64,000 nucleotides of DNA, taken from the NCBI RefSeq assembly GCF_024518835.1, contig NZ_JANIGO010000002.1, positions 625,522 to 689,521 of the forward strand, written 5' to 3'. The DNA comes from Limnobacter humi (lineage in GTDB: Bacteria; Pseudomonadota; Gammaproteobacteria; Burkholderiales; Burkholderiaceae_B). Positions 1 through 64,000 of the stretch are shown piece by piece; within the stretch, counting starts at the first letter, position 1, and each line of letters starts with the position of its first letter. Under the pieces are notes generated by a model, which saw only the letters and a list, made by a program, of their open reading frames with translations, did no database searches and was not told where the DNA came from. The position numbers and the translations under genes were made by a program.

Positions 1-1
1 G

Positions 2-769
2 TTTGACAGCATTCGCCTGCAACTGTCGGAGCATGACCCATCGGCCCACACTGTGGATGTGGCACAGCTGAATGAACCTGGTACGGTGGTGCACAATGCC
101 GATTGCTTGGGCATGCTGTCCTACGGTGCGAATTACGCCAAGATGCCACGCCTGCACCACGGTCGACTGGCGGGCGATCATCTTGCTGACACCGTGTTGA
201 GAGTCTCCAACCCCCTGGTGCTGAATTCAGAAGGTTTAGAATTCCTGACCGATCCGCAGGTGGTCGAGGAGTCTAATGGTTTGTTTCTGATTCAGATCAA
301 TGGCTTACCTGCCGCACACGCCCTGAGGTGCCCCGCAGAACAAACCAAACCTGTCGGGCTGCGCTTGCAGGTGTTTCATGCCCATGGGGAAAGTTGGGTG
401 CCTGTGATGGAAATTCATGCGGACGGAACTCTAGGACTGGCGGCACCGGTCGTCAAGGGTCAGCGTGTACGCCTGGCCCGTCGAACTGCGCAAGCCATTG
501 AACGAGAAATTCCCGACTGGAAAACTGCCGCAGCCAAACGGTTTAACAACCAGCCACCCGCCATCGGCGTGCTCTTTGCCGGATTTGAAAGAAGCGCACT
601 GTGCCATGAAACCGATCAGGACATTGCCGCGGTGTTGGCTGCCTTTCCGGATACCCAGTGGTTTGGTGCACTGGGACAGGCTGCCTGGCTCAATGATGGC
701 GCAACGCTGTTAACCCCACCCAGAAACAACCGCCTGAGTATTTGCCTGTTTAACGCTGACCATGTTTAA
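2..769 (+). CDS. FIST-like sensory protein, 5'-truncated by window edge
   Basis: The reading frame is open from the first bases of the window, so the N-terminus is missing and about 255 residues are visible. The tail has the feel of a FIST_C domain: a hydrophobic strand (GVLFAGFERSAL), a helix with repeated Ala/Asp, then FGALGQAAWL and a final strand ending in CLFN. FIST proteins are predicted small-ligand sensors tied to signal transduction. The stop overlaps the start of the next gene by 8 bases, so the two are probably translated together. The family call rests on pattern memory only. A plain hypothetical protein is the alternative. Confidence 0.5.
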   Translation, partial: FDSIRLQLSEHDPSAHTVDVAQLNEPGTVVHNADCLGMLSYGANYAKMPRLHHGRLAGDHLADTVLRVSNPLVLNSEGLEFLTDPQVVEESNGLFLIQINGLPAAHALRCPAEQTKPVGLRLQVFHAHGESWVPVMEIHADGTLGLAAPVVKGQRVRLARRTAQAIEREIPDWKTAAAKRFNNQPPAIGVLFAGFERSALCHETDQDIAAVLAAFPDTQWFGALGQAAWLNDGATLLTPPRNNRLSICLFNADHV

Positions 770-1193
770 TCCAACTCGAGACCAAGCCCGCCTGTTTTTT
801 CTGAACACCTGGAAAAAATACCACCAGGAACAACCGATTTCCGAAGCGGAAAGTTTGGCCTTGCAGTGGATGAGCCGCCATCCAGAATACTTCCCCACAT
901 TTGACGCCGACCTGGAAGAAGTGTTGGCCCGGGATTACTCGGTGGAAGGTGGAGAAGGAAACCCGTTTCTGCATTTGTCGATGCACCTGGCGGTGGCTGA
1001 GCAGGTGAGCATTGATCAACCCCCCGGCATACGCAGTGCGTTTGCAAAACTGTGCGAAAAAATGGGTGATGAACACCAGGCTGCACACCAAGTGTTTGAG
1101 TGCCTGGCCGAACAAATCTATCAACAGCAGCGAAATGGCGTGCCCTTCAGCAGTGAGCGGTACATCAACTGCATTATTGACCACTGCATGTAG
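762..1193 (+). CDS. DUF1841 family protein
   Basis: This 143-residue protein starts MFNPTRDQARLFF and carries NPFLHLSMHLAVAEQ in its middle, both hallmarks of the DUF1841 family of beta- and gammaproteobacteria. The function is unknown. No signal peptide or membrane segment is visible, so it is probably cytoplasmic. It overlaps the upstream gene by 8 bases and is followed directly by an intrinsic terminator, so it ends this transcription unit. Confidence 0.85.
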   Translation: MFNPTRDQARLFFLNTWKKYHQEQPISEAESLALQWMSRHPEYFPTFDADLEEVLARDYSVEGGEGNPFLHLSMHLAVAEQVSIDQPPGIRSAFAKLCEKMGDEHQAAHQVFECLAEQIYQQQRNGVPFSSERYINCIIDHCM

Positions 1194-1197
1194 GCAT

Positions 1198-1226
1198 AAA
1201 AAAGCCACCCGAAGGTGGCTTTTTTG
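1198..1226. terminator. Bidirectional intrinsic terminator
   Basis: A perfect GCCACC / GGTGGC stem with a CGAA loop (1204-1219) is flanked by an A-run on the left and a T-run on the right. It can stop transcription from the DUF1841 gene on the plus strand and from the cytochrome genes arriving on the minus strand. Confidence 0.9.
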
Positions 1227-1245
1227 TTACGGAACCACATACAGC

Positions 1246-1578
1246 TTACTTTCGCAGGTACAAATCACCATTGAGCGATGCGAAGTAGGCGGTCAAGTTG
1301 TCGATGTCGTCTCTGCTCAAGGCAGCAGCCATTCCGGCCATGATGGCATTTTTACGGCCACCACTCTGGTACTCCTTCAGCGCATGCGCCAGGTAATCCT
1401 TGTGTTGGCCAGCCAGCTTGGGGTACGACGGATCAACAGGCTTGTTCCAATCGTTGTTTGCGGCATGGCATGCCGCACATTGCGCCTCGGCCTTGGCTTT
1501 GCCAGCGGCAATGTCAGCGGCCTGAACAGATGCGGAGGCCAGCAACAAGGCGGCCGCCAATGCGAATGTCTGCTTCAT
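1246..1578 (-). CDS. Small periplasmic cytochrome c (class I)
   Basis: The protein is 110 residues long. A signal peptide (about residues 1-20, ending in VQAAD) is followed by one haem-binding CAACH motif and a distal Met in the AIMAGMAA region as likely axial ligand. It should be exported and carry one covalent haem c, acting as a soluble electron carrier. It lies 30 bases downstream of a second cytochrome c gene on the same strand, so the two probably form one transcript. The redox partner is not evident from the neighbours. Confidence 0.88.
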   Translation of the reverse strand: MKQTFALAAALLLASASVQAADIAAGKAKAEAQCAACHAANNDWNKPVDPSYPKLAGQHKDYLAHALKEYQSGGRKNAIMAGMAAALSRDDIDNLTAYFASLNGDLYLRK

Positions 1579-1608
1579 GGTGCGAAAATCCTTGTGATGT
1601 CCGAGTGA

Positions 1609-1959
1609 TTATTTGGCTTGGGAATAATAGGCTGCCAAATCGGCAATGTCCTGGTCGGTTAGGGTTTCAGCAATGCCGCGCATGGTGGGGTGGCTGCGAT
1701 CGCCCTTCTTGTAACCCTGCAAGGCCGCCTCAATGTATTTGGCGTTTTGGCCGCCAATATAGGGCACGCTGTACACCGTCGGGAAACTGGCTTTGTAGCC
1801 CGGAATGCCATGGCAACCAATGCACATGGAGTTTTTGGACTCAGCTGCTTTGGCATTGCCTTCCACTGCCTGGGCGGGCGCAGCAAAACAAACAGCCAAC
1901 AGGCCACCCGCGGCCAGGGCACGTGCTGCAGAACTCATCAAACCGATACGTTTCATCAC
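1609..1959 (-). CDS. Small periplasmic cytochrome c
   Basis: The protein is 116 residues long with a long signal peptide (about residues 1-31, AAPAQAVEG) and one CIGCH haem-binding motif. The TMRGIAETLTDQDIADLAAYY tail is typical of cytochrome c553/c4-like domains, and its Met is a likely axial ligand. It is the first gene of a two-gene cytochrome operon read away from the divergent MoxR gene. Two unlike monohaem cytochromes side by side may act together as a short periplasmic electron relay, but that is inference. Confidence 0.88.
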   Translation of the reverse strand: MMKRIGLMSSAARALAAGGLLAVCFAAPAQAVEGNAKAAESKNSMCIGCHGIPGYKASFPTVYSVPYIGGQNAKYIEAALQGYKKGDRSHPTMRGIAETLTDQDIADLAAYYSQAK

Positions 1960-2183
1960 ACTCTCTCGTCACTGTCGTTGTTATTCGATGGAGGCCAGCA
2001 CCGGTTTGACTCATTGGCACTGGACAAACTCTGGCATTTTACGATCGAACGGGGTGACCGTCTATGCGCCAAACGCGAAACCCCTGTTTTGGATGGATTA
2101 TTCGACAAATTCCTGTGCAATTTGAACCACATTCCCACGTACACTTAGAGAAACTCCCTGACGTATTACAAGGAATTGCAAAA

Positions 2184-3026
2184 ATGCGATTTGAAGGTAG
2201 CAAAACCTACGTAGCCACCGATGATTTGAAATTGGCGGTGAATGCCGCCATCACCCTGCAGCGCCCGCTGCTGATCAAGGGTGAGCCCGGTACCGGCAAA
2301 ACCATGTTGGCCGAAGAGGTGGCGGCGGGCTTGGGCCTTGAACTGCTGCAGTGGCACATCAAATCCACCACCAAGGCGCAGCAAGGCCTGTATGAGTACG
2401 ATGCGGTAAGCCGCCTGCGCGATTCACAGCTGGGTGATGAACGGGTGAAGGACATCAAAAACTACATCGTGAAAGGTGTGCTGTGGCAAGCTTTCGAGGC
2501 CGACAAGCCGGTGGTGCTGCTGATCGATGAAATTGACAAAGCCGACATCGAGTTTCCCAACGACCTGCTGCGGGAAATCGACCGGATGGAGTTTTACTGT
2601 TACGAAACCCGAGAATTGATCAAAGCCAAACACCGCCCCATTGTCATCATCACGTCCAACAATGAAAAGGAACTGCCCGATGCGTTCCTGCGGCGCTGTT
2701 TCTTCCATTACATCCAGTTTCCAGACAAAACCACCATGGAAAGCATTGTGGATGTGCACTTCAAGAACCTGAAAAAGGAACTGCTGGATGCGGCACTGTC
2801 CAGCTTTTTTGGCATTCGTGCCCTGCCCGGCTTGAAGAAAAAACCCACCACCTCCGAATTGATTGATTGGCTGCGCCTGTTGCTGGCCGAAGACATTCCA
2901 GCCAGCGCGCTGCAAGCCAAAGACGGCAAAGACGCCATTCCGCCCCTTCATGGTGCCTTGCTGAAAAACGAGCAGGATATTGAGCTTTTCGAGCGCTTGG
3001 TCTTCATGGCGCGCCAGGGTCGATAA
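2184..3026 (+). CDS. MoxR family AAA+ ATPase
   Basis: The protein is 280 residues from the ATG at 2184, which has AAGGA 9 bases upstream. An in-frame upstream extension to 2064 has no such site and no family-like sequence. Walker A is GEPGTGKT (residues 33-40) and Walker B is VVLLIDEIDKAD. ITSNNEKELPDAFLRRC carries sensor 1 and the arginine finger region. MoxR ATPases work with VWA proteins as metal-insertion or assembly chaperones. The next gene encodes exactly such a VWA partner, 29 bases downstream. The client is unknown. The divergent cytochrome genes make a redox protein possible. Confidence 0.9.
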   Translation: MRFEGSKTYVATDDLKLAVNAAITLQRPLLIKGEPGTGKTMLAEEVAAGLGLELLQWHIKSTTKAQQGLYEYDAVSRLRDSQLGDERVKDIKNYIVKGVLWQAFEADKPVVLLIDEIDKADIEFPNDLLREIDRMEFYCYETRELIKAKHRPIVIITSNNEKELPDAFLRRCFFHYIQFPDKTTMESIVDVHFKNLKKELLDAALSSFFGIRALPGLKKKPTTSELIDWLRLLLAEDIPASALQAKDGKDAIPPLHGALLKNEQDIELFERLVFMARQGR

Positions 3027-3055
3027 CCGGCGAATGTCGCGAGGAATGTTCAACC

Positions 3056-4231
3056 GTGTTGCTTGATTTTTTCTTTCAGCTTCGTGATGCAAAAATTCCG
3101 GTGACGGTGAGGGAGTACCTCACCTTGCTGGAAGGCATGAAAGCCCAGTTCATGGCCCCGAGTCTCGACAACTTTTATCATTTGTCACGACTGACGCTGG
3201 TCAAGGACGAACGTTTTTTTGATCGCTTCGACCAGGTCTTTGGCAACTATTTCAAGGGCATGGAAAAGAACATGGATTTGTTCGCCCAATTGCCCAAAGA
3301 CTGGCTGGAAAAACGCTTCAACCGTGAATTCACACCTGAGGAAATGGCGGCCATTGAGGCCATGGGTGGGCTGGATAAATTGATGGAACGCCTGAAAGAG
3401 TTGCTCAAGGAACAAAAAGAGCGGCACGAGGGCGGCAACAAATGGATCGGTTCGGGCGGCACTTCACCGTTCGGCAACAACGGCTACAACCCGGAAGGTA
3501 TCCGGATTGGTCAGGAAGAAAGCCGAAACCGCAAAGCCGTGAAAGTGTGGGACCAGCGCCTGTATCAGGATTATGACGACAATCTTGAGATTGGTACGCG
3601 CAACATCAAAATGGCCTTGCGCAGGCTTCGCCGCTTTGCACGGGAAGGTGCAGAGGAAGAATTGGACCTGGACAACACCATCGAATCCACCGCCCGCAAT
3701 GCCGGTTGGCTCGACCTCAAAATGCGGCCTGAGCGCCACAATTCAGTCAAGGTACTGCTGTTGATGGATGTGGGTGGTTCCATGGATGACCACATTCGCC
3801 GGACCGAAGAATTGTTCTCTGCCGCCAAAAGTGAATTCAAGCACCTGGAGTTTTATTACTTTCACAATTGTGTGTACGACTTTCTCTGGAAGAAAAACCA
3901 CCGCCGACACAGTGAACGCACCAAGAGCTGGGATATTTTACGAACCTACAACAGCGATTACCGCCTAATATTTGTTGGGGATGCAACGATGAGCCCCTAC
4001 GAGATCCTGCAGCCCGGGGGCTCGGTGGAGTACAACAACAAAGAGGCAGGTGCAGTGTGGCTGCGGCGTTTTCTGGACCGCTTCCCGAAGGCTGTGTGGC
4101 TAAACCCCGAACCGGAAGGTTTGTGGCAATACCGGCACAGCATTGAAATCATTCAGAATATTCTGGAACACCAAATGTACCCGCTGACGGTGAAGGGCTT
4201 GGAGCAGGCCATGCGCAGCCTCAGCAAGTAA
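3056..4231 (+). CDS. VWA domain protein, CoxE-like partner of MoxR
   Basis: The protein is 391 residues from a GTG start with AGGA at 3042-3045. An ATG at 3046 is out of frame. The N-terminal half is helical and charged. The C-terminal half is a von Willebrand A domain with LLLMDVGGSMDDHI and FVGDATMSPYEI. The metal-binding motif reads DxGxS, not the classical DxSxS, as in the CoxE-like branch. It probably forms a MoxR-VWA chaperone pair with the upstream ATPase and is co-transcribed with it. Confidence 0.87.
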   Translation: MLLDFFFQLRDAKIPVTVREYLTLLEGMKAQFMAPSLDNFYHLSRLTLVKDERFFDRFDQVFGNYFKGMEKNMDLFAQLPKDWLEKRFNREFTPEEMAAIEAMGGLDKLMERLKELLKEQKERHEGGNKWIGSGGTSPFGNNGYNPEGIRIGQEESRNRKAVKVWDQRLYQDYDDNLEIGTRNIKMALRRLRRFAREGAEEELDLDNTIESTARNAGWLDLKMRPERHNSVKVLLLMDVGGSMDDHIRRTEELFSAAKSEFKHLEFYYFHNCVYDFLWKKNHRRHSERTKSWDILRTYNSDYRLIFVGDATMSPYEILQPGGSVEYNNKEAGAVWLRRFLDRFPKAVWLNPEPEGLWQYRHSIEIIQNILEHQMYPLTVKGLEQAMRSLSK

Positions 4232-4338
4232 ACGCAGAGCATTTGTTCTAATCCAGTAGCCAATCTGTCAACCTGTACACCAAGACGGGGGGTCCCGCGT
4301 TATTGGCCTCACACACACACTTCCGCGTGGAGATTAAA

Positions 4339-4962
4339 ATGGAAGTCAAACGCACACACCCCCTGATGATTACTGCCGCCGCCGCGGTCATTCTGACTTG
4401 TGGCATTGCCATCGCTTCCATGACTGGACTATTGCCCAGCAGCAAGGCTGAAAACCCCTTGCCGGAGGATGTGGCGGCCGTTGACAACAACACAACCGCA
4501 AAAACAGCGGAGGCCGACAAAGCCAGCAGCAAGCCAGCCACATCGCATAAAACGGGCACAACCCACCGGAGCACATCGTCAGCCGCCAGCAATGAATCCA
4601 GCCCAACGCCAGCACAGGTGGCTGCTGTTTGTCGTGATTGTGGTCGCGTGTCTGACGTGCGTGCCATCAAGGTTGAAGGTGAAGGAACTGGCCTTGGTGC
4701 AATTGCCGGCGGCGTGGCCGGCGCTCTGCTGGGCAAGCAATTTGGTAACGGCCGCGGCCAAACAGCCATGACAGTGGCTGGCGCTGCTGGTGGTGCTTAT
4801 GTGGGCAACAAAATTGAAAAAGACCGTCGCTCATCCACCGTGTATGACGTGGTCGTGACCTTCGATGATGGCACCACACGCACCTTCCGAGAAAACAACA
4901 GCAGCTGGCAAGTGGGCGACCGGGTGAAGGTGGTCAACGGGCAAATTGCTTCAGCCTCCTGA
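4339..4962 (+). CDS. Glycine-zipper envelope protein (17-kDa antigen/SlyB-like)
   Basis: The protein is 207 residues from the ATG at 4339, with GGAG at 4329-4332. The N-terminus has one membrane segment (about residues 9-29). Next comes a long Ala/Thr/Ser-rich, low-complexity linker and a CRDCG motif. A glycine-zipper pair follows (GLGAIAGGVAGALLGKQ, then AGAAGGAYVGNKIEK), and then a small beta domain ending in VKVVNGQIAS. The zipper family usually sits in the outer membrane. No clear lipobox is seen here, so an inner-membrane anchor is more likely. It is a single gene closed by a terminator. Confidence 0.8.
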   Translation: MEVKRTHPLMITAAAAVILTCGIAIASMTGLLPSSKAENPLPEDVAAVDNNTTAKTAEADKASSKPATSHKTGTTHRSTSSAASNESSPTPAQVAAVCRDCGRVSDVRAIKVEGEGTGLGAIAGGVAGALLGKQFGNGRGQTAMTVAGAAGGAYVGNKIEKDRRSSTVYDVVVTFDDGTTRTFRENNSSWQVGDRVKVVNGQIASAS

Positions 4963-4979
4963 TTCAACATCGCTCTAAC

Positions 4980-5006
4980 AAAGCCACCCATGCGGTGGCT
5001 TTTTTA
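4980..5006 (+). terminator. Intrinsic terminator
   Basis: A GCCACC / GGTGGC stem (4983-4988, 4994-4999) is followed by a T-run, 20 bases after the stop of the glycine-zipper gene. The stem is the same as that of the terminator at 1204-1219. Confidence 0.88.
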
Positions 5007-5081
5007 TTGGCCGTGCCAATCGGGGGAACTGATCTGTGTGGAAATGCAACCTAGGGGTTGAACCTCAACTGGACTGATTCC

Positions 5082-5576
5082 ATGAGCATTGGCCTGAATT
5101 CACACGCACTGATCAAAACCCTGGCTGGCTGGGTGAATCAGCAGCGCAATCCCTATGAACCCGATGCCAATACCGACATCGCGGCGGGTGGGGGCAAGCG
5201 TTTGTATGGAGACAAGGTGGCGGTGCCCTCTACGCACCACGGAGCATGGGCGGAATTTCAATGGACGCGCTCCGACACGCTTGAATTAACCTGCATTCAT
5301 CAGTTGCTGACGCTGTCTGATCTTCCTGATCGCTTCCATTTGCGCGAAGAGATTCGCCAATTCAATCGGTTGATGGAAAAAACCAGACTGCCCGTTGTTT
5401 TGTGGGCCAACACCAGCAATGATCAGCTGGAATTGCGCTGGCAGGAGCAACTGACAGAACCGTTCCAACTGAGCTGCATTGAGCGTGTATTTTCACACAG
5501 TGTCATGATGGCCAATGCCCTGAGCACGCGTTACGCCGGCGTGCTTCCACGCCCAGCTGGACAAACCCTGCAATAA
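5082..5576 (+). CDS. Conserved hypothetical protein
   Basis: I do not recognise this 164-residue protein. No signal peptide or membrane segment is visible. The middle alternates strands and helices, with FNRLMEKTRLPVVLWA and QLELRWQEQL. This faintly recalls YbjN or type III chaperone-like folds, but I would not name it so. The ATG at 5082 is preferred over a TTG at 5058 that sits directly on a GGGG. Neither site is strong. It is a single gene between two terminators. Confidence 0.6.
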   Translation: MSIGLNSHALIKTLAGWVNQQRNPYEPDANTDIAAGGGKRLYGDKVAVPSTHHGAWAEFQWTRSDTLELTCIHQLLTLSDLPDRFHLREEIRQFNRLMEKTRLPVVLWANTSNDQLELRWQEQLTEPFQLSCIERVFSHSVMMANALSTRYAGVLPRPAGQTLQ

Positions 5577-5602
5577 AAAACCCCGCACGAAGCGGGGTTT
5601 TG
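5575..5602. terminator. Bidirectional terminator between convergent genes
   Basis: A CCCCGC / GCGGGG stem (5581-5586, 5592-5597) is flanked by an A-run and a T-run. It overlaps the stop of the gene on the left and lies two bases past the htpG stop, so it can serve both strands. Confidence 0.9.
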
Positions 5603-5603
5603 A

Positions 5604-7502
5604 TCAGGCTTTCACCGTCAGCAGCAACATGTTGAGTCGCCGCACAAAGCCGGCTGGGTCTTCCAGTGTGCCACCTTCGGCCAGCACCGCCTGGTCCAGC
5701 AATACATTCACCCATTCATCAAAGTGATCTTTCTCGATCTTGAGGCGCTGGATGAAGGGGTGCTCCGGGTTCAATTCCAAAATCGGCTTGCTGTCGGGGG
5801 CTTTCTGGCCAGCCTGTTTCAGCATGCGCTTCAAATGCTCGCTCATGCCCATTTCATCGGCCACAATGCAGGCCGGGCTGTCGGTCAGGCGCAAGGTCAC
5901 ACGGGCTTCCTTGATGCGGTCCTTCAGCAATTCCTCAACGCGTTTGATCACGTCCTTGAACTCGCCTTCCACCTTCTCCTTGGTTTCCTTGTCCTTCTCG
6001 TCCTCCAACGCACCCAAGTCCAAGCCACCCTTGGCGCAGCTCTGCAAATCTTTCCCGTCAAAGGCCTGCAGGTAAGACAGCATCCACTCGTCCACACGGT
6101 CCGACAGCAACAACACCTCAACACCCTTCTTCTTGAACACTTCCAGATGCGGGCTGTAGCGCGCGGCGGTGTAGGTGTCGGCAGTCACGTAATAAATCTT
6201 GTCCTGCCCTTCTTTCATGCGGCCAACATAATCGGCCAGCGACACGGTTTGCGCATCACTGTCATTGTGGGTTGACGCAAAACGCAACAGCTTGGCAATG
6301 CGGTCCTTGTTGGCGGGGTCATCGCCCATGCCCTCTTTCAACACCTGACCAAACTCAGTCCAGAACGTGGCATATTTTTCAGGCTGATTGCTGGCCAAAT
6401 CTTCCAGCAAGCCCAGCACCTTCTTCACAGAACCCTCGCGAATGGCCTTTACATCGCGGCTTTCTTGCAGAATCTCGCGAGACACATTCAGTGGCAGGTC
6501 GGCAGAATCAATCACGCCTTTCACAAACCGCAGGTACGGTGGCATCAATTGCTCGGCATCGTCCATGATGAACACGCGCTTCACATACAGCTTGATGCCT
6601 TTCTGCTGATTGCGGTCCCACAAGTCGTAAGGGGCCTTGGCTGGCACATACAGCAGTGAGGTGTACTCGGAACGACCACCCTCCACCCGGTTGTGGGTGT
6701 AGGCCAACGGGTCAGCAAAGTCAAAGCTGATGGACTTGTAAAACTCGTTGTACTGCTCTTCCGAAATGTCGCTCTTGGAACGGGCCCACAGGGCATTGGC
6801 CTTGTTCACCGCTTCCCATTCACCCGTGGGCTTCATCTGGCTCTCTTTTTCGTCCCACTCCTCTTTGACCATTTGGATGGGCAGGGAAATGTGGTCGGAA
6901 TATTTGGTCAGAATGGATCGCAATTTCCAGGACGACAGCAATTCGTCTTCATCGGCCTTCAGGTGTAGGGTAATTTGTGTACCGCGCCCCGCTTTCTCAA
7001 TGTTTTCAACCGAAAATTCACCATCGCCTTTGGATTCCCATTCAATGCCCTCGGCGGCAGGCAAACCCGCTTTGCGAGAACGCACGGTGACCTTGTCAGC
7101 CACAATGAACGCGGAGTAAAAACCCACACCAAACTGGCCGATGAGTGCTGCATCCTTTTGCTGGTCACCACTCAGTTTGCTGAAAAACTCTTTGGTACCC
7201 GACTTGGCAATGGTGCCCAGGTGGTCGATGGCGTCTTGGCGGCTCAAGCCGATGCCATTGTCTTCAATCGTGATGGTGCGGGCGTCTTTGTCGAAGCTCA
7301 CGCGAATCTTCAACTCGCTGTCGTCTTCAAACAGTCCCGCATTGTTGATGGCTTCAAAGCGCAATTTGTCGCAGGCATCCGAGGCGTTGGACACCAGTTC
7401 GCGCAGGAAAATTTCTTTGTTGGAATAGAGAGAGTGAATCATCAGATGCAGAAGCTGCTTCACTTCTGTCTGAAAACCCATGGTTTCTTTCATCGCACCC
7501 AT
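5604..7502 (-). CDS. htpG: Molecular chaperone HtpG (Hsp90)
   Basis: The protein is 632 residues, the usual HtpG length. It is a dimeric, ATP-driven cytoplasmic chaperone that acts late in protein folding. The N-terminal GHKL ATPase has the [18 protein letters not shown] box, [11 protein letters not shown] and the [11 protein letters not shown] lid motif. The middle and C-terminal dimerisation domains are complete. The start at 7502 is supported by CAGGAG six bases upstream; two internal Met codons are alternatives. It is the last gene of the rnr-rlmB-parC-htpG run. No heat-shock promoter was identified in the 77-base gap before it. Confidence 0.97.
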
Positions 7503-7579
7503 CGCGTTCTCCTGAAATTGGCGGTTTTCCTTGGAATACCGCAGGAGGTGGGGATGGGTGCGAATTTTTCAAGAGGGTG

Positions 7580-9901
7580 TCAGACCACCTTGGTCAGGTT
7601 TTCCGCCTTGAACTTGATGTCCAGTTCGCGACCTTTTCGCCCGCGCTTGCCCAACCGCTCATTTAGCAATAAAGGCTTCAGGATTTCCTCCCGTTCCTTG
7701 CCACCCCGCCCGGTACCACGCACCAGCAAACTGTCATCAGGCCCGAAGGCCACGCAAGCCAACAAGGTATCGCCATCGTCCAGGGGCAGCAGTTGCACAC
7801 CCCGGCCACCACCGGCGAGTTGCTTTATCTCCTCCAGCATGAACACGTGGAATCGGCCCGACTCGGCCAGTACTGCCACGCGATCGTCGGTTGCGCTGAG
7901 CAAAACCGGCGGCAGCAGACGTTCACCCGCATTGAGGCTAATAAACTGCTTGCCGGCCTTGACCCGGCTATCGAGGTTGGCAGCCTTGCACACAAAACCA
8001 TAAGCACCGGTTCCCGCCAGCATCACAGCCTGCTCGGCAGGCGCTGCAAAGGCATGCACCAAGGTACCGCCATTGAGCTCCACCACACTGGGGGCTGGAA
8101 TGCCGTCACCGCGACCACCGGGCCATGTGGCCACCGGCACGGAAAACACCTTTCCACTGGCTGCACCGCCGCCGAACCAATAACTGTTGTCGGTGGTTTT
8201 GCATTCAAATGCACCGTACAGCGCATCCCCGGTTTTAAAACTGAACTGCGCGGCATCATGCCCATGGCCTTGCCGGTTCCGTATCCAAAACTTTTGCGAC
8301 ACAATCACGGTGGTGGGTTCTTCGGGCACCTTGAGGTCGATGCTGGCCTTGGCCGCTTCCTCAATCAGGGTGCGGCGGTCATCGCCGTAAGTGTCTGCAT
8401 CTTTGCGAATTTCCTGGATGATGCGGCTCTTCAATTTGCCTTCATCGGCCAACAACCCTTCCAGGTCGGCTTTTTCCTCGGCCAGCTTCTCCAGTTCTTG
8501 CTCGATCTTGATTTTTTCAAGACGTGCCAACTGGCGCAGCCGAATTTCCAGAATGTCTTCGGCTTGGCGCTCACTCAACTTGAACGCTTCAATCAGCGCG
8601 GGTTTGGGTTCGTCGCTTTCACGAATGACCTTGATCACTTCATCAATATTCAGCCAGGCAATGAGTCGGCCTTCCAGCACGTGGATGCGGTCATTCACCT
8701 GAGCCAGGCGGTGCTGGCTGCGGCGTGTTACACACGCTTTGCGAAATTCAATCCAGTCCAGCAGCATGGCGACCAAACCCCGCTGGCCGGGTCGCCCTGC
8801 ATTGTCGATGCTCACCAGGTTAATCGACACGTTGGTTTCAAGGCTGGTGTGGGTCAGCAGCAAATTGGCAAACTCATCGACCGACACATTGCGGCTTTTG
8901 GGCTCAAACACCAGCCGGACTGCGTGCTCCTTGCCCGACTCGTCCCGAACCGCGTCCAGCACGGACAAGACTTGCGCCTTCAGGTTTTGCTGCTCGGTGC
9001 TCAGGCTCTTTTTGCCGGTTTTCACCTTGGGGTTGGTGAGTTCTTCAATTTCTTCCAGCACCTTGGCGGAGCTGGTGTTGGGCGGCAATTGGTTGACCAC
9101 CAGTTGCCACTGGCCACGGGCCATCTCTTCAATGGTCCAACGTGCACGCACCTTGATGGAACCCCGGCCACCCTCATAAATTTCCCGCATCACGGCCGGG
9201 CTGGAAATGATTTGCGCACCACCGGGGAAATCCGGCGCTGGCAACAGGTCCATCAAGGTGTCCAGGCTGGCATTGGGGTGCTTGATCAAGTGCACTGTGG
9301 CCTGTGCAACTTCGCGCAGGTTGTGCGGCGGAATGTCGGTGGCCATGCCCACCGCAATGCCAGAGGCACCATTGAGCAATACAAACGGTAAACGGGCCGG
9401 CAGCAGTTTAGGCTCTTGAAAGCTGCCGTCGTAGTTGGGCACAAAGTCCACCGTACCCATGTCCACTTCGTCGAGCAGCAACTTGGCAATCGGGGTTAGA
9501 CGGGCCTCGGTGTATCGCATGGCCGCAGCACCATCGCCATCGCGACTGCCGAAATTGCCCTGCCCGTCAATCAATGGGTATCGCAGCGTGAAGTTTTGCG
9601 CCATGCGGACCAGTGCCTCATAGGCAGCCTGGTCGCCATGCGGGTGGTATTTACCCAGCACATCACCCACCACACGGGCCGACTTCACGGGCTTGGCGTT
9701 GCCGCCCAAGCCCATTTCATTCATGGCATACAAAATGCGACGTTGGACAGGCTTCTGTCCATCCGCGCATTCGGGCAAGGCACGGCCTTTCACCACCGAC
9801 ACCGCGTAATCCAGATAGGCCCGCTCGGCATACAGGCCCAGTGTGATGGTGTCTGCATCTTCCCCGCCGGGCGGGGTGGCATCCAAGGTCATTTGTTCCA
9901 T
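7580..9901 (-). CDS. parC: DNA topoisomerase IV subunit A
   Basis: The protein is 773 residues from the ATG at 9901; an upstream TTG at 9919 is the alternative. It decatenates daughter chromosomes together with ParE, which is not in this window. The catalytic tyrosine is in [11 protein letters not shown] (about Tyr130). The quinolone region reads [15 protein letters not shown], with Gln where E. coli ParC has Ser80. A coiled coil (about residues 395-495) and a beta-pinwheel C-terminal domain follow. ParC is preferred over GyrA from length and the short C-terminal domain. Confidence 0.93.
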
Positions 9902-9956
9902 ACGGTGTACATCAGTCAATATTGGTTGAGGTGTATTCCGTCAGCGCTGCTGACTG

Positions 9957-10005
9957 ATCGGGCAAAATCATCGGGCAAAATCATCGGGCAAAATCATCGG
10001 GCAAA
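9957..10005. repeat. 13-bp tandem repeat at the rlmB 3' end
   Basis: The unit ATCGGGCAAAATC is repeated three times exactly (9957, 9970, 9983), followed by a fourth partial copy (9996-10005). The last copy encodes the final residues of RlmB and its stop. The rest lies in the short gap upstream of parC. The unit is not a multiple of three, so the repeats do not extend the protein: each copy brings a new TGA. Confidence 0.9.
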
Positions 10006-10728
10006 CTGTCGCTGCCGAAGGGTTTCAAACAGGCACACCGAGCTGGCCACCGACACGTTCAGGCTTTCCACACTGCCCACCATCGGGATCTGGATCAACT
10101 GATCGCATTTGTCTCGGGTCAGTCGGCGAAGGCCATCACCCTCTGCACCCATCACCCAGGCCACAGGGCCCTTCAGGTCCACATCGTACAGTGTGCCATC
10201 GGCCTCGCCCGCCGCACCAATGCACCACACGCCGGCGTCCTGAATCTCTTCCAGCGTTCGCGCCAAGTTGGTCACCATGATGACTGGCAGCGTTTCAGCC
10301 GCGCCGCAAGCCACCTTCGACACCACAGGGGTAATGCCCACGCTTTTGTCTTTGGGTATCACCACCGCCTGCACCCCGGCTGCATCAGCACTGCGCAGGC
10401 AGGCACCGAGGTTGTGTGGGTCGGTAACCCCATCGAGCACCAACAGCAGGGTGTTTTTGCCGTTTCGCTCAATAATCTCGAACAGGTCATTGCTCTTGGT
10501 GATTTCTTTGGCAAACGCCACCACGCCTTGGTGCTGGCGGTGCCCTGCAGCTTTTTCCAAGCGTTCAGCATCCACACCGGTGGCCTTTACCCCATTGGCT
10601 TTCACTTTATCGATCAACTGCTGCATGCGCTTGTCTTTGCGGGACTGCTCGTACAGCACCTCATCCACACTGGACGGCGCTGTCTTCAGGCGCGCAAGCA
10701 CTGCATGAAAACCATACAAAATGGCCAC
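9994..10728 (-). CDS. rlmB: 23S rRNA (guanosine-2251-2'-O)-methyltransferase
   Basis: The protein is 244 residues. It methylates the ribose of G2251 in the peptidyl-transferase P-loop. The N-terminal SpoU substrate-binding domain starts MAILYGFHAVLARL. The SPOUT knot carries LVLDGVTDPHNLGACLRSAD, AWVMGAEGDGLRRL and VESLNVSVASSV, all three catalytic/SAM motifs. It lies 83 bases downstream of rnr on the same strand, the widespread rnr-rlmB pairing. Its last codons lie in a 13-bp tandem repeat. Confidence 0.96.
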   Translation of the reverse strand: MAILYGFHAVLARLKTAPSSVDEVLYEQSRKDKRMQQLIDKVKANGVKATGVDAERLEKAAGHRQHQGVVAFAKEITKSNDLFEIIERNGKNTLLLVLDGVTDPHNLGACLRSADAAGVQAVVIPKDKSVGITPVVSKVACGAAETLPVIMVTNLARTLEEIQDAGVWCIGAAGEADGTLYDVDLKGPVAWVMGAEGDGLRRLTRDKCDQLIQIPMVGSVESLNVSVASSVCLFETLRQRQFAR

Positions 10729-10811
10729 GGGATACTCCGGAATCAGGATTGAATTGGGAATGCCGGTTTACAGCAGGTGCGCACGCCCATGCGAGCGTGC
10801 ACACCGTCTGC

Positions 10812-13313
10812 TTATTTTTTTCGGCCTGACCGCATTTTAGACCCGGAAGCCGGCTTGGCTTGGGCTGTGCGCTTGGCTTTCTGGATTTCTTCCTTGCGTT
10901 TTTTTTCGGCAGCAGTCCGACTGCGGCTTTCCGTGGCGGCCCGCTTTTTGTTACTGCCACGGGATGCACCACCGGATTTGTCGACCTCGGGTGGCAAAAC
11001 CGGGGCTTTTCGCCCCCCCTCCTCGACCGCCGTTGCCAGGGCCTCGGTGTTGTTGCGACGCCCACCTTTCTGGGTTTTACCAGACGGTTTGGTTGTCGGC
11101 TCTTTGAACAGGGATTCAAACTTCACGCCCTGGACCAGCCGGAACTCAATTCGACGTGCGTCCAGATCCACCCGGGATACCTGGACGTGGATGGGGTCGG
11201 TCAACCGGTAGCGAATGCCACTTCGCTCGCCGCGCAATTCGTGCAGGCTGTCGTTGTACTGGAAGTACTCATTGCCCAGTTCACTCACGTGCACCAAACC
11301 TTCCACATACAGGGCATTCAGCGTAATAAACAAACCGAACGAGGTCACGCCGGTGACATTGCCCAGGAAGGTGTCACCAACACGCTCTTTCATGAAGAAA
11401 CATTTCAACCACGACATCACATCGCGCGAGGCTTCATCCGCACGGCGCTCGGTCGATGAGAACCAAGTGCCGCACTGATCCCAGCGGGCCATTTCCTCGG
11501 CCTTGTCCACTTTGCGTTTCGGGTTGAAATCCTCAAACTCGCGCTCGTCCAGCGGCATGGGCACATAGCGTTTGCCGGCCAGCAACGCCTTGATGGCACG
11601 GTGCACCATCAGATCCGGATAACGGCGAATGGGCGAGGTGAAGTGCGCATAGGCATCGTAAGCCAAGCCAAAGTGCCCACTGTTGTGCGGGGTGTAAATA
11701 GCCTGCTGCATGCTGCGCAAAATCATGCTTTGTAAAAGCTCCTGGTCCGGGCGACCAATCACCTTTTTCATCAGCGTGGCGTAGTCCATGCTGCTGGGGT
11801 CATCGCCGCCATCCAGCGTGAGGCTCACCGATCGCAGAAATGAACGCAGGTTTTGCAACTTCTCCACTGTGGGCCCTTCATGCACCCGGTACAAGGCTGG
11901 GTGCTTGCTGCGCTCCAGAAAATCCGCTGCACACACGTTGGCAGCCAACATGCATTCTTCAATCAGCTTGTGTGCATCATTTCGGCGCTTGGGCACAATT
12001 TTGTCGATCTTGCCCTCGGCATCCAGCATCACCTGGGTTTCCACGGTTTCGATTTCCATGGCCCCGCGTTTTTGCCGGCTTTCAAACAGCACCTTGTACA
12101 GTGTGTAGAGGTTGTCGATGTCGCCCAATAAACCGTTCAATGATTTTGCCGTCAGGCTTTGCGGGTCGCTCAAGGCATCCCACACCTGCGTGTAGGTTAG
12201 GCGAGCAGCCGAGTGAATCACCCCGTTATAAAACTGATAGGCCTTCAGTGCACCCTTGGGGCCAATGATCATGTCGCAGACCAGCACCAGGCGGTCCACC
12301 TGGGGATTGAGCGAACACAAGCCGTTGGACAATTTCTCGGGCAGCATGGGGATGACCCGACGCGGAAAATACACCGAGGTGCCGCGCTTCACGGCTTCGT
12401 TGTCGATGGGCGTGCCAGGTTCCACATAATGGCTTACGTCGGCAATGGCCACCAACAAACGCCAACCGCCCTTCACACTGTCCGACGGGGTGCAATACAC
12501 CGCATCGTCAAAGTCGCGTGCATCTTCACCGTCAATGGTCACAAACGGCACATCGCGCAAATCAACACGGCCTTTCAAATCCTTGTGTTCAACCACATCG
12601 GGCAGGCTCTCAGCCTGGTTGATGGTGAGGTGGTCAAACTCATAAGGCACATCAAACTTGCGCACGGCAATTTCGATTTCCATGCCGGGGTCATCCAGGT
12701 CGCCCAGCACTTCGACCACACGGCCGATGGGCTGAGAGTGGCGCGTGGGTTGCTCAACAATTTCCACGGTCACCACTTGGCCAGGAATGGCCTGCCCCAC
12801 ATCCTTGGTGCTGACCAGAATGTCGTGCTTGATGCGCTGGTCCTCGGGCACCACAATCAAAATGCCGCGTTCGGACACCAACCGACCGACCAGCTTGTTG
12901 GTGCGTCGCTCGGTGACTTCCACAATGGTGCCCTCGGGCTTGCCGCGGTGGTCAGTCCCCGTAATTCGCACCAACACGCGGTCGCCATGCAACACTTTTT
13001 GCATCTCTCGCGGGCTAAGAAAAATATCAGGGCCGCGGTCATCCCGGTTCAGGAAACCGAAGCCATCGCGATGGCCAAGAACTTTGCCAGCCACGAAATC
13101 CAGCTTGGTTGACAACAATAGAAGGCCTTTTCTATTGGGCATCAGTTGACCATCACGCTCCATGGCGGTCAGGCGTTTTTCAATCACAGGTATCTGATTC
13201 TCTGTGAGTTTCAGGTGTTCATACACCTGTTCACGCGTCAAGGGATTGGGGCTTTGCCGCAACACGGCGAGGATGTCTTCACGACTTGGGATTTTTATTT
13301 CGTATTTATGCAT
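10812..13313 (-). CDS. rnr: Ribonuclease R
   Basis: The protein is 833 residues. It is a processive 3'-5' exoribonuclease that degrades structured RNA and takes part in RNA quality control. In order: a winged-helix-like N-terminus, cold-shock domains, the RNB catalytic domain with the acidic site DGEDARDFDDAV, an S1 domain, and a Lys/Arg-rich basic tail from about residue 725. The ATG at 13313 is chosen over a TTG at 13319. Neither has a Shine-Dalgarno sequence. The start codon touches the -35 box of the divergent tRNA-Leu promoter. Confidence 0.96.
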   Translation of the reverse strand: MHKYEIKIPSREDILAVLRQSPNPLTREQVYEHLKLTENQIPVIEKRLTAMERDGQLMPNRKGLLLLSTKLDFVAGKVLGHRDGFGFLNRDDRGPDIFLSPREMQKVLHGDRVLVRITGTDHRGKPEGTIVEVTERRTNKLVGRLVSERGILIVVPEDQRIKHDILVSTKDVGQAIPGQVVTVEIVEQPTRHSQPIGRVVEVLGDLDDPGMEIEIAVRKFDVPYEFDHLTINQAESLPDVVEHKDLKGRVDLRDVPFVTIDGEDARDFDDAVYCTPSDSVKGGWRLLVAIADVSHYVEPGTPIDNEAVKRGTSVYFPRRVIPMLPEKLSNGLCSLNPQVDRLVLVCDMIIGPKGALKAYQFYNGVIHSAARLTYTQVWDALSDPQSLTAKSLNGLLGDIDNLYTLYKVLFESRQKRGAMEIETVETQVMLDAEGKIDKIVPKRRNDAHKLIEECMLAANVCAADFLERSKHPALYRVHEGPTVEKLQNLRSFLRSVSLTLDGGDDPSSMDYATLMKKVIGRPDQELLQSMILRSMQQAIYTPHNSGHFGLAYDAYAHFTSPIRRYPDLMVHRAIKALLAGKRYVPMPLDEREFEDFNPKRKVDKAEEMARWDQCGTWFSSTERRADEASRDVMSWLKCFFMKERVGDTFLGNVTGVTSFGLFITLNALYVEGLVHVSELGNEYFQYNDSLHELRGERSGIRYRLTDPIHVQVSRVDLDARRIEFRLVQGVKFESLFKEPTTKPSGKTQKGGRRNNTEALATAVEEGGRKAPVLPPEVDKSGGASRGSNKKRAATESRSRTAAEKKRKEEIQKAKRTAQAKPASGSKMRSGRKK

Positions 13314-13340
13314 TGACAAAAGTTTTTAATTCATTAAAAT
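13313..13340 (+). promoter_or_regulatory. Sigma-70 promoter of tRNA-Leu
   Basis: A perfect TTGACA (-35, 13313-13318) and TAAAAT (-10, 13335-13340) are separated by 16 bases and lie 19 bases before the tRNA. The -35 box shares a base with the rnr start codon on the other strand. Confidence 0.8.
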
Positions 13341-13359
13341 TCACCGCTCATCACCTGTT

Positions 13360-13446
13360 GCCCAGGTGGCGGAATTGGTAGACGCGCTAGGTTCAGGTCC
13401 TAGTGGTGGTAACACTGTGGAGGTTCGAGTCCTCTCCTGGGCACCA
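13360..13446 (+). tRNA. tRNA-Leu (anticodon CAG)
   Basis: An 87-base class II tRNA with encoded CCA. The acceptor stem is GCCCAGG / CCTGGGC. The anticodon stem CTAGG / CCTAG encloses TTCAGGT, with the anticodon at 13394-13396. It has a long variable arm and a TTCGAGT T-loop. It reads CUG codons. A small stem with a GCAA loop follows at 13450-13467, but it has no T-run. Confidence 0.97.
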
Positions 13447-13512
13447 AGCAACAACAGCAATGTTGTTCATCAACTGCGTGCAGTGTACAGCACAAAATCA
13501 CCTCCCCCCGAA

Positions 13513-14010
13513 TCATTTTGAATCCCGGCTCTGGAAATCACGCACTTCGAACGGCTGAACAATCCATGCATCGTCGGTCATCCAGTGCGCTGCAAAGTCG
13601 GGCTTGAACACTGAGTGGGGCTTCACCCAAACCACTGCTGTTTTTAACGCATGGATTGCCGGGTAATGGGCTTGCACGTGGTGTACCAGTGCCTCCAGGG
13701 TGTGGCCCGAATCCGCCAAATCATCCACCAACAGCACGCGCCCAGCCAAATGCCCCACACAGGCCACAGAAGCCGATACCTGCAACACCCCCTGCACCGT
13801 CCCCTCGCCGGCCTCACCAGCACCGTAAGAGGACGCAGCAATGACCGCCATGGGGCACCGCAGTGCACGTGACAAGCCATCGGCCAGAAACAGCCCACCA
13901 CGCGACACACCCAATACCCAATCGGGTTTGAACCCATCGTCTTGAACCTTCGCAATCACCTGGTCAATCAGTTGATGGTATTGCGCGTAATCAACGTACA
14001 GCTTGCTCAT
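13513..14010 (-). CDS. Purine phosphoribosyltransferase-like protein
   Basis: The protein is 165 residues with the type I phosphoribosyltransferase fold. It has DWVLGVSRGGLFLADGLS near the N-terminus and the PRPP loop VLLVDDLADSGHTLEALV at about residues 93-110. The tail ends in a hydrophobic WIVQPFEV, as in xanthine/hypoxanthine-guanine enzymes. It would salvage a purine base with PRPP. The exact base cannot be read from sequence. The ATG at 14010 is preferred to a TTG just upstream. Its place next to purA, beyond that operon's terminator, fits purine metabolism. Confidence 0.8.
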   Translation of the reverse strand: MSKLYVDYAQYHQLIDQVIAKVQDDGFKPDWVLGVSRGGLFLADGLSRALRCPMAVIAASSYGAGEAGEGTVQGVLQVSASVACVGHLAGRVLLVDDLADSGHTLEALVHHVQAHYPAIHALKTAVVWVKPHSVFKPDFAAHWMTDDAWIVQPFEVRDFQSRDSK

Positions 14011-14029
14011 CAAATTCGATCATTGAAAT

Positions 14030-14064
14030 AAAAAATGCACGCGGATTGAACAATCACACGTGCA
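14030..14064 (-). terminator. Terminator of the hfq-purA gene run
   Basis: On the minus strand TGCACG pairs with CGTGCA (14036-14041, 14059-14064), with an inner GATTG / CAATC helix. A run of six T follows. It lies about 50 bases past the purA stop. Confidence 0.87.
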
Positions 14065-14114
14065 CCTTCAGCGGACTGTTCGCGCCCAGCCAATCGGCTT
14101 GGGCGCACCATCCA

Positions 14115-16615
<2,501 letters not shown>

Positions 16616-16747
16616 GGTAATTCCAACGCTTGCGCGTGTTTGTAGTTTCAATGAAGCCAAACGGCAAAAAGGGGCCCCTTCCGCCAATCATGGCGGTGAG
16701 CCCTCACTTGCCGAGGGAGGTCTGCTCTTGATGCGGCTTGAGCGGTC

Positions 16748-16777
16748 GGCGGGCTGGCTGGTCAACCCAAGCCCGCC
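16748..16777. repeat. GC-rich inverted repeat after hflC
   Basis: GGCGGGCT / AGCCCGCC arms lie around a 14-base loop, a few bases past the hflC stop. No T-run follows on either strand, so this is not a standard terminator. It may slow transcription or protect mRNA ends. The gap from here to hisZ (16616-16747) shows nothing else I can name. Confidence 0.5.
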
Positions 16778-16783
16778 CTTCCT

Positions 16784-17653
16784 TCACTTGCCCTGCGACT
16801 GCATGAAGCGGAAGAAATCCGACTTGGGATCGACAACCATCACGTCCTGCTTTGAGGCGAGCGACTTCTTGTACGCCTCCAAACTGCGATAGAAAGAGAA
16901 GAACTCCGGGTTTCGACCAAAAGAAGCATTATAAATGGAAGCGGCCTTTGCATCACCCTCCCCTTTGATAGTTTGTGCTTCTCTATAGGCTTCGGCGAGA
17001 ATCACCTCCCGCTGACGGTCTGCATCGGCGCGGATTTGCTCGGCCTCCGCACCGCCGGTGGCTCGCAAATCGTTGGCCACGCGCTTGCGCTCTGCTTCCA
17101 TGCGGCGGAATACCGACTCACTGACCTCTGGCAGCAAATCCACCCGTTTCAGCCGCACATCCACAATTTCAACGCCAATTTCTTTGGCTTCATCCTTCAC
17201 CTTCTCAACCACGGAGCTCATCACCTGGGTGCGTTCGCCGGAAATCATTTGCGCCACGGTGCGCTTGGTGATTTCTTCGTTCAGGGCCGATTTCACCACC
17301 TGGGTCATGCGGCTGGCTGCCAAACGGGAGTCCCCACTCAAACGCACAAAATACAGGCGTGGGTCGACAATCCGCCACTTAATGTAGGAATCCACCAAGA
17401 GGTTTTTCTTTTCCGACGTGATAAAGCGCTCAGCCTCGGGCGTGTCGATGGTCTGAATGCGCTTGTCAAAGAACGCCACATTCTGGAACGGTGCGGGCAA
17501 TTTGAAATACAAGCCTGGCTCGGAACGCACCTGATCAACCTGACCCAGTGCAAACACAATGGCATATTGGCGCTGATCCACAACATACAAACACGTGTTG
17601 GCGAAAAAAAGACCGACCAATGCCGCGGCGATAACAACAAAAATTCTGGGCAT
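16784..17653 (-). CDS. hflC: HflC, FtsH protease modulator
   Basis: The protein is 289 residues with one N-terminal membrane anchor (about residues 4-24), then an SPFH/band-7 domain (RQYAIVFALGQVDQV, EPGLYFKLPAPFQNV) and a long helical region (EAEQIRADADRQREVILAEA). With HflK it forms a large periplasmic-facing cage around the membrane protease FtsH. It lies two bases after hflK, so the stoichiometric pair is co-translated. Confidence 0.96.
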   Translation of the reverse strand: MPRIFVVIAAALVGLFFANTCLYVVDQRQYAIVFALGQVDQVRSEPGLYFKLPAPFQNVAFFDKRIQTIDTPEAERFITSEKKNLLVDSYIKWRIVDPRLYFVRLSGDSRLAASRMTQVVKSALNEEITKRTVAQMISGERTQVMSSVVEKVKDEAKEIGVEIVDVRLKRVDLLPEVSESVFRRMEAERKRVANDLRATGGAEAEQIRADADRQREVILAEAYREAQTIKGEGDAKAASIYNASFGRNPEFFSFYRSLEAYKKSLASKQDVMVVDPKSDFFRFMQSQGK

Positions 17654-17655
17654 GA

Positions 17656-18951
17656 TTAACGAACTCCTCGATCACGGTTGCGCAAGGCATCGCGCATGGC
17701 ATCCACGTCCTGGGCTGCCCGTGTACTTTCAGCCGATTCACCCTTGGACGGGGCGCTGGAGGCATTGGCGCCATAATTGCCCGTGTTGGCCAGCGGCGCA
17801 GATGGCGTTGTTTTTTCCATCAGCTTGTCCAGCGGCAAGTACAACAATTGGCTATTGCTCTTGGTGTCCACGATGACTTTGGTCACGCTGGAGTAAATTT
17901 CCTGCATGGTGTCGATGTACATGCGGTCACGGGTGACCTTGGGAGCCTTTTCATACTCGCCCAACACAGCCTTGAACCGGGCAGCATCACCCTCAGCCTG
18001 AGCCACCACACGCTCACGATAACCCTGCGCCTCTTCCTTCAGGCGCGCAGCCGCACCTTTGGCCCTGGGAATGACGTCGTTTGCATAGGCCTGACCATCA
18101 TTCTTCAAGCGCTCACGGTCCTGACCTGCCTTCACCGCGTCGTCAAATGCAGCCTGAACCTGCTCGGGTGGCTGCACGTTTTGAACCGTTACACTGGTCA
18201 CCAGGATACCGGTTTGGTATCGGTCCAAAATGGTTTGAATGACTTTGGTGGCCGCCAGCGCAATCTGTTCACGCCCCTCGTACAACACAAAGTCCATCTT
18301 GTTGCCGCCCACCACTTCGCGAATGGCTGTTTCAGCCGCCATTTTCACGGAGTCGTCAGGGTCGACGTTGTTGAACAAATAAGCACCAGGGTCTTTCAAG
18401 CGATATTGAACAGCGAACTGGATATCAATGATGTTTTCGTCTTCCGTCAACATCAGGGATTCGCGCAGAACCTTGCTTTTGACATCATTGCGATAGCCCA
18501 CCTCGATGATCCGCACCTGGGAGCTGTTCACAATTTGGTGAGACTGGATGGGATACGGCATACGCCACCGGAAGCCCGGCGGCTCAGTGTGACTGTATTT
18601 GCCAAACTGCAACACAACGCCTTCGCTGCCTTCTTGCACAATGTGGAAACCACTGGCCAACCAAACCAATACGCCGGCCACAATGCCGAGCACAATCCCT
18701 TTACCAGGGTTGGGCATGTTGGGTGCAGAACCATTGCCACCCCCAAATGGCCCCTGAGGGCCGCCGCCTTTCTTACCGAACAGGCGGTTCAGGCGATTGT
18801 TAAAGTCGCGCCACAACTCATCAAGGTCGGGTGGACCATCTTGACGGCCACCTGGTCGCCGGTTGTCCTGATCATTCTGGTTATTGGGTTGCTGACCGTC
18901 TCGGCCACCGCCCTGGGAATGTCGCCCCCAATCCGGATCATTCATTGACAT
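17656..18951 (-). CDS. hflK: HflK, FtsH protease modulator
   Basis: The protein is 431 residues. The N-terminus is cytoplasmic, low-complexity and rich in Gly/Asn/Gln/Pro (about residues 1-75). One membrane segment follows at about 88-106, then the SPFH domain (EGSEGVVLQFGKYSHTEPPG), a coiled coil (RAKGAAARLKEEAQGYRERV) and a Ser/Ala-rich tail. It pairs with HflC. The start at 18951 is used; a second ATG lies two codons on. It sits between hflX and hflC in the hfq operon. Confidence 0.96.
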   Translation of the reverse strand: MSMNDPDWGRHSQGGGRDGQQPNNQNDQDNRRPGGRQDGPPDLDELWRDFNNRLNRLFGKKGGGPQGPFGGGNGSAPNMPNPGKGIVLGIVAGVLVWLASGFHIVQEGSEGVVLQFGKYSHTEPPGFRWRMPYPIQSHQIVNSSQVRIIEVGYRNDVKSKVLRESLMLTEDENIIDIQFAVQYRLKDPGAYLFNNVDPDDSVKMAAETAIREVVGGNKMDFVLYEGREQIALAATKVIQTILDRYQTGILVTSVTVQNVQPPEQVQAAFDDAVKAGQDRERLKNDGQAYANDVIPRAKGAAARLKEEAQGYRERVVAQAEGDAARFKAVLGEYEKAPKVTRDRMYIDTMQEIYSSVTKVIVDTKSNSQLLYLPLDKLMEKTTPSAPLANTGNYGANASSAPSKGESAESTRAAQDVDAMRDALRNRDRGVR

Positions 18952-18987
18952 GCTGGTTCCTACTGCTCAAAAGTCGTTGTTATTTGA

Positions 18988-20109
18988 TCAGGCCCATTGC
19001 GGTTTGTCGGCCTCAACACCCAAATCCCGGGTTTGAGCGTAAAACCCGGTGGCCAGTTCCGTCAAAACTGCTCTCAATTCAGCCAAGCCAAGCCCATAGC
19101 GGGCACTGACCGCAACCGACAAAATCTTACCATCCTCGCCCCGCTCTACTTCCACAGCTCGCTCGCAGGCATCGATTTTGTTCCAGACAATCATTTGCGG
19201 CACCTCGGCTGCATCAATTTCGGCCAACACCTTGTTCACTTCAGCGATTTGAGAATGGCGCACCGGCGAACTCACATCCACCACATGCAACAACAAGTCC
19301 GCATGCACAGTGCTTTCCAAAGTGGCTTTGAAGGCTTCCACCAGGGAGTGCGACAAATCACGAATAAAACCCACAGTATCGGACAACGCCATGTCAACGC
19401 GGGGCGCCAAATAAACCCGGCGGGTTGTGGTGTCCAGCGTCGCGAACAACTGGTCTGCAGCATAGGCCTTGTCGCTGGCGATGGCATTGAACAGGGTGCT
19501 TTTGCCAGCGTTGGTATAACCAACAATCGCAACGGTGAACTGTCCACGGCGCTCGCGCTGTCGGCGCTGTGTTTGGCGCTGCTTCTGCAATTTCTCCAGG
19601 CGGGCTTTGAGTTGCTTGACCTTGACACCAATCAGGCGACGATCAGTTTCCAACTGGGTTTCACCAGGTCCACGCATGCCAATACCGCCCTGCTGGCCGG
19701 TGAGATCGGCGCGGCTGCGCACGAGGCGGCTGGCGAGGTACTGCAGCTGCGCCAATTCGACCTGCAACTTGCCTTCATGGCTTTTGGCGCGAATGGCAAA
19801 GATGTCGAGGATGAGGCCGGTGCGGTCAATCACCCGCAGGTCCAGCGCGTTTTCAAGATTACGCTGCTGTGCAGGGCTCAGACCATGGTTGAAAATGACC
19901 AGCTCAATATCGTTGGCTTGGCAGTAGTCCCGAATTTCCTGGGTCTTGCCCGACCCAATGAACAGTGCGGAGTCGGGTGAACGGCGCTTGGACGTGAAAA
20001 CGCCCACCACTTCAGCCCCTGCCGAGGAGGCCAACAGTGCGAGCTCATCAATACTTTCGCGAAATTCATCCTGGCCCAGATCGAGGGCCACCAGTGCGCT
20101 GCGGGTCAT
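18988..20109 (-). CDS. hflX: GTPase HflX
   Basis: The protein is 373 residues. It is a ribosome-associated GTPase that rescues or splits stalled ribosomes after stress. The N-terminal HflX domain has GMRGPGETQLETDRR, with an Arg/Gln-rich helix after it. The G domain has the P-loop GYTNAGKSTLFN (about residues 196-207), DTVGFIRDLPH-like switch II (here DTVGFIRDLSH) and NKID. It lies between hfq and hflK, the usual order. Confidence 0.96.
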   Translation of the reverse strand: MTRSALVALDLGQDEFRESIDELALLASSAGAEVVGVFTSKRRSPDSALFIGSGKTQEIRDYCQANDIELVIFNHGLSPAQQRNLENALDLRVIDRTGLILDIFAIRAKSHEGKLQVELAQLQYLASRLVRSRADLTGQQGGIGMRGPGETQLETDRRLIGVKVKQLKARLEKLQKQRQTQRRQRERRGQFTVAIVGYTNAGKSTLFNAIASDKAYAADQLFATLDTTTRRVYLAPRVDMALSDTVGFIRDLSHSLVEAFKATLESTVHADLLLHVVDVSSPVRHSQIAEVNKVLAEIDAAEVPQMIVWNKIDACERAVEVERGEDGKILSVAVSARYGLGLAELRAVLTELATGFYAQTRDLGVEADKPQWA

Positions 20110-20167
20110 TCAATGCCTTGAAAAAAGTTGGGCGAAGCGCAGCAGCACCGGGTCCAGTGAAAGGTGC

Positions 20168-20401
20168 TTATTCTTTAACCTCGGGGGTGAATGTCACCGA
20201 GCGGCCAGGCACCACTGTGGAAATGGCATGCTTGTACACCATTTGCGTCACCGTGTTGCGCAACAGCACAACATACTGATCAAAGGACTCAATTTGCCCC
20301 TGCAGCTTGATGCCGTTGACCAAGTAGATGGACACGGGCACGTGCTCTTTGCGCAGCAAGTTGAGGAAGGGGTCTTGTAACAGTTGCCCTTTATTACTCA
20401 T
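20168..20401 (-). CDS. hfq: RNA chaperone Hfq
   Basis: The protein is 77 residues with the full Sm fold: [19 protein letters not shown], the Sm1 strand [18 protein letters not shown] and the Sm2 motif [10 protein letters not shown]. The hexamer pairs small RNAs with mRNAs. The acidic C-terminal tail is short. Directly upstream lies yihY, not the der gene often found there in betaproteobacteria. The 168-base gap therefore probably holds the hfq promoter. Confidence 0.98.
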
Positions 20402-20519
20402 AACAGCTCCAGACTGTGTTGTGATTATTAAATGTCAGAGCTTTTGGCTCGTCACGCTCAGTTTACAGAAAGCGAGAACGGGTGCCAAATTCAAGCCCGT
20501 CTTTTGCTGATAGTGACAC

Positions 20520-20559
20520 CTGTTTTGGGTATTTGGTTCCATATTCGGACCCAAAACAG
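20520..20559. repeat. 11-bp inverted repeat between yihY and hfq
   Basis: CTGTTTTGGGT (20520-20530) and ACCCAAAACAG (20549-20559) are perfect arms around an 18-base loop, starting 10 bases after the yihY stop. It may be a yihY terminator without a good T-run, or an operator upstream of hfq. The rest of the gap (20402-20519) shows no clear promoter by eye. Confidence 0.6.
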
Positions 20560-20569
20560 TCAAAAACGG

Positions 20570-22946
<2,377 letters not shown>

Positions 22947-22963
<17 letters not shown>

Positions 22964-24377
22964 AAACCTGGTACGCGGCATTCCCGGCCTGAAAATCACC
23001 ACAGACCCCGATCCAATAGCGCAAGCCTGCACCGATTGGCGCAAGCGATATGCCACAACAGCACTGGCTGTGGTGGAGCCCCAGACCACCGCACAGGTGG
23101 AGGCATTGGTGAAGCGGTGCGGCGAACACGGGGTTGCGGTGTGCACACAAGGCGGCAACACCGGTCTGGTGGGTGGTGCTGTACCGGTGGCCGATGGTGA
23201 ACATGCAACCCGCCCGCATGTGCTACTCAAAACTCACCGACTGCGTGAGGTATTAACGCTGGATGAAGCCAACCTGACCCTCACGGCAAGCGCAGGGTAC
23301 ACCCTGCATGAAATTCAAGAATTTGCTGCAGCCCATGGCTTGTTGTTCCCACTCAGCCTGGCCTCCGAAGGCACCTGTACACTGGGCGGCAATTTGGCCA
23401 GCAATGCTGGCGGCGTGGCTGTGCTGCGATACGGCAATACGCGTGAGTTATGCCTTGGACTGGAGTATGTGAATGCGCACGGAGAGCGTTGCGGCGACCT
23501 GCGTGGTCTACGTAAAAACAACACTGGCTATGACCTTCGGCATTTGCTGATTGGATCGGAAGGTACGCTGGGCGTGATCACCACAGCCTGCATAAAACTG
23601 TACCCCGCCCCCAATAGCCGCTGTGTGGCCTGGCTGCACGTGCGAGACATTGATGCAGCCGTGCAAACCTTGAACCACATCCAGCAAAAGGCCTTCCATG
23701 AATTGACCAGCTTTGAATGGATGAATGCAACCGCCATCGACCTGGTGCAAAAGCACTTTCCGGCCAAGGCGCCGGTTGGACCTGCTGGCTGCGACCATGT
23801 ACTGGTTGAATTTTCGTCACTGGGCTCAGAAGCCGCTTTGCACGATCACGTGGCCGGTGTACTTGCGGACCTGATGAACGGCAACCCCGCCGTGATGAAT
23901 ATCACGCTGACCAAGAACGCGCGGGAGGCAGAGCAACTGTGGGCCTTGCGCGAAAATATTTCAGAGGCCCAGGCCAAAGAAGGTCTGAATGTAAAGCATG
24001 ACGTGGCGTGCCCAGTGTCTCGGCTGCCGGAATTTCATCACCAGGCGCTGGCAGCGATTGAAGAGGCCGGGCTGAGTGTGCAGCCCATTCTATTCGGGCA
24101 CTTGGGCGATGGAAACCTGCATTTCAACCTGTCGGCGCCAAGTCATCTGGACGCCAAAGTATTTCTGGAGCAGCATCAAGAGGCCCTGAACGACATCGTG
24201 CATTCGGCGATCTTGGCTTGTGGCGGCACCGTGTCGGCAGAGCATGGAATTGGTCAATTGAAGCGGGGACTGTTGAGGGACATCACCGCAGCCCCGACTT
24301 ATCGGGCCTTTGTGGCGATCAAAGCTGCGCTGGACCCTCAAAATCTGTTCAATCCAGGAAAACTGCTGGCGAATTAA
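22947..24377 (+). CDS. FAD-binding 2-hydroxyacid dehydrogenase (GlcD/D2HGDH-like)
   Basis: The protein is 476 residues. The VAO-type FAD-binding domain has VCTQGGNTGLVGGAVPV and GGNLASNAGGVAVLRYGNTRELCLG. The C-terminal FAD-oxidase domain has PILFGHLGDGNLHFN and AEHGIGQLKRGLL. This group oxidises D-lactate, D-2-hydroxyglutarate or glycolate and passes electrons to a quinone or electron-transfer flavoprotein. The substrate cannot be read from sequence. It is the last gene of the wrbA operon and its stop overlaps the convergent gene by four bases. Confidence 0.85.
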
Positions 24378-24718
24378 CGGGATGCTGGCGGTGTGAGCAC
24401 CCAGGTCTTCGCAATGGGCAGTCCACGCTGCAAGGCTTGCCGCTGCGCATCGGCCCAATCCAGTTTGTCCTGCAAACAGGCACCATCGATATCACAACCC
24501 TGCTCCATCAGCTGGTTGATTTGATGGGCTGTTTCAACACTGCCCAAGCGATTGAGCAAACCGGGCGAATCCTCACGGTCCAGGCGCAGCAACTGAGATG
24601 ACAGCAGCGATGCAGCGCGTCGAATGGTTGGCCCTTCAACGGGTGTGCCTGGCTGTTGAGACTGATGGCCAGCAACTTGATTGGTGGGTGTGGAAGGGGA
24701 AAATGGACTTGAAAACAT
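24374..24718 (-). CDS. Hypothetical protein
   Basis: I do not recognise this 114-residue protein. The first 35 residues are Ser/Pro/Gln-rich and probably disordered. The rest is helical (RRAASLLSSQLLRL, VETAHQINQLMEQGCD) and ends in a Trp-containing tail. There is no signal peptide or membrane segment. It is convergent with the FAD oxidase, the stops sharing four bases, and lies downstream of dusA on the same strand beyond an inverted repeat. Confidence 0.6.
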   Translation of the reverse strand: MFSSPFSPSTPTNQVAGHQSQQPGTPVEGPTIRRAASLLSSQLLRLDREDSPGLLNRLGSVETAHQINQLMEQGCDIDGACLQDKLDWADAQRQALQRGLPIAKTWVLTPPASR

Positions 24719-24726
24719 GAATGTTT

Positions 24727-24756
24727 CTAAAGGTCTTACTTACCAAAAACCTTTAG
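24727..24756. repeat. Inverted repeat between dusA and the next gene
   Basis: CTAAAGGT (24727-24734) and ACCTTTAG (24749-24756) are perfect 8-base arms around 14 bases. No T-run follows on the minus strand, so its role as the end of the rimP-dusA operon is uncertain. It sits 9 bases before the start of the small gene at 24718 and could be an operator. Confidence 0.55.
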
Positions 24757-24777
24757 TAGCCGTACACCCGGTGAAGT

Positions 24778-25785
24778 TCAGGCAAATTGACTGACTTGTT
24801 GAAGCGCCATTTCAACCACGGACCAACGGTTGGTTTTGAGCTGAACGGCATCGGACAGCACCTGACGATACAGCCTTCCACCCGCCTGACCATGAAACAG
24901 GCCCAACCAGGATTTGGTCAGGTTTCGGAGATTTTCACCCTTGGCCATTTCCGCTTCAACATAGGGACGTAGGGCTTGAATCACATCCGTGCGTGTTCGA
25001 TCCAGTTCAAGCTCATCCAATGAGCCTGCTTTCAAACCCGCATACCGTTCGATCAATGCATCAAAACCAGCCAGCAACCACGGGTTGGTGTAGGCTTCAC
25101 GACCGATCATGCAGCCATCTGCCCATTGAAGGTGCGACTCAATATCGGCCAGCGTTTGAATGCCGCCATTCAAAATGACTTGAAGGTGGGGAAACAGTGT
25201 TTTGAGTTCTTTCACCACCGCATAGCGCAAGGGTGGGATTTCGCGATTTTCTTTGGGCGACAGGCCTTTGAGGACGGCATTGCGGGCATGCACAATGAAG
25301 GTGTGGCAACCAGCCTCGCTGACAGCCCCTACGAAATCGTGAAGCTGCTGGGTGCTTTCGATGTAATCCAGACCAATGCGATGCTTCACGGTCACATCCA
25401 GTGAGCAAGCATCGCGCATGGCTTTCACGCAATCAGCCACCAATTGGGGCTCGGCCATCAAACAGGCACCAAACGCACCTTTCTGCACGCGTTCACTGGG
25501 GCAACCGCAGTTGAGGTTCAACTCATCGTAACCAGCCTCTTCCACCCATTTGGCACACTGGGCCAAATCGCTGGGGTCGCTACCACCGATCTGAAATGCG
25601 ATGGGATGTTCTTCAGGGCTGTAGGCCAGAAACCGCCGGCGATCTCCATGAATGAGCGCACCGGTGGTGATCATCTCGGTATACACCCAGGTGTGGCGCG
25701 AAATTTCCCGATGGAACCGCCGGCAATGCCGGTCGGTCCAGTCAATCATGGGCGCAACACTGAGTACCCGAGGCTTCACGATCAT
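24778..25785 (-). CDS. dusA: tRNA-dihydrouridine synthase A
   Basis: The protein is 335 residues. It is an FMN enzyme reducing U20/U20a in the tRNA D-loop. The TIM barrel opens with [15 protein letters not shown]. The catalytic Cys lies in [11 protein letters not shown] (near residue 94). [24 protein letters not shown] and the tail [13 protein letters not shown] mark the DusA branch. It overlaps typA by four bases (ATGA) and is the last gene of the rimP-nusA-infB operon, adding a tRNA-modifying step to a translation cluster. Confidence 0.95.
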
Positions 25786-27602
25786 GCAGCTTCGCGGCTG
25801 GCCTTCTTGCGCTCATGCTCTTTCAGGTAGCGCTTGCGAATGCGGATGTTCTTGGGGGTAATTTCCACCAATTCATCGTCTGCAATAAATTCAACCGCGT
25901 ATTCAAGGTTGAGCGCAATGGGTGGTACCAAGCGAACTGCTTCATCGGTGCCAGAAGCACGCACGTTGGTCAGCTGCTTGCCCTTGATGGGATTGACCAC
26001 CAGGTCGTTGTCACGGCTGTGAATACCGATCACCATGCCTTCGTACAGGGCTTCGCCGGGGCTCACAAACATGCGGCCGCGGTCTTGCAATTTCCACAGG
26101 GCATACGCCACCGCGTCGCCATCGTCCTGAGAAATCAACACGCCGTTGTGGCGCTCGGCCACACCGCCTTCACGCACGGGGCCGTACTGGTCGAACACGT
26201 GGCTGATGAGACCAGTACCGCGGGTCATGGTCATGAAGTCGCCCTGAAAACCAATCAAGCCGCGAGCGGGGATTTTGTATTCCAAGCGAACACGGCCTTT
26301 GCCGTCCGGCTGCATGTCCAGCAGGTCGCCCTTGCGGCGGCCCAACTCTTCCATGACGGCACCCTGATGGCTGTCCTCAACATCCACTGTCAGGTTTTCA
26401 TAGGGCTCGCACTTCACACCGTCGATGTCTTTGTAAACCACACGCGGACGGGAAACGGCGAGCTCGTAACCTTCACGGCGCATGTTTTCCAGCAGAATCG
26501 TCAAGTGCAGTTCGCCACGACCCGACACCTCAAACACGGTGTCGTCATCGGTTTGCTTCACACGCAAAGCGACGTTGGATTTCAACTCGCGCTCGAGGCG
26601 GTCGCGCAGTTGGCGACTGGTGACAAACTTGCCTTCGCGACCCGCCAATGGTGACGTATTGACCATGAAGTTCATGGTCAAGGTGGGCTCGTCCACGCTC
26701 AACACGGGCAATGCATCCAGGGCATCTGCCGCGCAAATGGTGGTGCCAATGCCAATTTCTTCGATGCCGTTGATCAGGCAGATGTCACCGGCTTCCGCCT
26801 GGTCCACCAACACACGCTCCAGCCCACGGAACTTCAACACCTGGTTGATTTTGCCAGTGAATGGGGTGCCTTCAGGGCCGTTGGCGCAAATCACTTGCTG
26901 GCCAGCACGCACCGTACCACGCTTGATACGGCCAATGCCGATCTTGCCCACGTAGCTGTTGTAATCCAGCGAAGTGATCTGGAATTGCAAGGGGCCAGCG
27001 GCGTCATCGTCCCGCACGGGCACGTATTCCAAAATGGCTTCAAACAGGGGGCGCATGGTGCCTTCACGCACATCGGGGGTGAGGCCGGCAAAACCGTTCA
27101 AGCCTGAGGCATAAATAATGGGGAAGTCGAGTTGCTCTTCATTGGCGCCCAGCTTGTCGAACAGGTCAAACGTTTGGTCGATGACCCAGTCAGGGCGTGC
27201 GCCCGGACGATCAATCTTGTTCACCACCACGATGGGCTTCAAGCCCAAGGCCAGTGCCTTGCGGGTCACGAAGCGGGTCTGAGGCATGGGGCCTTCAACG
27301 GCGTCCACCAGCAACAACACAGAATCCACCATGGACAACACGCGCTCCACTTCACCGCCGAAGTCGGCGTGTCCTGGGGTGTCAACAATGTTGATGTGTG
27401 TGCCTTCATACTCCACCGCGCAGTTCTTGGCCAGAATCGTGATGCCACGTTCCTTTTCAATGTCGTTGCTATCCATCACCCGTTCTTCGAGCTTTTCATT
27501 CTCGCGGAAGGTGCCGGATTGGCGAAGAAGCTGGTCCACCAGGGTGGTTTTGCCATGGTCCACGTGGGCGATGATGGCGACGTTGCGTAGTGCGCGGGTC
27601 AT
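25782..27602 (-). CDS. typA: Translational GTPase TypA/BipA
   Basis: The protein is 606 residues. It is a ribosome-binding GTPase used in stress and in 50S assembly. The P-loop [15 protein letters not shown] is at the N-terminus, followed by [25 protein letters not shown] and [15 protein letters not shown]-like domains III and V and the BipA-specific C-terminal domain ([19 protein letters not shown]) follow. It is coupled by ATGA overlaps to truB upstream and dusA downstream. Confidence 0.97.
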
Positions 27603-28576
27603 AGTGTTACCTGAATAAGTCGTTCTGGCCTGAGCAACGCGCCCTTGCCGTCGGTTTCTAAATTTCCTGTGCCCAAAAAGGTCGGTTGCCCGCCTTGGGT
27701 CATGTTGTTCTGTACTGCATACACCCGGACACGTCCCGGTGTTTCCCCTGCGGGTGGCAAGGCCAAACGCTGGCCATGCAAAAATCGTTTTGCCAGGTCA
27801 AGCTGTAACAGCATGGCCGGCAGGCTGGTCAACAAACTGTCGACTGGCTTTAATACGGCGTCCAGCCGATCGAATTGACCGTCCATGGACTGCAACTGAT
27901 CGACCCCCAACGCCTGCCCGGTGTGCAAACCACCGATGGCCGTGCGCCGCAGCGCGGTGAGGTAGCCGCCAGTGCCCAAGGCCTTGGCAAGGTCCTCAGC
28001 CAGCGTACGCACATACGTGCCTTTGCTACAGCACACCTCGATGCCCAACTCGGTGAACAACTCAGTACCACAGGCATGGTGCTTGAGAAACATGACATCC
28101 AGACGGTGGATGGCAATGGTTCTCTCCGCACGTTCCAGCTCGATGCCTTGGCGTGCATATTCATACAGCGGCTTTCCGTCCTTCTTCAAAGCGGAAAACA
28201 TGGGCGGAGTTTGCGCCACTTCGCCTAAAAATTGTTGGCAAACTCCTCGAACTTCCTTCTCGGTCAGTTTGGCCGGGTCGGCACCCTCAACTGGTTCGAT
28301 TTGCCCCTCCGCATCGCCTGTGGTGCTGACAAACCCCAGGCGAACGGTGGCCTCGTAGGTTTTGTCTGCATCAATCAGATCGGCTGCAAACTTGGTGGCC
28401 TCACCAAACATCAACGGCAACAATCCACTGGCCAATGGATCGAGCGTGCCGGTATGCCCTGTTTTTTCGGCCCGATACAGGCGCTTGATCTGCTGCAAGG
28501 CCTGGTTGGACGACAAGCCGGTGGCTTTGTCAAACAGCAGCACGCCCGACACCGGGCGTCGGCTGGCTTTCACCAT
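27599..28576 (-). CDS. truB: tRNA pseudouridine(55) synthase
   Basis: The protein is 325 residues. It makes pseudouridine 55 in the T-loop of all elongator tRNAs. The catalytic Asp is in [35 protein letters not shown] and [19 protein letters not shown] follow, with a C-terminal PUA-like extension. It lies two bases after rbfA and overlaps typA by four. Confidence 0.97.
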
Positions 28577-28578
28577 GA

Positions 28579-28950
28579 TCAGGCCGTGCCCTCTCCGCTG
28601 TCCTTCAACACACGGTCAATCAGTTGGGACATTTCAGCGCCCCGCTCCACGGACACATCGTGTTTGAACCGCAAGGTTGGCACGGTGTGAATGTGCATTT
28701 TTTTGAAGATCAGGTTACGCAAATAGCCTGAAGCCTCGTTGAGCGCCTTTTCACTGTCTTCCGCGCTGCCGGTCAGTACCGAAAAATACACGGTGGCGTA
28801 AGCGTAGTCGGGTGTCAGTTCGATGTCGGTGAGGGTCACAAAACCCAGGCGAGGATCCCGCAACTCCCGGGGAATCAACTCGGCCAGGTCTTTCTGAATC
28901 TGCTCAGCCACGCGAATACCGCGGGCCGGTGCTTTCTTTTTGTGACGCAT
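28579..28950 (-). CDS. rbfA: Ribosome-binding factor A
   Basis: The protein is 123 residues and binds the 30S subunit to help mature the 16S rRNA 5' end. It is a single KH-like domain: [46 protein letters not shown] and [15 protein letters not shown]. The order infB-rbfA-truB is standard. Confidence 0.96.
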
Positions 28951-28986
28951 ACGTTCTCTCGATGCCCGGTCTGCAAGCCTTGCGGC

Positions 28987-31815
28987 TTACAGGGTACGGG
29001 CCACTTCCTTCACTTCAAAGGCTTCCAGAATGTCGCCGACCTTGATGTCATCGTAGTTGGCCAGCTGCAAACCACATTCAAAGCCTTGACGCACTTCCTT
29101 GGCATCATCTTTGAAGCGCTTGAGCGAGGCCAGCTGACCAGTCCAAATGACCACGTTGTCGCGCAGCAGGCGGATACCGGCACCACGACGAACCAGGCCT
29201 TCGGTGACCATACAACCCGCCACTGCACCCACTTTGGAAATTTTGTAGACCTCGCGGATTTCCACGTTGCCGATGATTTCCTCTTTCTTATCCGGGGTCA
29301 GCATGCCGGTCATGGCAGCTTTGATTTCGTCCACAGCGTCATAAATGATGTTGTAGTAGCGAATGTCCACGCCATTGTTTTCAGCGGTTTTGCGGGCGCC
29401 TTGGTCAGCACGGGTGTTAAAGCCGATGATGACCGCCTTGGATGCAACAGCCAGGTTTACGTCGGATTCACTGATGCCGCCCACGGCCGCGTGCACGATT
29501 TGAACCTTCACCTCGTCGGTGGAGAGCTTCAACAACGCATGCGCCAAGGCCTCTTGCGAGCCCTGAACATCGGACTTCAACACGATGGCCAACGATTTCA
29601 CTTCGCCTTCGGTCATCTGTTCAAACATGTTTTCCAGCTTGGCCGCTTGCTGCTTGGCCAGCTTCACATCTCGGAACTTGCCCTGGCGGAACAAGGCAAT
29701 CTCGCGGGCCTTGCGTTCATCCGGCAACACCATCACTTCTTCGCCAGCAGCGGGCACATCGCTCAAGCCCTGAATTTCTACAGGGATGGACGGGCCAGCA
29801 CTGTCGATGGACCGTGCATTTTCGTCCAGCATGGCGCGAACGCGACCATAGACGGAGCCTGCCAGAACCACATCGCCTTTCTTCAGGGTACCGCTTTGAA
29901 TCAGCACCGTGGCCACTGGGCCGCGGCCCTTGTCCAGACGGGATTCCACCACCAAGCCTTTGGCAGGTGAATCAACAGCCGCTTTCAGTTCAAGCACCTC
30001 GGCTTGCAGCAACACGTTTTCCAGCAGGTCGTCAATGCCCTGGCCTGTTTTGGCCGATACCGCAATCATCGGAGAGTCACCACCGTACTCTTCCGACACC
30101 ACCTCATGGGTAATCAATTCCTGCTTCAACCGTTCCGGATTGGCATCGGGTTTATCGATTTTGTTCATGGCCACCACCAGCGGTACACCAGCAGCTTTGG
30201 CGTGGTGAATCGCTTCAATGGTCTGTGGCATGACACCGTCATCGGCCGCAACCACCAGAATCACAATGTCGGTGGCCTTGGCACCCCGGGCACGCATGGC
30301 CGTGAAGGCCTCGTGGCCGGGGGTGTCTAGGAAGGTGATCATGCCGCGCGGAGTTTCGACGTGGTAGGCACCGATGTGCTGGGTAATGCCACCGGCCTCT
30401 CCCGAAGCCACTTTGGTGCGGCGGATGTAGTCCAGCAGCGACGTTTTACCATGGTCCACGTGACCCATCACGGTCACCACCGGTGCACGTGGCAACAATT
30501 CGGCCTCGGCATGGTCGGTGCCCATCTCGTCAATCAGGGCCTCCGGGTCATCCAGCTTGGCGGCAATCGCCTTGTGTCCCAATTCTTCGGTCACGATCAT
30601 CGCGGTGTCTTGGTCCAGCACCTGGTTGATGGTCACCATTTGGCCCATTTTCATCAGGCACTTGATGACTTCGGCCGCTTTCAGACTCATCTTGTGGGCC
30701 AATTCACCCACTGTGATGGTTTCAGGCACATGCACTTCTTTGACCACGGGTTCGGTGGGTTGATTGAAGTTGCTGGATTGGTCTTGCTGATGCCGACTGT
30801 TCTTGCCCTTGGGGCCTTTCCAGGCCGCTGCACCACCACGGCCCAAACTGGTGGTGTCGCCGCGGGTTTTCAAACCACCGCCACGGCGCTTGCCCACTTC
30901 TTCTTTGGCAACTAGCGTTCGCGTGCCTTTGCGGTTGCGATCATCATCGCTGCCGGCTTCGGCTGCCTTCTCAGGCTTTTTCAGGGTTTTGGCGGGTTCT
31001 GCAACCGGGGCCACTTCCTCAGGCGCTTTCATCACGCGAGCCGGCTGTTGCATCATCCGGTTGATGGCGGCCACCTCAGCTTCGGCTGCACGGCGGGCGC
31101 GCTCTTGCTGCGCGCTGGCCTGTGCTGCAGCCTCGGCGGCTTTCTTGGCTTTTTGCTCGGCTTCCAGGGCTTCAGCTGCACGCTTTTCGCGGGCCTTTGC
31201 CTGCTCAGCCTTGGCGGCCAAGGCAGCTTCGTCTGCGCTGGCATCCGCTTCGGCGGTATCGACGGCAGCGGTTTCTTGCTGGGCTTTTTCAGCCGCTTCG
31301 TGGGCCAAGCGTTCCTCTTCGGCGCGTTGGCGAGCTTCTTCCTGCAACTTCAGCTCGCGCTCACGCTCCTGCTCAAGGCGGGCCTGCTTTTCTTTCAGCT
31401 CAGCCTCTTGCCGAGCCAGCAATTCTGCCTGCCGCTTGGCTTCGGCCTCGCGACGGGCCTGCTCAGCCGCATCAATCATCGGCTCTGCAGCGGTTTCAGC
31501 CGCCTCGCCCGGAACACCGTCGCGTTGAACAAATACACGCTTTTTCCGAACTTCCACCTGCACCGTGCGCGCACGACCACCCGGACCTGCTTGTTTGATT
31601 TCGCTGGTCTGTTTGCGAGTGATGGTGATCTTCTTCTGGCCACCTGCAGAACCGTGCGCCTTGCGCAAGCTGTCCAGCAGCATGCTTTTGTCGGCTTCGG
31701 TCACCGCATCGGACTCAGATGCTTTGTTCACACCTGCAGACTTCAACTGTTCCAGCAATACATCGGCTGGCATTTTCAATTCGGCTGCAAACTGTGCAAC
31801 GGTGGTACTGGTCAT
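28987..31815 (-). CDS. infB: Translation initiation factor IF-2
   Basis: The protein is 942 residues. It delivers initiator tRNA to the 30S subunit and promotes subunit joining. In order: IF2_N domain ([13 protein letters not shown]), a very long Ala/Glu/Lys/Arg-rich helical linker (about residues 110-330), a second IF2_N-like domain ([19 protein letters not shown]), the G domain ([16 protein letters not shown] near residue 446, [16 protein letters not shown]) and the C1-C2 domains. GAAGGA-like SD lies before the ATG. Its substrate, initiator tRNA, is encoded 6 kb away in this window. Confidence 0.98.
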
Positions 31816-31911
31816 CTACGCTTTTCCTTCAAATTCCCTTTGCCAATCACACACCGCCGGGCCGACGGTGCAGACAGTTCTCGCATTGGTCGGGGTGCGA
31901 GGCCCCGCTAT

Positions 31912-33381
31912 TCAGTTGAACCAGTGCGCGCGGGCCTTCATGATCAGGTCACGTGCACGCTCATCGGACACCCCAGTCATTTCCATCAGCTCGTCCACAG
32001 CCAATTCCGCCAGACTGTCGCGGTCTGAAATACTGTGTTCAGCCAATTTGGCGATCAGTTCCGCGTCCATGCCTTCCAGCGACGCCAGATCAGCCGCGCC
32101 TTCCACCATTTCTTCGCGTGCAATCGCCTCTGTCAGCAAGGCATTGCGTGCTCGCGTGCGTAACTCTTCAACGGTTTCTTCATCGAAGGCTTCAATGTCC
32201 AGCATTTCAGCCAGTGGTACGTAGGCCACTTCTTCCAGGCCAGTGAAACCTTCCTCGATCAAAATGTTGGCCACTTCTTCATCCACATCCAGCTTGGCCG
32301 TGAACAACTCGCGCAACTTGCCGATTTCTTCCTCGGAGCGCTTGGCAGACTCTTCCGGCGTCATGATGTTGATTTGCCAGCCAGTCAGGTCGGAGGCCAG
32401 GCGCACGTTTTGTCCGCTACGGCCAATCGCCTGGGCCAGCTCGGCCTCGTCGACCACCACTTCCATCACGTGCTGGTCTTCGTCCACCACAATGGATTGC
32501 ACCGTGGCTGGAGACAAGGCACCAATCACGAACTGGGCTGGGTCTTCAGACCACAACACAATGTCCACGCGCTCGCCGCCCAATTCCTGGGTAACAGCCT
32601 GAACGCGGGAACCCCGAACACCCACGCAAGTTCCAATGGGGTCGATTCGGCGGTCATGGGCCAACACGGCAATTTTTGCACGCATGCCTGGGTCGCGAGC
32701 GGCTGCCTTGATCTCCAAATTGCCCTGCTCAATTTCCGGCACTTCCATGGCAAACAATGCCTTGATGAATTCCGGCGAGGTGCGTGACAAAATAACCTGC
32801 TGGCCACGCGCATTGCGGTCAACCTTCCACAGGTATGCCCGGACACGGTCACCCGGACGCAGGCTTTCACGTGGAATCATCTGGTCGCGGGGCAAACGGG
32901 CTTCGATGCGGCCGCTTTCCACAATGGCGTCACCGCGCTCCATGCGCTTGACCTGACCGATCACGATTTTATCGCCGCGGTCGAGGAAATCATTGAGGAT
33001 CTGCTCGCGCTCTGCATCACGCACCCGCTGCAAAATCACCTGCTTGGCTGCCTGGGCGCCAATACGGCCGAATTCAATGGGCTCCAGTTCTTCTTCAACA
33101 AACTCGCCAAGCTCAACGCCTGGGGCCTGTTCACGGGCGCGTTCAATCAGCACTTGATACGCTGGATCATAAAAATCTTCTTCGCTGACCACTTCCCAGC
33201 GACGGAAAGATTCGTAGTCGCCGGTGGCCCGGTCAATGGACACGCGCACGTCGACTTCTTCATCGAAGCGTTTTTTGGTCGCAGAGGCCAAAGCCAACTC
33301 AAGCGCACCGAAAACAATGTCTTTGTCCACATTCTTTTCACGCGCCAGGGCGTCAACCAACAAAAGCAACTCACGGCTCAT
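31912..33381 (-). CDS. nusA: Transcription termination/antitermination factor NusA
   Basis: The protein is 489 residues from [10 protein letters not shown], which has GGAG seven bases upstream; a longer in-frame start is ignored. It binds RNA polymerase and nascent RNA. N-terminal domain, S1 domain ([20 protein letters not shown]), two KH domains ([33 protein letters not shown]) and two acidic C-terminal helix-hairpin repeats are present. It sits 10 bases after rimP. Confidence 0.97.
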
Positions 33382-33391
33382 CACAGGGCTC

Positions 33392-33901
33392 CTAAAACTT
33401 GAGATGGGGGACCAAACGGGCACCAGCCAGGTCGGCGATTTCAAAGTCGAGCAAATAGGGCTGGGCTTTCTTGCCCTCGGGCGTGACCAGCAGGCCCCAG
33501 GCGGTTTTGTCCCCTTTCTGCAGCAACCCTTTAAATTGCTTCTGGTTGTCGATGGCGCGCTTGAACTTCAAGGACACCTCTTCACCCAGGAAACGATTGA
33601 AATCGCGCACACGGCGCAACACCCGATCGACGCCCGGAGAGGAAATCTCCAGACGCTCATAATTCACGTTTTCAACCGTGAACAAGTGACTGAGCTGGTG
33701 ACTGACTTTTTCGCAATCTTCGACGGAAATGCCATTCTCGGAATCAATCATGATGCGCAACAGGCCATTGCCCTCGCGTTCAATGTCGGCTATTTCCAAA
33801 CCCAGCGAGACAATAACAGCCTCAGCCTGGTCAACCCAAGCCTCGGACCACACGCCCGACCATGTGTTGCCGACAAATTCTTCCGGATTCAAGACACCCA
33901 T
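33392..33901 (-). CDS. rimP: Ribosome maturation factor RimP
   Basis: The protein is 169 residues and is needed for 30S maturation. The N-terminal alpha/beta domain has [20 protein letters not shown]. The family motif [26 protein letters not shown] leads to a C-terminal SH3-like domain. It is the first gene of the rimP-nusA-infB-rbfA-truB-typA-dusA operon. Its first about 18 residues (to SGVWSE) are unusual, so a later start cannot be excluded. I see no clear promoter in the 90 bases upstream. Confidence 0.94.
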
Positions 33902-33993
33902 TGCTTTCCCAGTGCACTCAGTATTTCAGCTGCAGCGCCTCTTGGTGATAGGCCTGCACACGCATTCAACAGTTTGATTCAAATCGCAAAACC

Positions 33994-34018
33994 AAAAAAA
34001 AATGGGCTGAAAAGCCCA
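33994..34018 (-). terminator. Terminator of the scpB-rluB unit
   Basis: On the minus strand a TGGGCT / AGCCCA stem with a four-base loop (34003-34018) is followed by nine T. It lies about 110 bases past the rluB stop and upstream of rimP, insulating the two units. Confidence 0.88.
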
Positions 34019-34129
34019 CTTCATTTGAGACACCCATTGTTGTGTTGGGGCTCAGGCAGTCCGAGATTGTAATGGAAACCGCCTTAATTTTCAAGCATTT
34101 TCACAGGTTTCGACGCTGGGTCGACCGGC

Positions 34130-35620
34130 TCAACCCGCCACGGGTGAACGCTTGCGACGGCGCTGACCACCACGGGCCTCGCCATTGCCGGATGGTTGAC
34201 CTGCGGTATTGCCAGCTCGGTTACCTCCACCACCACCGGCAAACCCGGCGGAGGCCGGTTTACCACCCCGCTTGGGCCCACCCGATGCCGATTTGTTGCC
34301 GTTGGGTGCCCGATTGCCGTTGGGCGCCCGGTTACCATTGACGTTCCCGCCACCATTGCCAAAGCCATTTCCGTTGGCATTTCCATTTGAACCGCCAAAA
34401 CCGGCCCGATTACCGGTTGGCCGACCCGCACGGCCACCGTTACCCCCCCGCATGCCAGCAGTGGCACTGGACAACAAGTTGGAATTGGAGCGCGAGGCCG
34501 CTGCATCGGCTCCAGACACCGTGAGATAGTTCTTGGGTTGTGAAATGGCCAGGCCAGGGTCGATCAGGGGTTGCTGACTGCGGCGCTTGCCATTTCGACC
34601 CTGTTGGTTTTTGATGTCGCGGCGAACGGCCCCTTCTTTGGCGGACTCGTCCACTTTCAGCCCCAACGATTGAACCCAGGACATGGCTTCCAGCGCCTCC
34701 ATTTCCATCCACTTGCCCCGCTTGAGGGTGGATGGCATCAAGATGTCGCCAAAACGGGTACGGATCAGACGACTGACCGTCAAATTCAGGGACTCAAACA
34801 TGCGGCGAACTTCGCGGTTGCGCCCTTCTTTCAAGCCAACGCGGTACCAGCGGTTTACTCCTTCACCACCAGCAGGTTCAACATAGAGGAATTGGGCTGG
34901 ACCATCGTCCAAGGTGATGCCATCCAACAACTGCTGGCGCTGCTCATCCGACAGTTCACCCAAAATCCGCACCGCATATTCGCGCTGCACTTCATAGCGA
35001 GGGTGCATCAGCCGATTGGCCAATTCGCCGGAGCTGGTGAACAGCAACAGGCCCTCGGTGTTGAAATCCAGACGACCCACCGCCAGCCATTTGGCGTTGG
35101 AAATTTTGGGCAAACGCTGGAATACCGTTGGGCGCCCCTGCGGGTCGTCCATGGACACAATTTCGCCGGCTGGCTTGTGATAAATCAGTACCCGGGGTGG
35201 TCTGGACTTGTTTTTGCGTTGAACCGTCTTGCCGTTCACGCGGACCATGTCGGTGGGCAGTACACGCTGCCCCAAGTGTGCAGGCTCGCCATTGACCGAG
35301 ACTCGGCCAGCCACAATCAATTCTTCCATTTCGCGACGCGAACCCATGCCGCTGTCGGCCAGCACCTTGTGCAATTTTGGGGCCAGTTCGGGGTCTAGCC
35401 GCACATTCAGTTTGCTGCGGTTTTTTCCAGCCTTGGTGTCAAAACCGGCTTTCAAGCCCTCCACCTGGTCCAGCACCTCGGCCCACTCAGGCTCGTTGTC
35501 TTGTGCAATGGCCGGGGCCGCTTCCAGTGTTGCGCCCTGCAGGTCCGAAGGCTCAGCGCCGTCCAGCCAGGCAGGTTGGGTGACGGGGTCAGCTTTCTTG
35601 CGTCGTGGTGTTCTCATCAT
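34130..35620 (-). CDS. rluB: 23S rRNA pseudouridine(2605) synthase with long Asn/Gly-rich tail
   Basis: The protein is about 496 residues. It has an acidic N-terminal extension, an S4 RNA-binding domain ([20 protein letters not shown]) and a catalytic domain with the active Asp in [34 protein letters not shown] follows. After about residue 330 comes a low-complexity tail rich in Gly, Asn and Arg ([16 protein letters not shown]) that ends very basic (RRRKRS). It overlaps the scpB 3' end by about 30 bases. ATG-ATG at 35620/35617 is chosen; 35641 and 35674 are alternatives. Confidence 0.93.
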
Positions 35621-36203
35621 CGCTTTCTGTGGTGTTGTCATCGCCCTCAAAGGGGATGACTTTTTGCAATTCATCGGCCATCAACTGGTCTTTTTCACTG
35701 TCCAGTGGTGGTAAGTCGGCCAGGCTCATCAGGTTGAGATCGGCCAGAAACTGGCTGGTTGTTCCCCACAGCGCAGGGCGGCCTGGTGCATCACGGTGGC
35801 CAATGGCCTCAATCCAACCCCGGTCTTCCAAGGCTTTCATGACCTGGGAGGACACCGTAACGCCACGAATGGACTCAATGTCACCCCGGGTTACCGGCTG
35901 CTTGTAGGCAATGATGGCCAGTGTCTCGAGCGTTGCCCTGGAATACTTGGGCGGCTTCTCGGGATTCATCATTTCGAGATAACGCTTCACGTCGTCCCGC
36001 GTTTGAAAGCGCCAGCCGGTCTTGAGCTGCACCAACTCCAGGCCCCTGTTGGTCCAGTCCCGGCGCAGGTCTTCCAGCAGGGTATTCAGGACGGCGTTGT
36101 CCAGCGTGTCTTCAAACAGCCGAGACAACTCTTTCAGGGCAATGGGCTCTACCGAACACAGCAATGCCGCTTCTAATATGTTTTTAGCGCGCTGGGGATC
36201 CAT
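35589..36203 (-). CDS. scpB: Segregation and condensation protein B
   Basis: The protein is 204 residues of two winged-helix domains ([51 protein letters not shown]), with an acidic C-terminal tail rich in Asp, Glu and Thr. ScpB forms the SMC-ScpA-ScpB condensin. scpA, often adjacent, is not in the window. It is the first gene of a unit with rluB, the usual scpB-rluB pairing. Confidence 0.95.
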
Positions 36204-36403
36204 CCACGCGGACTCTCTTCAAGATAGATTGTGAATCAAAGTTTGGGAAACAGTGCCGGGTGACCCAACCGCCGAGGAAGTGATGGTGCGGAGGGGGAGC
36301 GCTTTGATAATTCTTGCTGCGCTACTGGGCATTTAACCGATGGCGCATTGTAACCACGTTCTGAGCCCGGTAGCAACTGGCATGTTGGGCCGGCCACCGC
36401 GGC

Positions 36404-36439
36404 AAAAAAAAAGCGGCACCTGCGCAAGGCAGGCACCGC
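36404..36439 (-). terminator. Intrinsic terminator in the long intergenic region
   Basis: On the minus strand an imperfect 11-base stem (36413-36423 with 36429-36439, two mismatched pairs) is followed by nine T (36404-36412). It would end transcription from the DUF1289/thioesterase pair before scpB. Confidence 0.75.
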
Positions 36440-36493
36440 GGTCTGAAAAGCCCGACAGGACTGGAGACCTATACAGGGTATGACGGCGGTGCC

Positions 36494-36568
36494 TTGTGCA
36501 CATCCCCAATCGGCGGGAACAGTTATCCACACAAAGCGGGGAAAACATTCTTCATTTTTTGTGGATAA
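36494..36568. promoter_or_regulatory. DnaA-box cluster
   Basis: The 465-base gap between scpB and the DUF1289 gene (36204-36668) holds no credible gene. It contains two perfect DnaA boxes in opposite orientation: TTATCCACA at 36523-36531 and TGTGGATAA at 36560-36568. A near match, TTGTGCACA, lies at 36494-36502. The stretch to the right (36545-36620) is A+T-rich. DnaA boxes outside the origin can regulate genes or titrate/reactivate DnaA. No dnaA, dnaN or parAB gene is near, so this is not an obvious chromosomal origin. Confidence 0.6.
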
Positions 36569-36668
36569 GAATTTCAGACGATTGATTTATTGGTGTTTTT
36601 ACTAGCTTGATTAAAAACTGAGCAACACCTCTAACCCCTTGAAGGAGGGTGTCGGCTTTGCAGATTGG

Positions 36669-36896
36669 CTACTTATTCTGCCAACGATAACCCACACCAG
36701 CCGCTTGGATTCGAGCCCAGACCGCTGCTTTTTCTTCATCCGACTTGAACAGCCAGCCATCCACCTCATCCAGCGTTCGGCCACACCCCATGCAAACATC
36801 ATCGCCAAGATTCGTGGAGCAGAAACCCACACAAGGGGTGTCTGCCTCGGGCCAGACCGGCAAATGGGCGTATTCGGAAGATTTGGACTGCGACAT
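36669..36896 (-). CDS. DUF1289 cysteine-motif protein
   Basis: The protein is 75 residues with the DUF1289 signature PCVGFCSTNLGDDVCMGCGR: four cysteines in a CxxxC...CxxC pattern likely to bind metal or an iron-sulphur cluster. This is followed by WARIQAAG. Function is unknown. It lies 15 bases after the hotdog thioesterase gene, so they are co-transcribed. Confidence 0.88.
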   Translation of the reverse strand: MSQSKSSEYAHLPVWPEADTPCVGFCSTNLGDDVCMGCGRTLDEVDGWLFKSDEEKAAVWARIQAAGVGYRWQNK

Positions 36897-36911
36897 GACG
36901 AGAACCAGGGA

Positions 36912-37391
36912 TTAGGATGAAACGGAAGGCGACGTCACCGGACGAAACTCGGGTTTCAGACGAATGTAGAGCACCTTGTGAACCTCGGCCACCACACTGC
37001 CATCGGCATGGGTGATTTGGGCATGGAAAGTGTACAGCACCTTGGCACCGCTGGCGGCTTGGGCTTTGATCTCGCTGAGCTGGGCCTCGGTGATGCTGTA
37101 AACGCCCCGCACCAAGCCCTTGCCGGGTGCCACAAATCGAATGGTGGCCTCTTGGTCCCACACCAGGTAATGACTACCCAGGCGTTGCATGAGCAACAGC
37201 ATGTAGAACGGGTCGGCCATGGCGTAGAGTGACCCACCAAATTGAGTGCCCACCGCATTTTTGTTGCGGCGAGTGAGCGGCATTTCCACCACGAGGCGCG
37301 AATAATCGGGCGCGATGTCTTTCACGCGGATGCCTGCACCGCGCAGGGGGGCATACAAGTTCATGAGGTGCTTAAGCACCAGCGGTGACAT
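36912..37391 (-). CDS. Hotdog-fold thioesterase-like protein (DUF4442)
   Basis: The protein is 159 residues from the ATG at 37391. TTG 37427 or GTG 37421 would give a slightly longer form, and no start has a good SD. The hotdog fold shows RNKNAVGTQFGGSLYAMADP in the position of the PaaI-type active site and ATIRFVAPGKGLVRG in the next strand. DUF4442 proteins are predicted acyl-CoA thioesterases, and the substrate here is unknown. The gene is divergent from tRNA-fMet. Confidence 0.8.
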   Translation of the reverse strand: MSPLVLKHLMNLYAPLRGAGIRVKDIAPDYSRLVVEMPLTRRNKNAVGTQFGGSLYAMADPFYMLLLMQRLGSHYLVWDQEATIRFVAPGKGLVRGVYSITEAQLSEIKAQAASGAKVLYTFHAQITHADGSVVAEVHKVLYIRLKPEFRPVTSPSVSS

Positions 37392-37501
37392 CAGTGTTTT
37401 TTTAAGCGCTGAGCGAATCACGATCAAAAGTTTTTATGGAAAAGATTCAAGAGGATAGCGGATTTGAGCGGCAATTCATTCACATTTGCGGACATGTGCG
37501 C

Positions 37502-37530
37502 TTGCAACATACTCAAAAACGCGCTATAGT
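37502..37530 (+). promoter_or_regulatory. Sigma-70 promoter of tRNA-fMet
   Basis: TTGCAA (-35, 37502-37507) and TATAGT (-10, 37525-37530) have a 17-base spacer. The -10 ends 15 bases before the tRNA. Confidence 0.75.
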
Positions 37531-37545
37531 CTCGTTCTCAACAGA

Positions 37546-37626
<81 letters not shown>

Positions 37627-37632
37627 CTCAAG

Positions 37633-37668
37633 AAGGTCAATCACTTAGAGCGGTGGTTGACCTTTTTG
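37633..37668 (+). terminator. Intrinsic terminator after attachment copy 1
   Basis: AAGGTCAA (37633-37640) pairs with TTGACCTT (37656-37663), and the stem can extend by four more pairs. A T-run follows. It lies 11 bases past the tRNA CCA and would end tRNA-fMet transcription in its present setting. Confidence 0.85.
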
Positions 37669-37897
37669 TTTTGTGACAATAAATGCCGGTTTTGGGTTGG
37701 TGACCTGTCACCAAATGTGAAATTTCCACTCACACAAGTGCCAAAAAATTTCGGGCAATTGACGATAGTCCGAGATTACCCGTTCAAGACCTATGTAAGC
37801 AATCTGGGCCTGTGCAAATTTGTTCATCCAACAACGAAAATTCAGTTCTTGGATTTAACATGACTGGAGCTCCTAGTAACCCTCATCAAAAAACGCC

Positions 37898-38578
37898 ATG
37901 ACAAAACGATCAGAAGCGAAGAACATAAAAGACTCTCCCGCCAAGAAAATCGATGGGTGGCTGTTCAAGGCGAGCGCTAGAATAGAATCTTTGGAGACGG
38001 CCCTAAAAATCACTCCGGGCTTCTTTTGGAAATTATGCGATCAGGGCGACGACTGGTCTTTTCTGATAAAAGTCCATGCCTTACTAGAAATGGCAATCGG
38101 ACACCTAATTCAACAACGTATTGGGATACCAGAGCTTGACTCTCTTATTGAGAAAGCCTCACTAAACGGTGGGACAACAAGCAAAATTAAGATTGCGTCA
38201 GCTCTATCTTTGATTGATAAAGACACCACAAATTTCGTTGACGCTCTTTCAAACTTGAGAAACAAAGCAGCTCACAGAATAGATTCTGTCGCTCTTACCA
38301 TGGATGACTTTATTCAAGCAATCGATGAAAAGGATGTAAAAAATCTATTTCTGAGACGCAGCGCTGATCAGTCAAAAGAATCAATCATGGAGACCGTGAA
38401 AATAGCCCCGCGATTCACGATCTGGATTTCTGCTTTGAACATGCTTACCGAAGTCTATGAAAAGAAAAAAGAGATACTTGCTCCTAGTGCTGTTCAGTAT
38501 ATGTCCAATCATTTCTTGACTGGTGGCTTGCCACTAACGGGACTAAAAGGCTTACTCGACCTACCGACAGACCCGTAG
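37898..38578 (+). CDS. HEPN-like protein, island cargo
   Basis: The protein is 226 residues, mostly helical, with no signal peptide. The stretch SNLRNKAAHRIDS has an Rx4H motif (Arg121, His126). It sits at the end of a helix after a long alpha-helical region (FLIKVHALLEMAIGHLIQQR), the arrangement of HEPN domains, many of which are RNases in toxin-antitoxin and anti-phage systems. This assignment is inference from the motif; the gene could also belong to a non-catalytic DUF4145/MltR-like branch. It is A+T-rich and the only cargo of segment A. No antitoxin-like neighbour is visible. Confidence 0.55.
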   Translation: MTKRSEAKNIKDSPAKKIDGWLFKASARIESLETALKITPGFFWKLCDQGDDWSFLIKVHALLEMAIGHLIQQRIGIPELDSLIEKASLNGGTTSKIKIASALSLIDKDTTNFVDALSNLRNKAAHRIDSVALTMDDFIQAIDEKDVKNLFLRRSADQSKESIMETVKIAPRFTIWISALNMLTEVYEKKKEILAPSAVQYMSNHFLTGGLPLTGLKGLLDLPTDP

Positions 38579-38665
38579 TTCAATTTCATACGCGACGCTT
38601 CGATTCAAACACCAACCACAACTATGCTGTAGGTGTGATTGGTTTTTGGCGGGGCGATAGCAAAA

Positions 38666-39660
38666 TTACGAGTCAAGTTTTTGTATGAGATCATCGCGCC
38701 GTAGATGCGTATAACGCTCCACAATTGTGGTTGTGAGCTGCCCAGTAATTTCCTTCACCTCGAATACAGTAAGCCCGCGCTCAATCCGTCGTGAAACTGC
38801 TTCGTGACGCAGATCATGCAGGCGAAAATCCAGAATACGGGCTCGTTTTACAGCCGTGCCGAACGCACCCGTGATCGCGTCAATCTGCAGGGGGAAAACG
38901 CGTTCCCCGAGCGATAGACCTTTGAGGAATTCAAGCTGCTCAAGTGCTTTCTTGGACAAGGACACAAAACGACGCCGGCCATTCTTCGTTGTATCCAGGC
39001 GAGCCCATCGTTTATCGAAATCGACATGAGCCACTTCAAGTTGCCAAGTTCGCCGCGACGCATGGCCGTTTCGACTGCAAGAACCACATAGGGGCGCAAC
39101 CAATAACTGGGGTGTTCATCACACGAGGCCAGCAGAGATTGAAACTCCTCTTGAGACAGCCGGCGTGAGCGAGCATTTTGAATACTGGGCATTCTGATAT
39201 CTTCGGTCGGGTCGAGAATTTTGCGGAAGCCCCATTCGTATTTTGCGATCTTGAATACCGCTTTGATGACTTCCATATATCGCTTCGCGGCGGCCGGTGC
39301 ATACCCGCTACCAGCCAGCGCATCGCGGAAGTCAGCAATGTGCATTCCTTCAATTTCTTCCAGCTTGCGATTGACCAAGACGGGTTAATACCGAATGGTC
39401 AAGTCAATCCGGTTGCGTTCACTGGCATGGCTTTTTTTGGTGGGTGTGACCACTTCCCTGTAACGAAGCATTGCTGCTTTCAAAGTGGGCACTTCAAGTA
39501 ATCGTTGTCTTTCAGGCTTCGCTCGCTTTAGCTCGGCTTCCATCTGCAAACCCCATTTAAGGGCTTCATGATATGAATCAAAGATTGACGAAATTCCTTG
39601 GTGTCCAGTGACGCGGACACGTGACAAAAAGCGATTGTTCTTTTAAACGATTGTGGGCAT
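38666..39660 (-). pseudogene. Tyrosine recombinase/integrase, inactivated
   Basis: The start is an ATG at 39660 with GGAG five bases upstream. Three lesions break the frame. Codon 6 is TAA (39643-39645). A second in-frame TAA lies at 39385-39387. One base is missing near 39029, so MRRGELGNLKW continues in another frame as AHVDFDKRWARLDTTKNG. Read through, it is a complete phage-type integrase of about 330 residues: N-terminal arm domain, SAM-like core-binding domain, catalytic Arg (AMRRGEL), Lys, HDLRHEAVSR and the active Tyr in VERYTHL. It lies next to attachment copy 2, as expected for its own element. Confidence 0.88.
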
Positions 39661-39766
39661 GACCACTCCTTAAATGTTGACAGTTGATGTCGCTCGGAGA
39701 GTGGTAAATTCACAAGAAAGAACGGCAGAAGCGCTCCCAGCGCGGCTACTGACGTAGCTCGCAACC

Positions 39767-39816
<50 letters not shown>

Positions 39817-39828
39817 TACAAAGCATCT

Positions 39829-39855
39829 AGCCCGGTATACACGACCGGGCTTTTT
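39829..39855 (+). terminator. Intrinsic terminator after attachment copy 2
   Basis: AGCCCGG / CCGGGCT (39829-39835, 39845-39851) is followed by a T-run, 16 bases past the CCA of copy 2. It differs in sequence from the terminators after copies 1 and 3. Confidence 0.87.
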
Positions 39856-39957
39856 GTTTTCTACGGTCTGGGGAAGCATTTCCCTCAAACACCCTACCCT
39901 ACAGACAATGAAAACCAACCGCGCAGGGTGGGTGTTTTCATACAAGCAATGTTGAAA

Positions 39958-40284
39958 TTATCTGCATTGAATTAGCAGGTAGGGTTGACTGGTTAGAGGG
40001 GCCGACGTGTAACTCCCTTGGACTGACCCGAACTGGGCGGTTGAAGTCCCAGATAACGACCCTGTTGAAAACTGCCCCAAAAACTGCCCCCCACTTCTGT
40101 CAAGAACAGAATAGCCAGCGGGACAAATCTCCCCAGCCTTCTCAACACACTTATGCGGAACGGCTGAGCCGCAGTTAATCATGTGTGCCACGTTGCCGTC
40201 AGGCCCCGTAATCTGCTTAGAGGAGGCGCATCCTGCCAATATTGCTACGGCACTAATCAAAACCAAGGAACAAGTCTTTTGCAA
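39958..40284 (-). CDS. Small lipoprotein
   Basis: The protein is 108 residues. The TTG start at 40284 is fixed by a perfect AAGGAGG five bases upstream; a longer ATG frame runs into the IS remnant and is rejected. The signal peptide ends in a lipobox (AILAGC, lipidated Cys19). The mature part has four cysteines and a Gly/Ser-rich tail. I do not recognise the family. The IS3 remnant begins about 60 bases upstream, so the native promoter may be lost. Confidence 0.75.
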   Translation of the reverse strand: MQKTCSLVLISAVAILAGCASSKQITGPDGNVAHMINCGSAVPHKCVEKAGEICPAGYSVLDRSGGQFLGQFSTGSLSGTSTAQFGSVQGSYTSAPLTSQPYLLIQCR

Positions 40285-40343
40285 GTTAACCTCCTTCAAC
40301 TGGACAATACAGGTCATACCTCCAGAACCACGGTTTAGATTCA

Positions 40344-40592
40344 CCCAAACATGGGGCAGGTCACCACGACAATTCGGTGGCTGAAAGCTTCTTTCAACTG
40401 CACAAGCGCGAAAGAATTCGACGCCGAACCTTTGACACCAGAAATCAGGCGCGAGAAGAAATCTTCGATTACATCGAGGTGTTTTACAATCGAAAGCGCA
40501 GGCACTCATTTACCAAAGGGATGTCGCCTGTGGATTTTGAAAATCAGTTTTTAACGAGGCCAACGAGTGTCTAGTTAACTCGGGGCGATTCA
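40344..40592 (+). mobile_element. IS3-family element, 3' remnant
   Basis: The frame reads HDNSVAESFFQLHKRERI and YIEVFYNRKRRHSF through SPVDFENQF to a stop at 40574. This is the C-terminal end of an IS3-family OrfB, including the last catalytic Glu. The expected right terminal repeat (reading inward TGAATCGCCCCGAG) ends at 40592. Everything upstream of the rve tail is missing, so this is a dead fragment. Confidence 0.85.
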
Positions 40593-40775
40593 CAGCAACG
40601 CTCAAACCCACGTCAAAAACAACAACAATATCGAACAAATAAAATATTTTATAAGAGACACAATTTTAAAAAAACACCATTAATTATTATTACAAAAATA
40701 CCAATCAAATCTCATTAAAATAATCTTAAAAAAATATATCAATAAACCTCAGCTAAATCATAGCTTATATTATCT

Positions 40776-40901
40776 ATGAAAGAACGACTTAAGACCTTAT
40801 CTTTAGAGACGGTAACACTCCACTTAACAGAAAAAACAGTAGCCCCATCACAAACAAATTCACGCCTAGATGAGGCGCTATTGAACTTGCCCCCTGAATG
40901 A
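40776..40901 (+). CDS. Possible 41-codon ORF cut by the IS element
   Basis: An ATG at 40776 opens a frame of 41 codons ([17 protein letters not shown]...) in the very A+T-rich stretch between the two IS elements. Its last codons lie inside the IS left end, so it may be the 5' stump of an interrupted gene. No SD is seen and the product is not recognised. The stretch 40593-40775 has no other candidate; it is simply A+T-rich. Confidence 0.25.
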
Positions 40902-40945
40902 CAGTACCGGAGGTATTCCTTAAACTTAGGACTAGGAATACATCT

Positions 40946-41343
40946 ATGTTTACGACTATGAGTTCAGACGGCAAGCCCGAGCGGGTTGAAGTGATTACGG
41001 GTGTCCAGCGCCGACGGCGCTGGACACCTGAAGAGAAATTGGCTCTGGTCCAGGAAACATACCAAACAGGTAAAACGGTTTCCTTGGTGGCCCGCGAAGC
41101 GGGCATCACTGCCAGCCAGTTGTTCCAATGGCGCAAAGCATATTCAGATGGCTCTTTGGTTGCCGTCGGAGCCAATGAGCCTGTGGTGCCAGCATCAGAG
41201 ATGAAAGAGGCATTGAAGCGCATCAAACAATTGGAAGCTGCGCTGGGCCGCAAAACGCTTGAGAACGAAATTCTCAAGGAAGCGGTGGAGTACGGTAAAA
41301 GCCGAAAGTGGATTGCGCACTCGCCCTTGTTGCCCGGGGATGA

Positions 41344-41350
<7 letters not shown>
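40946..41350 (+). CDS. IS2-type transposase OrfA
   Basis: The protein is 134 residues with AGGA eight bases before the ATG. The helix-turn-helix [19 protein letters not shown] is followed by [19 protein letters not shown], and then a leucine-zipper-like stretch ([20 protein letters not shown]). It ends in [13 protein letters not shown], close to the IS2 InsC C-terminus as I remember it. It binds the IS ends. It is intact, although the rest of the element is not. Confidence 0.88.
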
Positions 41351-42307
<957 letters not shown>

Positions 42308-42414
42308 ACCAATTGGCCTCCACGAAAACCGGTGCGGTTCAGTAAGATGTTGAGACTTTGCTGAATGCTAATTCAAAACAAGGGTCTGCGGCCCTACAGT
42401 AAGAAGGACACGCT

Positions 42415-43458
42415 ATGCTCGAACATATAAGGCTTGAACGATTTACGGCCTTTGAAAAATTCAGCCTGAAGTTTTCTCCTGGCTTGAATATATTCATCGG
42501 AGAAAACGGCTCTGGCAAAACGCACCTTCTGAAACTAATCTATGCAGCTTGCGACGTATCTACGGGTCAGAAGAGTTTCGCTGACAAAGTTAACCGAGTC
42601 TTTCTCCCTTCAGACGAGCAAATTGGAAGACTCGTAAAGCGGCGTACAGGAAGTAGTACCGGCAGTGTTGAGATTTCCCGAAGTGTGCAGTCAGACGGAC
42701 AGCGAAAATCAATTTCACTTCGTCTATCGATGTCTAACCATACCAAGGAACCAAAGAAGGCCACGGTATCAGGAGCTTTCAAGCAGTGGCAAGAGAACCA
42801 TCTAACGTCAGTCTACGTTCCGGTAAAAGATATGATGGCCAATGCTCCCGGATTCCGCTCACTCTACAGTCTACGTCACATACATTTCGAAGAAGTCTAC
42901 GCAGATATAATCGATCGCGCCTTCCTTGGGACATTAAAAGGTCCGACCGACAAAGACCGGAAACGCCTGTTAGAAATCCTGCAGCAGTCGATGGAAGGCA
43001 AAGTCGTTACACGTAATGAAGAATTCTTCCTCAAAAGTCCACAAGGTGAGCTGGAGTTCACCCTCTTGGCAGAGGGTATCCGCAAATTGGGATTGCTCTG
43101 GGTGCTAATCCAAAACGGTACGTTGCTAGACGGTAGCGTACTGCTTTGGGACGAACCCGAGGCTAACCTCAATCCAAAGCTGATGCGGACCGTGGTCCAA
43201 ATCTTGATTGAATTACAACGCTTGGGCGTTCAAGTCTTCATCACCACACACAACTACAACCTACTTAAGGAATTTGACCTTCAGCTAATACCAGAGGATG
43301 AAGTGCAGTTTCACAGCCTTTTCCGCGATGATCATCGTAATGTGCAAGTCGCGTCGTTCAGGCGATACGAAGACCTGAAACCAAACTCAATTGACGACAC
43401 ACTTGGCGAATTGACAGATCGAGAGATTCGCCAGCAAATGGGGGGACTAGGTCAATGA
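42415..43458 (+). CDS. SMC/OLD-like AAA ATPase of a two-gene candidate defence system
   Basis: The protein is 347 residues of the ABC-type AAA_15/AAA_21 group. Walker A is GENGSGKTHLL (residues 29-39). An inserted helical/charged region lies at about 45-200. A signature-like LLAEGIRKLGLLW (218-229) precedes Walker B VLLWDEPEANLNP (242-254) and the switch His in FITTHNYNLL (His279). There is no TOPRIM or other nuclease domain in the chain. Its stop overlaps the next gene by four bases (ATGA); that gene looks like a nuclease. AAGGAC precedes the ATG. The hybrid IS ends about 73 bases upstream and may have brought or removed a promoter. Base composition differs from the core. Confidence 0.8.
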   Translation: MLEHIRLERFTAFEKFSLKFSPGLNIFIGENGSGKTHLLKLIYAACDVSTGQKSFADKVNRVFLPSDEQIGRLVKRRTGSSTGSVEISRSVQSDGQRKSISLRLSMSNHTKEPKKATVSGAFKQWQENHLTSVYVPVKDMMANAPGFRSLYSLRHIHFEEVYADIIDRAFLGTLKGPTDKDRKRLLEILQQSMEGKVVTRNEEFFLKSPQGELEFTLLAEGIRKLGLLWVLIQNGTLLDGSVLLWDEPEANLNPKLMRTVVQILIELQRLGVQVFITTHNYNLLKEFDLQLIPEDEVQFHSLFRDDHRNVQVASFRRYEDLKPNSIDDTLGELTDREIRQQMGGLGQ

Positions 43459-43982
43459 AAGTTCGAGCAGATGGTTTTGAGTTCGAATTCCCCGGCGCCC
43501 TAGAAGCCTTTGTTTTCGACGAGAGTGACAAATTAAAGTCCAATTTCCATGGTTTATCACACGCTATGAAGGCCGTGGACCTAGTGGTGGAACTGCCACA
43601 ACATACCCTCTTCATTGAGGTGAAAGATTTCCACTCGCCCGACGATTACAACTTCAACGCGGCGATCTCTAACGACGAGGAGGGCCAGCGACGCAAGCGA
43701 GTAAATCACCTGCGCGATGTATTGGTACACAAGTTTCGCGATACTTGGCTTTATCGTTGGTCCGAACGAGCAAGGGGTACGCCCGGTAAGCAAGTGTTCT
43801 ACCTCTGTTTGCTTAGCCTGGACAACGGCCTGCTAGGGACGGTACGAAAGGAATTGCACAAGGCATTGCCGGTTGGAATTGCCGGTCCACGCTGGCAACG
43901 CGGGCTAGCTGCTTCGTGCGAAGTGCTAAACATCGAACGCTGGAACAAGGTATTTCCTAGTTGGCCGCTGAATCGCTGCTGA
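43455..43982 (+). CDS. PD-(D/E)xK-like nuclease, partner of the ATPase
   Basis: The protein is 175 residues. Residues 38-60 read as a classical restriction-endonuclease core: Asp42 in KAVDLVVEL, then Glu55 and Lys57 in LFIEVKDFHSP (D...ExK). A conserved-looking RRKRVNHLRDVLVHKFRDTWLY helix follows, then a hydrophobic strand (VFYLCLLSLD). No toxin or HNH motif is seen. Translational coupling to the ATPase implies a complex. I do not recognise the family. The nuclease call rests on one motif and its context. Confidence 0.6.
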   Translation: MKVRADGFEFEFPGALEAFVFDESDKLKSNFHGLSHAMKAVDLVVELPQHTLFIEVKDFHSPDDYNFNAAISNDEEGQRRKRVNHLRDVLVHKFRDTWLYRWSERARGTPGKQVFYLCLLSLDNGLLGTVRKELHKALPVGIAGPRWQRGLAASCEVLNIERWNKVFPSWPLNRC

Positions 43983-44093
43983 CGCCACATCTAAAACTAC
44001 AGAAACTGCTACACCACGCGCCTAGGAAGGTTTGAATCTATTTTCGAGCTGCTGATTTAACCAGTATTTCCTGAAAACATTGGATTTTCGATA

Positions 44094-44125
44094 GCGTAGA
44101 TTCAAATCCTGCCCCCGCAACCAAA
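44094..44125 (+). repeat. Attachment-site copy 3 (right end of the island)
   Basis: The last 25 bases (44101-44125) are identical to the tRNA-fMet T-arm, acceptor and CCA region, and the upstream CGTAG part matches with one mismatch. It marks the right end of the island. The core genome resumes with ovoA. Confidence 0.85.
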
Positions 44126-44131
44126 CGCAAC

Positions 44132-44163
44132 AAAAAGCCTGGTCCATTGGACTAGGTTTTTTG
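44132..44163 (+). terminator. Intrinsic terminator after attachment copy 3
   Basis: CCTGGTCC / GGACTAGG (44138-44145, 44149-44156, one G-U pair) is flanked by an A-run and a T-run. It is probably the original tRNA-fMet terminator, now pushed 6.5 kb away from its tRNA. Confidence 0.85.
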
Positions 44164-44197
44164 TTTTCCAGCACTGAAAATCAGCTTTGAATAATGC

Positions 44198-46351
44198 TTA
44201 CTTCCGCTTCCACACCGTGACTTCACTCAAGGTGTGTTGGTGTTTGCGCCGCGTTTCTCGAATCACGAAAGGCACCGCATCAGGCCCCTGCACAAGCTCA
44301 AACCGTGAGCCCAGAATGTCTTTCAGACCATCCAGCGTGGTGTACGACTCACCATCTTTTTTAAATCCACCAATCCATTCAGCTCGGGGGGTGTAGTCTT
44401 CCATCCACGTGTAGGGTGAGGCCAGTACCAGCAAACCGCCCGGGTTCAGTCGTGAAGCCACATCGTCGAGAAACCGGCGGGGTGAATACAGGCGGTCAAT
44501 CAGGTTGGCAGCCAGAATCAAATCAAAACCGGTGAACTGGGCTTTCAAATTGCAGGCATCGCCTTGCCAAAACTCAACCCGCCTTGCAGTCTCTGCCAGC
44601 CCCAATTCATCCAGCCGCCGTTCGTAATAGCTCAGCAACTCTCCTTCATCCTGCAGGGTGTAGCGGATCGAACCCGTCTCAAGCAGGCGTGATCCCACCT
44701 GAATCAGCATGGCTGAGAAATCAATGCCCGTGACCTTCTCAAACACTTTGGCCAGTTCGAAACTGGAGCGGCCTGTGGCGCACCCCAAGTCCAGTGCTTT
44801 GGCGTGGCTGCCGTTGCCATGCCGGGCATGTGCTGCAACGGAAAGGTCGGCCATGGCCTTGGCAAAATTGGGAACACCAAACACTGGGTCACCAAAATGA
44901 AATTCGGCATATTGGGACACCAGCGTGTCATTTTCATAGGTAGACAAGGGGTTTACGGCGGGACTGTTGCTCATGATGTAGCGAAAACCTGCATGCTGAA
45001 AGAAGTGACGACGAAAGGCATAGCGAGACACGTGGCGGGACTGGTTGCCACACGAAATCCAGCTTCCGCCTTTGATGATGTTGTGGCGTTGATCGAATGT
45101 CGGGCTGGTGAAATCATCGTAAACGGGGTGCACCTTGAACCCGTCGAATGGATAGGTGGGTGTTTCGCACCATTGCCAAACATTGCCCACCACATCAAAC
45201 AACGGGCCATGCGCGAATTCATCGACGGGGCAACTGGAGGCCCAATGGTCGGCGTGCAGATTGGCTTGCGCGGGTGCATCATCAGGCACATCGGACAACT
45301 CCGCCAACGCATACAGGCGATGCCATTCATCTTCCGTGGGCAGACGAACTGGCAGACCGGTTTGCTGGGCCTTCCAGCGACAAAATGCGCGGGCCTCATG
45401 GCAATTGGTTTCCACAGGCCAGTTCCATGGCATGGGCGTTTCCCGGCTCAACAGGCGCAAGGCCCATGCACCTGGGCTGCTGGCGTTTCGCACCCAGAAG
45501 GTGGGGTGTTGCGCTTGGGTGAATTGCCGCCAAGCAAGGCCTTCCTCGTCCCAATAATGGTCTGTGGCGTAACCACCCGCATCCACAAACGCTTTGAATT
45601 CTTGGTTGCTGACCAAATACTGCGCCGCCTTGAAAGCGGGTACATCAGCCTGGTGTTGGCCATATTCATTGTCCCAGCCATACACTGGGTCGGTGTGCGC
45701 CCTGCCGAGGTCAACCGGGCCTGCTGGAATATCCACCCAGGTATTGACCGGCGCTGGGCCACTGGCAGAGCATGGCTGCCAGGCTGGATGTGGTTTGATG
45801 TCATGAAGGGCATGCTGGCGCATCAACACCGACGAGGTTTCCAGGTGGATCAGCTCGTGTTCAATGCCCATCAACACAATCCAGAAGGGGTCGTTCCAAC
45901 CGATGGGCACTGAAAACGGGGTGGTGCGAATCACCCGATCAATAACAGCGCGGACCTGCTTGCGGTAATCACGCACCTCGGCCACGGTGGGCCAATCGTA
46001 GTTTGCATCACCCAGGTCATCCCAACTCATTTCATCAACACCCACTGCAAACATGGATTCCAGTCGTGGGTTGATTCGCTGGCTGATTAAACCAGTCAGC
46101 AATAACTTGTTGATAAAAAATGTAGCGGTGTGCCCAAAGTAAAAGATGAGGGGATGGCGCAAAGGAATGGGCTTTTTGTAATAAGCCTCATCGCAACTCA
46201 GCAACTCAAACAGGGATTCGTAGCGGTCGAAGCTGGCATGAAAATACCGCAACAATGCGTCGCGGGTGTGTTCAACCGATGATCCGGTCAGCCGGGGTGT
46301 ACGCAGAAACAGGGGGCAGTCGTCGGGCTGAGTTTGAGCAAGGGCTTTCAT
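44198..46351 (-). CDS. ovoA: OvoA, ovothiol biosynthesis enzyme with fused methyltransferase
   Basis: The protein is 717 residues in three parts. The N-terminal DinB-like iron-binding domain has the non-haem iron motif HELIHLE (HxxxHxE, His165, His169, Glu171). The formylglycine-enzyme-like domain (about 205-470) has GNVWQWCETPTYPF and KGGSWISCGNQSRHVSRY. The C-terminal SAM methyltransferase has LDLGCATGRSSFELA near residue 519. OvoA joins Cys to His as 5-histidylcysteine sulfoxide and, through the fused domain, N-methylates 5-thiohistidine. The OvoB lyase is not adjacent. It lies directly beyond the island boundary, convergent with it. Confidence 0.92.
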   Translation of the reverse strand: MKALAQTQPDDCPLFLRTPRLTGSSVEHTRDALLRYFHASFDRYESLFELLSCDEAYYKKPIPLRHPLIFYFGHTATFFINKLLLTGLISQRINPRLESMFAVGVDEMSWDDLGDANYDWPTVAEVRDYRKQVRAVIDRVIRTTPFSVPIGWNDPFWIVLMGIEHELIHLETSSVLMRQHALHDIKPHPAWQPCSASGPAPVNTWVDIPAGPVDLGRAHTDPVYGWDNEYGQHQADVPAFKAAQYLVSNQEFKAFVDAGGYATDHYWDEEGLAWRQFTQAQHPTFWVRNASSPGAWALRLLSRETPMPWNWPVETNCHEARAFCRWKAQQTGLPVRLPTEDEWHRLYALAELSDVPDDAPAQANLHADHWASSCPVDEFAHGPLFDVVGNVWQWCETPTYPFDGFKVHPVYDDFTSPTFDQRHNIIKGGSWISCGNQSRHVSRYAFRRHFFQHAGFRYIMSNSPAVNPLSTYENDTLVSQYAEFHFGDPVFGVPNFAKAMADLSVAAHARHGNGSHAKALDLGCATGRSSFELAKVFEKVTGIDFSAMLIQVGSRLLETGSIRYTLQDEGELLSYYERRLDELGLAETARRVEFWQGDACNLKAQFTGFDLILAANLIDRLYSPRRFLDDVASRLNPGGLLVLASPYTWMEDYTPRAEWIGGFKKDGESYTTLDGLKDILGSRFELVQGPDAVPFVIRETRRKHQHTLSEVTVWKRK

Positions 46352-46433
46352 GCAGGGGAATCACAGTGTGTACTCAATCTACGGGTTTAACACACTTTTG
46401 TGACTTCACCAACCTCGCCCACGCATGCCAGCC

Positions 46434-47726
46434 CTAGACGTTGGGGTTCTGCAGCAAAATGGCCGCGCCAAGCCCACCGCCAGCACAACTGGAGACCACG
46501 GCGTACCGCTGCCCCTCTGCTTGCAAGCGATTGGCGGCCGTGCTTAGCAGCCGCATGCCCGTGGCTGCGAAGGGATTGCCCAGAGCCAGTGAGCCGCCCC
46601 AGGCGTTGAGTCGATCCATGGGCAATTGACCGGGTACCTGTCCAGCGTGGTATTCGTCCGCAAACTCTGGCCGCGCCATGCAGGCCACATTCACCAGAAT
46701 TTGGGCGGCAAAGGCTTCATGCAATTCCCACACGCCGATGTCATCCATGTGTAAACCGTGACGGCCCAATAGTTTGGGGATGGTCACTGCGGGGCCCAAC
46801 AACATTTCGGTGTTCAGGTCTTTCACAGCCGAAAATTGATAGTCCACCACCACCGCCTTGGGCGTGAGGCCCATGGACTGCGCCGCTTGCTCACTGGTCA
46901 TGAGAACAGCGGCTGAGCCATCGGTGAATCGGGATGAACCGGCAGCCGTGATCACACCCTGCGCGGTGTCGAAAATGGGTTTCATGTTGACCAGTTTGCG
47001 GTGTGTGCAGTCGGCCCGCGGGGTGTCATCGTCAGTCACGGTGGTGTTCAGGCTGGGAACATGCACCGGCACCAGTTCATCGGCATAACGGCCTGCTGCA
47101 ATAGCCGTCAAAGCTAGCTGATGGCTGCGCTCGGTGAATGCATCACAATCGGCGCGAGACACTGAAAACTTTTTCACCATGGCTTCGGCACACACGCCCA
47201 TCACTTTTTTGGTGGTGAAGTCAGTACCCTTGGGCATTTCCGGAAGCAGGTCGCGCGGGCGTAAAGTCGCTACCAGTTTGAGAATATTTTTGGCAGAAGG
47301 GTCTTGCCGCACTTTCATGGCCGCTCGTCGAATGGTCTGTGAAAAACGAATCGGGATGTCTGAGAAGCTTTCTACACCCCCAGCAATGCCAGCCTCGATG
47401 CGGCCCAGTGCAATCATGTCGCACAGGTTGGCAAAACCCACACTGGCCGATAGCCCAGCCATGGAGGTGGTGTAGGCCGGAATGGTGGCTGGCAAGCCAG
47501 CGGTGAGCATGCTTTCACGGGCAACATTGGATGTCTCGATTTCATGCAGCACGGTGCCCATGGTCACCATGCCGATGCGGCGCACATCCACACCCGTTTT
47601 ACTCACCAACCCAGCAATTGAATGGGCTGCCAGTTCGTAGGTCATCAAGGGTGAATAGGCTCCACCTGAATCCAGAAAAGGAGTGCGTGCCCCGGCCACC
47701 AACACCACTCGAGTCAAACCGCTCAT
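46434..47726 (-). CDS. Thiolase-like protein lacking the nucleophilic Cys
   Basis: The protein is 430 residues from MSGLTRVVLV. The fold is that of a FadI/HADHB-type thiolase: AGARTPFLDSGG, ALGRIEAGIAGGVESFSD, ELHEAFAAQ and the C-terminal Cys in SSCAGGGLGA are in place. Where the acyl-accepting Cys belongs (about residues 83-92) it reads AYTTSMAGLSAS, with no Cys. The usual GHP of the last motif is GNP (GGSLALGNPFAATG). It is probably not a normal thiolase; it may be a thiolase-like aldolase or condensing enzyme. It overlaps the MaoC gene by four bases. Confidence 0.8.
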   Translation of the reverse strand: MSGLTRVVLVAGARTPFLDSGGAYSPLMTYELAAHSIAGLVSKTGVDVRRIGMVTMGTVLHEIETSNVARESMLTAGLPATIPAYTTSMAGLSASVGFANLCDMIALGRIEAGIAGGVESFSDIPIRFSQTIRRAAMKVRQDPSAKNILKLVATLRPRDLLPEMPKGTDFTTKKVMGVCAEAMVKKFSVSRADCDAFTERSHQLALTAIAAGRYADELVPVHVPSLNTTVTDDDTPRADCTHRKLVNMKPIFDTAQGVITAAGSSRFTDGSAAVLMTSEQAAQSMGLTPKAVVVDYQFSAVKDLNTEMLLGPAVTIPKLLGRHGLHMDDIGVWELHEAFAAQILVNVACMARPEFADEYHAGQVPGQLPMDRLNAWGGSLALGNPFAATGMRLLSTAANRLQAEGQRYAVVSSCAGGGLGAAILLQNPNV

Positions 47727-48619
47727 GCGCCCTTCCCCAAAAAGCGGCCCACCATGTGGACACTGCCATCGCTGGCCAATAAACGAATGCCTCGCCAACC
47801 GTCAATGTCAGCGCGCTCACCCACTTGAACGCTCAAATTGGCGTTGGGCAGTGTGAGTGGCTTGATCCACCGCACGTCCAACCCAACAATGGTGTAACCG
47901 ATGTTTTGTACACACTCGAATGTGCGGGCCAGTTGACCAAAGCCATGCAAGATGAGTGTTTTGAAACGGCTGCGCCGACCCACGGCGGGCCAGGTGTGAA
48001 TGGGATTGAAATCGCCGGTGAGCATGGCGAAATTCAAGCCATCATGAAATTCAGCAGACCAACTGCCCACCGTGGTAAAGGCGGTTGCATCGTCTGTGGG
48101 TTTGTTACTTTTGCGCTGGCTGGGCTTGCCCTGCGGCACGGTGGAATAGCTGTCGATGACCATGCTCAATTCATGTTGCGCGTTCAGCACGCGAACCTGG
48201 GTGTGAATCCGCACTCGATCGGGCTCTACGCTGACATCCATCAAGCTGCCGGACAAATGAAGGGGGCGATCGCGCTCCACAGGCTTTAGAATTTCAATGC
48301 GAACACCTTGGTTGAGCAATGCCAGCAGATTGTAGGGGGCCAGCGACCCAAGATTGGCCAACAAAGGCATCGCGAAGTGACTGCAAAAATGCGCAGGCAC
48401 ATGCGCTGTGTAGCGTTCCGGATCGGCCCCGCTCCATTGCACATAGCTATCAATCAGGGCATTGGGCATGGGCTGTATGCTCTGCTCGAGATTCACTGGC
48501 AATTGCGGCAAGCTGGCAGGCCGTGTGAGTGGATTTGAATTGCGAACGGCGGCCATGCCCATGCTGCGAATATTGGCCAAGTGGTGAACAAGGTATTTGA
48601 CCGGGTAATCAAGTTGCAT
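47723..48619 (-). CDS. MaoC-like (R)-enoyl-CoA hydratase domain protein
   Basis: The protein is 298 residues with GGAG before the start. It is a double hotdog: the first half is diverged, the second carries the hydratase motif AMLTGDFNPIHTWP (Asp...His dyad) and LILHGFGQLAR. It would hydrate an enoyl-CoA or dehydrate a hydroxyacyl chain. It is coupled by ATGA to the thiolase-like gene and follows the acyl-CoA dehydrogenase, so dehydrogenation, hydration and cleavage steps are encoded in a row. Confidence 0.85.
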   Translation of the reverse strand: MQLDYPVKYLVHHLANIRSMGMAAVRNSNPLTRPASLPQLPVNLEQSIQPMPNALIDSYVQWSGADPERYTAHVPAHFCSHFAMPLLANLGSLAPYNLLALLNQGVRIEILKPVERDRPLHLSGSLMDVSVEPDRVRIHTQVRVLNAQHELSMVIDSYSTVPQGKPSQRKSNKPTDDATAFTTVGSWSAEFHDGLNFAMLTGDFNPIHTWPAVGRRSRFKTLILHGFGQLARTFECVQNIGYTIVGLDVRWIKPLTLPNANLSVQVGERADIDGWRGIRLLASDGSVHMVGRFLGKGA

Positions 48620-48660
48620 GCGGTTTACTCCAGGGTGTTGCTGTATCGGCCAAGCTTGTT

Positions 48661-49803
48661 TTACAAGCCCAATTGTTTGCCAATAATTTCATTCATGATT
48701 TCGTACGTACCACCACCAATCGAGGCGATGCGATTGTCTCTGTACAAACGCTCAACGAGCGATTCGCGCATGTAGCCCATGCCACCAAAAATCTGGACTG
48801 CTTCGTAAGTGATGAAGTCGGATGTTTTGGTGGCAAAGTTTTTGGCCATGGACACTTCCTTCAGTGCGTTTTTGCCTGCCTGCATGCGGGCTGCAACACG
48901 GTAGGTGAACTCTCGACTGGCTTCCAATTGCGTGGCCATGTCGGCAATTTTGTGGCGAATCACCTGGTGCTTGGACAGGGGTTTGCCGAAAGTCTGGCGG
49001 TTTTTGGCGTAATCGATGGCAGCATTCAAAGCCAACTCCGACATCATGTTGGCATAACACGCCAGGCCCAGACGCTCGCTCTCAAAATTGTTCATGATCA
49101 TCAGGAAGCCACAGTTTTCCTGACCAATCAGATTGCTTTTGGGCACCACCACCTGGTCGAAAAAAAGCTCAGCGGTGTCGCTGCACCACCAACCCATTTT
49201 TTTCAGGGGTTGACCTGTGGTGAAACCGGGCATGCCCTTTTCCATCAGCAACATGCTGACGCCGCCATACCCCTCGCCGCCCGTGCGCACGGCGACGGTG
49301 TAATAGTCAGCGCGAATGCCCGATGTGATGTAGGTTTTGGAACCCGAGACTTTGTAATGGTCACCACAGTCCACAGCACGGGTTGTCAAATTGGCCACAT
49401 CAGAACCGCCACCAGGCTCGGTCACAGCCAGAGAAATTATTTTTTCTCCACGCAGCACGTCGGGTACGATCCGCTGTTTCATGGCCTCGCTGCCCCATTT
49501 GGCAATGGGCGGCAGTGCAATGCCATGGGACATCAAGCTGGAAAAAAAGCCGCCGGAACCCGCGCGCAGCAGTTCCTCGGTCACCACCAGCATCATGAAC
49601 ACATCGCCTTCGGCGTTTCCTCCCAGCTCCTCAGGGTAGCCCACCCCAAGAATGCCAGCCTCACCAGCCAATGTGTACAGTTCACGGGGAAAGGTACCCG
49701 CCTCTTCCCAGTCCTGAATGCCGGGGCTGACATGGCGTTCAACAAATCGACGCACATTGCGCCGCACTTCCTCATGGGTTTCATTGAAATAGCTGGTGTA
49801 CAT
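48661..49803 (-). CDS. Acyl-CoA dehydrogenase
   Basis: The protein is 380 residues, the usual length. FAD- and substrate-binding motifs are SLAVTEPGGGSDVANL, the middle beta domain with SGSKTYITSG, KNRQTFGKPLSKHQV, and IFGGMGYMRESLVERLYRD with the likely catalytic Glu. It oxidises an acyl-CoA to the 2-enoyl-CoA and passes electrons to ETF. The chain specificity is not readable. The upstream AraC gene is the obvious regulator candidate. Confidence 0.93.
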   Translation of the reverse strand: MYTSYFNETHEEVRRNVRRFVERHVSPGIQDWEEAGTFPRELYTLAGEAGILGVGYPEELGGNAEGDVFMMLVVTEELLRAGSGGFFSSLMSHGIALPPIAKWGSEAMKQRIVPDVLRGEKIISLAVTEPGGGSDVANLTTRAVDCGDHYKVSGSKTYITSGIRADYYTVAVRTGGEGYGGVSMLLMEKGMPGFTTGQPLKKMGWWCSDTAELFFDQVVVPKSNLIGQENCGFLMIMNNFESERLGLACYANMMSELALNAAIDYAKNRQTFGKPLSKHQVIRHKIADMATQLEASREFTYRVAARMQAGKNALKEVSMAKNFATKTSDFITYEAVQIFGGMGYMRESLVERLYRDNRIASIGGGTYEIMNEIIGKQLGL

Positions 49804-50068
49804 GGCGGTCTCGATGGGTCGATGAAGGGGACTGATTAAACCTTGGGCGTGGCTAAACTGCTGAGCTGACAGATGCGGTGCAGGTGTTCAGGTGGTCGAT
49901 GAATAGTGCCCAGCCACACATCAACATGGCACTCATGCCCGGCGCTGCAGGCTTTGTGCACCAATTCCAAACTGTCGACCATGGTGGACTGCTGACCAAC
50001 AAAGGCCAAGGGCAAAGCTCGACAGCATGGGGGTAAATAGCGACACGTCGGTCTGTTTTGACCGATTG
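49804..50068 (-). other. Gap with a possible 48-codon ORF
   Basis: This 265-base gap separates the AraC gene from the acyl-CoA dehydrogenase. On the minus strand an ATG at 49982 opens a frame to a stop at 49836 (MVDSLELVHKACSAGHECHVD...) whose composition looks protein-like, and the frame stays open further upstream. No SD is seen. It may be the tail of a decayed gene. I see no convincing promoter for the dehydrogenase here. Confidence 0.3.
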
Positions 50069-51064
50069 TCAGGCCGGATGCTGACCCTGTTGACGCTGGA
50101 ACTCCTGCGGCGACATGCCGAACCAGCGCTTGAAAGCCCGGCGGAAATTGGACACGTCCTGATAACCCAGGCTGAGTGCAACCGACTCAATGCTGTGGTT
50201 GCCAGCCTGCAGGCTTATTCGCGCCTGCCGCGCCAACTCGGTGTCGCGCAACTGTTGATAGGTGGTGCCTTCGGATCGCAAATGCCGCATCAAGGTTCGG
50301 GATGACCCATGAAAATGGCGCGCCACTTGCTCACACGTCCAAATTTGACCCGGGTTGGAGCGGAGAATTTCCGTGACTCGCGCAGCCCAGCCCCGGGGCC
50401 GCTGCTGCTCCAGCAACAATTGCTCACAGCGAGCCAGCGCCAATGCATAGGTTTCCGGGTCGGCCATGGGGTTGGGCATCAGCGCCAAACCGGCGGGAAT
50501 CACAATCTGGGTTCGGGGTCGATCAAACAGACACGGCGCACGCAGGTAATGCGTGTATTCCTCGGCATACGCTGGGGCGGGGTATTCCAGCTCTATCCGG
50601 ATGGCTGGGCTGAGGCGGCCGATGATCATGCCCAAGTGGTTCACCATGGTGGTTAACACCGCCTCACAGAAAAAACGACCCACGTCGTCCAAGGGTATGG
50701 CCATTTGAACCATGACTGCGAAATGGTCTTTGCCCACCTGACCTTGCATGCGGGCAAACCCGCCGCGAATGTCATGAAACCTCTCCGTGGCTTTCCAGGC
50801 TTGGCCCAGCGTGGGCGACGATGCGATCACCGTGCCCAAAGGCCCGTGGGCCGCCAGGTGCAGGTTGGCGCCCCAGCGCAAACCCAGCGCCGGGTTTCCG
50901 CTCAGTTGTAGGGCATTGCGCACAATGGTCGCCTGCGTGTCGGCATCCATGTGGGTATTCAATTCCAGCAGGTCGTTGGGGCTTAACCGGGTGCCGCGCA
51001 GCAAGGCCAATTGCCCTTTGTGGTCCAAACCTTGTTCACGCGCCAACGTGCGGGTGTAAGTCAT
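50069..51064 (-). CDS. AraC family transcriptional regulator (OruR/ArgR-like)
   Basis: The protein is 331 residues from MTYTRTLARE; a GTG at 51091 is the alternative. The N-terminal half is an arabinose-binding-like sensor (LGLRWGANLHLAAHGPLGTVIASSPTLG). The C-terminal double helix-turn-helix has WTCEQVARHFHGSSRTLMRHL and SIESVALSLGYQDVSNFRRAFKRWFG. It probably controls the surrounding acyl-CoA cluster. The effector is unknown. Confidence 0.9.
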   Translation of the reverse strand: MTYTRTLAREQGLDHKGQLALLRGTRLSPNDLLELNTHMDADTQATIVRNALQLSGNPALGLRWGANLHLAAHGPLGTVIASSPTLGQAWKATERFHDIRGGFARMQGQVGKDHFAVMVQMAIPLDDVGRFFCEAVLTTMVNHLGMIIGRLSPAIRIELEYPAPAYAEEYTHYLRAPCLFDRPRTQIVIPAGLALMPNPMADPETYALALARCEQLLLEQQRPRGWAARVTEILRSNPGQIWTCEQVARHFHGSSRTLMRHLRSEGTTYQQLRDTELARQARISLQAGNHSIESVALSLGYQDVSNFRRAFKRWFGMSPQEFQRQQGQHPA

Positions 51065-51097
51065 TGGAAATACCACGTCACTCACCAGCACGCACCC

Positions 51098-51973
51098 TCA
51101 CGCCGTTGTGTAGGGTGCAACCCAGTCCTCAGACTCGGTCCACAGACGCTCGACCAGCGCGTCATCATCGGCTGCTGGTGAATGCCGCACCGGTTTGCAA
51201 CCGTCGTAATAAAGACCAGACTGCCCTGCCGCTTGCGGGCTGGTGGCACAGTACAGCGTGGTTTGCGCGCCCTGCTCGGGCGATATCATGAACAACTTGA
51301 TGAGTGGCTGCAAAAAGGCGGGCACACTGCGCCACACCTCGGTGGCCACCACCCCTGGGTGGAGTGCATACGCGGTGATGGCGGTGCCCTTGAGGCGTTT
51401 GGACAAACCTTTGACAAACAGCATGTTGGCCAGTTTGGCCTGGCAGTACTCCTTCAAACCGCCCGGGCTTTGAGTGGGCTGTTTGAGGCTAGCAAAGTCG
51501 ATTCCTTTGACCCGCAAATGTGCGCGACTGGAAACCACCACAATGCGCGCCGACGGTGCAGCTTGAAGCGCCTGCATCAGCAGTTGGGTCAACAGAAAGT
51601 GACCCACATGGCACACGCCAAAAGTAAGCTCAAACCCTGAGCTTGATAGCCCTTTGTTACCCGCCAAACCCGCGTTGTTGATGAGCAGGTTCAAGGGCAG
51701 GTTTTTGGCAAGAAATTGTTGGGCACAGGCGCGGACCGAATTCAAATCCCCCAGGTCCAAGGGCAAAAACTCTGCCTGGGCGGTGCCCCCGCTGCGTTGC
51801 TGGATGTCTCGCAACACCGCATCCGTTTTGGCCCGATTGCGGCAAGCCAACACCACATGGTAGCCCTGCAGGGCCAGGGTGGTGGCGGTTACCCGGCCAA
51901 TGCCGGTGTTGGCACCGGTAATGAAGGCAACTTGACCGTTGGGTGTCACGGTCTGAACAGTTTGCTGGGTCAT
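51098..51973 (-). CDS. Short-chain dehydrogenase/reductase
   Basis: The protein is 291 residues with GAAGGA upstream of the start. The Rossmann motif is AFITGANTGIGR, then INNAG and the catalytic Ser (VVVSSRAHL) and YxxxK (YCQAKLANMLF). It resembles retinol dehydrogenase/WW-oxidoreductase-like SDRs. It is NAD(P)-dependent. The substrate is not known. It lies 33 bases after the molybdopterin enzyme gene and upstream of the AraC gene, all on one strand. Confidence 0.9.
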   Translation of the reverse strand: MTQQTVQTVTPNGQVAFITGANTGIGRVTATTLALQGYHVVLACRNRAKTDAVLRDIQQRSGGTAQAEFLPLDLGDLNSVRACAQQFLAKNLPLNLLINNAGLAGNKGLSSSGFELTFGVCHVGHFLLTQLLMQALQAAPSARIVVVSSRAHLRVKGIDFASLKQPTQSPGGLKEYCQAKLANMLFVKGLSKRLKGTAITAYALHPGVVATEVWRSVPAFLQPLIKLFMISPEQGAQTTLYCATSPQAAGQSGLYYDGCKPVRHSPAADDDALVERLWTESEDWVAPYTTA

Positions 51974-52006
51974 GGCAGGAATTCCTTCAGGGTGTGGTGT
52001 TGATGA

Positions 52007-54121
52007 TCAAGCGGGTCGAAGTTGAACCGGCAGGCCATTCAACGCCGCGTTGCCGGACAACTCATCAAGCCAGCGTTCATCGGTGAGATCATTGCAGCTT
52101 TCGCCGGCATGAGCCTGTGCAACACCTTGGCGTATACCAGGCCGACCATGGCCCCAGCCGTGCGGCACACTGACCACGCCCCGCATGATGCTGTCGGTGA
52201 TTTCAACCGGCAGACGAATATCACCCACGCGGCTTACAATCTGCACCGTGCCCCCATCGGGTACGCCCAACTGCTTTGCATCGTCTGGGTGGATCATCGC
52301 GGTGCAGCGGTCTCGACCCTTCACCAGACGCTCACTGTTGTGCATCCAGGAATTGTTGCTGCGAATGTGCCGCCGGCCAATCAAGCGGAAGGTGTTGTCT
52401 GTCGTGGCCGAAACGGCTGTACCCAGTTCAGACACAAATGCCTGGGCTGCCTGCAGCACCGGTGCAGGGGCAGCCTCAATCTGTTTCTGCGGGGTTTGCA
52501 GCCGCGCGGGAAAGCTCGGTTTCAACGGCCCCAAATCAATGCCGTGGGGATTGGCCTTCAGCGCGGCCAAACTGAGGTTGTGCGCACTGCCCATGCCATA
52601 AGGTCCCATCTGCAGGCCCATGTCGAGAATCACTTGGGGCGGCATGGACGGCCGGGCTGGCTTGCCGGTTTTCGCAGCGAAGGTGCTGGCCAAGCGGTCC
52701 ATCAACTCCCAATCGTCCAGTGCCCCATCGGGCTTGGCCAACGTGGCTTCGCTGTATTTGGCCTGGTTGCGCACACCAAAAATATTGAAGATCAGATCGT
52801 AGTGATCATGCTCCAACGGAGAGGTGGTCGGCAAAATCAGGTCGGCATGCCGGGTGGTTTCGTTGATGTAGAGGTCAATCGAGACCATGAAGTCCAAACT
52901 GGCCAAGGCTTGGTCAAGCTGTCGACCATTCGGAGTGGACAGCACCGGGTTGCCAGCCACCGTGACCATGGCGCGAATTTGGTCTGGCCCAGGCGTCAAT
53001 ATTTCTTCGGCCATGATGGAACATGGAAACTCACCCAAAGCCTCGGGCCGCTGGCTGACACGGCTGTGCCAGCGGGCATAGCTACCAGGCTTGCTGTTGG
53101 GCGCAGCAATCAGGTCCAGTGCCGGTTGGGTTACCAAGGCACCGCCAACGGCGTCCAGATTGCCAGTGATCAGGTTCAGGATTTGAATGGCCCATTGGGC
53201 CAGCGAGCCATGGCGCTGGGTACACGCACCCATGCGCCCATAAGCCACCGCCCGTGGCGATGCAGCAAATTGCCGGGCAATTTGAACAATCTGCTCGGCT
53301 GGAATGCCACATTCAGCGGCCGCCATGGCGGGCGTAACCTTGCAAATGACAGCAAGGGCCTCGTCCAAACCTTGCGTGTGCAAGCTCAAATGATGAGCCC
53401 GTGTCAACCCTTCAGACACCACAGTGTGAATGATGGCAAACAAGAATGCCGTATCACCGGCTGGCTGAATGGCATGGTATTGCGTGGCCAGCTCGGCTGT
53501 CTCTGTTTTCCGGGGGTCCACCACGACCAATTGGCCACCGCGGGCTTTCAAAGCCTTGAGCCGATGGGTTACATCGGGCACTGTCATGAGGCTGCCATTG
53601 CTGGCCAAGGGGTTGGCACCCAGCATCAAGAAATAGTCTGTGTGGTCAATATCGGGAATGGGCAACAACAATTGATGCCCGTACATCCAATAGGCCATGA
53701 GCTGCGCAGGCAACTGGTCCACTGAGGTGGCTGAATACCGGTTCCGGGTTTTGAGCAAGCCCAAGAAATTGGGACTGTGGGTCATCAGCCCCCAGTTGTG
53801 CACATTGGGATTGCCCTGATACACCCCCACCGCATGGAGTCCGTGTTGGTTTTGTACCGACAGCAAACCGTCGCAGGCCCGTTCAATGGCCTCATCCCAT
53901 GAAATTTCAACCCACTCGCCGTTTTGCTTTAAAACGGGCTGGCGCAGCCGGTCCGGGTCCTCGTGAATGTCCTGCAATGCAACCGCTTTGGGGCACAGAT
54001 GTCCGCGGCTGAATGGGTCGTGCTCGTCGCCTTTCACCGACACCACGCGTCCGTCCTCAACCTCGATCTTTAGGCCGCAAATGGCCTCGCACAAGTGACA
54101 AGCGCGGTAATGGGTACTCAT
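52007..54121 (-). CDS. Molybdopterin oxidoreductase with N-terminal 4Fe-4S site
   Basis: The protein is 704 residues from MSTHYRACHLCEA, with GGAG before the start. The 4Fe-4S ligands are Cys8, Cys11, Cys15 and Cys43 (CxxC...C...LCPKA). The molybdopterin domain (LGANPLASNGSL, VVDPRKTETAELA) and the C-terminal dinucleotide-binding domain (VSVPHGWGHG) are complete. No Tat signal is visible, so it should be cytoplasmic, unlike most DMSO-reductase-family enzymes. The metal-ligand residue is not clear to me. The substrate is unknown. Formate dehydrogenase/assimilatory nitrate reductase relatives are nearest in feel. Confidence 0.87.
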   Translation of the reverse strand: MSTHYRACHLCEAICGLKIEVEDGRVVSVKGDEHDPFSRGHLCPKAVALQDIHEDPDRLRQPVLKQNGEWVEISWDEAIERACDGLLSVQNQHGLHAVGVYQGNPNVHNWGLMTHSPNFLGLLKTRNRYSATSVDQLPAQLMAYWMYGHQLLLPIPDIDHTDYFLMLGANPLASNGSLMTVPDVTHRLKALKARGGQLVVVDPRKTETAELATQYHAIQPAGDTAFLFAIIHTVVSEGLTRAHHLSLHTQGLDEALAVICKVTPAMAAAECGIPAEQIVQIARQFAASPRAVAYGRMGACTQRHGSLAQWAIQILNLITGNLDAVGGALVTQPALDLIAAPNSKPGSYARWHSRVSQRPEALGEFPCSIMAEEILTPGPDQIRAMVTVAGNPVLSTPNGRQLDQALASLDFMVSIDLYINETTRHADLILPTTSPLEHDHYDLIFNIFGVRNQAKYSEATLAKPDGALDDWELMDRLASTFAAKTGKPARPSMPPQVILDMGLQMGPYGMGSAHNLSLAALKANPHGIDLGPLKPSFPARLQTPQKQIEAAPAPVLQAAQAFVSELGTAVSATTDNTFRLIGRRHIRSNNSWMHNSERLVKGRDRCTAMIHPDDAKQLGVPDGGTVQIVSRVGDIRLPVEITDSIMRGVVSVPHGWGHGRPGIRQGVAQAHAGESCNDLTDERWLDELSGNAALNGLPVQLRPA

Positions 54122-54227
54122 GGAAGTCTCCTGTAGGGGTGTGGACACTGCAGTGTCTCTGCTACCATTGTTGCATGAAATGACTGTCGCTCGGACAGGC
54201 TTCAACCACGGCCCACTTCACATCAGC

Positions 54228-54662
54228 ATGCGCGAAATTCGAACCGATATTCTGATCCACGCGAGCAAGGAGGCGATATGGTCTGCCTTGGTCGATTTTG
54301 AGCACTATCCGGCTTGGAACCCTTTTATTACCCGCATCCGCGGCACTGCCGTGCTGGGGGATACGGTTCGTTTCCACGCGCAGGTCAACGGGCGCCTGTT
54401 CAAATTTGCAGCCAAGATCCGCCAGTGCGATGCCGCAAAGAACCTCACTTGGGGTGCACCGGACAACCCCGTACTGGCCGCCCTGTTTGCTGGCGAACAC
54501 TATTTTACGATTGAAGAATTGTCACCTGGGCAATGCCGTTTCATTCATGGAGAGCGGTTCTCCGGCGTGGTGGCCCATGCCATGTGGTCGCAAATTCGCC
54601 GGGCCAAACGGGCTTACACAGCGATGAATGAGGCGCTTAAACAACGGGTGGAGTGCCATTGA
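54228..54662 (+). CDS. SRPBCC (START-like) domain protein
   Basis: The protein is 144 residues from MREIRTDILIHA. An upstream ATG at 54180 is possible; neither has a clear SD. The SRPBCC fold is shown by IHASKEAIWSALVDFEHYPAWNPFITRI and a final amphipathic helix. These proteins bind hydrophobic ligands in a cavity; the ligand is unknown. It is divergent from the molybdopterin gene and convergent with the next, 11 bases away. Confidence 0.85.
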   Translation: MREIRTDILIHASKEAIWSALVDFEHYPAWNPFITRIRGTAVLGDTVRFHAQVNGRLFKFAAKIRQCDAAKNLTWGAPDNPVLAALFAGEHYFTIEELSPGQCRFIHGERFSGVVAHAMWSQIRRAKRAYTAMNEALKQRVECH

Positions 54663-54673
54663 TAGACGGCCTC

Positions 54674-54946
54674 TTAGCGGATGTGCTGGGTTGCCGGTAA
54701 AGTCGCCTTCTCCAAATCGCCCAACCACTGAAGCGCATGCGCCTGCCGTTCACCACACATCTCGAGATTGGGCTGTAGGCCCCCACAAAAGGCTGGACGT
54801 TCCGGCTTGCCAAACAGGCGACAACGCAGATCCTCATCCAGTTGTACACACGGCACGCCCGCGGGTTTTCCCTCGGGCATGCCCGGTATTGGGCTGGTGA
54901 TCGACGGCGCAATACAGCAAGCGCCGCACTGGGGGCGGCATTCCAT
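54674..54946 (-). CDS. YkgJ-like cysteine cluster protein
   Basis: The protein is 90 residues. Cysteines are spaced as in the YkgJ/CxxCxxCC family: [13 protein letters not shown], then GVPCVQL, LRCRLFG, AFCGGL and EMCG. It probably binds zinc or an iron-sulphur cluster. Function is unknown. The ATG at 54946 begins exactly at the first conserved cysteine region. Confidence 0.87.
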
Positions 54947-55156
54947 GGCATGGATCCCATAAAAGTGGGGGGAGCCCCAAACAAGCGGGGGCCGCTATTT
55001 TCACGGCACTTTAGCCCAAAACTTGTTCAATTTTAAGGCTTTATTCAAGCGATTGGGTTAACCCGTGTTCCCCTACAGTGATTCAAAACCGGGCATCACG
55101 AACCCGTCCAATCACACCATTCCGATCCCGGAACTCTAGACACTGGGGAAAAACAC

Positions 55157-57199
55157 ATGAGCATTCTCTCTCGGTCATCGTTGACCAAACAGATTTCGGT
55201 CTTTTCGGCCGGCGTCATTTTGACCACCATGGCCGTACTCACCACGGTGGTTACCATCACTGGCCACCAAGACGCCATGGAAGGTGCGCGCACTGACTTG
55301 AAGCAACAATCCCAAACTGTACAAAAAGTGCTGGATGGCTATTTCGATGCCGTCAACACCCGTGCAGAACGGCAGTTCCGATTGCTGGAGCAATGGCTGC
55401 CCGGCGACCTGATTGAGCAACCCCAACTCATCAACACCAATGGCCGCGACCTGCCAACCCTCATGATTGCAGGCACCCCGGTGAATGCCAACACTGATTT
55501 GTTGAATTCGTTCAAGTCGCTGACAGGGGATGAAATTGCATTCCTGTCGGTGTACAACGGCAAGGTGTACCGTGCCAGTACCCTGCTACGCAAGGACGGA
55601 AAAGCCATGCACGGCAGCGAAATTTCCCTGACCGACCCCGTGGGCGCAGCATTGTCCACCGGTAAGGACTACAGCGGCTTGACTGTTCGCGGTGGGAAAT
55701 ATTTCTTCAGCAAAGTGAAAGCCATTCGTGATCCGCAAGGCCGCGTGTTTGCCGGCCTGTCCATCCGTATTTCCCTGGAAAGCGAACTGGGCCAGATCCG
55801 AGAACTGTTTGGCAACCTTCACATTGCAGACACCGGCATGGTGGGTATTGTGCGGGTGGGTGGCGACGACACTGGCGGCGGTGAATGGGTGTTGCACCCA
55901 TCGCTGGAATCCAAAACCATTTTGGAAATGCCCAAGGACTCGAGTTGGACAGCCGGCACGCTGGACACCATCAAAAGCCAACCGGAAGTTGGCGAATTGG
56001 CGGTGAACCTGCAGGACGGCTCTGCCACCGACACCATGATTTCAACCGCATTTTCTAAGTCCTGGAAATGGCTGGTGGTGGTCACAGCCCCCAAGAGCGA
56101 ATTCCTGGCGAGCAGCAATCACACACGCAACCAGATTATTCTGGCGGGTATTTTGGCCTCGCTGGTGTGTGCTGGTGCCATGTTCTGGTTGCTGAAAAAC
56201 CGGCTTCGCCCCCTGACTGACGTGGCTGATGCGTTGCATAGGCTGGGCCAGGGCGATCTGAGTGCCCAAGTCAAACAGGTCCAACACGACAGCCAAAATG
56301 AGATCGACGTGATTGGTGTGTCCCTGAACAAAACCAGCGAACAGGTTCGCAACCTGATCCGCGGCGTTGAAACCGCTTGCGACGAAATTGCCCAATCATC
56401 AGAAGACCTCGTTCAACAGGCGCGTGTGGCCAAGGACTGTTCCGAGCAGCAGTTTGATGCATCATCGAACATGTCAGCCACGGTTGAAGAGATGCATGCC
56501 ACCGTATCCCAGGTGGCAGACAACGCCGCCGAAGCGGCTGCGGCCAGCGGCCATGTGATTGAAGAAACAGCCCGTGGTCGCCAAATGGTGGGGGGTACGG
56601 TCAATGACATGAGCACCATTTCAGCCCAAGTGGAGCAGTCTGCAGCGGTGATTCAATCATTGGGATCCAGCTCACAACAAATTTTGAACATTGTGAACGT
56701 GATTCAGGAAATCGCCGACAAAACCAACCTGTTGGCACTGAATGCAGCCATTGAAGCGGCGCGCGCGGGCGAGCAGGGTCGTGGCTTTGCGGTGGTGGCC
56801 GATGAAGTACGCAAACTGGCCGAGCAAACCAGCCAGTCCACGCAGGAAATTTCCAGCACGGTGGGCAACATTGTTCACCAAACTGAAGAAGCTGTTGAAA
56901 AAATGGCAGCGGTCCGCAAGGGCGTGTCCGAGGGTGTGGAACGGGCGCACCAGGCCGGCTCCGCGCTGGACGAAATCGACACCTTGATTGAACGCTCCGC
57001 CGTGCGGGCCAACGACATTGCCCACAGCACCGGGGAGCAGAAAATTGCCACGGAGCGCTTCGCCGAGGCCGTGATGAAAATCACTGAACTTGCACAACGC
57101 AACAACACGGCTTCTGAAAGCAGCGAACACGCCGCCCGCCAGATGACGGAACTGTCTCAGCGCCTGAAAGCCGCACTGCAAAAGTTCAGGACTGCCTGA
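55157..57199 (+). CDS. Methyl-accepting chemotaxis protein with Cache sensor
   Basis: The protein is 680 residues. In order: TM1 (about 14-36), a large periplasmic Cache_3-Cache_2-like sensor (38-320), TM2 (about 326-346), HAMP (347-400) and the signalling coiled coil with the tip [20 protein letters not shown] (about 516-535), followed by [18 protein letters not shown]. No C-terminal NWETF-type CheR tether is present. The sensed ligand is unknown. Cache_3-Cache_2 sensors often see carboxylic acids. It is a single gene; no che genes are nearby. Confidence 0.93.
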
Positions 57200-57227
57200 A
57201 CCTTCACCACTCGCCAGTTCCTGCTTT

Positions 57228-57254
57228 GCAATCGCCCTATAATCGGGCGATTGC
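57228..57254. promoter_or_regulatory. Perfect palindrome with a -10-like TATAAT in its loop
   Basis: GCAATCGCCC and GGGCGATTGC are perfect 10-base arms, with TATAATC between them. It lies 18 bases before the next start codon. No T-run follows on either strand, so it is unlikely to be a terminator of the chemoreceptor gene. It may be an operator sitting on a promoter. No convincing -35 is seen. Confidence 0.55.
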
Positions 57255-57272
57255 AGCCGCGGGACATCATCA

Positions 57273-57707
57273 ATGAATGCAGAACACGCCAGCCAGATCT
57301 TGGTGCTCAGCGCAGGTCTGGCCATTACCTTTTCATGCTTGTTGGGTTTTGCCATGCTGGGCATTCTTCAGCGCCTGCACGACAAACCCGGGTCGGTCAA
57401 AGTGAATCTGCGGCAAATCGGCGCAGCCCACTTGGACTGGATCATGCTGGCCCTGATGCTGGGGCTAATCACCCTGTACATCCAGGTATTCAAACTGCCA
57501 CAGGTACCGCACTGGGTGGTGTGGGCTTTTGTGTTTGGTGCCTGGGTCAACCCCTTGTCTTACCTGTTTCGCGCCTTTGGCGTGAATGCGTTCGTATTTG
57601 CCGGGCCGCCCCTGCAGCGCCTGAGCGCAGCCTTGGGCGGAATATCCACGGCGTTGGTGGTGTCGGCCTGGGTGGGCCTCTTCTGGCAAACCTGGATCAC
57701 CCGGTAA
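57273..57707 (+). CDS. Small integral membrane protein
   Basis: The protein is 144 residues with four predicted membrane helices (about 7-30, 52-70, 79-100, 118-138). The second helix starts AHLDWIMLALMLGL and the third is followed by NPLSYLFRAFG. It has a faint likeness to styrene-oxide isomerase/hydroxylaminobenzene mutase-type membrane proteins, not enough to name. It lies 34 bases before the MFS gene and may be co-transcribed. Confidence 0.7.
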   Translation: MNAEHASQILVLSAGLAITFSCLLGFAMLGILQRLHDKPGSVKVNLRQIGAAHLDWIMLALMLGLITLYIQVFKLPQVPHWVVWAFVFGAWVNPLSYLFRAFGVNAFVFAGPPLQRLSAALGGISTALVVSAWVGLFWQTWITR

Positions 57708-57741
57708 TCAACCGAACCACCGCATTTGAAGAGAAGCCAGC

Positions 57742-58986
57742 ATGACTGTTTCCCATCGATCGCCGCTGGCCGACTGGCCTTTCCTCGCCCTGATGGCCTT
57801 TCGAATCGGGATCACCCTGAGTTATCAAATCGTGACGGTTGCCGTGGGTTGGCATGTATTCAGCTTAACCAACAATGTGTTGAGCCTGGGCTGGGTGGGC
57901 TTGGCGGAAGTGGTGCCCTACTTCGCCACAGCGTTGCTGGCTGGTCACTATGTGGACACCTATTCCCGCCAAAAACTGACCTTGCTGGCTGCGGTCATCC
58001 ACACCCTGCTGGCGGCAGGCATTGCCTTATTCACCCACACGCCGCACAGTTGGACGGTGGCGTTTCTGTATGGCGCTGTGGGGGTGGGCGGCCTCAGTCG
58101 GGCGTTTGTGCGGCCCTTGTACCAAGCCTTGATGGCATCGGTTCTGCCCCGTGAATTGTATGCCCGCGGCAGTGCGGTCAGCGCCACCGCCTTCCAGGCC
58201 TGCCTCGTGTTGGGGCCTGCGGCCAGTGGCTTGGTGATTGCCGGTTTAGGCGTGACCGCAGCCTATGGCCTGGCAGCCGCATTGGCGGCTTTGTCCCTGC
58301 TGGCCTGCTGTTTCATGAAAACCGTTTACGATCTGCCGCAGGCAACACCTGCCCCGGTGTTGAGCAGCATTCGAGAAGGCCTGAAATTTGTCTTTGGCCA
58401 CAACATCATTCTGGCGGCTTTGTCGTTGGACATGTTTGCCGTGTTGTTTGGTGGAGCTGTGTCCATTCTGCCCGCTTTTATTGCCGAGGTACTACAAGGC
58501 GACCCAACCATGCTGGGCTTGCTCAGGGCTGCACCAGCCATCGGTTCCACCGTGGTGGGTGTGGCGTTGGCACGCTTCACCGTTGATCGCAACGCCGGTG
58601 CCATCCTGCTGTGGTGTGTAGCCGGGTTTGGTGTGTGCATCATCGGGTTTGGTTTGTCGACTTCGGTGCACATGGCTTTCGCATGTCTGCTCTTGTCCGG
58701 CGCCTTTGATGGCGTCTCCGTGGTGGTGCGATCCACCATTCTGCAGTTGAGTACACCCGACGACATGCGAGGTCGCGTCTCGGCCATCAACGGCATTTTT
58801 ATTGGCTCTTCCAATGAGCTCGGTGCATTCGAGTCGGGCATGGCAGCCAGTGCACTGGGGCTGGTTCCATCGATTGTGGCTGGTGGCGTGGTGACCTTGC
58901 TGGTGGTGTTGGTCACAGACCGAAAGGCACCCGGCTTGCGTCGACTCAACATGGGCGACCTGGTGGGCACGCACGTCCGATCATGA
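57742..58986 (+). CDS. MFS transporter (EntS/TetA-like exporter)
   Basis: The protein is 414 residues with about 12 membrane helices. The loop between helices 2 and 3 has GHYVDTYSRQK, the MFS motif A region. RPLYQALMASVLPRELYARGSAV and DDMRGRVSAINGIFIGSSNELGAF are typical of the MFS_3/EntS group of exporters. The substrate is unknown. It ends 160 bases before the repeat protein gene. Confidence 0.88.
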   Translation: MTVSHRSPLADWPFLALMAFRIGITLSYQIVTVAVGWHVFSLTNNVLSLGWVGLAEVVPYFATALLAGHYVDTYSRQKLTLLAAVIHTLLAAGIALFTHTPHSWTVAFLYGAVGVGGLSRAFVRPLYQALMASVLPRELYARGSAVSATAFQACLVLGPAASGLVIAGLGVTAAYGLAAALAALSLLACCFMKTVYDLPQATPAPVLSSIREGLKFVFGHNIILAALSLDMFAVLFGGAVSILPAFIAEVLQGDPTMLGLLRAAPAIGSTVVGVALARFTVDRNAGAILLWCVAGFGVCIIGFGLSTSVHMAFACLLLSGAFDGVSVVVRSTILQLSTPDDMRGRVSAINGIFIGSSNELGAFESGMAASALGLVPSIVAGGVVTLLVVLVTDRKAPGLRRLNMGDLVGTHVRS

Positions 58987-59056
58987 GCTGCCATCAGCGG
59001 CTGAAGCCACTGAAAATCTCCAACAATCAATGAATTAAAAAATTTTACACACTCAC

Positions 59057-59126
59057 TTGATTGTAGTAATTACCTCCGATAACATGTCAGCGTTTTACCT
59101 ACAAATGATTAACCAAAAATAGGTAA
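59057..59126 (+). promoter_or_regulatory. Promoter and TTACCT repeats before the surface-type gene
   Basis: TTGATT (-35, 59057-59062) and TAACAT (-10, 59080-59085) have a 17-base spacer in an A+T-rich leader. TTACCT occurs at 59070 (inside the spacer) and 59095, 25 bases apart. The inverted AGGTAA lies at 59121, making perfect TTACCTA/TAGGTAA arms (59095-59101, 59120-59126). This could be a regulator-binding array; the regulator is unknown. Confidence 0.5.
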
Positions 59127-59148
59127 TGTTTCTAACGGAATAAAAACA

Positions 59149-60504
59149 ATGACAACAAATATCGGTACACAAAGCAGCATCGCGCAAGCGTCGGACGTTC
59201 GGGGCAACGTCACCCTGGTTCGTGAAGGCCACCCCCCCATGCAACTGACCAGCGGCATGGAAATTCGCAGCGGCGATGTGCTGAGATCAACGCCCAGTTC
59301 GATCGCCATGGTTAGCATTCCAGGGACTATCGGCCAAATTGCATCCATGCTGGAAGTGTCCAGCGGTGCTGAAGCCCAGTTGAATCTGGAACGCAGGTCG
59401 GGTCAGGATGGCCACGTGGTGGTACAACGCGTCAGCCCTGAGAATGTGGGTGACTTGGCCCTGACCCAAGACATGACCGGAGAAAATCCAGCCGCCGTCA
59501 TTGCCGGCGATGAAGGTGCAGATGGCATGACCGGTCTGGTGGGTGCAGGCTTGCTGGCCGGCGCTGGTGGCGGTCTGCTGTTTCCCGCTGCAGGCGCGGC
59601 TGCGGCTTTTGTGGCGCTCAGCGACAATGGTGGGTCAAACACCCCAGTGGACAGTCCACAAACGGCCGACCCGATCATAACGCCAGCGGATACTGCGGGC
59701 GGTTTAACCGCCACGGTTGAGAATCTGAGTGAACATCTGGATGCACTCACCGCGCCGGTTCCAGTGGTGGGAACCCTGGTAGATACCGTGACCGACGTGC
59801 TGGCTGGCAACGGCGGGAGCGACAGCCTGATTGGCCTGTCCGTGGGCGGTGTCACCAATACACTATTGAATTTGAGTGATCAATTTGCCAATTCAACAGA
59901 TGGCGTACCCGTGATTGGAGATGCAGCCGACATTCTTCACGCCATCATCACAGGCGGTAACGATGGCGGACTTGCGGGCATCGCCTCAGGATTGGGCATG
60001 GGTTTGGATGGGGCTGTGTCCAGCACACCACTGGCACCTTTGGGCGATGCGCTCAGCCTGGTTCTCAATGGTGGTGATGCGATTCCAGTCGAACAGCTGA
60101 GCGGTGGCTTGGTGGGTGGGCTCCATCTCGTGGCTGACAACATCGATGGTTTGGCTGCGGGGACACCCGCGGAGCCATTGGCGCACTTGGTTGCCGACCT
60201 GTTGGGGACCTCAGGTGTGGCAACGCCTGAATTGATCAGCACCGATACGCTGGCCCATACGGGCGGACTGGATGGATTGTCTGGACTGCTGGGCGGGGGC
60301 GCGCTCAATGGCATTCCCGTGTTGGGTGATGTGGTGTCATCGCTTACCGGCGTGTTGACGGGTGCCGGTGGTGCAGAGGCCACCTCGGCCATGTCGCCTC
60401 TGCCTGTGGTGGGCCAGTTGACCTCGATCGCATCTTCGGCGTCAGCCGGTTCGCCCTTGGGCGGCGCACTGGACTTGAATCACTTGTTGCACCCCAGCAT
60501 TTGA
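59149..60504 (+). CDS. Repeat-rich surface-type protein with FecR/LapA-like N-terminus
   Basis: The protein is 451 residues and strongly acidic. The N-terminal 100 residues resemble the FecR-like or LapA-retention fold (ASDVRGNVTLVREG, LTSGMEIRSGDVLRSTPSS). A Gly/Ala-rich hydrophobic stretch follows at about 126-160 (LLAGAGGGLLFPAAGAAAAF). The rest is built of imperfect repeats around P-V/L-x-G-D/T-x-x-D-x-L units: VPVVGTLVDTVTDVL, VPVIGDAADILHAI, APLGDALSLVL, EPLAHLVADLL, IPVLGDVVSSLTGVL and LPVVGQLTSIA. There is no Sec signal; type I-like export or a membrane anchor is possible. Function is unknown. Confidence 0.65.
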   Translation: MTTNIGTQSSIAQASDVRGNVTLVREGHPPMQLTSGMEIRSGDVLRSTPSSIAMVSIPGTIGQIASMLEVSSGAEAQLNLERRSGQDGHVVVQRVSPENVGDLALTQDMTGENPAAVIAGDEGADGMTGLVGAGLLAGAGGGLLFPAAGAAAAFVALSDNGGSNTPVDSPQTADPIITPADTAGGLTATVENLSEHLDALTAPVPVVGTLVDTVTDVLAGNGGSDSLIGLSVGGVTNTLLNLSDQFANSTDGVPVIGDAADILHAIITGGNDGGLAGIASGLGMGLDGAVSSTPLAPLGDALSLVLNGGDAIPVEQLSGGLVGGLHLVADNIDGLAAGTPAEPLAHLVADLLGTSGVATPELISTDTLAHTGGLDGLSGLLGGGALNGIPVLGDVVSSLTGVLTGAGGAEATSAMSPLPVVGQLTSIASSASAGSPLGGALDLNHLLHPSI

Positions 60505-60513
60505 CCACCCTGG

Positions 60514-60558
60514 CCCGGTGAGCACTGCCGATTGGCGCGGGCTCACCGGGTTCTTTTT
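60514..60558 (+). terminator. Intrinsic terminator
   Basis: A perfect 10-base stem CCCGGTGAGC / GCTCACCGGG (60514-60523, 60541-60550) is followed by TTCTTTTT, 10 bases past the stop of the repeat protein. Confidence 0.9.
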
Positions 60559-60576
60559 GCCGGGTTTTGGTTACGG

Positions 60577-61836
60577 CTATCCCAAGGCAACCCGACACAC
60601 CTGGTCCATGGAAACCCAATAAATATCCCGATTCCAACCGGGACATGGAAAAACAACGCCTTGCATGTGGCCAGGCGTTTTGATGCGCGCCAACTCCTGA
60701 CCACTCTGTAGATCGAGCGCCACAACAGACTCAGTGAACCATTGGTAATCATTGATCCACACCACGCCCGACCGGTCCATGAGCACCATGTGGCTGGCGC
60801 AAGCAAAGCCGCTTTTGCTCCACAACAGCGACGGTTCAGTCTGTGTATCCACATGGAAGCGCCAGGCTTTTAATACTTTGTTGGCCGAGTCGTAGGCCAA
60901 CACCACTCGGTGAAGCGGGCTCACCAGCGGCGGATTGGTGACGCTGCCCCCGATCAAACCGGACACTTCACTGCGCCACACCTGCTGGGGGTCATTCAAC
61001 GACACCCGCACCAACCGATTGGCCGTGGGTGACACACCGGCCCCCACCATCGTGTACAGGTAGCGGTGGTGGCCATTGTCCATTAACCACGCCGAATGGC
61101 CGTCCAGCACCATGTCCCATCCAAAGCTGTTTCGGGAATTGCCCATGTAGTCTGGAATCCAGTCCTTGTCCAGGCTCAAACCCTGAGCCTCTTGATTGAG
61201 AATGTAGCGGTACAGGTGCTGCATACCCACCACATACACGGTGTTGCCAGTGGCACCAAGCCGCGCAATGGAAGGCTCGAGACACTGGATGGGTGGACAC
61301 ACTGGTGCCAAATTGTCCGGATGCAACACCTGAAGACAGGCATTCGTGGTTTGCGACAGGTTTTTGGTCACAATCCAGCCGTTGTCCAGCACCACGAAGG
61401 AATTGTGCGGCTCGTTGAGCATCAACTCGCGATGGGCAATCACTTGCAACTGGCGGTTGAGCAAGTGCGCATGGCGACCGTAGACCACCAGAATGTTTCC
61501 AGTGGCCAACACAGCCAGACCACCCGGCCACATGGGGCCACCGGGCAAGCGCGGAGATTGACGGATGGTCTTCAGTGTCAACGGGTCAATCTGCTCCACC
61601 CGGGCAGTGGTGGGCATCCCAAACTTGGCCCGCAGGGCCGTGTGCGTCAACAGAAAAACCTCGCCCGGGTCACCCAACACCACCATGGTTGAGAGTTGGG
61701 AGCGACGATGGGTCAGGTTTAACCGGGTATTTGGAAGCCAGCCAAATCCAGCCCAGTTCTGCAGGCGTGTGGGGCCGGCGTCCTCTGCTGGCCATGGGCT
61801 GTTGTAGTAGCCCAGATAAATTGGATGACTCGACAT
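60577..61836 (-). CDS. Beta-propeller-like hypothetical protein
   Basis: The protein is 419 residues from MSSHPIYLGYYNSPWP; a longer in-frame start is ignored. Many short strands with recurring G-(D/N/H)-x-x-(V/L)-(V/W) patterns, such as GGLAVLATGNILVVYGRH, PHNSFVVLDNGWIVTK and RSGVVWINDYQWF, suggest a six- or seven-bladed propeller (NHL/PQQ type). No signal peptide is seen. Function is unknown. It is convergent with the repeat protein across a terminator and divergent from the desaturase. Confidence 0.6.
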   Translation of the reverse strand: MSSHPIYLGYYNSPWPAEDAGPTRLQNWAGFGWLPNTRLNLTHRRSQLSTMVVLGDPGEVFLLTHTALRAKFGMPTTARVEQIDPLTLKTIRQSPRLPGGPMWPGGLAVLATGNILVVYGRHAHLLNRQLQVIAHRELMLNEPHNSFVVLDNGWIVTKNLSQTTNACLQVLHPDNLAPVCPPIQCLEPSIARLGATGNTVYVVGMQHLYRYILNQEAQGLSLDKDWIPDYMGNSRNSFGWDMVLDGHSAWLMDNGHHRYLYTMVGAGVSPTANRLVRVSLNDPQQVWRSEVSGLIGGSVTNPPLVSPLHRVVLAYDSANKVLKAWRFHVDTQTEPSLLWSKSGFACASHMVLMDRSGVVWINDYQWFTESVVALDLQSGQELARIKTPGHMQGVVFPCPGWNRDIYWVSMDQVCRVALG

Positions 61837-62028
61837 ATGGTCACTATGTAAATAACACGAGAATGTTAACCCAAATTTCCAATGCGTAGACGGGTCTGTC
61901 GGTGAGCCACCCATTGCCCTTTTTGGATTCAAATGTTGGTTTCTGGCAATTGAGGCCAATTATTTGAGGTGTTTGTCCGATGAATGTCACGGGAAATCCG
62001 TATGATTCGGTCTGATCTTTCAACATTC

Positions 62029-63210
62029 ATGACGAACATCTCCATGACCACACGCGTTGACCCCAACAGCCCCAAGAACTGGGCTGCCATCATTGTGCTG
62101 TTTGGTACAGCCATTGCCGCCCTCACCGTCATTCCTGCATACGCCTGGTTTCACGACTTCTCCACAACCGCTTGGGTGAGCTTCGTGGTGTTGGCGATTC
62201 TGAATGGCATGTCCATCACGGGTGGTTACCACCGCCTGTGGGCACACCGCACCTATGAAGCCCACTGGCTGGTTCGCCTGGTGTTCATGGTGTTCGGCAG
62301 CATGACATTGCAAAACAGCATTTTGATTTGGGCATCGGGCCACCGCACTCACCACCGCCATGTGGACGACCCTGAGCATGATCCGTATTCAGCCAAGCGG
62401 GGCTTCTGGTTTTCACACATGGGCTGGATGTTGAAGCGATATGAATCGGGCGCGGACAACTTCAGCAATGCACCGGACCTGCTGAAAGACCCACTGGTGA
62501 TGTTCCAGCACAAGCACTACTACGCGCTGGCTTGGGGCACCAATCTGGGCATTCCGCTGTTGATCGGTTTTCTGGCAGGCGATGTGTGGGGCGTGTTGCT
62601 GCTGAGCGGCTTGCTGCGCCTGGTGTGGTCCCACCAAACCACATTCTTCATCAACTCGCTGGCGCACATTTGGGGTCGTCGTCCGTACACCGACGACAAT
62701 ACCGCCCGCGACAATGACCTGTTGGCCATCTTCACCTACGGCGAGGGGTATCACAATTACCACCATCTGTTTCAGTACGACTACCGCAATGGCGTGCGTT
62801 GGTACCAACTGGACGCCACAAAGTGGCTGATCGCCAGCTTGTCCTGGGTGGGTTTGACGAAAAACCTGAAGCGTTGCCCCAAGTTTGCCATTGAAAAAGC
62901 CCGTGCCAGCATGCAGTTCAAGCGGGCCCAGGAAAAGCTCGACGCCCAGCCTTCCACGGTTCAAGTCCAGCTGGAAGCCTTCAAAGAGCGCCTCAGCCTG
63001 GAATATGACCATTTCAGCAAAGCCCTGCAGGATTGGGCGAAACTGAAAGAAGCCTGGTATGAAGACACCAAAAACTCGTTCAAGAATGGCGACACGATGA
63101 AAACCTACAAAGCCCGATTCAAGGCTTTGGAACGCCAGATGAAAGCCCAGCGCAAGCGCCTTCAGGCCCTGGTTGCCGAGGTTCCCAGCCCCCGCTTGGC
63201 CATGGCTTAA
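62029..63210 (+). CDS. Fatty acid desaturase (acyl-CoA delta-9 type)
   Basis: The protein is about 393 residues. Di-iron His boxes are GYHRLWAHR, SGHRTHHRHVDD and EGYHNYHHLFQYDYRNG, the acyl-CoA/acyl-lipid delta-9 desaturase pattern. Four membrane helices are visible. A long charged coiled-coil tail (about residues 290-393) is not usual for the family. It puts a double bond in a fatty acyl chain using O2. Start choice is uncertain (61984, 62029 or 62044); none has a strong SD. Confidence 0.9.
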   Translation: MTNISMTTRVDPNSPKNWAAIIVLFGTAIAALTVIPAYAWFHDFSTTAWVSFVVLAILNGMSITGGYHRLWAHRTYEAHWLVRLVFMVFGSMTLQNSILIWASGHRTHHRHVDDPEHDPYSAKRGFWFSHMGWMLKRYESGADNFSNAPDLLKDPLVMFQHKHYYALAWGTNLGIPLLIGFLAGDVWGVLLLSGLLRLVWSHQTTFFINSLAHIWGRRPYTDDNTARDNDLLAIFTYGEGYHNYHHLFQYDYRNGVRWYQLDATKWLIASLSWVGLTKNLKRCPKFAIEKARASMQFKRAQEKLDAQPSTVQVQLEAFKERLSLEYDHFSKALQDWAKLKEAWYEDTKNSFKNGDTMKTYKARFKALERQMKAQRKRLQALVAEVPSPRLAMA

Positions 63211-63216
63211 GTACCC

Positions 63217-63266
63217 GGGGTCTTCACTCGGGGGCTGTTCTGGTTAGCCCCCATTCGAGTGACCCC
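63217..63266. terminator. Long hairpin after the desaturase gene
   Basis: GGGGTC ... GACCCC (63217-63222, 63261-63266) encloses CACTCG / CGAGTG and a GGGGCT / AGCCCC core, a long imperfect stem. Only a weak T-rich stretch follows, so it is a probable, not certain, terminator. TACAAT at 63278-63283 may be the -10 of glcB. Confidence 0.6.
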
Positions 63267-63354
63267 TTAGTTTCCTTTACAATACTCGGTTTCGGCGCTT
63301 AGCCCTGGGCTTTACCGGGTGCGCCCTATTCGATCCATTGCTGAGGTTCTAGAC

Positions 63355-64000
63355 ATGACAGAACGCACCACCGTTCATGGCCTGAAAGTGGCCACCAACC
63401 TGTACAACTTTGTGAACGAGCAAGTGTTGCCCGGTACAGGCATTGAGGCTGCCCAATTTTGGTCTGGTTTTGACGCCATCGTCAAAGAACTCGCCCCCAA
63501 GAACATTGCCCTGTTGGCCGAACGCGATCGTATCCAGCTCGAGATGGATGCCTGGCACAAAGCCAATCCCGGCCCCATCGGTGACATGGCCGCTTACCAG
63601 GAATTCCTCAAGAAAATCGGCTACCTGGTTGAGCAACCCGCCAACGTGAAAGCCACCACCACCAACGTGGACGACGAACTGGCCACCCAGGCTGGCCCCC
63701 AACTGGTGGTGCCCATTCTGAATGCCCGTTATGCACTGAACGCCGCCAACGCGCGTTGGGGCAGCCTGTACGACGCACTGTATGGCACCGATGTGATTTC
63801 CGAAGAAGGCGGTGCAGATCGCGCGGGTGGTTACAACCCCGTGCGAGGCGCGAAGGTGATTGAGTTCGCCCGCAACTTCCTGGACCAATCCTTCCCGCTG
63901 CAGGGCGGTAGCCACAAAGATGCAGCCGGTTATACCGTTGAAGGCGGCGCACTGAAAGTAGCCCAGAAAAACGGCGGCGTGGCAACCCTGGCCAATCCGG
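63355..64000 (+). CDS. glcB: Malate synthase G, 3'-truncated by window edge
   Basis: 215 codons of the N-terminal part are visible. It condenses glyoxylate and acetyl-CoA to malate in the glyoxylate bypass. [62 protein letters not shown] and [16 protein letters not shown] are typical of the G isoform. GAGG lies nine bases before the ATG. The catalytic barrel is beyond the window. Confidence 0.95.

Follow-up and report, generated by a model that had tools for sequence, protein, structure and literature searches.

According to its excerpted text, a 2026 survey by Rakesh and Krishnan (PMC12839542) reports pairs of an OLD-type ABC ATPase with an HNH, PD-(D/E)XK or PIN nuclease from 594 taxa. These pairs lie inside or adjoining loci of the BREX or BREX-related type, for which they are proposed to serve as backup effectors. 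The same text gives PARIS, which senses Ocr and cleaves tRNA, as known company of BREX. The PtuAB proteins of retron Eco7 deplete tRNA-Tyr, directly or indirectly (PMC11555353), and an excerpted review covers OLD ATPase-TOPRIM proteins and the nucleotide-dependent control of GajA (PMC10568477).

The pair of genes analyzed here lies in a 64,000-nucleotide stretch of Limnobacter humi DNA, referred to below as the window, and matches the models for HEC-02 in PADLOC. HEC systems were reportedly first described in a preprint by Payne and colleagues. The abbreviation stands for Hma-embedded candidate in the excerpted text of PMC12988326, and the HEC work of Payne and colleagues is also mentioned in that text and in an excerpt of PMC11411939. 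The name thus implies embedding in Hma, whereas the window copy stands alone on a tRNA island in which there is no Hma-sized ORF. The OLD-type ATPase and PD-(D/E)XK dyads surveyed in BREX, as excerpted, consist of the same domain pair as ours; those dyads lie within or beside BREX-type loci whereas the window pair is stand-alone, and we liken them at the level of the domain pair (PMC12839542).

Results and Discussion

The two genes are both intact and both on the forward strand. The first (42415..43458) encodes a 347-residue ABC ATPase of the Rad50/OLD/PtuA-like kind, as assessed from the ORF list, PADLOC, Pfam, and Foldseek, and it is joined by an ATGA overlap to the second (43455..43982), which encodes a small PD-(D/E)xK-like nuclease of 175 residues, as assessed from PADLOC, its conserved D42/E55/K57, and a structural model. 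The ORF list and the sequence agree with the original prediction on this arrangement. No promoter-like site was found within 42250-44200. Profile searching, which had been proposed as a check, gives both proteins the name HEC-02 in PADLOC. The ATPase matches HEC-02A (PDLC04213) with an E value of 1.1e-127 and 424 bits over residues 1-343 of 347, and the small protein matches HEC-02B (PDLC04229) with an E value of 3.9e-61 and 204 bits over residues 1-174 of 175, so that both match over nearly their full length and as the same pair. All nine diverse partner nucleases taken from other loci also match the HEC-02 nuclease models (9/9); PADLOC uses two naming orders for this pair, and nuclease matches were counted under either. 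Judged by these profile matches, the window pair is a member of the already catalogued candidate anti-phage family HEC-02. The suggestion that it might be an undescribed variant therefore falls, given the near full-length fit of both proteins to PADLOC models and the BREX dyads of ATPase and PD-(D/E)XK nuclease already in print, as excerpted (PMC12839542). In our literature searches, the name HEC-02 returned, among the matches listed, only one unrelated chemistry paper; a search by architecture terms returned nothing on the HEC-02 pair, judged by title and abstract; and the literature searched yielded no report of an experiment, a mechanism, or anti-phage activity for HEC-02.

The ATPase matches Pfam AAA_21 with 85 bits (cutoff of 27, E value of 1.3e-23). 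We read its Walker A as GENGSGKTH, a signature-like motif as AEGxRK, Walker B as DEPE, and the switch His as His279. K35, A219-E220-G221, R223-K224, D246-E247, and H279 are invariant in 11/11 aligned ATPases, the window's included, and neither TOPRIM nor any other nuclease domain is detected by Pfam in the 347 residues; the motifs are thus intact and a nuclease domain absent, as had been predicted. A structural model (10 sequences in the alignment, pLDDT of 72) matches best, by Foldseek, one chain of 8eea, the PtuAB complex from E. coli (E value of 9.7e-13, TM-score of 0.54); Rad50, SMC heads, and the retron Eco8/Ec78 effectors are also matched, with an OLD nuclease at rank 42. The closeness of the ATPase head to Rad50 and SMC heads would also suit a DNA-repair or recombination pair of the RecF/Rad50-like kind with no immune role. 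We consider this very improbable because the distribution is patchy, with the small protein found in 2/100 genomes (the window's own and one other, in the same order), and because the pair is mobile and embedded in defense operons, as described below.

Pfam, NCBIfam, and PHROG yield nothing for the small protein, and its PDB sequence matches are at chance level only. The Asp...GluxLys core that had been predicted for it is nevertheless borne out by alignment: Asp42, Glu55, and Lys57 are invariant in 13/13 aligned small proteins, the window's included. A wider alignment of 40 rows, of which one in a wrong reading frame was excluded (L067), has Glu55 in 39/39 usable rows, Asp42 in 38/39, and Lys57 in 37/39. 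In the structural model (12 sequences, pLDDT of 75, pTM of 0.73, with residues 32-38 and 139-149 below a pLDDT of 50), D42 lies immediately before the strand 43-46, and E55 and K57 lie at the end of the strand 50-56. The D...(D/E)xK active-site pattern on consecutive strands is therefore present in both the alignments and the model. The best PDB matches of the model include Cdn1, the small subunit of R.BspD6I (probability of 0.97), Can2, Nt.BspD6I, Shedu, and XisH, all of which we take to be PD-(D/E)xK proteins. The scores are weak, with no match at E ≤ 0.001, a best E value of 8.8e-3, TM-scores of 0.23-0.39 in the top ten, and unrelated proteins from rank 18 on. The predicted fold thus came out PD-(D/E)xK-like, in line with the original prediction, and with no match at that threshold and TM-scores below 0.4, we regard this fold as likely rather than proven. 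Searches on the viral side gave only weak Foldseek matches to viral models (none at E ≤ 0.001), 139 pattern matches in a scan of viral contigs with none confirmed, and no match in a phage collection.

The partner nuclease sets the pair apart from the known systems with which it had been compared. Septu is also a two-gene module of ATPase and nuclease, and PtuA structures are the nearest in fold to the window ATPase. PtuB, however, is an HNH protein, whereas the window partner has no HNH match and a different, PD-(D/E)xK-like predicted fold; the window ATPase has 347 residues compared with 392-436 for the PtuA profiles listed, and the best PtuA profile in PADLOC gives it 47 bits as against 424 for HEC-02, although the fold is close. 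PARIS likewise has separate genes for its ABC ATPase and its nuclease, but AriB is a TOPRIM partner, for which Pfam and PADLOC give no counterpart in the window partner, and the best AriA model scores 84 bits against 424 for HEC-02. Gabija has an OLD-type ATPase in common with our pair, and the window ATPase shows weak GajA matches; GajA, in contrast, is an ATPase-TOPRIM fusion accompanied by the helicase GajB, while the window ATPase is without TOPRIM and there is no helicase among the island ORFs scanned. We considered filing the pair as Septu, PARIS, or Gabija and rejected this because the partner nuclease differs. The earlier statement that the partner is unlike HNH, helicase, and TOPRIM domains holds, as it has no such match.

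The two genes were said to belong together, and they are found together in other genomes. In a pattern-led scan of GTDB species genomes, the ATPase is directly upstream of the small-protein gene in 12/12 loci; three of these have broken ATPase frames (L009, L014, and L015), and the nuclease of L015 runs off the contig end. When 398 genomes of the phylum were searched with a nuclease profile, an ATPase is beside the nuclease in 18/18 places besides the window's own, three of the nuclease matches being only partial (L019, L031, and L033). A search of these 398 genomes by ATPase profile (E ≤ 1e-60) located 24 places apart from the window's, and a nuclease gene lies downstream in 21 of them. The profile recognizes the nuclease at 16 of the 24, three of them partial, and at five others (L048, L049 via L084, L051, L053, and L057) the ATPase is immediately followed by a small, diverged D...Ex(K/T) gene. 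A nuclease remnant only is left beside the ATPase at L056, and no recognizable nuclease was found beside the ATPases of L047 and L052.

At L086:7838-9930 (also L057), the HEC-02 ATPase has an N-terminal TIR-like domain (ThsB model, E value of 1.7e-13, residues 7-113), and its partner nuclease reads E-V-T where others have E-V-K. The TIR-like fusion and the altered nuclease may represent a swap of effector. This is one case only, since the 17 remaining genomes of that family yielded no further fusion of this kind. At L056 (also L089), the HEC-02 ATPase is followed by the truncated nuclease remnant and then by a gene that reads by eye like a TIR-NTPase, possibly another effector replacement.

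The window pair was predicted to lie in an integrative island. A tRNA-Met island is indeed present, but it consists of two units and not one. The tRNA-Met gene (CAT anticodon, found with ARAGORN at 37546..37622 on the forward strand) serves as the integration site of both. Its 3′ end recurs as three identical 25-bp copies on the forward strand, att-like repeats at 37600..37624 (the tRNA 3′ end itself), 39790..39814 (96% identical to the first copy over 55 nt), and 44101..44125, where 100 shuffles gave a mean of 0.00. These three copies point to two tandem islands, with the second copy as their shared border, the third as the right border of the second island, and the pair in the second. The first island contains a broken tyrosine integrase on the reverse strand (38666..39627), which is in ORF pieces over several frames and has its Pfam Phage_integrase match split over two ORFs. 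The integrase thus belongs to the first island, while the second holds transposase genes and the pair, with no integrase among the ORFs scanned there. The transposase genes (40898..42307, forward strand, Pfam HTH_Tnp_1 and rve), the second of which is in pieces, lie between the island border and the pair and are presumably IS3-type. The first island also carries a 226-residue HEPN/DUF4145-like gene (37898-38578; DUF4145 at 22.2 bits, just under the cutoff of 23.1), possibly a second defense gene. The pair is A+T-richer than its surroundings, as had been stated, with a GC content of 48.9% compared with 56.4% for the rest of the window once the tRNA and both islands are set aside; the islands have 48.0%.

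In 13/15 other genomes of the genus, the tRNA-Met gene is beside the same neighbor gene (thioesterase-like by eye). Downstream of the tRNA, over the 1.3 kb or less that was compared, 12 of those 13 resemble the window for no more than the first 140 bases; the thirteenth (L137) has a relative of the first island, and a relative of the HEPN/DUF4145-like gene is beside the same tRNA there. We read the site (37546-44125) as a probable hotspot for integration within the genus. In an empty-site comparison, no copy of the repeat adjoins the gene right of the island in the loci examined from other genus members. Elsewhere, eight plasmid records contain the ATPase at E ≤ 1e-10, of which six were examined. 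On a small Paracoccus plasmid (L061:5252-8199), an HEC-02 pair adjoins a tyrosine recombinase and is near a type ISP restriction-modification gene.

The tRNA island here and the plasmids elsewhere could also be accounted for if the pair were a toxin-like module for competition between mobile elements or for their maintenance, and not directed at phage. This reading appears unlikely to us, as the occurrence of such pairs within BREX and Hma operons argues for defense and the pair includes no antitoxin-like small gene.

A survey of the neighborhoods of homologues, which had also been proposed, found conserved pairing together with recurrent embedding in BREX and Hma. The survey comprised 44 rows, of which one was a duplicate record, leaving 43 distinct neighborhoods; L015, on a 3-kb contig, was excluded. 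Genes were labeled BREX or Hma when similar to proteins of L004, L008, L058, L063, L083, and L085 that were annotated or had been named by PADLOC, and the BREX-2 "BrxC/PglY" label of L063 was guessed from position. BREX genes adjoin the pair or lie within two genes of it in 15/43 neighborhoods (L004, L005, L007, L008, L010, L012, L013, L014, L058, L060, L063, L068, L069, L076, and L080), and Hma genes occur in 2/43, with the pair between HmaB and HmaC at L083 and next to HmaB at L085. The other 26/43 have no BREX or Hma genes by the homology used; several of these are on short contigs (e.g., L011, L066, and L075), which makes the BREX counts lower bounds. Among the close relatives, 8 of the 11 examined (out of the 12 loci of the pattern scan) are in or beside BREX. 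On annotated plasmids, the pair is between brxC and pglX in Methylomonas koyamae pLM6 and directly behind the BREX-2 pglX in Polaromonas pPNAP01; Sphingobium pTomMM15c has the gene order of pLM6, its flanks being named by similarity to that plasmid. The pairs of Zoogloea (L004) and Limnohabitans (L005) are both between brxC and pglX. The Zoogloea flanks are BrxA, BrxB, BrxC, and PglX by PADLOC, while for Limnohabitans PglX is named by PADLOC and BrxA, BrxB, and BrxC by similarity. When neighbor proteins were run against PADLOC, 10/18 matched and 8/18 did not (2/10 in one set and 6/8 in the other). Genes in the neighborhoods were called with a simple longest-ORF script, which missed the L005 ATPase seen by other searches. 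The kinship with anti-phage systems that had been proposed thus stands in fold and in gene company; the activity itself is what we infer from them.

Such embedding raises the reading that the pair is an accessory part of BREX or Hma, unable to work apart from them, which would make the window copy stranded cargo. The 15 BREX and 2 Hma neighborhoods and the position between brxC and pglX at L004 and L005 favor it, whereas the 26 neighborhoods without such genes, some of them on short contigs, do not. The window copy bears on this directly. Searches of its own genome for BrxC (family and protein) and PglX (protein) found nothing, and the 4.3-kb island has no ORF of the size of brxC, pglX, or pglZ; the BrxC family search matched in 2/14 control genomes, and the BrxC and PglX protein searches were run without a positive control. 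The window copy therefore does not depend on any BREX system of the searched kinds in the same genome.

Phylogeny of the ATPase groups the window, with good support, with three relatives: L005 and L004, both in BREX, and L006, in which no BREX was found in flanks of up to 8 kb. The ATPases of these close relatives, whether inside BREX or apparently alone, are 84-87% identical. The tree has 39 rows, with 11 BREX rows instead of 15, as it is without L009 and L014 (broken ATPase frames), L087 (a duplicate of the L062 record), and L060, L068, and L069 (dropped during trimming). Context labels are not clustered on it. The BREX label requires 9 changes, at least 8 of them on well-supported branches, and shuffled labels equal this in 170/500 trials; the number may be too high because rows on short contigs (L011 and L066) are labeled as other. 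With that reserve about short contigs, the tree suggests several entries of the cassette into BREX and exits from it. Compared with L004-L006, the window copy is close to saturation at silent sites, whereas at amino-acid-changing sites the difference is 9-10% for the ATPase and 12-21% for the nuclease. Near-saturated silent sites with so little amino-acid change indicate that both genes have been under strong constraint along these branches, that is, by this comparison, under strong purifying selection.

A stranded part working only with BREX or Hma thus seems quite unlikely to us, as the window copy is intact and strongly constrained, yet no BrxC or PglX was found in its genome. The at least 8 well-supported label changes tell against it too, with the caveat that they are inflated if the short-contig rows are BREX.

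We favor, as the probable reading, a self-contained HEC-02 anti-phage module in which the ATPase gates the nuclease, and an infection cue releases it to cut nucleic acid and stop the phage. The ABC ATPase would form a head-to-head, ATP-dependent assembly, PtuA/OLD-like, that holds and gates the small nuclease. A phage cue, which may be unusual DNA ends or intermediates, a drop in nucleotides, or an anti-restriction protein, would change the state of the ATPase, and the nuclease would then be released to cut nucleic acid, most likely DNA, so that phage growth stops. By analogy with PtuAB, GajA, and PARIS and from the fold class, gating of the nuclease by the ATPase, with release on infection, is the most likely arrangement. 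Because the window copy is alone, it should work without an adjacent modification enzyme, and the distinction between self and non-self would come from the trigger of the ATPase and not from methylation.

A PARIS-like alternative differs in cue and target. The pair would be a backup abortive-infection module that senses Ocr-like anti-restriction proteins and cuts host nucleic acid, possibly tRNA. This is possible but, in our view, doubtful: the nuclease is PD-(D/E)xK-like and not TOPRIM or HNH, the PD-(D/E)xK superfamily mostly cuts DNA, and there is no restriction system beside the window copy to guard. PARIS nevertheless has the same class of architecture, an ABC ATPase with a separate nuclease, and the same BREX company, and its sensing of Ocr and cleavage of tRNA, as given in the excerpted survey (PMC12839542), offer a precedent, as does the depletion of tRNA-Tyr by retron Eco7 PtuAB (PMC11555353). 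The latter means that DNA as the target of the self-contained module is not safe.

Conclusions

The self-contained HEC-02 module would be a portable cassette that BREX and Hma operons have repeatedly acquired as a backup effector and that here travels alone. More tentatively, HEC-02 may be a self-sufficient cassette, an ATPase-gated PD-(D/E)xK nuclease with its own infection sensor, that repeatedly enters and leaves BREX and Hma and is borrowed by BREX as a second line for when its primary response is blocked, in which case the window copy would be a recent escape. The window pair is a good example of a catalogued kind whose nearest relatives are mostly in BREX operons. Close relatives that are inside BREX (L005 and L004) and apparently alone (the window and L006) provide a clean test case for the question of whether embedded "backup effectors" work alone or need their host system.
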